A stretch of DNA of 44,657 nt from Bacteroidaceae bacterium (GTDB lineage: Bacteria > Bacteroidota > Bacteroidia > Bacteroidales > Bacteroidaceae): contig JAGCDQ010000028.1 of NCBI GenBank assembly GCA_017651245.1, forward strand, positions 1 to 44,657, read 5' to 3'. Both the position numbers and the translations under genes were made by a program. This document shows, in pieces, positions 1 to 44,657 of this stretch; position 1 is the first letter of the stretch, and every line of letters starts with the position of its first letter. Below the pieces are notes generated by a model that did not search any database, was not told the DNA's origin, and saw only the letters and a program-made list of their open reading frames with translations.

Positions 1-330
1 AGGGTTCTGAGTAAATGACTCATATGCCTCAATAGCTGTGCCGTAGGCCTTGTGCACTGTCACCGTTGGCTTGAGCGGACCTTCCGCATTGTGGTTCTTG
101 AACTGGAAACCTTCTTCGTCCACATGCTCGATTTCCCATCCCTCTGGAGCTATTCCTGAAAATGCTGCAGATTCAGCCACATTGCTTGCAGCCTCCACTG
201 CTGCAGACTCTCCCTCTGCCTCCACAGCTGTTGAGTCCTGACCTTCTGCGTTCTGCCCAGTCTTGCCACCACAAGCCATGAGTGATGTCATCATCGTGGC
301 GATGACGAAAGAAAAGAAAATTTTCTTCAT
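1..330 (-). CDS. Putative lipoprotein, partial (3' end outside the window)
   Basis: Reading leftward from an ATG at 328-330, the frame stays open to the window edge (110 codons). It begins with a charged MKK, a hydrophobic stretch and a lipobox-like SLMAC-GG, so residue Cys19 is probably lipidated after signal peptidase II cleavage. The next 45 residues are rich in Ala, Glu and Ser, a typical flexible linker. A more ordered segment then starts around GWEIEHVDEEGF. A promoter box lies 48 bp upstream. I do not recognise the family. Being a lipoprotein is well supported; the function is unknown. Confidence 0.75.
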   Translation of the reverse strand, partial: MKKIFFSFVIATMMTSLMACGGKTGQNAEGQDSTAVEAEGESAAVEAASNVAESAAFSGIAPEGWEIEHVDEEGFQFKNHNAEGPLKPTVTVHKAYGTAIEAYESFTQNP

Positions 331-377
331 GATGTTTTAAGTGATTAAGTTGTTAATAGTAATTGCTCATTCGACTG

Positions 378-409
378 CAAAGATAGGCAAAATCCGTTTC
401 CCCTCCAAA
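378..409 (-). promoter_or_regulatory. Bacteroidetes-type promoter of the lipoprotein gene
   Basis: On the minus strand TATCTTTG (378-385) matches the -7 consensus TAnnTTTG. A TTTG -33 element (406-409) lies exactly 20 bp further upstream. The start codon is 48 bp downstream. Confidence 0.65.
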
Positions 410-478
410 TAATTCAACTCTAAAATATTTCTCTCCCCATTTTCATTAACGTTGGCTACGCCCAAGTTACTCACGCTC

Positions 479-508
479 GAAAAAACTCAAATAAAATTTG
501 GTTTTTTC
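479..508. other. Imperfect palindrome embedded in the malQ promoter
   Basis: GAAAAAAC-T-CAAAT (479-492) is mirrored by ATTTG-GTTTTTTC (496-508), with a single bulged T and a three-base centre. The right arm contains the TTTG -33 element of the downstream promoter, so a protein bound to the palindrome could affect initiation. I recall similar GAAAAAACTCAAAT modules upstream of other Prevotella genes, but could not check that here. Confidence 0.5.
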
Positions 509-528
509 CTCACTTAATCGTAACTTTG
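497..528 (+). promoter_or_regulatory. Bacteroidetes-type promoter of the glucanotransferase gene
   Basis: TTTG (497-500) and TAACTTTG (521-528) are separated by 20 bp and match the -33/-7 consensus. The ATG at 550 is 21 bp downstream, leaving a very short leader. Confidence 0.7.
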
Positions 529-549
529 CAACAGTTAACTTCATAATGT

Positions 550-3246
550 ATGATAAAGTTTCATTTTAACATAGAGTATCGCACCCGATGGGGGGAGGAT
601 CTGCGTGTGCAACTGTGGGTGGTTGACAAGCATGGACAGAAGAAGGCAATGGAGGAATTGCCTTTGAGGACTGAGGATGGCAAGATGTGGGACGGGGAGA
701 TGGAGATGTCTCTCCAGGCGAAGGGAAACGAGGGGATTGAGTACAAATATGCCATGTATCGGGATGGGAAACTGGTGTGGACAGAATGGGAGGTGGCTCC
801 CCACAAGGTGGCATTTGACGGAGTGACCAACAATTATGTGCTGAGTGACCAGTGGCGTCCGATTCCTGAGGACTTGCCGCTGTTCTCTTCTGCCTACACG
901 GAATGTATGGGTGCCACACATGATGACTGTGGGGCAATTGACACGTTGTACTCCTCCACCCTGCAACTGAGAGTGGTGGAACCCCGATTGAGGAAGGGTG
1001 AGTTCCTGGCTGTGTGTGGCAGCACTCCTCAACTGGGTGAGTGGCAACGGGCAAAGCGAATGGCACTCATCAACTTGCAGGAATGGGCTGTGAACATCGA
1101 CGCGGAACTGATGTATGATGAGGTGGAGTACAAATATGTGATTGTGAATGCAGAGAACCAGATTCTGCGCTGGGAAGAGGGTGAGAACAGGAAACTGAAC
1201 TGTCCGAGACTGGAGGCAAAGCAGATGTGGGTCAAGACAGATGGTCGCCTGGCATTGACAAGAGACAGCTGGAAGGTGGCTGGTGTGGTCATTCCTGTGT
1301 TCTCCCTACGTTCGGCAAGAAGCTATGGTGTGGGTGACTTCGGTGACCTGAAGGCTATGATACAGTGGGTGGTAAAGACCAAGATGCATGCCATCCAGAT
1401 TCTTCCCATCAACGACACAACCACATCGGGCACTTGGCAGGATTCCTATCCCTACAACGCCATTTCGGTGTTTGCCCTCCATCCACTGTACTGTGACCTC
1501 AGTGCCTTGCCGCCCTTGAAGGACCGATTGGCAATGGAGAAGTTCATGATGAGGCAGCAACGGGTGAACGCCCTGAAGGAACTGGACTATGAACAGGTGA
1601 TTGCCCTGAAGATGGAATACTTGCAGAAGGCATACGAACAGGAGGGAGATGAGGTGTTGGGCAGCAAGGGATTCAAGGAGTTCTTCGACGGCAACAAGGA
1701 CTGGCTGGTGCCTTATGCAGCATTCTCCTACCTGAGGGACACCTACCACACGGCGGAGTTTGGAAAATGGCCGAAACACAACATCTATAACAAGAGGGCC
1801 GTGGAGAGGCTGACTTCCAAGAATGCGGAGGACTACAAGAAGGTGGCTTTCTACTATTATGTGCAGTATCAGTTGCACTTGCAGCTGCTGGAGGTGAGGA
1901 ATGAAGCCAGAAGGAATGGTGTGATCATCAAGGGTGACATCCCGATTGGCATCTCCCGTGACAGTGTGGAAGCATGGTCGGAGCCTCATCTGTTCAACCT
2001 GGACGGACAAGCTGGTGCACCTCCTGATGACTTCTCGAAGAATGGACAGAACTGGGGATTCCCCACCTACAACTGGGAAGCCATGGAGCAGGAGGGTTAC
2101 CGCTGGTGGATAAGACGTTTCCAGAAGATGGCTGAGTACTTCGACGCCTACAGGATTGACCATGTACTGGGCTTCTTCCGCATCTGGGACATCCCTCTCC
2201 ATTCAGTACACGGACTCTTGGGACAGTTCTCCCCTTCCCTCCCCATGACAGTGGAGGAGATAGAGAGCTACGGCATGCGTTTCAATGCTGAATACATGAC
2301 CCGACCTTACATCACAGATGATACGTTGGGCAAGATTTTTGGCTATCGTGCAGAATTGGTGAAAGCCATCTACCTGAAACCTCGTTTAGATGGAAAATAT
2401 GACCTGAAAGATGAGTATGCCAGCCAACGCAAGATTGAGGCTGCCTTTGCAGGAAAGACAGATGAGGACAGCATCACCCTCAGAGACGGGTTGTATGACT
2501 TGGCTTCCTGTGTGCTCTTCTTGCCTGACAGGAAACAGCCAGACAAGTACCATCCACGCATCTCTGCCCAGAAGGACTATGTGTATGAGTCTTTGCTGCT
2601 GCATGAGAAGGAGGCATTCAACTGTCTGTACAACGAATACTACTATCATCGACACAACAAGTTCTGGTATGATGAGGCAATGAAGAAACTGCCCATCCTG
2701 ACCCAATCCACACGCATGTTGGTGTGTGCCGAAGACTTGGGCATGGTGCCTGAAAGTGTGGGATGGGTGATGAACGACCTGAAGATGTTGTCACTGGAGA
2801 TTCAGACCATGCCGAAATCTCCTTACCTGCAATTCGGACACTTGTGGGAGAATCCTTACCGCTCGGTAGCCACCATCTCCACACATGACATGCCTCCTTT
2901 GCGCCAGTGGTGGGATGAGGACATGGACAGGGCACAACAGTTCTACAAGAATGCCCTGTACAAAGACGGAACAGCTCCCCACCCTGCCCCTGACTGGCTG
3001 TGTGAGGAAATCGTGTCGGCACATCTGTTCAGTCCTTCAGCCTTGACCTTGCTGTCACTGCAGGATTGGTTGTCGATGGATGAGGAACTGCGTCTTCCTG
3101 ACCCGAATGGGGAAAGAATCAACATCCCTGCCAAACCACGCCATTACTGGAAATACAGAATGCACCTGACCATTGAGCAACTGATGAATGCCAAGCGGTT
3201 CAATGAGTTGATTAAGGAAATGGTGGAGAATTCGGGAAGAGGATGA
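550..3246 (+). CDS. malQ: 4-alpha-glucanotransferase (GH77) with N-terminal starch-binding domains, DPE2-like
   Basis: This amylomaltase transfers alpha-1,4-glucan chains between malto-oligosaccharides and releases glucose. It is probably cytoplasmic, since no signal peptide is visible. It has 898 residues. Residues 1-115 and about 135-235 look like two CBM20 starch-binding modules (for example VQLWVVDKHGQKK and FLAVCGSTPQLGEW). The rest is a GH77 barrel. Expected catalytic residues are visible: nucleophile Asp537 in YRIDHVLGF, acid/base Glu728 in CAEDLGMVP and Asp780 in STHDMPP. The nucleophile and acid/base are 191 residues apart, against about 47 in short bacterial MalQ. That is the large insertion known from plant DPE2 and Bacteroidetes homologues. 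It has its own promoter. The start was chosen as the only ATG in frame with the first CBM20 strand, just downstream of the promoter. Confidence 0.93.
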   Translation: MIKFHFNIEYRTRWGEDLRVQLWVVDKHGQKKAMEELPLRTEDGKMWDGEMEMSLQAKGNEGIEYKYAMYRDGKLVWTEWEVAPHKVAFDGVTNNYVLSDQWRPIPEDLPLFSSAYTECMGATHDDCGAIDTLYSSTLQLRVVEPRLRKGEFLAVCGSTPQLGEWQRAKRMALINLQEWAVNIDAELMYDEVEYKYVIVNAENQILRWEEGENRKLNCPRLEAKQMWVKTDGRLALTRDSWKVAGVVIPVFSLRSARSYGVGDFGDLKAMIQWVVKTKMHAIQILPINDTTTSGTWQDSYPYNAISVFALHPLYCDLSALPPLKDRLAMEKFMMRQQRVNALKELDYEQVIALKMEYLQKAYEQEGDEVLGSKGFKEFFDGNKDWLVPYAAFSYLRDTYHTAEFGKWPKHNIYNKRAVERLTSKNAEDYKKVAFYYYVQYQLHLQLLEVRNEARRNGVIIKGDIPIGISRDSVEAWSEPHLFNLDGQAGAPPDDFSKNGQNWGFPTYNWEAMEQEGYRWWIRRFQKMAEYFDAYRIDHVLGFFRIWDIPLHSVHGLLGQFSPSLPMTVEEIESYGMRFNAEYMTRPYITDDTLGKIFGYRAELVKAIYLKPRLDGKYDLKDEYASQRKIEAAFAGKTDEDSITLRDGLYDLASCVLFLPDRKQPDKYHPRISAQKDYVYESLLLHEKEAFNCLYNEYYYHRHNKFWYDEAMKKLPILTQSTRMLVCAEDLGMVPESVGWVMNDLKMLSLEIQTMPKSPYLQFGHLWENPYRSVATISTHDMPPLRQWWDEDMDRAQQFYKNALYKDGTAPHPAPDWLCEEIVSAHLFSPSALTLLSLQDWLSMDEELRLPDPNGERINIPAKPRHYWKYRMHLTIEQLMNAKRFNELIKEMVENSGRG

Positions 3247-3248
3247 GA

Positions 3249-3292
3249 GAGGTTTGAGGTTGGAGATTTGAGGTTTGAGGTTTGAGATTTAG
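3249..3292 (+). repeat. Heptad repeat array, copy A
   Basis: About six tandem 7-bp units of the type AGGTTTG, AGGTTGG or AGATTTG fill the gap between malQ and the next gene. A near-identical array lies at 4186-4235. Related tracts lie at 19546-19603 (inverted) and 23200-23234. Confidence 0.8.
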
Positions 3293-3299
3293 AGTTAGC

Positions 3300-4181
3300 A
3301 TGAAGAAAGAGAAGAAGAAATATAGTCAATGGAAGTTCATCACGTTCTTTGTGGTGCTGATGGGTGTGTTTGCTGGCGTGAAATATGTGTTTGGCATTGA
3401 GGTTCCTGTGCAGGCAAAACCGAAAGTGGAGAAACTGATGGCACAGGTCGAACAAGTGGTGGAAGTGGTTCCTGAGGAAAAGGAAGTGGAGGAAGAAGTG
3501 TTCGTGTTGGATGACATTGAAAATCCTGAAGAGGAGGCACTGTTTGAAGAAGAGGAGGAGAAAGACACGGTGGTACTCCCTGTACCCGTAGTGGGAGCAG
3601 GAGCACATCGTGTGAGAGGGGTGTGGAGTTACGCCCAATGTTTCCCAGACAGCCAGAGTGTGCAAATTGAAGCGGCACAGAAGTATGGAATCACACCAGT
3701 ACAGAACAGAAAGGCAGCAGAAGTGTTGGTGAAACAACGGAAGCTGGTGAACATCTACCATTCCCCTTTCTATGCGATAGACGACCTCACCCACTCCATC
3801 CCCTATCTGGTACCAAGAGCACAACACCTACTGAACACCATTTGCCTGAACTTCATCGATTCATGTCACGTGAAGGGATTGCCCATTCATCTGCCTATCG
3901 TGACTTCAGTCTTACGCACGACAGATGATGTGACGAACCTACAAAAAGGAAACAAGAACGCAACCAGCAACTCTTGTCACTGTTATGGCACAACGGTGGA
4001 CATTGCCTATAACAAATTCATGCCCATGACAGGAACTTATGAATCCCGTGCCACCTTACTCCGATGGAATGAGCCCATGAAGATGGTGCTGTCGGAGGTG
4101 TTGAACGACCTGAGAATGGAAGGAAAATGCTACGTGAAGTATGAGCGGAAACAAGGATGTTTCCACTTGACATGCAGGTGA
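3300..4181 (+). CDS. DUF5715-like membrane-anchored protein with an M15-like metallopeptidase signature
   Basis: The 293-residue product has one N-terminal membrane segment (about residues 12-30), so the rest is predicted periplasmic. A very acidic linker (about 55-95) follows, then a conserved domain. The domain resembles Bacteroidetes DUF5715 proteins (IPYLVPRAQHLLN, VTSVLRTTDDV). SCHCYGTTVD matches the SxHxxGxxxD zinc motif of M15/LAS peptidases, giving ligands His227 and Asp234. His289 near the C-terminus (CFHLTC) could be the third ligand. A cell-wall peptidase is therefore plausible but is inference. The ATG at 3300 is preferred over 3282 because it starts MKKEKKK just before the membrane helix and lies outside the heptad array. 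The gene is bracketed by heptad arrays. Confidence 0.75.
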   Translation: MKKEKKKYSQWKFITFFVVLMGVFAGVKYVFGIEVPVQAKPKVEKLMAQVEQVVEVVPEEKEVEEEVFVLDDIENPEEEALFEEEEEKDTVVLPVPVVGAGAHRVRGVWSYAQCFPDSQSVQIEAAQKYGITPVQNRKAAEVLVKQRKLVNIYHSPFYAIDDLTHSIPYLVPRAQHLLNTICLNFIDSCHVKGLPIHLPIVTSVLRTTDDVTNLQKGNKNATSNSCHCYGTTVDIAYNKFMPMTGTYESRATLLRWNEPMKMVLSEVLNDLRMEGKCYVKYERKQGCFHLTCR

Positions 4182-4185
4182 TTAA

Positions 4186-4235
4186 GGGTTGGAGATTGGA
4201 GGTTTGAGGTTGGAGATTTGAGGTTTGAGATTTAG
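4186..4235 (+). repeat. Heptad repeat array, copy B
   Basis: Seven-base units as at 3249-3292. Apart from one missing heptad, 4201-4235 repeats 3251-3292. The array lies between two convergent genes, and its last bases form the stop codon (4232-4234) of the methyltransferase on the minus strand. Confidence 0.8.
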
Positions 4236-5593
4236 CGTTTGGGGAGTAGTCGTTGGGCGATGAGTTCCACCACATCTACATTGACCGCATTACCTAACGC
4301 TTTGAATTTCTGCACACGAGAAAGTTTGCCATAGTTGAGTTCCTGCATGGATTGGATACGGGCAGCTTCATTATGGGAAATGTAGCGTCCCCATCTGAAG
4401 TCTTCTGGAGTGAAAGGACGCCCCTTCTTGTCAATGGCTCCCTGAGGAGGATAAGGGACAAAAGGCAAGATGGGAGTGGCTGTGGTACACAACGTGATGG
4501 TGGGAACATAATTCATTGAACGGACACGGATACCTGAAGGACGCAACTGGATGACATGATGCTTGAAATCCCAATCCTGATTGGTGCTCCACTCCAACAT
4601 ACGCTGGGTGCGAGGGAACGGCTCAATCTTCTTCAGCCAAGGGTCTATCCAATCCTTGTGACGCTGGTAAAGCTCACGATTCTGACGAATCAGCACCTTC
4701 TTGAATTCTGGATAGGTGTCTTTGTACTTGTTCTTCCGCATATAGAAAGGAAGGCCTGCTATCAACTCCTCACGCGTGTTCCCCTCAAGCACTTTTCCAT
4801 AGGCACCATGTTTTCCACGAAGCCTTTCGATGGGCTGGAAAAAGGGAGGGATGTCCTCAAACTCATAATCAGCACCAAACTCCATCGTGAAGATACAATG
4901 AGAAGGCATGTAGCCATCACGCTTGGTCACATTATAGACAAACTCCTGCCAAGCATCAAAGACTGGATGCAAATCACGACGGACAGGTTGCAGACGGTCA
5001 TTGTCTTCCATCTCCACAATGGTGCGCACATCACTGACCATATCCTTGTCAGGACGCTTAAAATGGAACTTATTCATGCCACTGACACCCTGTTCGTCAC
5101 GCAACATTCCCACAATATAGAAACGGGGACGATGCTGAGGAATGCCAAATTCATGAGGAGAATAGATGTGGCTTCGGATGTCATAACCCAAAGCATCCAA
5201 CTTCTGACGAATCACCTTCCATGTACGCCCTCCATCATGACCAGGCAGGGCTGACACATTCTCCAGAAAAATGTATTTGGGATGATGATAACGCAAGATA
5301 CGGCATATCTCATCGAACAGGTTCCCTCTTCCCAGTTCATCTTCAAACCCCTGTTTCTTCCCCGAGAAAGAGAAAGGCTGGCAAGGGAATCCACCACAAA
5401 GGATATCGTGTTGAGGTATATCTTCTTCCCTGATCTTCGTGATGTCACCCTCTATCGGCACCTTGGGGAAGTTGAGTTTATATAGGTTTTGTAGTTTGGG
5501 CTGTATCTCTGAGGCAAAGACACATTCATGTCCCAAACGAGACAAGGCGAGGTGGAAGCCTCCAAGACCGGCAAATAAATCAATAAATCTCAT
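4232..5593 (-). CDS. DNA (cytosine-5)-methyltransferase, apparently without a partner nuclease
   Basis: The enzyme transfers a methyl group from S-adenosylmethionine to C5 of cytosine in a specific DNA site. It has 453 residues with the C5-methyltransferase motifs in order: motif I FIDLFAGLGGFH at the N-terminus, motif IV GGFPCQPFSFSG with catalytic Cys71, motif VI ENVSAL, motif VIII QHRPRFYIVG, a variable target-recognition region, and motif X ALGNAVNVDVVELI near the C-terminus. The ATG at 5593 is preferred to one 51 bp upstream because motif I begins immediately there and the longer form would overlap the symporter. No restriction endonuclease, Vsr or helicase lies nearby. The target site cannot be read from sequence. 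It sits 16 bp after the symporter, so it is probably cotranscribed. Confidence 0.9.
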   Translation of the reverse strand: MRFIDLFAGLGGFHLALSRLGHECVFASEIQPKLQNLYKLNFPKVPIEGDITKIREEDIPQHDILCGGFPCQPFSFSGKKQGFEDELGRGNLFDEICRILRYHHPKYIFLENVSALPGHDGGRTWKVIRQKLDALGYDIRSHIYSPHEFGIPQHRPRFYIVGMLRDEQGVSGMNKFHFKRPDKDMVSDVRTIVEMEDNDRLQPVRRDLHPVFDAWQEFVYNVTKRDGYMPSHCIFTMEFGADYEFEDIPPFFQPIERLRGKHGAYGKVLEGNTREELIAGLPFYMRKNKYKDTYPEFKKVLIRQNRELYQRHKDWIDPWLKKIEPFPRTQRMLEWSTNQDWDFKHHVIQLRPSGIRVRSMNYVPTITLCTTATPILPFVPYPPQGAIDKKGRPFTPEDFRWGRYISHNEAARIQSMQELNYGKLSRVQKFKALGNAVNVDVVELIAQRLLPKR

Positions 5594-5609
5594 CGTTTCA
5601 ATTTCACAA

Positions 5610-7031
5610 TTATTTCCATTTATGAGAGACCAACCATAGACCAAGGAACGTGAGGAGTCCGTTGAACATCAACATCTCATAACCAAACTTGTAGCCCGTG
5701 AACTCCAGCACCACGTAGTCAATGATGTAGCAGATGATGGGAGATGCAATGGCAATGTATGGGACAAAGGCTGAACGTGGTTGACCTTTCGTGAACATGC
5801 CAAAGGCAAAGAGTCCCAGCAATGGACCATAGGTATAGGACACCAAGGTGTAGATCAAATCCATCACGCTCCCAGAACCAATCGCATTGAAGGCTATCGT
5901 GACCATGAAGAATGCCACCAACATGCCCAGATGAACCCGTTTGCGCGTCTTCTCTTCCTTCTCCCTACCGAGGATGTCTATGCAGAAACTGGTGGTGAGG
6001 GCTGTCAAGGCTGAATCAGCAGAGGAGAAGGCACTGGCAATGACTCCAATGGTGAAGAAGATGAGGCAAGCGGTTCCCAACGTACCATTCAGGACAATGC
6101 CTGACAGCAAATCGTCTCCTTTCTCTGGCAGGGGCATCCCCATCTTCTGGTAGAGAAGCATGAGGAGAATGCCTAAGGCAAGAAAAAGAAAATTGACAGG
6201 AACGAAGAGCACTCCATAGGAACACATGTCTTTCTGCGCTGAACGCAAATCCTTGCAGGTAAGGTTTTTCTGCATCATGTCTTGGTCAAGTCCCGTCATC
6301 ACAATGACAATGAAGACACCTGAAAGGAACTGTTTCCAGAAATTCTGCTTGGAAGCAAAATCACCAAACTCAAACATTCTGGAATGAGTGTCGTTCCAAA
6401 CGGCAGCCATTGCCTCGGAAAAGTTCATATCGAGCAGATCAGCCACCCTCACCAAGATCAGCACCAACGCCAACAAAAGGCAAAGAGTCTGAAGGAAGTC
6501 TGTCCATACCAATGCACGGATTCCACTTCTGCGGGTGTAGAGCCAAATCAGCAACAATGCCATCACGACAATGACAATGTAGGGCACAGAGAAACTGTCT
6601 GCCAAGCACATCTGCAAAATACGGCACACCACATAGAATTTGGCAGCAGCCCCCAACAACTTGCTGAGGATGAAGAAAGAGGCACCTGTGCGGTAGCTGG
6701 TAGGACCAAAGCGATGATCTAAATAAGTGTAGATGGAAGTGAGCCTCATCTTGTAATACAAAGGCAGCAACACAAAAGCCACCACCAAGTATCCAACGAC
6801 AAAACCGAGACACATCTGCATGTAAGTCATGTCGATACTCATCACCCACCCTGGCACTCCAATGAAGGTCAAACCCGAAATACTGGCACCTATCATTCCA
6901 AAAGCCACCAATGGCCAAGGTGATTGACGATTACCATTGAAAAAAGCGGCATTGCCACCTCCCTTACCCACTAAGTGGGAGAGAAGCAGCAATACCACAA
7001 AATATAATATCACTGTGATGAGAACCAACAT
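5610..7031 (-). CDS. Sodium:solute symporter (SSS family)
   Basis: This inner-membrane transporter is 473 residues long with about 13 hydrophobic segments, the size and layout of the SSS (LeuT-fold) family. Family-like stretches include FGMIGASISGLTFIGVPGW near helix 1 and SAFSSADSALTALTTSF in the helix 8 region, where Ser residues form the sodium site in characterised members. The substrate cannot be assigned; sugars, sialic acid, amino acids and proline are all used by the family. It starts 2 bp after the stop of the double sensor kinase, so the two are very probably cotranscribed. This suggests the kinase senses the same or a related solute. Confidence 0.87.
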   Translation of the reverse strand: MLVLITVILYFVVLLLLSHLVGKGGGNAAFFNGNRQSPWPLVAFGMIGASISGLTFIGVPGWVMSIDMTYMQMCLGFVVGYLVVAFVLLPLYYKMRLTSIYTYLDHRFGPTSYRTGASFFILSKLLGAAAKFYVVCRILQMCLADSFSVPYIVIVVMALLLIWLYTRRSGIRALVWTDFLQTLCLLLALVLILVRVADLLDMNFSEAMAAVWNDTHSRMFEFGDFASKQNFWKQFLSGVFIVIVMTGLDQDMMQKNLTCKDLRSAQKDMCSYGVLFVPVNFLFLALGILLMLLYQKMGMPLPEKGDDLLSGIVLNGTLGTACLIFFTIGVIASAFSSADSALTALTTSFCIDILGREKEEKTRKRVHLGMLVAFFMVTIAFNAIGSGSVMDLIYTLVSYTYGPLLGLFAFGMFTKGQPRSAFVPYIAIASPIICYIIDYVVLEFTGYKFGYEMLMFNGLLTFLGLWLVSHKWK

Positions 7032-7033
7032 CC

Positions 7034-10000
7034 TTAACTTTCCGTCGGTTTCGTCAGGTCAGCATCAGAATAAAGCGAGAACTTGGAACCATATCCTGCC
7101 CTGCTATCCACATCCAGCTTCAGCCCCATTCCTTCTGCCAACTTCTTCGCCACATGCAAGCCCAAACCCAAGCCCGGGATGAATCCGTCATCTTTCCAGA
7201 ACAAGCCAAACGCCAACTGTTGTTTTTCCCTTGGGATACCACATCCTGTATCCGCCACGAAGATTTCTACTTGATTAGCATTACCATGATAGTCAACACC
7301 TATCAGGATGATACCACTCTTCGTGAACTTCACGGCATTGCTCATCAACTGACTCAGAATATATTTGACACGAGTTCGGTCATTATTGAGGATGATGCCT
7401 GGCAATAAGTCGAATACGCGCAGTGTCACGCCCTCTGGCATCAAATCTTCCCATTCATGTGCCAGTTCTCTGACTAACTCTGACGCATCAAACTGATTCT
7501 TCACATACTGGATACGTCCACTCTCAATACGCGAGAACATCAGAATGTCCTCAATCATAGCAGCGAGGCTGGTATTGTTCGCCTTGATGATTTTGGCGTA
7601 CTCTGCCATTTCCTCAGGCGTGAAGGAATCAGCAGGCATGCTGACCAAGACATCGCTGAATCCCACCACAGCATTCAATGGGGTACGTATCTCATGGCTA
7701 ATCGTGGTCAAGAAGTCCTCCTTCTGCTTTGCCTCCTCAGCAAGCAACATGGCTTTACGCAAGTTCTCCTCATACCGCTTTGTCTCATCAATGTTAATCA
7801 AGATACCATCCACATTCTTCTTACCCGTCTTGGGGTCGAACATCACGACAAAGCGCAACTGCCACCAGCGATAATTATTCATATGGTCCACATCAGCGTA
7901 AATCTCATAGCTATGTGTTCCCGAAATGTCTATTGCCTGCATGATGAGAGGAATCTCATTCGAGTAGTCAGGATGAACATGTGAAATGATTTCTCTCAGA
8001 TTTGTCTCCGTACGCACTGAATGACTATCGGCTCCATGCAATGCCATCTGTCGCATCTCAGCACGCCTCTTCACACCCTCAACCAGGATTTGAGCCGTCC
8101 TGTTCTTCCAGGATTGCAGCACCACGATGATGGAAACAACGGCTATCAGGAATATGAAGACAATGGTAATCCATGTAGCATAAGTGTAAATTGGCGATAT
8201 CTTCTCTATTGGAGCACCAACAATGATAAAACGGTTTTCATAGTCTTTGTACTCCATCCCCAACCTCTGCATCGCATCATAATCCATGTAGTATTTCTTC
8301 TGGTGCGTCATTCCCACGAAAGATGACAAATCCGCTCCATTCAGAATCTCGGAGGCAACCTTTGCCATATCAGCACCCACGACCTCATAACCAGCGAAAT
8401 ATCCACACAGATATCTGCCTCGTCCATCAGCAAATCCAGCCTTCACAGCCGTAAATTGTGGACGTCCTGTCTTATCAGCGATAGAGGAACTATAGAGGTC
8501 TCTCTTCACTGCCAATGATGGATAGAGCCAAGAATGAACAAATACATTTCTCAGGGTCTGATAACCTTGGTCACGATCCTGAATATCGGCAGAGTTACGT
8601 TCTGGAGATTCTACAGAAAACACCATCACCACCACACTATCCTTCCAAATGGTTGACAAGTGTTCATCCTTGAAGCCATTCACATGAAAGTCAGAGTTAT
8701 CCACGTATGGAGGTCTTGCTATGGCCTGTCTCAGTTCACTTCGAATCATCGAATCCTGTTGGAAATAATCAAGCTCGATTTCCACACAATTCTTGCCTGA
8801 CATTTCAGAAGCCAGATTGATGTTTGTACAGTAATCAATCGGGTCATTGATGACCACCATGTTATTGTGTTTTCTGATGAAATCCCATTTGGGATGGTGC
8901 AAGCCACCCAGAATGATCGGAATGGAGTCAAATTCTGGAACCGGAGCGGTTTGCCACCAATCTATGATATCACAAGCAGCACGGTCACCTTCCGTCATCA
9001 CAATGTCGGGCTTCCACTTCATCCTGATCATTGAATCCTTCAAGGCTATATGCTTCGCACTTGTTGTATTGGTTGGATTTTCCAAATCAAGATATACATG
9101 CATGATGTCTGCATTGATACCATGGTTGCGGAATGTTTGCAAGATATTGTCATTTAATTCCCTATAGCCATCGAACCCCTTATCATAACTATGATATATC
9201 AACACTCTGGCAGGCCTCTCCTGTCTGTCATTATTGATTGTGCAAGAGGATGGCAACAAGAGTCCAACACCGATGGTCACAATCATGAGCAAGCACTCAA
9301 CCATTTTGGTCAAACGGAAGAAGAACTTACTACCCTGACCTACTTCACTTTCCACACCAATCGTACCATTCTGCTTCTCCATGATGGTCTTACTGATGTT
9401 CAGACCAAGACCTGTACCCTTATCTGTTTCGTTCACCTTGATGTAGCGTTCGAACAACTGTGCCTGCTTTTCTGGTGCAACACCAATACCCGTATCTCGC
9501 ACATACACTTCCACCACATTGGGATCGTCTTGCAGATAAGTCCATCCCAACGTGACACTTCCCTCTGTCGTGAATTTGAATGCATTGCTCAAGAAGTTGT
9601 TCACCACCTGCTTTGTACGTGTAGCATCGATATTGACCATCGCATCAGGTTCTGCAGTTTCCAACTTGAACTCAAGATGGGTAGGAGCAATGATATAGTT
9701 GGTCTTGTAACATTCATCCACCAGTTTCTGGATAGATACAGGCTTTTGGATGATTTCGAGGTCACCAGTCTCAATCTGTGCCTTCTTCATCACACTATCT
9801 ATCATGTTTAGAATCATGTCTGTGTTCTGGTGAATCACTTCGCCATACATTTCACGTTCACCCTCCTCGAAAGTCATGCCAGGAGTTGTCAACATGGATG
9901 AGAAACCCGTCACAGCACCCAGTGGAGTACGGAGGTCGTGGCTGATGTTTGCCAAGAAATTCTCCTTCAATGCCACCTGACTCGCCAAGATTTGTGCCTG

Positions 10001-11629
10001 TTCCAACTTCTCCTCCGTTTCCTTCTTCTGGTCGATATTCAACAGCAATCCGTAAAGCTCATTCTTCTTGGCAGAGTCATCCGTTGCTGTGTACATCGCC
10101 TCAGCCCAATACCACGATTGTCCTCCATCTGGTGTCAGATGCAGACGGACAGTCTTCCTTCCTCGCTGATTTCGGAAGTTCTTCAAGAACTCAAACGAAG
10201 CCTTACTATCTTCATGCACCATGGTCTCAACCTCATCAAGGAGCAACCTCTGCGGCACATGGAAATAATCGCAGAACTGTTCGCCTAATGTAAAAACACC
10301 ATCCTTAAGGAGCCAGAATGTATCCTTCGAATCAGAGAACATCAGTTCATGCACTTTTTCCTCATATTGCAACTCATCCACCAAACTCATCTGTCCCTTC
10401 CATCTCCAACGCAACATGAAATAGACAATCACATAGATGACAATACCAATCAACAGAATGAAGAAACCCACCTCCAATGCAAATTGAAGAGGATTTTCCA
10501 GATAGAAAGGTGCATTGACAATATGGAAATCTTCACTGTAGTTGCTATACGACATTTTTGGGAACATCTTCTGCATGGCATTCCAATCCAAATAGTAAGC
10601 ACTCGCATGAAGACTGATCGGCAAAGATTTCGGCTGTTCACCTTTCAAGATACGCACGGCATATGACACTTGGTCTTCCACCTGTGTTTCCGTACTGGTG
10701 AAATATCCACCCAAGAAACGAACATTTTTAGGGTCATTGAACTGCTCACGCACACATGTGAACTGAGGAAGTTCTGTATGGTCAATGATTGAATTACCGA
10801 CAATACCACCAGTCCTCACCTGTAATTGCCACATATTCTTTGCATTCTGATAGAAGAAGCCTGTCGTTGCCTTACCAATGGAATCTGACTCTCCCTCAGC
10901 ACAATTTCTATAGGGGAAAGCACAAGAAATAAAATTCACCACAGCACGACCAGGATATTTCTTCTTTAGATATGCCTCATCCAGATTCTTCTCCTTGAAA
11001 TCGGAATTATTGACGAATCTTGTGGAATCACGAAGTTCTTCCTCAAACTGAGCACGCATTCTCATGTCAATGTCTCGATAATCCAACTCTATCGTGATAC
11101 ACTGCGTCTTCACCAATTTCATCATCAATTCAATATTGCGTGCCAAATCCACCTTTGCCTCAAAACCTGTCATTTTCGGGAATCGGTAAAGGGAGTCACG
11201 CAACAAGGAATGTACACCAGAGAAGACTATAGGCGTGTTGGTAAGAAGCGAATCGATGTCTGGATGCAAGAAGAGCCAATCCACAATCCCGTCATCATTC
11301 AACAAGATGACCTCGGGTTTCCACTCCTTTATCTGCGCAGAATACTTAGGCCAATCAACATTCGTGAAGATGTCACTAGGACGATGTGGCATGTTGGTGT
11401 AGATGTGATGAATCTCCACAGGCATATCATGGCTCTTGAAAGCATTTTCCATACATTTGGAAAAGAGTTCCTTCTCTTCCCCAACACTATCCCACGAGTG
11501 TATAACCACTACGCTATGACGAGGTCCATCTGACCCTGCGATATTGCGCACCTTACTACATGAACCCAACAACGTGATGATGACGACAAACAGTAAAGGC
11601 AATATTCTTGACATATTATTATTTTTCAT
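7034..11629 (-). CDS. Tandem double sensor histidine kinase (two complete kinases in one polypeptide)
   Basis: The 1531-residue product contains two copies of the same plan. Half 1 (1-775) has a lipoprotein-like signal ending LLGSC, a periplasmic domain resembling ABC-type solute-binding sensors, a membrane helix (FFILLIGIVIYVIVYF), a PAS-like region, a HisKA box with His564 (SHDLRTP) and an ATPase domain (DTGIG, GTGLGL). Half 2 (776-1531) starts at Met776 with a second hydrophobic signal ending LLPSSC. It then repeats the sensor, a membrane helix (ITIVFIFLIAVVSIIVVL), PAS, HisKA with His1312 (SHEIRTP) and ATPase (DTGCG, GLGLGL). The sensors share IELDY, NSDF and YYxD(W/Y)(N/D)AMQ. No receiver or output domain is present, and no response regulator is in the window. 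I chose the ATG at 11629 because it begins a lipoprotein signal after a good promoter; an upstream ATG at 11737 would add an AT-rich tail containing that promoter. Confidence 0.88.
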   Translation of the reverse strand: MKNNNMSRILPLLFVVIITLLGSCSKVRNIAGSDGPRHSVVVIHSWDSVGEEKELFSKCMENAFKSHDMPVEIHHIYTNMPHRPSDIFTNVDWPKYSAQIKEWKPEVILLNDDGIVDWLFLHPDIDSLLTNTPIVFSGVHSLLRDSLYRFPKMTGFEAKVDLARNIELMMKLVKTQCITIELDYRDIDMRMRAQFEEELRDSTRFVNNSDFKEKNLDEAYLKKKYPGRAVVNFISCAFPYRNCAEGESDSIGKATTGFFYQNAKNMWQLQVRTGGIVGNSIIDHTELPQFTCVREQFNDPKNVRFLGGYFTSTETQVEDQVSYAVRILKGEQPKSLPISLHASAYYLDWNAMQKMFPKMSYSNYSEDFHIVNAPFYLENPLQFALEVGFFILLIGIVIYVIVYFMLRWRWKGQMSLVDELQYEEKVHELMFSDSKDTFWLLKDGVFTLGEQFCDYFHVPQRLLLDEVETMVHEDSKASFEFLKNFRNQRGRKTVRLHLTPDGGQSWYWAEAMYTATDDSAKKNELYGLLLNIDQKKETEEKLEQAQILASQVALKENFLANISHDLRTPLGAVTGFSSMLTTPGMTFEEGEREMYGEVIHQNTDMILNMIDSVMKKAQIETGDLEIIQKPVSIQKLVDECYKTNYIIAPTHLEFKLETAEPDAMVNIDATRTKQVVNNFLSNAFKFTTEGSVTLGWTYLQDDPNVVEVYVRDTGIGVAPEKQAQLFERYIKVNETDKGTGLGLNISKTIMEKQNGTIGVESEVGQGSKFFFRLTKMVECLLMIVTIGVGLLLPSSCTINNDRQERPARVLIYHSYDKGFDGYRELNDNILQTFRNHGINADIMHVYLDLENPTNTTSAKHIALKDSMIRMKWKPDIVMTEGDRAACDIIDWWQTAPVPEFDSIPIILGGLHHPKWDFIRKHNNMVVINDPIDYCTNINLASEMSGKNCVEIELDYFQQDSMIRSELRQAIARPPYVDNSDFHVNGFKDEHLSTIWKDSVVVMVFSVESPERNSADIQDRDQGYQTLRNVFVHSWLYPSLAVKRDLYSSSIADKTGRPQFTAVKAGFADGRGRYLCGYFAGYEVVGADMAKVASEILNGADLSSFVGMTHQKKYYMDYDAMQRLGMEYKDYENRFIIVGAPIEKISPIYTYATWITIVFIFLIAVVSIIVVLQSWKNRTAQILVEGVKRRAEMRQMALHGADSHSVRTETNLREIISHVHPDYSNEIPLIMQAIDISGTHSYEIYADVDHMNNYRWWQLRFVVMFDPKTGKKNVDGILINIDETKRYEENLRKAMLLAEEAKQKEDFLTTISHEIRTPLNAVVGFSDVLVSMPADSFTPEEMAEYAKIIKANNTSLAAMIEDILMFSRIESGRIQYVKNQFDASELVRELAHEWEDLMPEGVTLRVFDLLPGIILNNDRTRVKYILSQLMSNAVKFTKSGIILIGVDYHGNANQVEIFVADTGCGIPREKQQLAFGLFWKDDGFIPGLGLGLHVAKKLAEGMGLKLDVDSRAGYGSKFSLYSDADLTKPTES

Positions 11630-11654
11630 GTCTGCTTCTTTAAGATTACGCTTG

Positions 11655-11684
11655 CAAAGATACAAAAAAATCCATCGCCACAAA
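11655..11684 (-). promoter_or_regulatory. Promoter of the kinase-symporter-methyltransferase cluster
   Basis: On the minus strand TATCTTTG (11655-11662) is a full TAnnTTTG match, with TTTG at 11681-11684 after an 18-bp spacer. It lies 25 bp before the ATG at 11629 and supports that start. The surrounding 11640-11790 is very A/T rich and holds no other gene. Confidence 0.6.
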
Positions 11685-11794
11685 TAAAAAACAAAAAAAA
11701 TGCATAAAAAGAGAATCTTTTTTGTCAAAAAAAACACTTTTTCTAAAAAAATGGCATCAAATCATCAACTTATTACCTCAAAAACAACAAACAT

Positions 11795-13093
11795 TCATTC
11801 TTTCCAGATTTTCTTACGCATGAAAGTCTGACTAATTCCTCTCATGGCAAGATAAGCCACAAAAGCAATCCATAATCCATGATTACCTAACCAAGGAACC
11901 AATGTGAAATAAAGCAAGAAGAAAATCACCATACCTGAAGCCATCGAGATGAGCATTCCCTTCGTAGCAGTCGCCCCAATATAAACACCGTCCCAAATGA
12001 AGGCAGCAATTCCACACAAAGGAAACAAAAGTGTCCAGGGCTGATATACCTGAGCCGTTTCCAACACTGCCACATCATCGGTCAGGAGAGAAAGGAAAGC
12101 TTTTCCAAAAAGAAGATACATCAACGTGAAGAGTGCCGCCACACCCCATCCCCAACGGAAAAGACGACGCACTGTGTCATCATAGATCATTCTCATCTTT
12201 CCACCAATCGCTTTCCCCACCATCGCTTCACCTGCAAAGGCAAAGCCATCCATGATATAACTGTACAACGTAAAGAGCTGCATCAATATCGTGTTTACTG
12301 CCAACTCGGTATCACCTTGTTTTGCTCCTGCCGCAATGAAGAAAAAATGCACCAGAATGAGACAGCAAGTACGTAGGAAGATGTCCTTATTCAGAGAAAA
12401 AAACTTTATCAATGCGGCACCATTCATCACTGTTTTCTCACGATAATACTTCTTGATTCTCAGATAATAAGGATTAAAAAGTAAAAGTGCTGATATAAGT
12501 CCTATGTATTGAGCCAGAACAGTACCCAATGCCACACCTTCTATCTTCATTCCCACCCCATACACCAACACAAAACTCAGCACAATGTTCGCCACATTCT
12601 GAATTATCGCCACCAGCATGGGAGCCTTCGAATTCTGCATGCCCAAAAACCAACCTGTCATGACAAAAAGCATCAAGGCAGCAGGAGCACCCCATATACA
12701 TATATTAAAATAAGTACACGTGAAAGCCACCACTTCGGCAGAGGGAGAAATGATTGAAAGAGCAGCCTCTCTAATAGGCACTTGCAGACTCAGCATCACC
12801 ATCGAAATGATGATAGCCACCAACAAAGACCTCTGCATCACAGCCACCACCTCTGTCAGGTTTCTCGCCCCTAATGCCTGTGCCGTCACGCCACTCGTGC
12901 CCATCCGCAAGAAAGCAAACATCCAATAAATGATGTTGAACAGCATCCCTCCCACAGCAATGGCACCAATATATGCAGCAGAGCCCAGATGTCCCGTGAT
13001 GGCGACATCCACCAAGCCCAATAAAGGCACCGTGATATTCGACACGATACTCGGTAAAGCAATATGTAATATTTGCTTATCTCTCAGATTCAT
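11795..13093 (-). CDS. MATE family multidrug/organic cation exporter
   Basis: The 432-residue protein has about 12 membrane segments and MATE features in both halves: an N-terminal LPSIVSNITVPLLGLVDVAITGHLG and, in the second half, AGEAMVGKAIGG. It most resembles the DinF branch, which exports cationic drugs or metabolites using a sodium or proton gradient. Its start codon overlaps the stop of the FAD oxidoreductase (ATGA at 13090-13093), so they are translationally coupled. A functional link between the two is suggestive only. The kinase gene 165 bp downstream has its own promoter. Confidence 0.9.
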   Translation of the reverse strand: MNLRDKQILHIALPSIVSNITVPLLGLVDVAITGHLGSAAYIGAIAVGGMLFNIIYWMFAFLRMGTSGVTAQALGARNLTEVVAVMQRSLLVAIIISMVMLSLQVPIREAALSIISPSAEVVAFTCTYFNICIWGAPAALMLFVMTGWFLGMQNSKAPMLVAIIQNVANIVLSFVLVYGVGMKIEGVALGTVLAQYIGLISALLLFNPYYLRIKKYYREKTVMNGAALIKFFSLNKDIFLRTCCLILVHFFFIAAGAKQGDTELAVNTILMQLFTLYSYIMDGFAFAGEAMVGKAIGGKMRMIYDDTVRRLFRWGWGVAALFTLMYLLFGKAFLSLLTDDVAVLETAQVYQPWTLLFPLCGIAAFIWDGVYIGATATKGMLISMASGMVIFFLLYFTLVPWLGNHGLWIAFVAYLAMRGISQTFMRKKIWKE

Positions 13094-14685
13094 CCTTTCA
13101 AGTATTCAGCCAGCATCTCAGCACACCGTTCTCCATCTACACCAGCACTCACGATTCCACCAGCATAACCAGCACCCTCACCACAAGGGAACAAGCCCTT
13201 CAAACGGATATGTTGTAGGGTTTCCCTGTCACGAAGAATGCGCACAGGTGCCGAAGTCCTTGTCTCCACACCAATCATCACCGCTTCATTCGTCAGGAAG
13301 CCATGACTCATTTTGCCAAAGTTACGGAAACCTTGCTGAAGGCGTTTCGACACAAACTCTGGCATCCAGAAGTGCATAGGCGTACTGATAAGGCCTGGAG
13401 TGTAGGAGGACTTGGGCAGATCATAACTGCCCTTTCCATTCACAAAATGTGCCATCCGTTGAGCTGGTGCCGTTTGCTTGCGATTACCTTGCATCCACGC
13501 TGTATATTCAAGCCGTTCCTGAAACTCCATCATCGCCAATGCATTCCCTTTCGTATCAATGCCAGGGACAGGAGGCAGCTCCATCAACGAACGGTCCTTC
13601 TGCAAGTCCTCCACATGCAATTCCACCACCATACCAGAATTACTCCATGGGCTGTTGCGTTGCGAGTTACTCATACCGTTTACCACCAACTGATTAGGAC
13701 CACTGGCAGCAGGTACAACCGTACCACCTGGACACATACAGAAAGAATAAACACCACGTCCACCCACTTGAGTCACAAACGAATACTCAGCAGCTGGCAG
13801 GTACTCACCACGCCCCTCCTTGTTGTGATATTGTATCTTGTCAATAAGTTCTGAAGGGTGTTCCAAACGCACACCCACAGCAATATCTTTAGCTTCAATT
13901 TCTATGCCTTGCATGTATAAGTAACGATAAACATCACGGGCACTATGGCCTGTCGCCAAAATGACTGGTCCCTGAAAGGTTTTCTCACCACATCGGATTC
14001 CCACCACACGCTCTTTTTCCATCAAAATGGCATCCATCTTTGTTTCAAAATGCACCTCACCACCACAACGGATGATGGTGTTCCTCATCGCCTCAATGAT
14101 GTTAGGCAATTTGTCTGTACCCAAATGTGGATGGGCGTCCGCCAAAATGTTTGTGCTGGCACCATGCTGACAAAACACGTTCAATATCTTTTCCACATTG
14201 CCACGCTTTTTGCTTCGGGTATATAGTTTCCCATCCGAAAAAGCCCCAGCGCCACCTTCACCAAAGGAAAAATTGGATTCGGGATCAACCATCTGAGTAC
14301 GAGCAATTTGTGCAATATCTTTCCTGCGCTCATGCACACTCTTTCCACGTTCCACCACAATAGGACGCACACCCAGTTCTATGAGTTTCAGCGCAGCAAA
14401 CAATCCTCCAGGACCAGCACCCACCACAACTGCTTGCGGCTTTCCCTCCACATTAGGGTACTCGGTATGCACAAATGCATCATCTTCTGGCTCCTCATTC
14501 ACATACACCCGCACTTTCAGATTCACGTAAATCGTCCGCTGTCGGGCATCGATGCTCCTTTTCAGCACTCTCACCGCCTTCATCTGTTCCATCGACAGCC
14601 CTTTCTCTTCTTGCAAGAACTGTTTGATGCCCTCTTCACTTGCTGCCATCGGGGGCTGCACCCTAATTTGATATTCTTCTATCAT
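13090..14685 (-). CDS. NAD(P)/FAD-dependent oxidoreductase (COG2509-like)
   Basis: The 531-residue product begins with a small domain (IRVQPPMAASEEGIKQ, about 1-85). A classic Rossmann FAD motif follows (VVVGAGPGGLFAAL), then ERGKSVHERR. Further family signatures are FSFGEGGAGAFSDGKLYTR, a glycine/cysteine-rich CMCPGGTVVPA, and a C-terminal GEGAGYAGGIVSAGVDG that closes the FAD site. This matches the widespread but uncharacterised FAD-dependent dehydrogenases of COG2509; the substrate is unknown. The ATG at 14685 is preferred over one at 14835. The longer form would cover the promoter region and the divergent dnaX start, and its extra residues do not look coding. It is cotranscribed with the MATE gene. 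Confidence 0.88.
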   Translation of the reverse strand: MIEEYQIRVQPPMAASEEGIKQFLQEEKGLSMEQMKAVRVLKRSIDARQRTIYVNLKVRVYVNEEPEDDAFVHTEYPNVEGKPQAVVVGAGPGGLFAALKLIELGVRPIVVERGKSVHERRKDIAQIARTQMVDPESNFSFGEGGAGAFSDGKLYTRSKKRGNVEKILNVFCQHGASTNILADAHPHLGTDKLPNIIEAMRNTIIRCGGEVHFETKMDAILMEKERVVGIRCGEKTFQGPVILATGHSARDVYRYLYMQGIEIEAKDIAVGVRLEHPSELIDKIQYHNKEGRGEYLPAAEYSFVTQVGGRGVYSFCMCPGGTVVPAASGPNQLVVNGMSNSQRNSPWSNSGMVVELHVEDLQKDRSLMELPPVPGIDTKGNALAMMEFQERLEYTAWMQGNRKQTAPAQRMAHFVNGKGSYDLPKSSYTPGLISTPMHFWMPEFVSKRLQQGFRNFGKMSHGFLTNEAVMIGVETRTSAPVRILRDRETLQHIRLKGLFPCGEGAGYAGGIVSAGVDGERCAEMLAEYLKG

Positions 14686-14705
14686 AGTTTTTTCTATTTT
14701 ATGTA

Positions 14706-14738
14706 CAAAGGTAAGGATTTTTTTGTTAACTTTGCAAA
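14706..14738 (-). promoter_or_regulatory. Promoter of the FAD oxidoreductase-MATE operon
   Basis: On the minus strand TACCTTTG (14706-14713) and TTTG (14735-14738) are separated by 21 bp. The -33 element is immediately adjacent to the -7 box of the divergent dnaX promoter, so the two promoters occupy the same 35 bp. Confidence 0.6.
14727..14734 (+). promoter_or_regulatory. -7 box of the dnaX operon promoter
   Basis: TAACTTTG matches TAnnTTTG and lies 19 bp before the dnaX ATG. No good TTTG is seen at the expected -33 distance. It lies inside the divergent promoter on the other strand. Confidence 0.55.
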
Positions 14739-14753
14739 ATAATTGGTAGCAAC

Positions 14754-16529
14754 ATGGAAAACTACATCGTTTCAGCACGAAAATACCGTCCGATGACGTT
14801 CGACACGGTGGTGGGACAAGAAGCTTTGACCACAACCCTGAAGAACGCTATCCAGAGCGGACGTTTGGCTCATGCTTACTTGTTCTGCGGTCCTCGTGGT
14901 GTGGGTAAGACAACCTGTGCCCGCATCTTTGCAAAGACCATCAACTGTTTAAGCCCACGACCTAATGGCGAAGCCTGTGGTGAATGTGAGTCGTGCAAGG
15001 CATTCAACGAACAAAGGTCCTATAATATCCACGAACTGGATGCCGCCTCGAACAACTCTGTGGAGGATATTCGTGTGCTCATCGAACAGGTGCGGATTCC
15101 GCCTCAGATTGGCAAATACAAGGTGTTCATCATCGACGAGGTTCATATGCTCTCACAGGCAGCATTCAATGCCTTCCTCAAGACTTTGGAGGAACCTCCG
15201 CAGCATGCTATCTTCATTCTTGCCACCACCGAGAAGCACAAGATTCTGCCAACCATTATGAGTCGTTGCCAAATCTACGATTTCAAGCGCATGGGAGTAA
15301 ACGATATCGTAGGACACTTGAAGCATGTGGCAGCGCAGGAAGGTATCACTGTGGAAGATGCTGCACTGAACATCATTGCCCAAAAGGCTGATGGAGGCAT
15401 GCGTGATGCCCTTAGCATTTTTGACCAGGTCGCATCGTTCTGCGGAGGAAACATCACCTATCAACAGACCATCGAGAACCTGAACGTGCTCGATTACGAC
15501 TATTATTTCCGTTTGACCGATTACTGCCTGGAAGGAAAAATCACTGAATGCATGTTGACACTGAACGAGATCCTCGCAAAGGGTTTTGAAGGGCAGTATT
15601 TCATCACAGGTCTTTCAAGCCATTTCCGTAATTTACTGGTAAGTCAAGAAGCCCAAACTGCGGAACTTATTGAAGCCAGTAACGAAGTGCGTGCCCGATA
15701 TACGGAGCAAGCACAACGATGCAATCCAAAGTTTCTCTTCCGTGCGATGAAGTTGGCAAACACGTGTGACCTGAACTATAAGCAGAGTCAGAACAAACGA
15801 CTGCTGGTGGAACTCACCCTCATCGAGATGGCACAACTTTCCTCCGATGACGGGGAGTCTTCCGGGCTTTGCCCTACGAAGATTCTAAAACCCATATTCA
15901 AAGCATTAAGAGTTCCCCAACCCCCAAAGGGACAAACTGTTCAGAGCGTTAACAAACAGGAAAAAAGCAATACACATAACAATCCTGTTGGCATTACGGT
16001 TAGTAATCATCCAGTCAATGTGCCCAATGTCCAACAACACGTTAGTTCTCCTCCTTCAGGAGTCGGAGGGCTTCGTTTCTCTCTTCGCCGTCAACAAGAA
16101 AATAATCACAAACAGCAGGAGACAAATACACAAGAGACGGTGGTTGCCCCCACCATCGAAAATAAACCCGTCAACAAAATGGATTTGATGGTAGCGTGGA
16201 GGGAATTTGCAAAAAATCTGCCCCAAGAGGACAGAGCGATGTCAATGCAAATGGATAACATGGAGCCACTCTTGCAGGAAGATGGACAGACTATCTTGGT
16301 GATTGTTGACAACCCTTCCATTCAAAGTGAACTTCACAAAATGCAACCACGCATTGAGACATACTTGCATCAGCGACTTCAAAACCATGCGTTGAAGTTA
16401 ACCACACGTCAGCGTGAAGTGACCGAAAAAGTACGTGCATTCAGCCGTCTGGAGATTTTCAACCAAATGCTCGAACAAAGTGAAGCATTACGGAAACTAA
16501 AAGAAGAATTTCAATTGGAATTAGCATAA
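14754..16529 (+). CDS. dnaX: DNA polymerase III subunit gamma/tau
   Basis: This is the clamp-loader ATPase of the replisome. Of 591 residues, the N-terminal AAA+ module is clear: Walker A GPRGVGKT at 46-53, four zinc-binding cysteines (Cys65, 75, 78, 81), Walker B DEVHML, and sensor 1 [16 protein letters not shown] carrying the arginine finger. Domain III follows to about residue 365. The region 370-470 is low-complexity, rich in Gln, Asn and Pro, and links to a C-terminal domain (about 475-591) expected to contact the polymerase. I see no obvious programmed-frameshift signal, so a separate short gamma form is not supported. It heads a run with trmB, mrp and an RluA-type gene. Confidence 0.96.
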
Positions 16530-16530
16530 A

Positions 16531-17292
16531 ATGGGAAAAGGTAAACTGGCGAAATTTGCAGAGATGGCAGAGAATCCCCTTGTGGTGGAATGTCCTTTTT
16601 GGCAGTTGCAGAAGGAAGGTTTTTCGTTGAAGGGGAAATGGCACGAGGAGTTCTTCAAAAATTCCAATCCCATCGTACTTGAATTAGGATGTGGACGAGG
16701 AGAATACACCATCGGATTGGCTCAGCGTTTTCCCGACAAAAACTTCATTGGTATCGACATCAAAGGAGCACGTATGTGGCACGGTGCCAAAATCGCACTG
16801 GAAACAGGAATGAAGAACGTGGCATTTCTGCGTACCAACATTGAAATCATCGACGCATTCTTTGCCCCTAACGAAGTAGCAGAACTTTGGCTCACCTTCT
16901 CCGATCCTCAGATGAAGAAAGCCACCAAGCGACTCACCTCCACCTATTTCATGGAACGATATCGTCGTTTTCTCATAGATGGCGGCATCATCCACGTGAA
17001 GACCGACTCCAACTTCCTCGCCACTTACACGAAATATATGGTGGAGAAAAATGAGCTTCCGATGGAGCAATGCATCTTCGACCTCTATGCCGAAAAAGAG
17101 GTGGATTCTTCACTCACAGAAATCCGAACCTACTACGAAGGTATGTGGTTGGAACGTGGCATCCCCATCAAGTATATCCAGTTCCACTTACCCCACAACT
17201 GCTCCCTCGAAGAGCCTGACATTGAGATTCCTGTTGATGGTTATCGTTCCTATGATCACGAAGTATTATCCACCAAGAAAACAGGAAAATAG
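16531..17292 (+). CDS. trmB: tRNA (guanine-N7)-methyltransferase
   Basis: It makes m7G46 in the variable loop of tRNAs using S-adenosylmethionine. The 253-residue length fits the family. The methyltransferase motif [14 protein letters not shown] (about 51-64) and the acidic [11 protein letters not shown] are present. The TrmB signature [14 protein letters not shown] is the Bacteroidetes form of the usual FPDPWPKKRH. The start codon follows the dnaX stop with one base between, indicating translational coupling. Confidence 0.94.
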
Positions 17293-17331
17293 ACATATTT
17301 TTTTAACCCTACACTCTAAAACAAATCTTTC

Positions 17332-18435
17332 ATGACAATATATCCCAAACTCATACACGACGCCCTCTCCACCGTTCGTTATCCAGGCAACGGAAAGAGC
17401 ATCATGGAAAACGAGATGTTGGAGGATGATCTCCGCATCGACGGTATGAAGGTTTCCTTCTCTTTAATCTTCGAGAAAGAGACCGACCCATTCAAAAAAT
17501 CGGTGGTGAAAGCGGCTGAGGCAGCCATCAAAACTTTTGTGCATCCCGATGTGGAAGTGACGATCGGCACGAAAGCAAAGACTGCCCTACCCCCAGAACC
17601 TGACAGACTCCTACCAGGAGTGAAGAACATCATTGCTGTCAGTTCAGGCAAAGGAGGTGTGGGTAAATCGACTGTCACCGCTAACCTGGCGATTGGGTTG
17701 GCAAAACTCGGCTATCGAGTCGGATTGCTCGACACCGACATCTTTGGTCCTTCCATGCCCAAGATGTTGGGGGTGGAAGAAGAGCGTCCTTTTGCCGAAC
17801 AGGTTGAGGGTCGTGACCTTATCGTTCCCATCGAGAAGTACGGCGTGAAACTGCTCTCCATCGGTTTCTTCGTTCATCCCGACCAAGCAACCTTGTGGCG
17901 AGGCGGCATGGCTTGCAATGCACTCAAGCAGTTAATCTCTGATGCCAAATGGGGCGAACTTGATTACTTCATTCTCGACACCCCTCCTGGCACGAGCGAC
18001 ATCCACCTGACTCTCTTGCAGACTTTGGGCATCACGGGAGCCATCATCGTCTCCACTCCTCAGCAAGTGGCATTGGCTGATGCTCGTAAGGGAATCAATA
18101 TGTATATGAACGACAAGGTGAATGTGCCCATCCTCGGATTGGTGGAGAATATGGCTTGGTTCACCCCAGTTGAACTCCCCGAGAACAAATATTACATCTT
18201 TGGCAAGGATGGCTGCAAGCAACTGGCAGAAGAACTCAACGTGCCTCTTTTGGCACAGATTCCTCTCATCCAATCCGTTTGTGAGGAAGGTGACAAAGGT
18301 GAGCCTGCCGTGCTCAATCCTGCATCGCCAGAGGGCATCGCCTTCATGAGTCTTGCTGCCAAAGTGGTCACACAAGTCGATAAGAGAAATGTAGAAATGG
18401 CACCCACCCAACGTGTAGACACCACAAAATCCTAA
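17332..18435 (+). CDS. mrp: Mrp/NBP35-family P-loop ATPase, iron-sulfur carrier
   Basis: A cytoplasmic ATPase thought to assemble and deliver Fe-S clusters (ApbC/Mrp). The 367-residue protein has an N-terminal MIP18-like domain (about 1-85). The deviant Walker A SSGKGGVGKST follows at about residues 103-113, with LLDTDIFGPSMP (switch I) and LDTPPGTSD (switch II). I did not find the C-terminal CxxC of some members, so cluster binding is uncertain. It starts 39 bp after trmB; no terminator is visible between them. Confidence 0.92.
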   Translation: MTIYPKLIHDALSTVRYPGNGKSIMENEMLEDDLRIDGMKVSFSLIFEKETDPFKKSVVKAAEAAIKTFVHPDVEVTIGTKAKTALPPEPDRLLPGVKNIIAVSSGKGGVGKSTVTANLAIGLAKLGYRVGLLDTDIFGPSMPKMLGVEEERPFAEQVEGRDLIVPIEKYGVKLLSIGFFVHPDQATLWRGGMACNALKQLISDAKWGELDYFILDTPPGTSDIHLTLLQTLGITGAIIVSTPQQVALADARKGINMYMNDKVNVPILGLVENMAWFTPVELPENKYYIFGKDGCKQLAEELNVPLLAQIPLIQSVCEEGDKGEPAVLNPASPEGIAFMSLAAKVVTQVDKRNVEMAPTQRVDTTKS

Positions 18436-18463
18436 CACACCACTCAAAATCCTAAACTCTCAA

Positions 18464-19915
18464 CTGAATACCCTTCATTCTCTTCCACCCGAAGCAGAAA
18501 GCATCCCATCTCCTCAGCAATTTACCTATCCTTTCTGCTATCGTCCTCACCCCCTTTGCCAACTGGCAGCCAAGGAGGTGATTGCGCATTGCTACAACAC
18601 TCCTGCGATGCAGCCCAAGGAAGGAAAGATGTTTGGGGTGCTCGTCGTAGAGCATCAGGGGCAGCGTTATTACCTTTGTGCCTTTTCTGGCATTTATAAC
18701 GGTTCCTACCATCATGAGGGCTTCGTACCTCCCATCTGCGACCTGCAACATGGGTATTTCGCAGAAGAGGAACAACGTATCGTTGCCCTCACCCACCAAA
18801 TCAATACAACCACTCAGGAAGCAGAAAAGACACAACTGAAGGCCCTGCGGAAAGAGAAATCCAATGCCTTGCAAATGTGGACCTTCCATCAGTTCAGGAT
18901 GAGGAATGCCCGTCAGGAGACGAAAGACCTCATTGAGATATTTGCAGAGGTGAAGTCTCCTTTCTCAGAAGAGGAATACATTGATTACAAGGAGGGGCGC
19001 ACCGCCACCAAACCCCAGCCCAAGATTGGCATTCCTCCAGGAGGAACAGGCGAATGCTGTGCTCCCAAATTGTTGCAATATGCCTATCTGAACCGCTACA
19101 AGCCACTCTGTATGGTAGAGTTTTGGGTGGGACCGTCGAAGCTGAACGAGATGCGTATTGAAGGAAATTTCTACCCTTCCTGCCAGCATAAGTGTTACCC
19201 ATTGCTCAACTACATGATGCAAGGATTGGACGTAGAGGAGAATCCACTGTTGGCACGCGGCAAGGAGAAATTGAAGGAAGTTCGTTTCCTGTATGAGGAC
19301 GAAGACATTCTGGTGGTGTATAAGCCATCAGGACTTCTCTCTGTGCCCAACCGTGACCTCAAAGAGGAATCGCTCAGTGCCTATCTGCTCACCCTCAACC
19401 CCAACTATCGCCTGATGCATCGACTGGACATGGACACCTCAGGACTCATGCTCGTGGCAAAGAACATCGCAGCCTCCAAGTCCTTGCAAGATCAGTTTCT
19501 CCGCCACGAAATCAAGAAGAAATACGTCGCCATTCTCGACGAGCCCCTCAAACCTCAAACCTCCACCTTCAATTCGGCAGAGCAAAACCTCAAACCTCAA
19601 ACCGGCACCATCTCCCTTCCCCTCTCCCGCAATCCATTCGATTCTCCTCGTCAGGTGGTCAACCATCGTGTGGGCAAGACTGCCATTACACATTATGTCT
19701 TTAAAGGAGAGAATCGCGTGGAATTATATCCAGAGACAGGTCGCACACATCAGCTACGCATCCATTGTGCCCATCCTGAAGGATTGGGACGTCCCATCAA
19801 GGGCGACATCCTCTACGGCACAGCTTCCGACCGCCTCTATCTCCATGCAGAGGAAATAAAATTCAGCCATCCGCGCACTGGCGAATGGCTGACCTTTACA
19901 GAACCTTTGTTCTGA
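18464..19915 (+). CDS. RluA-family pseudouridine synthase with N-terminal extension; probable CTG start
   Basis: It isomerises uridine to pseudouridine in RNA. The catalytic motif HRLDMDTSGLMLVAKN carries the catalytic Asp at codon 19427-19429, and ETGRTHQLRIH closes the active site. The N-terminal about 260 residues are the extension typical of a Bacteroidetes subgroup (GKMFGVLVV, FSG, ECCAPKLLQYA). The frame is open from 18419 after an in-frame TAG at 18416. Conserved-looking residues FTYPFCYRPHPLC (18521-18559) are encoded before the first ATG/GTG/TTG, which is GTG at 18578. I therefore propose CTG 18464 as start (483 residues); GTG 18578 would give 445 and lose that segment. A heptad-repeat-derived insert lies at about 19545-19606. 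The target uridine is unknown. Confidence 0.85.
   Translation: MNTLHSLPPEAESIPSPQQFTYPFCYRPHPLCQLAAKEVIAHCYNTPAMQPKEGKMFGVLVVEHQGQRYYLCAFSGIYNGSYHHEGFVPPICDLQHGYFAEEEQRIVALTHQINTTTQEAEKTQLKALRKEKSNALQMWTFHQFRMRNARQETKDLIEIFAEVKSPFSEEEYIDYKEGRTATKPQPKIGIPPGGTGECCAPKLLQYAYLNRYKPLCMVEFWVGPSKLNEMRIEGNFYPSCQHKCYPLLNYMMQGLDVEENPLLARGKEKLKEVRFLYEDEDILVVYKPSGLLSVPNRDLKEESLSAYLLTLNPNYRLMHRLDMDTSGLMLVAKNIAASKSLQDQFLRHEIKKKYVAILDEPLKPQTSTFNSAEQNLKPQTGTISLPLSRNPFDSPRQVVNHRVGKTAITHYVFKGENRVELYPETGRTHQLRIHCAHPEGLGRPIKGDILYGTASDRLYLHAEEIKFSHPRTGEWLTFTEPLF
19546..19603 (-). repeat. Heptad repeat tract inside the RluA-family gene
   Basis: Two clusters of CTCAAAC units (19546-19562 and 19587-19603), the complement of the intergenic GTTTGAG arrays, lie inside the coding sequence. 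In frame they encode LKPQTS and NLKPQTG around a short linker. The reading frame is preserved. Confidence 0.75.
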
Positions 19916-19922
19916 TTTCTTT

Positions 19923-21659
19923 TTACAGACCCAAGTCCTTCTTGATGGCTTTCACTTTTTCTTCCGCTTCAGCGGTGGCAGCAGGATAACACTTTGCACA
20001 TCCCATCTCGCCCTTCACTTCCACGTAGAACTTAATCTTAGGCTCTGTGCCTGAAGGACGGACAGAAATCTTGGTGCCGTCTGCAGTGAACCACTGGAGC
20101 ACGTTGCTGGTGGCTGGCATCTCCAACGCACTTTCCTTGCCGTCGCATACCTGCTTCAGCGTCTTGTAGTCCTTCACACACACCACAGGGCTGCCACCCA
20201 AAGAGGTTGGAGGAGTCTGGCGGAAGTCTTCCATCATCTGCTTGATTTCGTCAGCACCAGACTTACCAGGCTTAGTCACAGAAATTGCGTTCTGGTATGC
20301 GAAACCGTAGTCGAGGTAAATCTTCATGAGCAGGTCATAGAGCGTCATGCCGTTGTCCTTTGCCCAAGCTGCAATCTCGCAGAGCAGACAGATAGAAGCA
20401 GGACTGTCCTTGTCACGCACCTTATCGAATGGCAGGTAACCGAAGCTTTCCTCACCACCACCAATATACTTCTTCACGCCCTCAGAGAGCTTGATTTCAC
20501 GGGCAATCCACTTGAAGCCAGTATAGACGTCACGAATCTCCACGTTGTTGCGCTTAGCAATCTCAGCGATGGTCTCTGTAGTCACAATGGTCTTCACCAT
20601 GAACTCGTTGCCCTTCAGTTGACCCAGTTTCTTCTTGTTCTCAATGATATAGTAAGAAAGCATGAGCGCCGTCTGGTTACCGTTGAGGATACACCACTCA
20701 CCCTTAGGATCGCGACACACCACAGCGAGACGGTCGGCATCAGGGTCGGAAGCCAATACAAGGTCGGCATTCAGCTTCGTGCCGAGTTTCATACCCAGCG
20801 TCATAGCCTCAGAGTTCTCTGGATTAGGCGACACCACTGTTGGGAAGTTGCCATCCACCACCATCTGCTCCTTCACCACGTTGATGTTCTGGAAGCCCCA
20901 AGTGCGAAGGGCAGCAGGGATGATTACACGGCCTGTTCCGTGCAATGGAGAATAAACGATGCAGAGATCCTTCTGACGGTTAATCACCTCCTGATCCACC
21001 AATGCCTCATGCACAGCGTTCAGGTAGTCGATGTCCATCTCACCACCAATAATCTGGATGAGGTCGTTGTTAGGCGTAAACTTCACCTGGTCAATCGTCA
21101 CCTTGTTCACCTCGTCAATGATGCCTGTGTCGTGTGGAGCCAACACCTGAGCGCCATCATCCCAGTAAGCCTTGTAGCCATTGTACTCACGTGGGTTGTG
21201 GCTGGCGGTGATGTTCACACCTGCCTGAGCACCCAACTGACGGATGGCGAAAGAAATCTCAGGTGTAGGACGCAAGCTCTCGAAAAGATACGCCTTGATG
21301 CCGTTCGCAGAGAAGATGTCAGCCACCGTCTCAGCAAACAAACGAGAGTTGTTGCGGCAGTCATGACCCACCACCACGCTGATGTCCTTCTTGCCGGCAA
21401 ACGCCTTGTTGATGTAGTTGGCAAAGCCCTGGGTTGCCATACCCACGATGTACTTGTTCATACGGTTGGTGCCTGCACCCATGATGCCACGCAAACCACC
21501 CGTGCCAAATTCCAGATTCTGATAAAATGCGTCGATAAGGGCGGTCTTGTCCTCATTGTCGAGCATAGCCTTCACTTCTGCCTGAGTCTCGGCATCAAAC
21601 GCTGGTGAGAGCCACTTCTGAGCCTCAGCCGTACACTGCTTAATCAATTCTTGATCCAT
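19923..21659 (-). CDS. pgm: Phosphoglucomutase/phosphomannomutase (alpha-D-phosphohexomutase)
   Basis: It interconverts hexose 1- and 6-phosphates, linking glycogen, maltodextrin and nucleotide-sugar metabolism to glycolysis. The 578-residue protein has all four domains. Phosphoserine Ser153 is in ITASHNPREYNGYK, the metal-binding loop is SDPDADRLAV, sugar binding is GGGEESFGYL, and phosphate binding is VRPSGTEPKIKFY near the C-terminus. It is convergent with the RluA gene, 7 bp apart. Phosphopentomutase activity is a possible alternative for this long bacterial subgroup. Confidence 0.93.
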   Translation of the reverse strand: MDQELIKQCTAEAQKWLSPAFDAETQAEVKAMLDNEDKTALIDAFYQNLEFGTGGLRGIMGAGTNRMNKYIVGMATQGFANYINKAFAGKKDISVVVGHDCRNNSRLFAETVADIFSANGIKAYLFESLRPTPEISFAIRQLGAQAGVNITASHNPREYNGYKAYWDDGAQVLAPHDTGIIDEVNKVTIDQVKFTPNNDLIQIIGGEMDIDYLNAVHEALVDQEVINRQKDLCIVYSPLHGTGRVIIPAALRTWGFQNINVVKEQMVVDGNFPTVVSPNPENSEAMTLGMKLGTKLNADLVLASDPDADRLAVVCRDPKGEWCILNGNQTALMLSYYIIENKKKLGQLKGNEFMVKTIVTTETIAEIAKRNNVEIRDVYTGFKWIAREIKLSEGVKKYIGGGEESFGYLPFDKVRDKDSPASICLLCEIAAWAKDNGMTLYDLLMKIYLDYGFAYQNAISVTKPGKSGADEIKQMMEDFRQTPPTSLGGSPVVCVKDYKTLKQVCDGKESALEMPATSNVLQWFTADGTKISVRPSGTEPKIKFYVEVKGEMGCAKCYPAATAEAEEKVKAIKKDLGL

Positions 21660-21702
21660 AATATTGAGTTTAAGTTTTTGATTGTATTTTTTGTTGTGAA
21701 TG

Positions 21703-21710
21703 CAAAGATA
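21703..21710 (-). promoter_or_regulatory. -7 box of the phosphoglucomutase promoter
   Basis: On the minus strand TATCTTTG matches TAnnTTTG, 43 bp before the ATG at 21659. No TTTG is seen at -33. Confidence 0.5.
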
Positions 21711-21756
21711 AGCATTTTAAGTGAAAAGGAAAAAGGGAAATGTAAAAAATCTTTTA

Positions 21757-23196
21757 TCATCGGAGTGTTTTCTCCATTTCCTTCATGTATTTCTCCGTTT
21801 GTTTGTTGAGATAGTCACGAAGCTTGAGGATAGGTTTGCCATTGGTGATGGAATCCTCATACGCTCCACTCAGTTCTTTATTCTGTTCCGTATAGAATTC
21901 TAGTATTTCCTTGTACATATCTGACCATTCATCTTTGCGCCAACCTCCTGTACTTTTAATATATTTGATAAATTCCTGATATTGCTTGTCCAGTTCCTGA
22001 TTTTGCTGCAAAATCTGCTTGAGAATCAACTGAACCCTCTCTCTTGACCTAAAATCTCTCATCGCCATACTCAACTCTTTGTAGGAATTTTTGATCTTGT
22101 CTATGTGCAGCTTGACAAGTTCTGCCTTCGCAAAAATCATTGCATTATCTGCTACGCTACGTGACCCCCTTCCGACTTGATGCTCGATGGTACGAAACTC
22201 CTCAGGCACCTCATCCACCACCGTCACCGTTTGGTCGTCAATGCCTCTTCTCTGCAGGTCGTTCAGCAGACTCTTGCCCGAGTAGCGACCCACACTCAGC
22301 TCATAGTCGCGATCCTCATCGTAGTAGCCATTATGTGTGGTGATGCGATAAGTTTTGCCTGGCACGAAGTCGAGGTTTGTCCAGAGTTCGCAGAGGGAAC
22401 CGTCAGGCATCACGGTGCGGATGCGTCCCACCTTGGGCTTATCGAGCTGCACGCTGAAGCTGAAGCGTCTGTTCACCACAGGCATCGTTGCCACATAGTC
22501 GTTGTCTGCCACCTTGTCCAGTTCCTCAGCATTGTCCGCCATATAGACCACATAGAGGCTGTCTGTCAGGTCATAACCCACACGACCGTCAATCGTGAAC
22601 GTATTCTGGTTGTCGCTCATGAGACCTGCGCTGCTCATGTTCCTTACAGCTAAGTCAGGACGCAGCGATGTGATCATATACACCGTTCCGATGGCTTGGC
22701 TCTCATCAGCGTTGAGTTCCCACACAATGGCATAGGCATCACGCAGTTGAGGATTCTCAGCGTTCTTGCAGCACATCAACCACATCTCCTGATTCGGATT
22801 GTCGCGAAGCGTGTATTGTTTGTCCTTTCCTTGTTCCATAAACACCCCAAGGGCGAACATTTCGGTGCTGCCAGGAGTCAGGTGCAACAGTTGATAGGAC
22901 AGCGGTTCATCCTTGGTGAAAGGACTGCTAATACTTGCGAGATTCAGCGTGAGGGGAGCCTTCCTGACGTTGGCAATGAATTTAGTGATCTTGACGCTGT
23001 ATTCAATCTGGTTGGTGTTAGGATTCCTCGATACCGAATACACCTGATCAGATGTCTGTCCGAATCTTTTGATAATATCATTCAGCATGGCGATGACTGC
23101 CTCAGGCTTCTTCTGAGGGGTTGCTGCCGCTGGGTCGGCACTGATCGTTGATATGGCGCTGCAAGCAATGAGCAGCATGATGAATATACGTTTCAT
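21757..23196 (-). CDS. Secreted protein of unknown function with a DUF4369-like region
   Basis: The 479-residue product starts with a signal peptide (MKRIFIMLLIACSAISTISA, cleavage near ADP). A unique region follows to about residue 190. A stretch at about 195-310 (FTIDGRVGYDL, VVYMADNAEELD, FSFSVQLDKPKVGRIR) resembles the beta-rich DUF4369 domain found in periplasmic TlpA-type thioredoxins. Here no thioredoxin domain follows; the C-terminal 130 residues are charged and helical, with a likely coiled coil (about 395-479). It is the third gene after an ECF sigma factor and a membrane protein, so it is probably a target or part of that envelope-signalling unit. The domain assignment is tentative. 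Confidence 0.7.
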   Translation of the reverse strand: MKRIFIMLLIACSAISTISADPAAATPQKKPEAVIAMLNDIIKRFGQTSDQVYSVSRNPNTNQIEYSVKITKFIANVRKAPLTLNLASISSPFTKDEPLSYQLLHLTPGSTEMFALGVFMEQGKDKQYTLRDNPNQEMWLMCCKNAENPQLRDAYAIVWELNADESQAIGTVYMITSLRPDLAVRNMSSAGLMSDNQNTFTIDGRVGYDLTDSLYVVYMADNAEELDKVADNDYVATMPVVNRRFSFSVQLDKPKVGRIRTVMPDGSLCELWTNLDFVPGKTYRITTHNGYYDEDRDYELSVGRYSGKSLLNDLQRRGIDDQTVTVVDEVPEEFRTIEHQVGRGSRSVADNAMIFAKAELVKLHIDKIKNSYKELSMAMRDFRSRERVQLILKQILQQNQELDKQYQEFIKYIKSTGGWRKDEWSDMYKEILEFYTEQNKELSGAYEDSITNGKPILKLRDYLNKQTEKYMKEMEKTLR

Positions 23197-23199
23197 ATT

Positions 23200-23234
23200 G
23201 GGGTTTGAGATTTGAGTTTTGAGGTTTGAGGTTT
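23200..23234 (+). repeat. Heptad repeat array, copy D
   Basis: GTTTGAG, ATTTGAG and TTTTGAG units occupy most of the 51-bp gap between the membrane protein gene and the secreted protein gene, ending just before the latter's start codon. Confidence 0.7.
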
Positions 23235-23247
23235 ATTGTGGCACGAG

Positions 23248-23919
23248 TTATTTCTGTGCCGTGTTTTCTAAATCGAATTTTGCGATTTCGAGTTCCAGTT
23301 CCACCCATTTCAGATACGCCTCATTCGCTTGTTTCTTCATGAGTGCCAGTTCCTCAGGGGTGTAGCGGTAGTTCTCGGGGCGGGTGATAGGGATGTCACG
23401 TTCGGTCAGGGTCACCATTTCAGGCTGCGACTTTGTGGTCTCTGCCACCGCCAAGTCCTGATGTGCTTCTTCAGCCATTGGTGCTGCCGTCGGTTCTGTT
23501 ACAGATGTTTCCTGTGCCAAGAGCTTGTTGATGGTTGGCTTGGCGGGTGACACCTTGACGGGCTTCACTGCGATGGTTGTTTCCTCCACAGGCTGAGATG
23601 CTTCAGGCTTCGCCTCCGCTGTCTGGGGTTTCACCACTTCAACAGACTTTTCCACCTTGGGCTGCTGTTTCGCCACGACATCCGTCTCCGTCACTTTAGG
23701 TGGTGTCAGCCAGATCATCAACACGCCTGCTGCACAAGCAGCGGCAATCCAAGGCCAGACGATGCGACGCTGTTTCTTCTCTTTCTGAGCTGCCACACGC
23801 TGCATCAGTCGTTCATTGAGGTCAGCAGGCATCTGCGGGCGTTCTGTCTCATCCTGCCAGATAGCGTCACGAAGGTTCGTGTCCTGCTGTCGTAATGCGT
23901 TCAATTTCTCCTCTGTCAT
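23248..23919 (-). CDS. Single-pass membrane protein, putative anti-sigma factor
   Basis: The 223-residue protein has a cytoplasmic N-terminal segment of about 50 residues (TEEKLNALRQQDTNLRDAIW), one membrane helix (about 52-70, WPWIAAACAAGVLMIWL) and a long Lys/Pro/Val-rich periplasmic region. A helical C-terminus (NEAYLKWVELELEIAKFDL) ends it. The first codon overlaps the stop of the ECF sigma gene (ATGA at 23916-23919). This position and topology fit an anti-sigma factor, but I see no HxxxCxxC zinc motif and no FecR domain, so the role is inferred from context. Confidence 0.65.
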   Translation of the reverse strand: MTEEKLNALRQQDTNLRDAIWQDETERPQMPADLNERLMQRVAAQKEKKQRRIVWPWIAAACAAGVLMIWLTPPKVTETDVVAKQQPKVEKSVEVVKPQTAEAKPEASQPVEETTIAVKPVKVSPAKPTINKLLAQETSVTEPTAAPMAEEAHQDLAVAETTKSQPEMVTLTERDIPITRPENYRYTPEELALMKKQANEAYLKWVELELEIAKFDLENTAQK

Positions 23920-24476
23920 GATTGCAACATTTTGATGATTTTACAAAGTTTCTTTCTCGTTCGGCTCAACTTCGAGGCAACCGTCGTGGGAATGGATTCC
24001 GTCACATAGGCAATCTCCTTCAGGCTCATCTCCTCGTAGTAGAACATCGTGATGACGGCTCTCTCGTCGGGTGGCAGATGCTTAATGGCAGCCCTAATCA
24101 GCTGCACCGTCTCTGGGTTCGGGTGTCCGAATGTCGCCTCCACTTCGCTCTCCGACAACTTCTCAGCCTCCCCTTCCCTATCCTCGTAGTAGATCAGCTG
24201 CACGCTCTTCTTTCGAAGGAAACTGATGGACTCGTTGTAGGCGATGTGCGAAATCCACGTCTTGAGCGACGACTGGGTAGCGTCATACATATTTATATTC
24301 TTGAAGACCTTCACGAAAACATCCTGATACACCTCCTCCGCATCCTCAACGGCAGGAACGAGCCTTGCCACTTGGGCAAAGACGGCGTTGCCATATCGTC
24401 CGAGCATCTGTTGCTGTGCTTTGGGACTTTGTTGCCTCAGTCCCTCAATCAGGTTTACTTCTATATCTATTGTCAT
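23916..24476 (-). CDS. ECF-type RNA polymerase sigma factor
   Basis: At 186 residues it has the usual ECF size. Region 2 (about 15-90) includes AEEVYQDVFVKVFKNI and SLKTWISHIAYNESISFLRKK. Region 4 (about 118-180) includes LPPDERAVITMFYYEEMSLKEIA followed by a helix-turn-helix and LSRTRKKL. It starts an operon with a putative anti-sigma membrane protein and a secreted protein. No TAnnTTTG box is seen upstream. That fits, but does not prove, self-activation from an ECF promoter within 24477-24540. Confidence 0.9.
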   Translation of the reverse strand: MTIDIEVNLIEGLRQQSPKAQQQMLGRYGNAVFAQVARLVPAVEDAEEVYQDVFVKVFKNINMYDATQSSLKTWISHIAYNESISFLRKKSVQLIYYEDREGEAEKLSESEVEATFGHPNPETVQLIRAAIKHLPPDERAVITMFYYEEMSLKEIAYVTESIPTTVASKLSRTRKKLCKIIKMLQS

Positions 24477-24610
24477 TTTTTAGGTCTTCTATCTATATAT
24501 ACGAACAAAACTCCCTAAACATTGCACACTCCCCAATTTTTTTTGAAAAAAAGGTGAGGTCTCTATTCACGACCAAGAAGTCGCAACTTTGCATCGTGAA
24601 ACTAAGGAGA

Positions 24611-24656
24611 AAATTTGCAGCCCCTAGGGGTAACAAAATTTTCCCTATAGGGGAAC
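24611..24656. promoter_or_regulatory. Pair of palindromes, candidate operator
   Basis: The gap 24477-24794 (318 bp) holds no gene. Within it CCCCTAGGGG (24621-24630) and CCCTATAGGG (24643-24652) are perfect 10-bp palindromes. Their centres are 22 bp apart, about two helical turns. Each is preceded by an AAATTT-type tract and followed by TAAC or GAAC, so the pair looks like a tandem duplication. The regulator is unknown. Confidence 0.45.
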
Positions 24657-24724
24657 AAAAAAAAGACCCTCTCCCCGACCCTCCCCATAATGAGGAGGAT
24701 GAAAGCCATGAGGTCCTTTTTTTG
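24656..24724. repeat. Long inverted repeat, MITE- or terminator-like
   Basis: CAAAAAAAAGACCCTC (24656-24671) is mirrored by GAGGTCCTTTTTTTG (24710-24724) with one mismatch/bulge. A second short arm pair lies inside (CCTCCCC versus GAGGAGG). The A- and T-rich ends would give a U tract in either direction, so it could serve as a bidirectional terminator or be a small non-coding repeat element. Confidence 0.45.
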
Positions 24725-24731
24725 TGAAAAG

Positions 24732-24763
24732 TTTGGTGGTTTTAATGATGTTTATTACCTTTG
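24732..24763 (+). promoter_or_regulatory. Promoter of the SDR-uvrA operon
   Basis: TTTG (24732-24735) and TACCTTTG (24756-24763) are separated by 20 bp and match the -33/-7 consensus. The ATG at 24795 is 31 bp downstream. Confidence 0.7.
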
Positions 24764-24794
24764 CACTTCCGTTTGGATATATTGTTAGACAATT

Positions 24795-25544
24795 ATGCGT
24801 GAAGGACAGAAGAAAGCGGTGATAGTGGGTGCCACATCGGGTATCGGGCTGGAACTGGTGAAAGTGCTCACGGCTCAGGGTTGGCAAGTGGGCATTGCTG
24901 GTCGTCGGCAGGAACGGTTGCAGCAGATTCAGAGCAAGAACCTGGATGTGGTTGCCACGGAGTGCATCGACATCACGAAGGAGGATGCGCCTCAACGCCT
25001 CTTGACCTTGATTGGCAAGACGGGAGGCATGGATCTCTATTTCCATAGCGCAGGCATCGGTTATCAGAACCCAGAACTGGACATCGACAAGGAGATGGCA
25101 ACGGTTGCCACGAACGTGGTGGGGTTCACGCGGATGGTGGACACAGCGTTTCACTACTTTGTGGAGCATCCCGAACATCAAGGACACCTTGCCGTCATCA
25201 GCAGCATTGCGGGTACGAAAGGACTGGGTGCTGCCCCCTCCTACTCTTCCACCAAACGCTACAACAACCACTACATGGAATGTCTCACGCAGCTCTGCAA
25301 AATCAGAGGCATCCGACACATCCATCTACACGACGTGCGTCCTGGCTTTGTGCGAACGCCCCTCTTATCAGATGGGCATCACTACCCTGTGCAGCTTGAC
25401 CCCCACAAGGTGGCTCTCTCCATTGCGAGGGGCATCCGACGCAACCAGTCCGTCATCACCATCGACTGGCGTTACCGCATCCTGGTCGCTGTGTGGAGAC
25501 TGATTCCAAGATGGCTATGGGTGAGATTAAAGATTAGCAGTTAA
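24795..25544 (+). CDS. Short-chain dehydrogenase/reductase
   Basis: A cytoplasmic NAD(P)-dependent oxidoreductase of the SDR family, 249 residues. The cofactor motif VGATSGIGLEL (TGxxxGIG type) is near the N-terminus and an arginine-rich AGRRQERL suggests NADP(H). The catalytic set is visible: Ser in ISSIAG, Tyr150 and Lys154 in YSSTK. The substrate is unknown. Its TAA is directly followed by the uvrA ATG with no gap. Confidence 0.88.
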   Translation: MREGQKKAVIVGATSGIGLELVKVLTAQGWQVGIAGRRQERLQQIQSKNLDVVATECIDITKEDAPQRLLTLIGKTGGMDLYFHSAGIGYQNPELDIDKEMATVATNVVGFTRMVDTAFHYFVEHPEHQGHLAVISSIAGTKGLGAAPSYSSTKRYNNHYMECLTQLCKIRGIRHIHLHDVRPGFVRTPLLSDGHHYPVQLDPHKVALSIARGIRRNQSVITIDWRYRILVAVWRLIPRWLWVRLKISS

Positions 25545-28382
25545 ATGAAAAAAATAGAACAGAAATGCGCTGACCTGAAGGATTTCATCAGTGTGAGAGG
25601 CGCAAGGGTGAACAACCTGAAGAATATAGACGTGAAGATTCCACACGGGAAGTTTGTGGTCATCACGGGTGTGAGTGGCAGCGGCAAGTCATCGCTGGCA
25701 TTTGACACGCTGTATGCGGAAGGTCAGCGACGCTATGTGGAGAGCCTTTCCACCTATGCGAGGCAGTTTCTGGGACGATTGAAGAAACCTGAGTGTGACT
25801 TCATCGAGGGCATTGCCCCCGCCATCGCCATTGAGCAGAAGGTGAGCAGCAGGAACCCTCGTTCGACGGTGGGCACGAGCACTGAAATCTACGACTATCT
25901 CCGAATGCTGTTTGCCAGGATTGGTCGCACCTACTCACCCGTGAGCGGCAAGGAGGTGAAGAAGCACACGACGGACGACATCATCCAATGCATGCTGGCA
26001 CACGAGGAGGGAACGAGGTTGATGGTGATGACGCCCTTGGTGGTGAGAAACGGCAGGACGCTGGAGGAACAGCTGGATGTGTGCTACAAGACGGGCTACC
26101 AGCGCGTGGAAGTGGAGGGAGAAATCCAAAAGATCACAGATGTGCTTGCCACCATCAAATCGCAGCAAACACAACCCTGCGAGGGAATGCGATTGGTGAT
26201 AGACCGTATGAAAGTGGCGGATGAGAAGGCGACCATCAACCGATTGGTGGATTCGGCAAAAACGGCAATGTATGAGGGCGACGGGAAGTGCATCCTGAAG
26301 TTTGAAGATGGAGAAGAGCAGGAGTTCTCCTTGAAGTTTGAGGCAGACGGGATGGAGTTTGAAGAGCCGAGTGACCAGATGTTCTCATTCAACTCGCCTG
26401 TGGGTGCCTGTCCTGAATGCGAGGGCTACGGCAGAATCATCGGCATTGATGAGAGTCTGGTGATACCCGACCCCGAGCTGTCGGTGTATGACGGTGCTGT
26501 GGTGTGCTGGAAGGGCGACAAGATGGGCGAATGGAAGAAAGAGTTTGTGAGAAGGGCTGAGAACTATGAGAATTTCCCTGCGTTCACCCCCTACAGCCAA
26601 CTGACACAACGGCAGAAGGACATCCTTTGGCACGGAATCTACGAGGAGAACGAATGGGGCAACCGCTCCATCTGTATCGATGAGTTTTTCCGCATGCTGA
26701 AGGAGAACCAATATAAGATTCAGTACCGCGTAATGCTGGCAAGATACAGGGGTAAGACGGTGTGTCCGACCTGTCACGGAAGACGATTGAAGAAAGAGGC
26801 GGAATACGTGAAGATTGGCGGCATGAGTATCAGCGACCTCTGTGAGTTGTCGATTGATGCCCTGCATGAGTTCTTCCGCACGCTGAAACTGACGGAGCAC
26901 GAGGCGAAGGTTGCCAAACGCCTGTTGGTGGAAATCAGAAATCGTCTGCAGTTCCTGATGGATGTGGGATTGAGCTACCTGACCTTGTCGCGACTGAGCA
27001 ATTCCCTTTCAGGTGGAGAAAGTCAGCGCATCAACCTGGCAACGAGTCTCGGCTCTTCGCTGGTGGGCAGCATGTACATCTTGGACGAACCCAGCATCGG
27101 ACTGCATTCAAGGGACACCCAACGACTCATCAAGGTGCTGCGACAATTGCAACAATTGGGCAACACGGTGATGGTGGTGGAGCACGATGAGGAAATCATG
27201 CGAGCTGCCGATTACCTCATTGATATTGGTCCTGACGCAGGACGGTTGGGAGGAGAGATTATGTATGCTGGTTGCCCCCCGACACCCGAAGCAAAAGAGC
27301 TAACGCAACACTCTCACACAATTGACTATTTGACTGGTAAAGAAAAGATTATCATTCCGAAGAGCAGGAGACCTTGGAACAATTACATCATGGTGAGGAA
27401 TGCCCGCGCCAACAACCTGAAGGGGATTGATGTGAAGTTCCCGTTGAACGTGATGACCTGTGTGACAGGAGTGTCGGGAAGCGGCAAATCTTCGTTGGTG
27501 AGAGACATCCTTTACCTGGCACTGAAGCGTCATCTGGGAGAGAGTGCAGAGAAGCCAGGATTGTTCTCAAAGTTGGAGGGCGACATGAATATGATCAAGC
27601 ATGTGGACTTCGTCAACCAGAACCCCATCGGCACCTCATCCCGTTCGAATCCTGTGACCTATATCGGCGCATGGGACGAAATTCGCAAGCTCCTGTCCAA
27701 CCAACAACTGGCGAAGCAGATGGGCTATACACCAGCCTACTTCTCATTCAATGCCGAAGGAGGTCGATGCGAGGAGTGCAAGGGCGAGGGAACCGTGACA
27801 GTGGAGATGCAGTTTATGAATGACCTGACGCTGGAGTGTGAAGTTTGTCACGGAAAACGCTTCAAGAGCGACATTTTGGAGGTGAAATACGAGGGGATGA
27901 ATGCCTACGACATGATGGAGATGACCATCAACCAAGCAGTGGAATTCTTCACCAAGCACAATCAGAAAAGGATTGTGGAGAAGATGAAACCATTGCAAGA
28001 TGTGGGATTGGGATACATCAAGCTGGGACAACCTTCCTCCACGTTGTCGGGCGGAGAGAACCAGCGCATCAAACTGGCATATTACCTGAGTCAGGAACGA
28101 GCCGTCCCCACCCTCTTCATCTTTGACGAGCCCACCACTGGTCTACACTTCCACGACATCCAGAAACTGCTCGACGCCTTCAACGCCCTCATCACGAGAG
28201 GACACACCATCCTCATCATCGAGCACAACATGGACATTATCAAATGTGCTGACCACATCATCGACCTCGGTCCCGAGGGAGGACAAGCTGGTGGCAATGT
28301 GGTGGTGACAGGCACACCCGAAGAGGTGGCGAAGTGTGCCTACAGCTACACGGGGCAATTCCTGCAAGACAAAATGCTGTGA
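25545..28382 (+). CDS. uvrA: Excinuclease ABC subunit A
   Basis: The DNA-damage recognition ATPase of nucleotide excision repair, working with UvrB and UvrC. The 945-residue length is typical. Two ABC ATPase modules are present, with Walker A GVSGSGKSSLAF near residue 40 and GVSGSGKSSLV in the second half. ABC signatures are LSGGESQR and LSGGENQR. Zinc-type cysteine pairs are CPECEGYG, CPTCHGRR, CEECKGEG and CEVCHGKR. It is translationally coupled to the SDR gene. The 121 bp after it contains only the promoter of the next cluster. Confidence 0.97.
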   Translation: MKKIEQKCADLKDFISVRGARVNNLKNIDVKIPHGKFVVITGVSGSGKSSLAFDTLYAEGQRRYVESLSTYARQFLGRLKKPECDFIEGIAPAIAIEQKVSSRNPRSTVGTSTEIYDYLRMLFARIGRTYSPVSGKEVKKHTTDDIIQCMLAHEEGTRLMVMTPLVVRNGRTLEEQLDVCYKTGYQRVEVEGEIQKITDVLATIKSQQTQPCEGMRLVIDRMKVADEKATINRLVDSAKTAMYEGDGKCILKFEDGEEQEFSLKFEADGMEFEEPSDQMFSFNSPVGACPECEGYGRIIGIDESLVIPDPELSVYDGAVVCWKGDKMGEWKKEFVRRAENYENFPAFTPYSQLTQRQKDILWHGIYEENEWGNRSICIDEFFRMLKENQYKIQYRVMLARYRGKTVCPTCHGRRLKKEAEYVKIGGMSISDLCELSIDALHEFFRTLKLTEHEAKVAKRLLVEIRNRLQFLMDVGLSYLTLSRLSNSLSGGESQRINLATSLGSSLVGSMYILDEPSIGLHSRDTQRLIKVLRQLQQLGNTVMVVEHDEEIMRAADYLIDIGPDAGRLGGEIMYAGCPPTPEAKELTQHSHTIDYLTGKEKIIIPKSRRPWNNYIMVRNARANNLKGIDVKFPLNVMTCVTGVSGSGKSSLVRDILYLALKRHLGESAEKPGLFSKLEGDMNMIKHVDFVNQNPIGTSSRSNPVTYIGAWDEIRKLLSNQQLAKQMGYTPAYFSFNAEGGRCEECKGEGTVTVEMQFMNDLTLECEVCHGKRFKSDILEVKYEGMNAYDMMEMTINQAVEFFTKHNQKRIVEKMKPLQDVGLGYIKLGQPSSTLSGGENQRIKLAYYLSQERAVPTLFIFDEPTTGLHFHDIQKLLDAFNALITRGHTILIIEHNMDIIKCADHIIDLGPEGGQAGGNVVVTGTPEEVAKCAYSYTGQFLQDKML

Positions 28383-28462
28383 GTTTTCCGGAAAAAATGT
28401 TATAAAATGAAATAATGTGAAAGAAAATTGGCAAGAAATTCTTTTACATTATTTTTTTTACT

Positions 28463-28470
28463 TACCTTTG
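28463..28470 (+). promoter_or_regulatory. -7 box of the secreted-enzyme cluster
   Basis: TACCTTTG matches TAnnTTTG, 33 bp before the ATG at 28504. No clean TTTG is seen at -33. Confidence 0.55.
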
Positions 28471-28503
28471 TACCCAAACAATACCAAAAACCAATTATTA
28501 CCT

Positions 28504-31446
28504 ATGAAACTAAGAAAAATCACTTTTGCATGGCTCATTGCCATCGGGCTTTCAGTTTATGCACAAAACCCCATCACAACTGTAACACAAGTTTCGGAAG
28601 CTGTGACACTGACTGATGCTGTTGACTACACCATCACGGGCACCGCCCCCTTTGCAACGGCAGGAAGTGTGGACATTCAGAATCCAGATGCTGCAGTCGT
28701 GTTCGAAAACATTCGTCCGTCGGAAGTCATTTCGAAATATTTGAAAAAAATTACAGCCAATGGCGTTTCATTGGTCAATAACGACAATGCTCGAGTGAGC
28801 ATCTACCGTCACGGAGCTATTGTCTTTGCCCACAGTGACACCAAGTATGCTGACGGCACAGCCTTTTATCCCGTGGTGATGTGCAGCGATGACAACTGCA
28901 CCGACGTCATCGAAGGCTACAACAATACCAGCCGCAACACCATTGGTGCTTGGAAAGACGCAGCTTGTTCGTTTATTCTGAAACGCGGCTACATGTGTAC
29001 TGTTGCCAACGAATCTGATGGTACAGGATATAGCCATTGCTACATTGCCAATAGTGCCGACCGCAAAATCAGACTCAACAAATACCTGGCAGGCAAGCTC
29101 GGCTTCTTCCGTATCTTCCGTTGGCAGTGGCCTACCAAGCTCGGTATGAGTGATGCACGTGATTCAAGACTCCTCAATCTCACGAATTCTTCATGGTTCT
29201 ACGACTGGGGTGCTGGCACCACTAGCCAGACAGATTACGAATATGTGCCGCAGCGTCACCACGAAGCTGGTGAATCCAATAATAAAGGATACAAGGGAGC
29301 CTGGGAGTCATGGGAAAACATCAATGCTTCTGACAACACATGCACACACGTACTGGGACAGAATGAGCCTGACAACACTAGTGGTGAGGGAGAGGTTTTT
29401 ACCTATGTGACAGAAATCCCCTCCGATGCAAGAGCAAAGCACGGCGACTACCCACTTGTAAATGTTGCCAAGGATTTCCTCTATAGCGGAAAACGTATCG
29501 GCACCTTCGCCTGCTGCAATCCCAACACAGGAATGGTTACTGAATACATCAAATGGTGCAAAGAGAACAATATCCGTGTGGATTTCGTTGCCACTCACTA
29601 TTATATTGGTGGAACTGACCCTGCGGGATGTATTTCACGCCTCAAGGCACTCTACAATGCCACTGGTCTTCCTGTATGGGCAACCGAGTGGAACAATGGT
29701 GCCAACTGGTCGGGTGAAGGTGGTTTCAGCACAGATGAAGGTGAGTACACATGGGGCAGCGGCAACGACCAGCAGAAGAATGGCGAATGGCTGAGAGACG
29801 TTCTCAAGAGAGCAGACAACGAACCCTGGTTGGAACGTCTTGCTGTATATAATGCAGTAGAGACCAAACGTGAGATATGGACAAACGGTGCTCCAACAAA
29901 GGCTGCCGAGGTGCTCTCTACATATAAGTCTGGATTTGCTTACTCTGATGGTAATGAGTACTTCATGCCTTGGACCTACAAAAACCCAGAGAACTTGGCA
30001 GTGTCCAAATATAACACCACCACCCAAAAGGTGACACTGACATGGACACACAAAAATTCCAAACAGAGTAATTCCATCCGTGTACAGAGGAAAGAGGGCT
30101 CTGGCAGGTATAAGACCATTAGTGATATTGGAATGCGTGGAAACGGCGAACTCACCTTCACCGATGATGTGGAAGGCTTATCGGGTGGCGTGACTTACCA
30201 AATCAGCGACATCGACAATGACGGCACCACACGCTATTCTAACGAAGTGACTGTGGACGTGGCTCCTGCAAGGGGAAATGAGAAATACCAATATGGAACA
30301 GCGACTATTTCTTCCTATGAGGAAAAGAATATCGAGTTCACCACAAAACTGGATGTGGAAAAATCCACCAACATCTGTATGTTTACTGGTTCCATGACTG
30401 AGAATACCGCAGCAATCTGTGCAGGAAACTTAGTAGCAAACAACTATGGGAAGAACTATTTCTCCTATCAGATGGTTCCATGGAAAAATAAAAACGTAAC
30501 CATTGAAAAAAACGAAGAACTGTCTTTTCTGGCTCTTCCTATGGGCAATTACAAATATGGTGACCTGGATTGCGAAGTGGGATACGTACAATCCAAAACT
30601 GCCAAGACCGACAACTGGACGGATGTGACAGAGGTAACCTTCCAGCAAGCTTTCCCAGAGGGTGTTACTCCTATCATCTTGACCGAAATCCGTAAAACTA
30701 AAATCACGGATGCCGCTATATGCACAAGGGTGTTTGATGTCACTAATACTGGATTCAAATTTATCATCTACTCTGAGAATGCGGCTAACAAAAAGGTCTC
30801 TACGGCACAAACAGTTTGCTACTTCGCCATCACCCCGGGCATAGGCATGATGGATGAAGAGAATCAACTCATCATCGCTGCAGGTATGGGTACAGATGAG
30901 GAAATCTATGGTATCACCGCACGTACAAATTCATTATATGCACCCATATATGATGAAAACAGCGGCACCACCAATATGGAGCCGCTCAATCTCTATCAGC
31001 CAACAATCCTGACAGCTCTGCAAACGAATAACTATCCAGCTCTTTGTATGCTGCGTCGCACCAATGTCACAAAGAAGGGAAATAATGTCGCATGGACCAC
31101 AGGATTTAAGACCACACGTATCCTTGATCGTGACTTAAATGTAGGTGACAATGTCATTTCCAAGAACACTTACGATGAAGCATACCGTGACAAGGTGGGT
31201 TGGGTAGCATTGGCTCTCTACAAGGAAGGAGGTTCTGCACCTACAGCCATTAAGGATGTTTCTGCCTCTCAGCAGGAAGGAGCATTCCAACCACGTGTAG
31301 TGGATGGCCGTGTGTACGTGGACGGAGTGACTTCGTTCAACATCTACAACATTTCAGGAGCGCCATTGGCATCAGATGCTGTGCTCACGCCTGGCATCTA
31401 TGTGATTCGAGCAAATGGAAAGTCTGTGAAAATTCTTGTAAAATAA
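28504..31446 (+). CDS. Secreted glycoside hydrolase, GH128-like, with Fn3-like and T9SS-type C-terminal domains
   Basis: The 981-residue product has a signal peptide (MKLRKITFAWLIAIGLSVYA). A beta-rich N-terminal region (about 25-195) follows, then a TIM-barrel-like catalytic core (about 200-480). The core resembles the glycosyl hydrolase catalytic core family (GH128, beta-1,3-glucanases). FYDWGAG, GQNEPDN (candidate acid/base Glu288) and WATEWNN (candidate nucleophile Glu395) sit at the expected strand ends. A fibronectin-III-like module follows (about 498-595). The last about 70 residues (VYVDGVTSFNIYNISG, LTPGIYVIRANGKSVKILVK) look like a type A T9SS sorting domain, implying outer-membrane secretion and surface attachment. 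I chose the ATG at 28504 because it starts the signal peptide; an upstream ATG at 28417 precedes the promoter box. Exact substrate unproven. Confidence 0.78.
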   Translation: MKLRKITFAWLIAIGLSVYAQNPITTVTQVSEAVTLTDAVDYTITGTAPFATAGSVDIQNPDAAVVFENIRPSEVISKYLKKITANGVSLVNNDNARVSIYRHGAIVFAHSDTKYADGTAFYPVVMCSDDNCTDVIEGYNNTSRNTIGAWKDAACSFILKRGYMCTVANESDGTGYSHCYIANSADRKIRLNKYLAGKLGFFRIFRWQWPTKLGMSDARDSRLLNLTNSSWFYDWGAGTTSQTDYEYVPQRHHEAGESNNKGYKGAWESWENINASDNTCTHVLGQNEPDNTSGEGEVFTYVTEIPSDARAKHGDYPLVNVAKDFLYSGKRIGTFACCNPNTGMVTEYIKWCKENNIRVDFVATHYYIGGTDPAGCISRLKALYNATGLPVWATEWNNGANWSGEGGFSTDEGEYTWGSGNDQQKNGEWLRDVLKRADNEPWLERLAVYNAVETKREIWTNGAPTKAAEVLSTYKSGFAYSDGNEYFMPWTYKNPENLAVSKYNTTTQKVTLTWTHKNSKQSNSIRVQRKEGSGRYKTISDIGMRGNGELTFTDDVEGLSGGVTYQISDIDNDGTTRYSNEVTVDVAPARGNEKYQYGTATISSYEEKNIEFTTKLDVEKSTNICMFTGSMTENTAAICAGNLVANNYGKNYFSYQMVPWKNKNVTIEKNEELSFLALPMGNYKYGDLDCEVGYVQSKTAKTDNWTDVTEVTFQQAFPEGVTPIILTEIRKTKITDAAICTRVFDVTNTGFKFIIYSENAANKKVSTAQTVCYFAITPGIGMMDEENQLIIAAGMGTDEEIYGITARTNSLYAPIYDENSGTTNMEPLNLYQPTILTALQTNNYPALCMLRRTNVTKKGNNVAWTTGFKTTRILDRDLNVGDNVISKNTYDEAYRDKVGWVALALYKEGGSAPTAIKDVSASQQEGAFQPRVVDGRVYVDGVTSFNIYNISGAPLASDAVLTPGIYVIRANGKSVKILVK

Positions 31447-31453
31447 AAGCAAT

Positions 31454-32170
31454 ATGGCAACACCACACATATCAGCCCCAGAGGGCGCATTCGCCAAGAC
31501 CGTTCTTATGCCTGGTGACCCCCTAAGAGCAAAGTTTATCGCAGAGACATTCCTGATAAATCCCCAGTTGATTACATCTGTACGCAATGTACTGGGTTAC
31601 ACTGGCACTTACAAGGGAAAGCCTATTTCAGTAATGGCAAGCGGAATGGGCATGCCCAGCATAGGCATCTACTCCTATGAGCTGTTCAAATTCTATGGTG
31701 TGGAGAATATTATCCGCATCGGTTCCGCAGGTAGTTATCGCGATTGGCTGAACGTAATGGATGTTACGCTAGCAAAAAGTGCCGTGAGTAATTCCACTTT
31801 TGCAAAGGTGCAGGGGGGGGTAACAGATTCATGCATCAAGCCCGATGCAGCATTAAACGCTGCCATTCAACAAAAAGCGAAAGAACTGAACATCGAACTG
31901 AAGATGAGCGTTGTGCATTCCAGCGATGTCTTCTACGCTGACCCCTCACAGGGTTCTTGGCAGGACATTGCCGAACGAACGGGCAGCGATTGTGTGGAAA
32001 TGGAAAGCTTCGCCCTATTCCACAATGCCAACATGCTTAGCAAACGGGCTGCTTGTTTGCTTACCATCAGCGACTCGTTTGTCAGCCACGTGGAACTGAC
32101 CTCTGAGGAACGCCAAAAGTCCTTCACAGAAATGATGAAGCTAGCATTAGAGACGGCCATTGAATTATGA
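31454..32170 (+). CDS. deoD: Purine-nucleoside phosphorylase, DeoD type
   Basis: It cleaves purine nucleosides with phosphate to a free base and ribose 1-phosphate in the cytoplasm. The 238-residue length fits the hexameric DeoD class. Recognised features are the N-terminal HISAPEGAFAKTVLMPGDP phosphate/ribose site, the central RIGSAGSY, SSDVFY, and VEMESFALF near the active site. The C-terminal SDSF contains the catalytic Asp region. It lies 7 bp after the glycosidase gene and 22 bp before the HEXXH protein gene, so this housekeeping enzyme appears embedded in a secreted-enzyme operon. A run of eight G (31813-31820) sits in the coding sequence (QGGV). Confidence 0.93.
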   Translation: MATPHISAPEGAFAKTVLMPGDPLRAKFIAETFLINPQLITSVRNVLGYTGTYKGKPISVMASGMGMPSIGIYSYELFKFYGVENIIRIGSAGSYRDWLNVMDVTLAKSAVSNSTFAKVQGGVTDSCIKPDAALNAAIQQKAKELNIELKMSVVHSSDVFYADPSQGSWQDIAERTGSDCVEMESFALFHNANMLSKRAACLLTISDSFVSHVELTSEERQKSFTEMMKLALETAIEL

Positions 32171-32192
32171 TACGATTAACATCTTGAAGAAT

Positions 32193-34355
32193 ATGAAAAA
32201 GCTATTACTAACTAACATTTTGATGTTTATGGGAATCTGTGTCTATGCACAGACAGATGTGAGCAACCTGTACATCAAGAATCCTGATTTTGAAATCAAT
32301 TATCTCACCTACTGGAATGTTTCTGGGATGCAGATGCAGAACAATGCATCATTTGCGAAACATGGAGGCGTGTATGTCGAGAAGTGGGTCAATAAGGAGT
32401 CAACAGTTGGTTCTGCCTATATCACCCAAGAAATAAAGAACTTGCCACAAGGTCAATATACTTTGAAGGTGACCGCACAAAACATCCATCAGAATAATCC
32501 TTCAGCAGAGCAGACAGGTGCCGTCATTTTTGCAGGAGACAATTCCACCACCGTCACCACTGCAGGAGAATACACATTGGACTTCACTCACAAACATGGT
32601 AATATCACTATCGGTTTCAGACTCACCAATGCATCGGGCAACTATTGCTGTTGCGACAATTTCCGTCTTTACAGAAACTGTGACGCCTATGAGGGTGCAG
32701 CAGAAGAGGATGCCCGCCTCTACGAAGAGGAACGCGAAGCACTTGCTGAACTATATGCCAATGCAAACGGAGCCTCTCCTATCGTGAAGGGCAGTGATTA
32801 CATTGCTATCGGCGGCAAGTTCGCCTTAGGTCGTATCACTGTGAAACTCAATGGAGCCAGCAGCATCAAAGAGCGTGGATATTGCTTCTCGAAAAGCAAT
32901 TCTGAACCCACTGTGATGGACAGCGTCTCTACTTATACTTATTCGCACGAAGGTTTGATTTATGTAATTGAACCGCTCGAACCCGAAACGTTTTATTGGA
33001 TACGTCCATACGTCATCACTCAAGATAATGTTGTTGCCTATGGTGATCCAAAGTACATCGCAACCCTACCTAAAGCCAGCTGTACCTGGACTTATGGTTA
33101 CGAGGGAGATGACGAACAGGATGCACGAATCGTTCAAGCCATCAATAACGGCATCGTTAACTATAACGAGTGTACAGCCATTAAGAATTTCACCCTTGCA
33201 GGACACTATAAATGGGGAGCAGGAGCAGGAGGTGGAACAGCTCAATGTTCATACGGAGGATACATGGATATCAGCCAAACCGGTGCCTATCAACGCACGG
33301 GAACAGTGCAACATGAATTTGCTCATGGTGTAGGGGTAGGAACACGTAAGACTATTTATGGGTATGATGCCATTGGCAGTTGGGATAGCCCTGACGTACA
33401 TGATTGGCAGTGGAAGGGTCGTCGTGCCAATGACTTCGTTCGTTTCATGGAAAACTCAACAGAAGTGGAAGTGGTTGGAGATGGTACACATGGTTGGGCA
33501 AAAAATACCAACGGGCGCACCAACACACTCATCGATTATGGTATCAACGGTGCCAATGAAGACAATAACACACAACTCCTCTATCGTGCCAATGCCATGT
33601 TGGTAGAAGCATTTCATGAGGATGGTCTAAATGCGACACAGAGTTACACAAATGGCACACCTTGTTACAGTTATATTTACAATCCAATCAAAAAGTATTA
33701 CCTGATGAACAAAGATGCTGAACATGGATTGGGTGAAGGCCTACTCTATCAACGTTCCAGCAATGTCTCATGGAAGACATTATTGACAGGAGCCGTCATT
33801 GAAGATGACGCTGCTTGGAACATTGAATATGACCCTCACAGCGGACTCTATTCATTCAAGAATGTCTCAAGTGGAGAATATATTTCCCATGCTACTGGAG
33901 GATATATGGAAATGAAAAGATTGAAAACAGCACCTGGTAATACAGAAAAATTCCAACTGATGCCTGACCGTACAGACGTAACTTTCAACATAGAGGGACA
34001 GACGAAAAAGACGCATGGATACTGGTTTACGTGGGATAACTCGGGTGTGAAATCCATGAATGCAGACAATTACATCAGTCGAAGGGGGTATGGTGCAGTC
34101 TCACCTGCAGATTTCGACTACAGCGATGCAGCCACAAAACAGCAATGGATTATCCTCAGCGAGGATGAATTATCTGATTATCAAGAAAAAGCCACCGACA
34201 TCAAGGAACTTGAATCCGACAACAGTACGGCAAATAGCAAAAAACATATTGTGGGTATCTACACGACAAATGGTATTGAATTGAAAGAACCTCAAAGGGG
34301 TATCAACATCATTCAGTACAGCAACGGAGATGTAAAGAAATATTTCATTGAATAA
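32193..34355 (+). CDS. Secreted HEXXH protein, putative zinc metallopeptidase with carbohydrate-binding-like modules
   Basis: The 720-residue product has a signal peptide (MKKLLLTNILMFMGICVYA). A jelly-roll CBM-like module follows (about 25-165: NPDFEINYLTYW ... CDNFRLYR), then an Fn3-like segment (about 195-285). The central domain (about 290-490) holds QHEFAHGVGVG with His374, Glu375 and His378. The usual metzincin third His after the Gly is replaced by Thr, so the third ligand must come from elsewhere. Next comes a ricin/beta-trefoil-like region (about 495-640). The C-terminal VGIYTTNGIELKEPQRGINII looks like a T9SS-type sorting domain. I do not recognise the central family. Its neighbours, GH128- and GH28-like enzymes, suggest a glycoprotein or wall target. 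Start at 32193 rather than 32160 because it begins the signal peptide. Confidence 0.68.
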   Translation: MKKLLLTNILMFMGICVYAQTDVSNLYIKNPDFEINYLTYWNVSGMQMQNNASFAKHGGVYVEKWVNKESTVGSAYITQEIKNLPQGQYTLKVTAQNIHQNNPSAEQTGAVIFAGDNSTTVTTAGEYTLDFTHKHGNITIGFRLTNASGNYCCCDNFRLYRNCDAYEGAAEEDARLYEEEREALAELYANANGASPIVKGSDYIAIGGKFALGRITVKLNGASSIKERGYCFSKSNSEPTVMDSVSTYTYSHEGLIYVIEPLEPETFYWIRPYVITQDNVVAYGDPKYIATLPKASCTWTYGYEGDDEQDARIVQAINNGIVNYNECTAIKNFTLAGHYKWGAGAGGGTAQCSYGGYMDISQTGAYQRTGTVQHEFAHGVGVGTRKTIYGYDAIGSWDSPDVHDWQWKGRRANDFVRFMENSTEVEVVGDGTHGWAKNTNGRTNTLIDYGINGANEDNNTQLLYRANAMLVEAFHEDGLNATQSYTNGTPCYSYIYNPIKKYYLMNKDAEHGLGEGLLYQRSSNVSWKTLLTGAVIEDDAAWNIEYDPHSGLYSFKNVSSGEYISHATGGYMEMKRLKTAPGNTEKFQLMPDRTDVTFNIEGQTKKTHGYWFTWDNSGVKSMNADNYISRRGYGAVSPADFDYSDAATKQQWIILSEDELSDYQEKATDIKELESDNSTANSKKHIVGIYTTNGIELKEPQRGINIIQYSNGDVKKYFIE

Positions 34356-34356
34356 G

Positions 34357-35721
34357 ATGAAACATACACTTTTATCTTGGATGGCATGCGCACTTCTGTG
34401 TATGCCATCTTTTGCAGCAAAAAGTATTGAACAATGGCCTGATGGTACAGAAATCAGTGAATGGTTCAGGCAAACCACTCCTGTGGACATCAACACCTTA
34501 GGGAAAACATATTGTGTGACAGATTATGGGGTGGTCAATGACGGGAAACTCCACACGACAGAACTGCAGAACCTTATTGACAAGGTGGCGGCTGAAGGGG
34601 GAGGTGTGGTCATCATTCCAGAAGGCACCTATATGACTGGTGCCCTCTTTTTCAAGCAAGGGGTGCATCTACATCTTGATTATGGAGCTACTTTGATGGG
34701 CAGCAATGACCCCAGCGACTACCCTATTCTCAAGACTCGCATTGAAGGCGAAACCTGCCTTTATTACTCTGCCCTGATCAATGTAGACGGGTTGGATGGG
34801 TTCAGTATCTCTGGCAAAGGCACGATTGACGGAAATGGACTTACGTTTTGGAAACACTTTTGGGAACGAAGAAGTTGGAATCCCCAATGCACCAACAAGG
34901 ATGAGCAACGTCCTAGATTGGTGTATGTGAGCAATTGCAAGAATGTACAAATTGAAGGGGTGCATTTGCAGAACTCCGCTTTCTGGACGACACACATATA
35001 CAATAGTGAGAACGTAAAACTACTCCGTCTACACATTTATTCACCTGCTCAACCCGTCAAAGCACCCAGTACGGATGCCATCGATTTAGATGTAGTGAAA
35101 AATGTGTTAGTGAAGAATTGCTACATGAGTGTGAATGATGATGCTGTCGCTATCAAGGGAGGGAAAGGACCTTATGCCGACTATTGGCGTACGAAATATG
35201 AAGGCATTGACATCAACAACTTTCCTGAGATGATAGGAGATGGAGCCAATGAAAACATCCTCATTGAAGATTGCGAGTATGGTTTCTGTCATGGTTGTTT
35301 GACCTTGGGCAGCGAATCTGTATATGACCACAACATCATCTTGCGCCGCATCAAGGTGACGGAGGCAAATAATCTGTTGTGGCTCAAAATGCGTCCTGAC
35401 ACACCCCAGTTATATGAATACGTAACGGTCGAAGACATTGAGGGAAATGGGAAGAACTTCCTGCTCGTGGCTCCTTGGACACAGTTCTACGATTTGAAGG
35501 GAAGGGAAAGCGTTCCGATGTCGTACAACAACCACATCACGATGCGGAACATCACTTTCGACTGCAGCGTCTTTTTCAACGTGAAACAGAAAGAAGACCA
35601 GTATCATCTTAGCAACTTCACTTTTGAAAATCTGACCATCACAGCCAAGAATGCAGATTTCCATCAAGAATATGTAGAAAATTTCACGGTAAAGAACGTG
35701 AAAGCCGAAAAAAAGCAGTAA
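34357..35721 (+). CDS. Secreted glycoside hydrolase family 28 (polygalacturonase-like)
   Basis: The 454-residue protein has a signal peptide (MKHTLLSWMACALLCMPSFA) and a right-handed parallel beta-helix pattern. GH28 active-site positions are present in variant form: STDAIDLD (Asp240) for the usual NTDG, NDDAVAIK (Asp261, Asp262), CHGCLTLGS (His312) for GHG, and WLKMRPD for RIK. This fits a pectin-degrading exo- or endo-enzyme; substrates could be galacturonan, rhamnogalacturonan or xylogalacturonan. The ATG at 34357 follows the previous stop by one base, so the genes are coupled; a TTG at 34348 is less likely. Confidence 0.88.
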   Translation: MKHTLLSWMACALLCMPSFAAKSIEQWPDGTEISEWFRQTTPVDINTLGKTYCVTDYGVVNDGKLHTTELQNLIDKVAAEGGGVVIIPEGTYMTGALFFKQGVHLHLDYGATLMGSNDPSDYPILKTRIEGETCLYYSALINVDGLDGFSISGKGTIDGNGLTFWKHFWERRSWNPQCTNKDEQRPRLVYVSNCKNVQIEGVHLQNSAFWTTHIYNSENVKLLRLHIYSPAQPVKAPSTDAIDLDVVKNVLVKNCYMSVNDDAVAIKGGKGPYADYWRTKYEGIDINNFPEMIGDGANENILIEDCEYGFCHGCLTLGSESVYDHNIILRRIKVTEANNLLWLKMRPDTPQLYEYVTVEDIEGNGKNFLLVAPWTQFYDLKGRESVPMSYNNHITMRNITFDCSVFFNVKQKEDQYHLSNFTFENLTITAKNADFHQEYVENFTVKNVKAEKKQ

Positions 35722-35726
35722 CTTTG
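35719..35726 (+). promoter_or_regulatory. -7 box ahead of the exchanger gene
   Basis: TAACTTTG overlaps the stop codon of the GH28 gene and is 23 bp before the ATG at 35750. No TTTG is visible at -33, so support is moderate. Confidence 0.45.
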
Positions 35727-35749
35727 CATTCCGATTAAACATATAATAT

Positions 35750-37459
35750 ATGGATTGGCTTATTGAACTAGTAACAATAGGTGGTGGCGTAGCACACACA
35801 GTGATACTGTATGCAGCAGTCATTGCGATTGGCGTATTCCTTGGCAATAAAATAAAGATTCATGGCGTGACCTTAGGAGTAACCTGGATTCTTTTTATTG
35901 GTATTTTGGCGGGTGACCTGCTGATGCGTGGAGGAATCCAAGAAAATGCGGCTGTCCTCAATTTCATTCAAGACTTCGGACTCATCTTGTTCGTGTTCAG
36001 TATCGGTTTGCAGGTCGGCCCTTCTTTCTTCACTTCCCTGAAGCAAGGAGGTTTGAAAGCGAATGGCATTGCTGCAGGCGTTGTGATGTTGAACATTGTC
36101 GTGATGTTATCCATCTATTATGGATTCCGCAATGTCATTCCTGCCATTGACAATCTGCCGATGATGGTGGGTACTTTGTGTGGTGCTGTCACCAATACGC
36201 CTGGTCTTGGTGCTGCCAATGCCGCCCTTGAACAAATCAACCAAATTCATCCCTTCGAGGGAGGAGTTCCTGTGATTGCCAACGGTTATGCGTGTGCTTA
36301 TCCTTTTGCGGTAGTAGGTATCATTTGCAGCATCATCCTCATTCGCATCATCTTCAAGGTGAATTTCCAAAAAGAGGAAGAACACTTTAACAAACGAAAC
36401 AACAAGGAGGCCGTCAAGCCTCATCTGATGACAGTGAAGGTGTTCAATCCTGCCATTGCGGACAAGAGCATTCTGCAGGTGAGAGGCTTTATCGGACGTG
36501 ATTTCGTTTGCTCCCGTATGCTCCACAATGGTCATGTGGTGGTGCCCAACAAAGAAACCCTTTTGAATGTAGATGACAAGCTCTATATTGTCTGTGCTGA
36601 AGAAGATGCTGCCGCCATCGTTGCTTTCATCGGACCTGAGGTTGAGGTGGAATGGGATGAGCAAGACGTGCCGATGGTTTCCAGAAAACACACCGTCACC
36701 AAAGACAACATCAACGGAAAGACGCTGGGCAGCTTGCATCCAAGTTCTATGTATGGCGTAAATGTCACACGACTCTACCGTTCTGGTATCGAATTGTTTG
36801 CCAGCCCGAGTCTGATTCTGCAAGTGGGCGACATTCTCACTGTGGTAGGTCCAGAAGATGCCGTGGATCGTTTTGCCAACAGAATTGGTGACAAGCAACA
36901 GCAATTGGATAAGCCCAACCTCCTCACCCTTTTCTTGGGTATTCTTGTCGGCATCATCTTTGGTATGTTGCCTATCAGCATTCCTGGTATGTCCATGCCT
37001 ATCAAGTTAGGTTTAGCAGGTGGTCCTCTCATCATCGCCATCTTGTTGGGTCGCTTTGGCTATAAACTCAAATTGGTGGCATACACCACCAACTCAGCTT
37101 CGTTGATGATTCGAGACATCGGTTTGGTACTCTTCCTTGCGAGTGTGGGCATCAAGGCTGGTGGGAACTTCGTCGACACCGTCATCAACGGTGGTATTCA
37201 CTATGTTTGGACAGGTTTCCTCATCACAATTATTCCTTTGATCATCATGGGAATCTTTGCCCGTGTGAAGTGGCGCATGAACTACTTCTTACTGATGGGT
37301 ATCATGAGTGGTGCAACAACAGACCCACCAGCATTGGCTTTCAGCACTTCCAACGCCAATAACGGCATCCCCACCGTCGGCTATTCAACGGTGTATCCGC
37401 TCTCTATGTTCCTACGCATCATCACGGCACAAGTCATCATCTTACTCTTATGCAGTTAA
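35750..37459 (+). CDS. AspT/YidE-family putative transporter with two TrkA-C domains
   Basis: The 569-residue inner-membrane protein has two similar hydrophobic halves (about 1-205 and 385-569) with the family signature [15 protein letters not shown] / [31 protein letters not shown]-type and [12 protein letters not shown] re-entrant-like loops are also present. Between them lie two cytoplasmic TrkA-C (RCK-C) domains (about 225-305 and 315-385). This is the layout of the aspartate:alanine exchanger family; the substrate of YidE-type members is unknown. Its last 10 bp overlap the next gene. Confidence 0.88.
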
Positions 37460-38154
37460 ACATTGACGACATACTTCACACACTCTTGCAGTCAGCAGAT
37501 TTACCCCTGTTGGCTGCATTTGTGCTGGGTGTACTCGTAGCTCTCAACCCTTGCCAATTGGCCATCAGCATCTCGGCCTTGGCGTATGAATACCGAAATG
37601 GGAAGAGACTGATGGACGGTATCATCTACGCATTCGGCAGAACCCTCACCTATACCCTATTAGGATGGATTACGATGTGTCTGATAGGTGGTGGCAGCAA
37701 CATCGCAGGCCTACAACAAGTACTTTCTCAGGCAGAGGGAATCGTTCCTTATGTGCTGATTGGCATCGGACTCTATCTGATTTTTAGAGCCTTTCACCAC
37801 CACCATCATGGAGACAATTGTCACAATAGTGGAAGAATCATCAAACGGAATGGTCCGCTCGGCTCGTTGGTATTAGGAATGACGCTTGCTCTCGCCTTTT
37901 GTCCAGAAAGCGCCATCTTCTATTTTGGCATGATGATTCCCTTAAGCATCTCCAGCGACATCGGTGCAATGGTTCCGCTCGTCTTTGGATTGGCAGCCAG
38001 TATCCCCGTTGTTATCATGGCGTGGCTGATGCACAAAGCGGTGAATGGAGCCGCAAAATTGAGTCATGGGTTTGAGCATTTCCAACAATGGCTCAATGGC
38101 ATCACTGGTGTACTATTCATCCTCATTGCCATTCTGCTTTTGATGGAGAAATAG
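37450..38154 (+). CDS. CcdA/DsbD-like membrane protein with histidine-rich loop
   Basis: The 234-residue protein has about six membrane segments. Conserved cysteines sit where the CcdA/DsbD electron-carrier family has its redox pair: NPCQL (Cys35) in the first helix and LAFCPES (Cys151) in the fourth. Such proteins move electrons across the inner membrane to periplasmic thiol proteins. Between helices 3 and 4 is [11 protein letters not shown], a probable metal-binding loop unusual for CcdA. That makes a metal or thiol-metal transport role (TauE/SafE- or ArsG-like annotations) a possible alternative. It overlaps the exchanger gene by 10 bp. About 110 bp without features follows. Confidence 0.75.
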
Positions 38155-38264
38155 GTTTTCTTAGAGTAATTAAACAACTTTAATAGAACAAAATGCCGAT
38201 AAATGATTTTTTTGTACTACCTTCGCACTAAAATCATTCGACAGATTATCTGAAACACCACAAT

Positions 38265-39041
38265 ATGACTGAGGAAGATAGATTTAACGAGCATGAGGAA
38301 TATACGGGGAGAAGTGCATCACAACTGGTGCGCGAACTGATTCGGCTCATTTTGGTTCTGATATGGAGATTTCTGGTCTGGCTCTTTAAGAAAATCTTGA
38401 AGGGACTATTGTGGTGCATGCAGGCAGCAGAAGATGGATGCAAGCGCTTGAATGAATGGTGGCACGACAACAACACCCAAGAGAAGGTTGCCAAAATCAA
38501 AGCGTGGCTCAAGCGAGCGGCCCAAACATTCGGTCATTGGTGCATCATCGCTGGCAAAGCAACCCTTCATGGAATTGCTGTTGGAGCAAAAGCCACATGG
38601 CACGGAATTAAAGTGGCAACAAAAGCCACCGCCAAGGGTATCGTCATTGCCATCAAAATGACCATTCAGGGCATCATTCACCTGCGCCCTACTATCAAGA
38701 AATTAGGACAACTCATCGTCAAAGGCGCTAAGGCGTTCGTTGCCTGGTTGAAACGATGCAAACGGGGCATGAAGCTCTCACGCATCAAGAGGAGACGCCG
38801 CTATGAGGCTTTCCGACGGAACGGAGGCGTCAAGGGCTGGATGGTGAGCACGACGCATGATGTACGCAAGAACATCGAGATGTTTATGGAGGAAGACCAA
38901 GAGGAAGCCGACCCCGATGCTGTGACGGAAGACGACATCATGGAAGAAGCATTGGAGGAAGGCGCCAACGATGGCAGAAAGTCCATGAAGATTGGAAAAT
39001 CGTTCATCACGCGTGCCAAGAACTTCATGGATGTAGAATAA
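38265..39041 (+). CDS. Unknown protein with repeated amphipathic helix
   Basis: I do not recognise this 258-residue protein. It has a hydrophobic, tryptophan-rich segment (about 20-50: LVRELIRLILVLIWRFLVWLF) that may insert in or lie on the membrane. Residues about 98-142 form four degenerate 10-11-residue units (GKATLHGIAV, GAKATWHGIKV, ATKATAKGIVI, AIKMTIQGII), suggesting a long amphipathic helix. A strongly basic part follows (KLSRIKRRRRYEAFRR, about 171-186), then a very acidic tail (about 208-240). No signal peptide is seen. An imperfect promoter-like TACCTTCG lies at 38218-38225. It precedes the MscS-type channel by about 40 bp and may be cotranscribed. Confidence 0.7.
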   Translation: MTEEDRFNEHEEYTGRSASQLVRELIRLILVLIWRFLVWLFKKILKGLLWCMQAAEDGCKRLNEWWHDNNTQEKVAKIKAWLKRAAQTFGHWCIIAGKATLHGIAVGAKATWHGIKVATKATAKGIVIAIKMTIQGIIHLRPTIKKLGQLIVKGAKAFVAWLKRCKRGMKLSRIKRRRRYEAFRRNGGVKGWMVSTTHDVRKNIEMFMEEDQEEADPDAVTEDDIMEEALEEGANDGRKSMKIGKSFITRAKNFMDVE

Positions 39042-39080
39042 AACCAGAAATACCAAAACTTATAAATACAACACAAAATC

Positions 39081-39200
39081 GTGAAAAAGATTCTTTTCAT
39101 TCTCCTGCTGCTCATGACCCTTGTTCCCCAGCAAGGTCATGCTGTGCTCAAAGAAAAAGACCTCGGACACACCTTGCACGTGCTGCGTCTTGAACTGTAA
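39081..39200 (+). pseudogene. Detached signal-peptide fragment of the MscS-type channel
   Basis: A GTG-started frame encodes 39 residues: a signal peptide (MKKILFILLLLMTLVPQQGHA) and VLKEKDLGHTLHVLRLEL. It stops at TAA 39198-39200. The frame reopens without shift and runs through NKWTRQKER into the ATG at 39228 of the channel gene. From memory, related Bacteroidetes MscS proteins begin with a signal peptide followed by a VLKEKxLxxTLxxLRxEL-like segment, so this is the missing N-terminus. A single C-to-T change (CAA to TAA) would explain it; a sequencing error or readthrough is possible. Confidence 0.65.
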
Positions 39201-39227
39201 AACAAATGGACCAGACAGAAAGAACGG

Positions 39228-41621
39228 ATGAAGATGATGGAGGAGCGTCGCGAGACCCAACACGCAAGACTGATTGACATCACGAAACGATGTGAGACAA
39301 CGAGCCTCATCCTCTATTCGCAGGGACAGGACTTCACCTTCGATATGGCGTATGCCTGTCAGGAGGCAACCACGTTGTATTATGAATTTCGGAGAAGCAC
39401 GATTCCGTTTGACCAGATCAAGCAGAACATCGAGTATGAAATCACCAACTACGACAGCCTGATTTACTCCCTGAAACAGATTCCTCCTGCCATTCGCGAT
39501 GTCAACGAAGAGACGGATTCTGTTGCAGGCGTCCTCAATGGAGAGAAAGCTGCTGCTGAGGGAAAAGATGCATTTTCATTAGATGCCCAAGGAATCAAAG
39601 ACCGCGCCATGTGTATCGAGTATGCTGAAACGCTTCGAGAAAACATGAAGGTCATTCTGAGAAGACTGGAGAAGGATAACAAATACTACACGGATTTGTA
39701 CCTCCGTGTGGAACGATTGAATGACTTTGCCCAAAAGAAGTACACAGATTTGCAGCAAAGCATCTTCATCAATCCGGGCACCAATTATATCAAGCTGCTG
39801 GCAGGTATTCCGCGTCAGTGGGAGAGAATCAAGGATGACTTCAACACCAAATACAAACCTCTGGAAGAACGTCGCAACGGTCACTTCCAGGAGTATCGAT
39901 CAGAATGGAGAGGTGGCATCGTCGTCTTTGCCAGCATCTTCATGCTGGTATATATTCTCGGAGGCGTCATCCTGAGTAACGTGATACTCCGCTGGTTGGT
40001 TCCCAAACGCTTCCGCACAGAGAAGTTCATGCAAAAGCGTGGCACCCTCATCATCGCACTCGCCGTACTTCTTTTCGCGGTGGCAGTGATGATTGTCCGC
40101 ACTGTCATCCACCACAATCTGATGTTGATGGCAACGGGGTTGATGATTGAAATGGCGTGGCTGATTGTCGCCATCTATGTTTCTTTGATCATCCGTCTGA
40201 AAGGGGAAGAAATCAAGGAAGGTGCCAAAGCTTATGCCCCATTCATCCTCATGTCGATGATTGTCATCTGCTTCCGAATCATCTTGATTCCGAACACACT
40301 AGTCAACATCATCTTCCCACCTATTCTGTTAGGGTTCACCATCTGGCAGATCATTGTATTGAAGAAAAGCTGGAAACACATGCCGACGAGCGACGCCATT
40401 TATTGTTCCATTTCCCTCGTCACGATGCTCGCATCCTGCATTCTGTCATGGGTGGGCTTCACCCTGATGGCTGTTCAGGTTATCGTATGGTGGACTTTCC
40501 AGCTTGCTGCCATCGCCACCATCACCAGCTGCTACGACCTGATGGAAATGTATGAAAACGGCCCTCTTTGCCGACGCATCAAGCGAGCCTACGGAGATGC
40601 CGTCAAGGAAGATGAGATTCGTTTCAAGATGAAACGGGGTGACTTCGTAGACCAGACGTGGGTGTATGACTTTGTCAATCGAGCATTCATTCCTGTGTGT
40701 GCCGTCTTCTCCATTGTCATCTGCATCTATATGGCAGCAGCCATCTTTGATCTCCGTCATCTCTGCATCACGTGGTTTGTGCATGAGATTCATGTGGAGC
40801 GGCTCTTCACCGCGTCCATCTTCAAGTTCTGTATTGTGGCTGCCCTGTTCTTCATTTTCAGATACATCAACTATCTGGTTCGTTCAGCATGGTTCCGCTA
40901 TCGCAGGAAGAACAAGAACAAGGACTTCAACGCCACGCTGGCCCGCAACATCATCGCCTTGCTGATATGGGCTATCTATATCATCGCTGTGTTCCTGATG
41001 CTTCACGTGCCAGGCACTGGTATCGCCATTGTGACGGGTGGTTTGTCAACAGGTATGGGTTTCGCATCCAAGAGTCTGCTGGAAAACTTCTTCTATGGTA
41101 TCTCACTCATGTCAGGTCGTGTACGTGTGGGCGACTATATCGAATGTGACGGTATGACAGGTAAGGTGGAAAGCATCACCTACCAAAGTACACAAATCAC
41201 CACACTGGATGGAAGTGTGGTCGCCATCCTCAACTCCGACCTGTTCAGCAAGAATTTCAAGAACCTGACGCGCAACCACCAATACGAGCGTTTGACCGTC
41301 CCATTCGGCGTATCTTATGGAACCAATGTGGAAGAAGTTCGACACCTGATTATTGAGGGTATCAAGACCATCTGCAAGAAGACTCCTGACGGCAGAGACA
41401 TCGTCACCCCCAAGCACCCTATCCTCGTCGCATTTTCCGACTTTGGATCCAGCAGCGTTGACCTGTTACTGGTGGCATGGGTACTCGTTGACCAGAAGAT
41501 TGCTTTCACAGCGCAAGCCAAAGAAAAAATCTATCAGGTGCTCAACGAAAACAACATCGAGATTCCGTTCCCACAACAAGACATTTATATCAGAAGTATT
41601 ACCAAATCGGAGCAGAACTGA
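39228..41621 (+). CDS. MscS-family mechanosensitive ion channel (body; N-terminus interrupted)
   Basis: Channels of this family open under membrane tension to release solutes during osmotic downshock. The 797-residue frame has a helical, probably periplasmic region (about 1-220) and many membrane helices (about 225-600). The MscS pore-and-beta domain signature follows: GIAIVTGGLSTGMGFASKSL, then VRVGDYIECDGMTGKVESI and the mixed cytoplasmic domain to the end. Without the signal peptide encoded just upstream in frame before a TAA, the long N-terminal region would not be expected to reach the periplasm. The gene may therefore be defective, or depend on readthrough or reinitiation at ATG 39228. 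Confidence 0.85.
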   Translation: MKMMEERRETQHARLIDITKRCETTSLILYSQGQDFTFDMAYACQEATTLYYEFRRSTIPFDQIKQNIEYEITNYDSLIYSLKQIPPAIRDVNEETDSVAGVLNGEKAAAEGKDAFSLDAQGIKDRAMCIEYAETLRENMKVILRRLEKDNKYYTDLYLRVERLNDFAQKKYTDLQQSIFINPGTNYIKLLAGIPRQWERIKDDFNTKYKPLEERRNGHFQEYRSEWRGGIVVFASIFMLVYILGGVILSNVILRWLVPKRFRTEKFMQKRGTLIIALAVLLFAVAVMIVRTVIHHNLMLMATGLMIEMAWLIVAIYVSLIIRLKGEEIKEGAKAYAPFILMSMIVICFRIILIPNTLVNIIFPPILLGFTIWQIIVLKKSWKHMPTSDAIYCSISLVTMLASCILSWVGFTLMAVQVIVWWTFQLAAIATITSCYDLMEMYENGPLCRRIKRAYGDAVKEDEIRFKMKRGDFVDQTWVYDFVNRAFIPVCAVFSIVICIYMAAAIFDLRHLCITWFVHEIHVERLFTASIFKFCIVAALFFIFRYINYLVRSAWFRYRRKNKNKDFNATLARNIIALLIWAIYIIAVFLMLHVPGTGIAIVTGGLSTGMGFASKSLLENFFYGISLMSGRVRVGDYIECDGMTGKVESITYQSTQITTLDGSVVAILNSDLFSKNFKNLTRNHQYERLTVPFGVSYGTNVEEVRHLIIEGIKTICKKTPDGRDIVTPKHPILVAFSDFGSSSVDLLLVAWVLVDQKIAFTAQAKEKIYQVLNENNIEIPFPQQDIYIRSITKSEQN

Positions 41622-41695
41622 CGTTAAAAAACAAAAAATAGCCCTCTTGTGGTAAAAAAAACGTCAATTGTAGCATATGAACGAAAAAAAAGTAT

Positions 41696-41703
41696 TACTT
41701 TTG
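41696..41703 (+). promoter_or_regulatory. -7 box of the tonB gene
   Basis: TACTTTTG matches TAnnTTTG. The ATG is 83 bp downstream, giving a leader that contains a small hairpin, GCTGCC (41723-41728) against GGCGGC (41734-41739). The -33 element is poor. Confidence 0.5.
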
Positions 41704-41786
41704 CCTCGAAACTGAACAAGGGGCTGCCAGAAGGGCGGCTCATCAGTGTGCCAAAACGTATAAAATCTAAAAAATAAATATAATCT

Positions 41787-42500
41787 ATGGAAGTAAAGAA
41801 ATCTAAAAAAGCAGATCTTGAGGGTACCAAAGGTACGGGACTGCTCATTGGCTACATCGTAGCTCTTGCTGCCATGTTTGCATGCTTCGAGTTCACCACT
41901 CGCACGTATGCAGAAACAGATGTTGTGTACTCAACAGTGGCATACGTGTCTGAGGAGGAAGTGATTCCTATCACTCAGCCTATCTTCACTGCTGCGCCAC
42001 CTCCACCAGCAGAGACCCCTGCTGTGGCTGAAATTCTCGACATCGTGGATAACAACACAGACATCGAAGAGGAAAAAATTGAGACTTCTGAGGATACTCA
42101 CGAGGCTCAGTCTGGTCCTGTGGCTCACGTATCTGGTCCAGTGGCAGCAGTTACAGGCCCCGTCGTAGAAGATGGTGATGAGAATGACATCTTCGAAGTA
42201 GTAGAGCAAAACCCATCCTTCCCTGGTGGTGACAAGGCACTCATGGAGTGGCTCCAGAAGAACCTGAAGTACCCACCTGTAGCACAGGAGAATGGTATCC
42301 AAGGTCGTGTATTAGTGCAGTTCGTCGTTAACAAAGACGGTTCTATTGTTGAGCCTAAGGTGATTCGCGCCGTTGACGCATCGCTTGACAAGGAAGCAAT
42401 GCGCGTCGTACAGCAGATGCCTAAATGGACACCAGGAAGACAGCGTGGTAAGGCTGTGCGTGTACGCTTCACACTCCCAGTCACTTTCCGTCTGCAGTAA
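41787..42500 (+). CDS. tonB: Energy transducer TonB
   Basis: It carries proton-motive energy from ExbBD in the inner membrane to outer-membrane TonB-dependent receptors such as SusC-type importers. The 237-residue product has a short cytoplasmic N-terminus, one membrane anchor (about 20-40) and a Pro/Glu-rich periplasmic spacer. The spacer carries threefold SGPVA(H/A)V / TGPVV units (about 111-128). The C-terminal TonB domain (about 140-237) has NPSFPGGDKALMEWL, YPPVAQENGIQGRV and WTPGRQRGKAVRV, typical of Bacteroidetes TonB. ExbB and ExbD are not in the window. A clear hairpin terminator follows. Confidence 0.92.
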   Translation: MEVKKSKKADLEGTKGTGLLIGYIVALAAMFACFEFTTRTYAETDVVYSTVAYVSEEEVIPITQPIFTAAPPPPAETPAVAEILDIVDNNTDIEEEKIETSEDTHEAQSGPVAHVSGPVAAVTGPVVEDGDENDIFEVVEQNPSFPGGDKALMEWLQKNLKYPPVAQENGIQGRVLVQFVVNKDGSIVEPKVIRAVDASLDKEAMRVVQQMPKWTPGRQRGKAVRVRFTLPVTFRLQ

Positions 42501-42549
42501 TCTGACATTCCTTTCATCGTTCGACGACGAGGAAACAACCCAAAAACAT

Positions 42550-42580
42550 GCCGCACACACATTTGCTGTGCGGCTTTTTT
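42550..42580 (+). terminator. Rho-independent terminator of tonB
   Basis: GCCGCACA (42550-42557) pairs perfectly with TGTGCGGC (42567-42574) around a 9-base loop, followed by six T (42575-42580). It lies 50 bp after the tonB stop and 33 bp before the next start codon. Confidence 0.88.
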
Positions 42581-42613
42581 GTACAACGCATACACATGAT
42601 AAACTATATAAAT

Positions 42614-43582
42614 ATGTACGCGATAACAGAACTCACCCAGAAAATCAACACCGCCGTAGAGAACATCCAGTATAACACGGAGCCAAAAAACCTCTACGAC
42701 CCCATCCGATATATCCTTTCTATCGGAGGTAAGCGTATCCGCCCCCTGCTCATGCTGATGGGATACAACCTCTACAAAGACAACGTGGACATCATCCTGA
42801 ACAATGCGCTGGCTTTGGAGACATACCACAACTTCACGCTGCTGCACGACGATTTGATGGATAAAAGCGACCTGCGACGTGGCAACCCGACCGTACACAA
42901 GAAGTGGAACGAGAACACTGCCATCCTCTCAGGTGACACTATGCTCATCATCGCTTATCAGCTTTTCAACAAGGGTGTCCAAAACGAAGACGCATGGACA
43001 GCCTTCATTGAAGCAACGCTCGGTGTTTGTGAAGGCCAGCAATACGACATCGACTTTGAGACACGCAACGACGTCACTGAATCAGAATACATGGAAATGA
43101 TTCGGATGAAGACCTCTCTGTTATTGGGTTATGCACTGAAAATTGGTGCGTTGTTGGGAGGAGCTGACACGGAAGATGTGGACAACCTCTACGCTTTTGG
43201 AGAAAAGATGGGACTTGCCTATCAGCTACAAGACGACCTGCTCGATGTATATGGTGATCCGACCAAGTTCCAAAAGAAACTTGGAGGCGACATCGTCGAG
43301 AACAAGAAGACCTTCATGCTCATCAATGCCTACCTGCGTGCCGACGATGCACAAAAGGCAGAACTCAACCGCTGGGTGAATGCGAAAGAGTTTGACGCAG
43401 AAGAGAAAATCGCCGCCATTACACATATATATAATATATTAGGCATCGACAAACTAGCACAACAAAAGATTGAGGAAATCTTTGCTGACTCGCTCAAGAG
43501 TCTCGACCAAGTCAAGGTTCCAGAAGAGAAGAAATCCCAGCTTCGTCTCTTTGCCAATAAATTGATGGGCAGAAAGTATTAA
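42614..43582 (+). CDS. Polyprenyl synthetase (trans-isoprenyl diphosphate synthase)
   Basis: It condenses isopentenyl diphosphate onto an allylic primer, giving long-chain prenyl diphosphates for menaquinone or other isoprenoids. The 322-residue protein has both aspartate-rich motifs: DDLMD (Asp79, 80, 83) followed by the RRG of the first motif, and DDLLD (Asp207, 208, 211). The substrate loop GGKRIRP lies near residue 40. Product length is not readable with certainty. The ATG at 42614 is preferred over a start at 42548 because the longer form would begin inside the tonB terminator hairpin. Confidence 0.9.
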   Translation: MYAITELTQKINTAVENIQYNTEPKNLYDPIRYILSIGGKRIRPLLMLMGYNLYKDNVDIILNNALALETYHNFTLLHDDLMDKSDLRRGNPTVHKKWNENTAILSGDTMLIIAYQLFNKGVQNEDAWTAFIEATLGVCEGQQYDIDFETRNDVTESEYMEMIRMKTSLLLGYALKIGALLGGADTEDVDNLYAFGEKMGLAYQLQDDLLDVYGDPTKFQKKLGGDIVENKKTFMLINAYLRADDAQKAELNRWVNAKEFDAEEKIAAITHIYNILGIDKLAQQKIEEIFADSLKSLDQVKVPEEKKSQLRLFANKLMGRKY

Positions 43583-43583
43583 A

Positions 43584-44372
43584 ATGATAGACACCCACGC
43601 ACATATTGACGGGCCAGAATTTGCCGATGATCTCGAAACCGTTCTCCTAAGGGCAAAGGAAGCTGGTGTGGAAAAAATCTTCGTACCAGGCATCTGTCTG
43701 AAGGACACCCCTCACCTACTCAATGTCTGTCAAGCCCATCCCAACTACCTCTACCCTATGATTGGGCTTCATCCCGAAAACATCATGGATGAAGATTCTC
43801 ATCAAGCCCTTGATCAGCTGGAACGTATGATTGACGAATCGGTCATTGCTATTGGCGAAGTAGGACTTGATTTCTATTGGGATGCCACCTACAAGCAAGA
43901 GCAGATCGAAGTGTTTGAGCATCAGATGCAGTGGGCAGAGAAGTACAATCTTCCCCTCATGATTCACTCACGCAATGCTCACCAAGAACTGATGGAAGTG
44001 ATGGAGCGGCATCGAGCCAGCAACCTTAGTGGTGTGTTCCATTGTTTCACGGGTACGGAAGAGGAGGCACGAGAGCTGCTCACCTTCCCTAACTTCATGC
44101 TGGGCATCGGAGGAGTGCTCACTTTCAAAAAATCCACCTTGAGGGAAGTGGTCAAGAATGCAGTTCCATTATCCAGAATTGTGCTTGAGACCGACTCCCC
44201 TTACATGGCTCCCGTGCCAAATCGGGGCAAAAGAAATGAAAGCGCATACGTTCGATGCGTGGCAGAGAAACTGGCAGAGATCTACGACACCGATTTTGAC
44301 AACATTGTGCTTCAAACAACTAAAAATACCCTTAAAGTATTCAAAAAAGTGACTTTTTTCGATAAAAAATGA
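43584..44372 (+). CDS. tatD: TatD-family metal-dependent deoxyribonuclease
   Basis: A cytoplasmic TIM-barrel hydrolase with 3'-5' exonuclease activity in studied members. The 262-residue protein shows the metal ligands: HAH (His5, His7) at the N-terminus, IGEVGLDFYWD with the metal-bridging Glu, IHSRNA, HCFTG and ETDSPYMAP with the final Asp. It starts one base after the polyprenyl synthetase stop, so they are coupled. The 145 bp to the tRNA gene contains only a promoter-like box and a small TTCCG/CGGAA hairpin (about 44443-44458). Confidence 0.93.
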   Translation: MIDTHAHIDGPEFADDLETVLLRAKEAGVEKIFVPGICLKDTPHLLNVCQAHPNYLYPMIGLHPENIMDEDSHQALDQLERMIDESVIAIGEVGLDFYWDATYKQEQIEVFEHQMQWAEKYNLPLMIHSRNAHQELMEVMERHRASNLSGVFHCFTGTEEEARELLTFPNFMLGIGGVLTFKKSTLREVVKNAVPLSRIVLETDSPYMAPVPNRGKRNESAYVRCVAEKLAEIYDTDFDNIVLQTTKNTLKVFKKVTFFDKK

Positions 44373-44414
44373 AAGTTTCCATACTTTTACAATTATTGGT
44401 AAGAAAAAAATCAT

Positions 44415-44422
44415 TATTTTTG
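44415..44422 (+). promoter_or_regulatory. -7 box probably driving tRNA-Ser
   Basis: TATTTTTG matches TAnnTTTG and lies 95 bp before the tRNA. There is no clean -33 element. Confidence 0.4.
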
Positions 44423-44517
44423 TCCCGAATTATGGGTTGTCATTCCGTTTCGGCGGAAAAAACATCCCAAAAGTGAGGTTTCATCACCTTGCAACGCCAC
44501 CAAAATGGAGAAAAGAA

Positions 44518-44605
44518 GGAGAGATGCTCGAGTGGCTGAAGAGGCACGCCTGGAAAGCGTGTATACGTCAAAAGCGTATCCGGGGTTCGAATCCCCGTCT
44601 CTCCG
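44518..44605 (+). tRNA. tRNA-Ser (anticodon GGA)
   Basis: An 88-nt class II tRNA. The acceptor arms GGAGAGA (44518-44524) and TCTCTCC (44598-44604) pair fully, with discriminator G44605. The anticodon stem CACGC/GCGTG encloses loop CTGGAAA with GGA at 44552-44554, reading UCC and UCU. The long variable arm typical of serine tRNAs is present (about 44562-44580). The T arm is CGGGG-TTCGAAT-CCCCG. CCA is not encoded. The remaining 52 bp of the window show nothing recognisable. Confidence 0.96.
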
Positions 44606-44657
44606 CACAATACAACTTTACCAGAAACAAACAAACAAAATTAAATAAGTTATTAAT

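Follow-up and report, generated by a model that had tools for sequence, protein, structure and literature searches.

Histidine kinases function as homodimers as a rule. RetS/GacS and DivL represent heteromeric or pseudokinase histidine kinases in which catalytic function has been lost and which regulate or pair with other kinases. Two membrane proteins joined in one chain through an internal signal sequence are found in FbcH, the cytochrome b/c1 precursor of Bradyrhizobium, which is cut by signal peptidase I. In TodS, a receiver is placed between the two modules of the protein. Proteins of the TodS/TmoS type from Pseudomonas are reported to have two autokinase domains per chain (work cited in PMC4321377), and TodS, having two PAS domains, is termed cytoplasmic (PMC8534201).

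The protein described here is encoded in a stretch of 44,657 nucleotides of Bacteroidaceae DNA, analysed as a whole and referred to as the window. It resembles the TodS/TmoS type in having two autokinase modules in one chain. It is distinct from TodS in that both modules are equipped with periplasmic sensors and membrane helices and are joined by a lipoprotein-type signal segment; a Pfam scan of the window protein returned no Response_reg match that could represent a TodS-type receiver between the modules. From comparison with its relatives, the polypeptide may be understood as a pair of sensor histidine kinases, A and B, which are paralogues anchored in the membrane, have evolved together and would act as a heteromeric A:B kinase, a reading to which we assign a probability of roughly 0.55.

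Reading frame and domain layout

The features of the locus are collected in Table 1. The preliminary description had placed two complete sensor kinases, fused head to tail, at coordinates that proved correct: a single open frame of 1531 aa extends from 11629 to 7034 on the minus strand, while the plus-strand reading of 7034..11629 is interrupted by many stops. In Pfam the one chain matches HisKA twice (E 1.5e-30) and HATPase_c twice (E 2.8e-41 for the whole protein). His564 and His1312 are present, and the six key ATPase positions of each unit are intact, in 34/34 copies aligned, and both cores of the window protein look intact from their residues. Just 2-3 residues tether the ATPase of unit A to the membrane segment, a short link that may impede the domain. 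The topology proposed at the outset, with the first ATPase in the cytoplasm, is plausible because the hydrophobic peaks include aa 9-27, 387-405, 780-798 and 1153-1171; the internal segment would insert as a membrane helix and return the chain to the periplasm.

Table 1. Coordinates of the double sensor kinase, its parts and the adjoining symporter gene
Feature	Position	Strand	Basis
Double sensor kinase fused in one frame (P0001, 1531 aa), comprising unit A (aa 1-775) and unit B (aa 776-1531)	7034..11629	-	Open frame, two HisKA and two HATPase_c, conservation in genus
Unit A lipoprotein-type signal, aa 1-24, ending LLGSC; C24 invariant (34/34)	11558..11629	-	Alignment of 34 copies
Periplasmic sensor of unit A, roughly aa 30-385; may be a divergent ABC_sub_bind-like domain	10475..11542	-	Alignment; weak Pfam match in 4/26 family sensors
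Unit A membrane helix, aa 387-405	10415..10471	-	Hydropathy
Unit A phosphoacceptor His564 (NISHDLRTPL)	9938..9940	-	His in 34/34 copies
Unit A HATPase_c, aa 668-773	9311..9628	-	Pfam; N682, D712, G714, G716, G740, G742 in 34/34
Internal hydrophobic signal-type segment, aa 776-796, ending S795-C796 (34/34 invariant); links units A and B	9242..9304	-	Alignment
Periplasmic sensor of unit B, roughly aa 800-1145	8195..9232	-	Alignment
Unit B membrane helix, aa 1153-1171	8117..8173	-	Hydropathy
HisKA of unit B, aa 1302-1371, with phosphoacceptor His1312 (7694-7696)	7517..7726	-	Pfam; His in 34/34
Unit B HATPase_c, about aa 1413-1519	7073..7393	-	Pfam; key residues in 34/34
Sodium:solute symporter gene; ATG 2 nt past kinase stop	5610..7031	-	Pfam SSF; synteny L078-L110

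The PAS domain formerly assigned to each linker is unproven. No Pfam PAS match was obtained in either linker at an E limit of 5, a setting under which the program's filters discard most matches above 0.1, and the NCBIfam model MASE3_PAS_HK aligned over aa 450-775 of the window protein with a score far below its cut-off. Regarding the sensors, the whole window protein matched no sensor family in Pfam at E 0.1. ABC_sub_bind (PF04392) was matched at E up to 1 by four of the 26 family sensors, none of them over the gathering score; the best match came from a Bacteroides-type single kinase (E 1.4e-5; 24.9 bits, the cut-off being 25.9). A profile search of the PDB for the sensor fold gave nothing convincing (best E 0.074).

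Conservation and origin of the fused frame

A near full-length frame without a stop is present in 35/45 genomes of the genus, the window's own counted, and the other 34 fused copies range from 89% to 45% identity. The alignment comprises 34 fused copies, the 35th (G014) being left out. Named records L078-L110 likewise give the fused frame; each of the 33 shares 97% identity or more with a copy included above and so contributes a name, not an extra copy. Residues 760-790 lack any insertion or deletion in the aligned copies, and across the junction (residues 765-805) dN/dS was 0.10-0.31 in those close pairs, seven of ten, that gave a usable value, with the junction under weaker constraint than the kinase cores. 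The fused frame is thereby established, at the level of sequence comparison, as conserved and under selection, and a fusion limited to one assembly is rejected by its presence throughout most of the genus and by dN below dS at the junction in those seven pairs. That the frame is an artefact of assembly or sequencing has next to no probability: the window does come from a draft assembly of 77 contigs, but the 35 genomes agree and the MAGs carrying the frame stem from many projects. The gene is dispensable, since a full-length copy is missing in 10/45 genus genomes, including one (G023) estimated to be 99% complete. An order-wide search of 393 genomes at E 1e-100, a limit too strict to pick up single kinases or forms without sensors, matched the window's own genome only.

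In sister genera, A and B are encoded separately by genes lying side by side, with A preceding B on the same strand in 27/27 pairs (21 loci) and a 4-nt overlap between an ATG of B and the A stop in nine of these pairs. Phylogenetic analysis resolves A and B as two old, supported paralogue clades of similar branching, the g2b group being weakly supported on the B side, and the A and B distances correlate with r 0.990 over 63 pairs; similar branching and correlation both reflect, in part, shared species history. Bacteroides-type single kinases (L067-L073) appear in the tree as single-gene relatives and fall on the side of A when the tree is rooted at its midpoint. The analysis shows that A and B were passed on jointly and that the pair was also duplicated jointly in two genera. 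Of the earlier proposal of a recent fusion between adjacent duplicated genes, the joining of two such genes stands and the recency does not apply to their duplication, which is old, the halves being about 27% identical.

Other fused frames were found in L043 (A'-B', 1372 aa), L076 (A-B, 1503 aa) and L124 (sensorless A-B, 825 aa). Fused frames thus occur in up to four lineages, these three resting on one MAG each; the window genus (g1) and L124 could share a single fusion that was followed by a split. A search of 399 family genomes with the L124 protein at E 1e-80 revealed no further fusion of the sensorless kind. The A'-B' pairs of g21, for which the genome search gives frames of 1422-1426 aa, consist of two frames each in the frame listing.

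The internal signal-type segment

The segment between the units, ending LLPSSC, had been called lipoprotein-like. The invariance of its Ser-Cys in 34/34 copies agrees with this; its lipobox is non-canonical, with Pro at position -3 in 19/34 copies, Phe in 5/34, Leu in 1/34, and Val or Ile in 0/34. S795 and C796 show zero changes in 34 copies, compared to a mean of 7.5 changes for columns 776-796, which suggests that the cell still handles the segment as a lipoprotein signal, if only by attaching lipid to it. Were it also cut before Cys796 by lipoprotein signal peptidase, the gene would encode a polyprotein delivering two kinases in equal amounts. The same unchanged residues are consistent with such processing, as are the internal stretches of the three other fusions, which likewise end in Cys (SFCGC, GLVSC, LTTSC), and the lipoprotein-type signals with which most separate B genes begin as judged by eye (L050 is an exception). 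We nonetheless consider cleavage unlikely, given the residues at -3 and the retention of the segment in L124, where the B sensor is nearly gone; literature searches for proteins with two kinases, for heterodimers and for internal signals, those of lipoprotein type included, yielded nothing pertinent.

It is highly improbable that translation also begins internally, close to Met776, and yields unit B by itself. Met776 lies at 9304-9302, as originally given, roughly where separate B genes begin, and Met occupies the position in 11/34 copies; the other 23 have a different residue there (a few of them have a Met at another position close by), so that the internal ribosome start is unsupported. No sigma-70-type promoter match was present in 9200-9500, in a type of scan that misses other promoter types.

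Proposed heteromeric function, output and relation to known kinases

Catalytic parts have been lost unevenly among the relatives of A and B. In a census of 63 pairs, the phosphoacceptor His was lost in 15/126 paired genes and the ATPase domain or its residues in 8/126, compared to 0/7 for each among the single-gene relatives, and at least one complete kinase was kept at 56/56 loci. His is absent from nine of the ten B genes of g21, g2a and g2b (B' not counted), and A' is without an ATPase domain in 7/7. The census leaves out G014; L065/L066, a pair split between contigs; the further separate pairs L116, L117 and L119; L098, L104, L105 and L107, named copies of g1 rows; L112-L115, L118 and L120-L123, not parsed into units; L124; and L235.

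Uneven partner loss combined with retention of one complete kinase at every locus examined favours heteromeric kinases. In such a kinase the ATPase of one partner could serve the His of the other, the two sensors would feed a single output, and fusion would fix the 1:1 stoichiometry of A and B; the window protein would be a covalent, intact version. The built-in heterodimer envisaged in the preliminary description gains indirect backing from similar branching, repeated fusion and the uneven loss of catalytic residues in relatives; its comparison of two ligands is a guess. In the window genus (34/34) and in g24 (12/12), A and B are each intact and a heteromer is not required. At four of the five g21 loci the His is missing from both A and B, so that the two could not function by themselves and would depend on A' or B' for this residue.

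The intact cores in the 34 g1 copies and 12 g24 pairs, as well as the general rule for histidine kinases, fit a chain carrying two conventional kinases that each homodimerise, A pairing with A and B with B across two chains, the fusion fixing only co-expression or proximity. We judge this arrangement rather unlikely: a B without His (9/10) or an A' without ATPase (7/7) could not autophosphorylate as a homodimer, yet is kept beside its partner. A wider form of the heteromeric reading is put forward only tentatively, as somewhat doubtful. It posits a covalently enforced heterodimeric receptor kinase or bacterial receptor polyprotein, in which a functional internal lipoprotein signal lipid-anchors the second receptor mid-chain, within a family of co-inherited A/B pairs dividing the phosphoacceptor and ATPase roles.

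As first noted, no response regulator lies nearby, the receiver profile finding none in window frames of at least 90 aa. Output may go to a stand-alone receiver, for example that at 16402-16836 of contig C42 in genome G000. Counted at E <1e-50, with two weaker matches (G003, G042) excluded, this receiver is present in 35/35 fusion-bearing genus genomes versus 4/10 without the fusion (Fisher p 2.6e-5, relatedness and completeness ignored). In g24, receivers adjoin the A-B pair in 11/12 loci, the exception being L054, where the contig ends, and the best match in 5/5 g24 genomes searched is one of these adjoining receivers. The closest receiver is away from the kinase array in g1, g2 and g21 (69-71% identical in the five g2 and g21 genomes having one) and near other kinases in G001, G025, G096 and G145, and is therefore a weak lead only. 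The symporter was rejected as an obligatory partner, being linked in just 26/33 named genus loci; in the flanks examined, L098, L100, L102, L104, L105 and L107 gave neither a symporter nor a methyltransferase match, and L095 gave the methyltransferase match with the symporter absent.

Lastly, it is hard to establish if sensor kinases form mixed dimers and how these would merge two inputs, as the partners must first be found. Here evolution appears to name the partners and has linked them in one chain in as many as four lineages. Two kinases that are neighbouring genes in sister genera and one protein in a genus of gut and rumen bacteria offer a natural test case for mixed sensor pairs, and the sister lineages without His or ATPase in one partner represent natural mutants for testing. 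The invariant internal Ser-Cys raises the additional question of whether the lipoprotein machinery can act mid-protein. Among known systems, FbcH shares with the window protein the composition of two membrane proteins with an internal signal sequence; in the window protein the segment is lipoprotein-like and its processing putative. The Bacteroides-type single kinases L067-L073 run from sensor through helix and linker to kinase just as the A and B units do, with His and ATPase residues intact in 7/7, but unlike the window protein they involve one unit per locus within 12-kb stretches. Unlike RetS/GacS and DivL, the A and B partners are neighbouring, co-inherited paralogues that are sometimes fused.

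A stop-free frame in most genomes of the genus

Two sensor kinases do lie head to tail in one frame, as the preliminary description had it: Pfam places two HisKA and two HATPase_c stretches within the 1531 codons, and hydropathy peaks at aa 9-27, 387-405, 780-798 and 1153-1171 are compatible with the order signal, sensor, helix, kinase, twice over. The PAS domain expected in each copy was not confirmed by Pfam. Aligned as had been proposed, the halves (units A and B) share about 27% identity. A weak ABC_sub_bind resemblance appears in 4 of 26 sensors of relatives.

Features of the fused kinase and of fused frames in other genera (A', B': second paralogous pair)
Feature	Position or length	Strand	Remark
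Fused double sensor kinase	11629..7034	minus	single open frame, 1531 codons
Unit A	aa 1-775	minus	first half of fused protein
Unit B	aa 776-1531	minus	second half of fused protein
L043, A'-B' fusion	1372 aa		A' without ATPase
L076, fused frame	1503 aa		degenerate B; contig also recorded as L111
L124, fused A-B	825 aa		from a Prevotella MAG; no periplasmic sensors left

The fusion is neither confined to one assembly nor interrupted by a stop at the join, both of which had been considered. A near full-length, stop-free frame is present in 35 of 45 genomes of the genus (g1), the window's own and 34 others with 89% to 45% identity to the window protein; no near full-length copy was found in the other ten, including G023, whose completeness is estimated at 99%. 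Among the named records with the fused frame are Candidatus Minthosoma equi and caballi, alongside many MAGs of rumen and gut origin from different projects; each of the 33 (L078-L110) matches a copy in the above count at 97% identity or more.

In 34 aligned copies, residues 760-790 are free of indels and the same tight tether of 2-3 residues leads from the unit A ATPase end to the internal hydrophobic segment; past 790, L036 is shorter by one residue and L039 by three (791-793). Residue 776 is Met in 11/34 copies and one of Tyr, Ile, Val and Phe in the rest. S795 and C796, the sole invariant columns within 776-800, are unchanged across the tree, as is C24 of the first signal. At 765-805, dN/dS is 0.10 to 0.31 in seven of ten close pairs, undefined or zero in three, and lower in the kinase cores. 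Based on the indel-poor junction, the invariant S795-C796 and these dN/dS values, it is most probable that the join is both translated and maintained. The product may be a polyprotein cut in the internal segment before Cys796, to which the invariant cysteine is suited but the lipobox position -3, Pro in 19/34 copies, is not.

Separate genes and repeated fusion

Matches at E 1e-60 occur in 58 of 399 genomes sampled from the family (29 in the window genus, 21 in the sister genera g2, g21 and g24, 8 in single-gene genera); in an order-wide sample of 393 genomes at E 1e-100, the window's own genome is the sole match. Both anticipated arrangements exist, the fused frame in g1 and adjoining separate genes in g2, g21 and g24, the last being the genus of Candidatus Colenecus (L122). 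In these three genera A precedes B in 27/27 pairs, and a B ATG overlaps the A stop by 4 nt in 9 of these. A second pair, A'-B', lies upstream in g21 and part of g2, its A' lacking the ATPase domain. The quick tree of 81 units (midpoint rooting) separates A from B, with single-gene relatives on the A side and alike branching on both sides as far as resolved. A bootstrapped tree built on 61 cytoplasmic parts without A' agrees with it, support for the g2b group (part of g2) being weak. Across 63 pairs the A distances are correlated with the B distances (r 0.990; 0.982 inside the genus), which in part reflects shared species history.

Three fused frames lie beyond g1, one MAG apiece (L043, L076, L124), and all fused frames keep an internal hydrophobic stretch ending in Cys. 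The A part of L124 clusters with A of g2 and g21 rather than g1, and its B part is an unplaced long branch (bootstrapped tree). Up to four fusions, or three and a later split, could explain all fused frames. The whole L124 array (6087-10363) comprises an A'-like gene (255 aa), a B'-like gene (331 aa) and the fused A-B; its periplasmic sensors are gone, and by eye a clear phosphoacceptor His is seen in A only. G096 carries on contig C25 (L235) an extra A-B pair, truncated by the locus end, besides A'-B' and A-B.

Uneven catalytic losses

The tested catalytic positions are intact in both units of all g1 (34/34) and g24 (12/12) pairs and in 7/7 single-gene relatives. The phosphoacceptor His is lost from g21 A in 4/5 and g21 B in 5/5, leaving the A:B pair alone without His at 4/5 loci, where more than two subunits would thus need to cooperate; g21 A' keeps its His (5/5) without the ATPase domain, and B' is complete (5/5). 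In g2a, the other part of g2, B has lost the His (2/2) and A' both His and ATPase (2/2), while A and B' are complete. In g2b, A is complete (3/3) and B lacks the His in 2/3, one of these without ATPase residues too. Four-unit arrays A'-B'-A-B (L043, L044, L045, L046, L047, L051, L052) combine an A' without ATPase domain with other members without His. Over 126 paired genes, the His is lost in 15 and the ATPase set in 8, and at least one complete unit is retained at 56/56 loci. Such uneven losses are what heteromeric kinases would look like. The window protein would then be a covalent A:B receptor kinase with both cores intact and four hydrophobic segments, of which the first may be cleaved, its two sensors feeding one shared output. 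It may otherwise consist of homodimers on a string, A:A and B:B.

Candidate receiver and known relatives

A search of the window for receivers came up empty, in line with the earlier statement that no response regulator is nearby. The window's genome has 12 receiver domains, and one stand-alone receiver (E below 1e-50) occurs in 35/35 fusion-bearing genus genomes vs 4/10 others. As output partner it is no more than a lead, because in g1, g2 and g21 the closest receiver lies away from the kinase array, and in G001, G025, G096 and G145 it is near other kinases. In g24, receivers sit beside the A-B pair at 11/12 loci; at L057 (9471-13246) there are two, both stand-alone, together with an AraC-type regulator, a small membrane protein and a TPR-like protein that falls under the Pfam cut-off. 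At L157:1456-3335 the stand-alone receiver adjoins a gene for TackOD1, a domain named after Thaumarchaeota, and a TackOD1-like gene adjoins or is near the receiver in 6/8 genus loci fetched (start sequence, by eye). In the window, symporter and Dcm-type cytosine methyltransferase genes (4232-7031, minus) are tightly packed with the kinase on one strand, an arrangement of the core of the genus.

An open-access library, largely lacking subscription papers, was searched for fused pairs of membrane sensor kinases and for internal lipoprotein signals, and no paper on either turned up. In TodS, a receiver sits between the two autokinase domains. The likeness lies in two autokinase domains there, according to the title of a paper that PMC4321377 cites, and two kinase units here; a difference is that TodS is called cytoplasmic (PMC8534201), whereas the window protein has predicted membrane segments.
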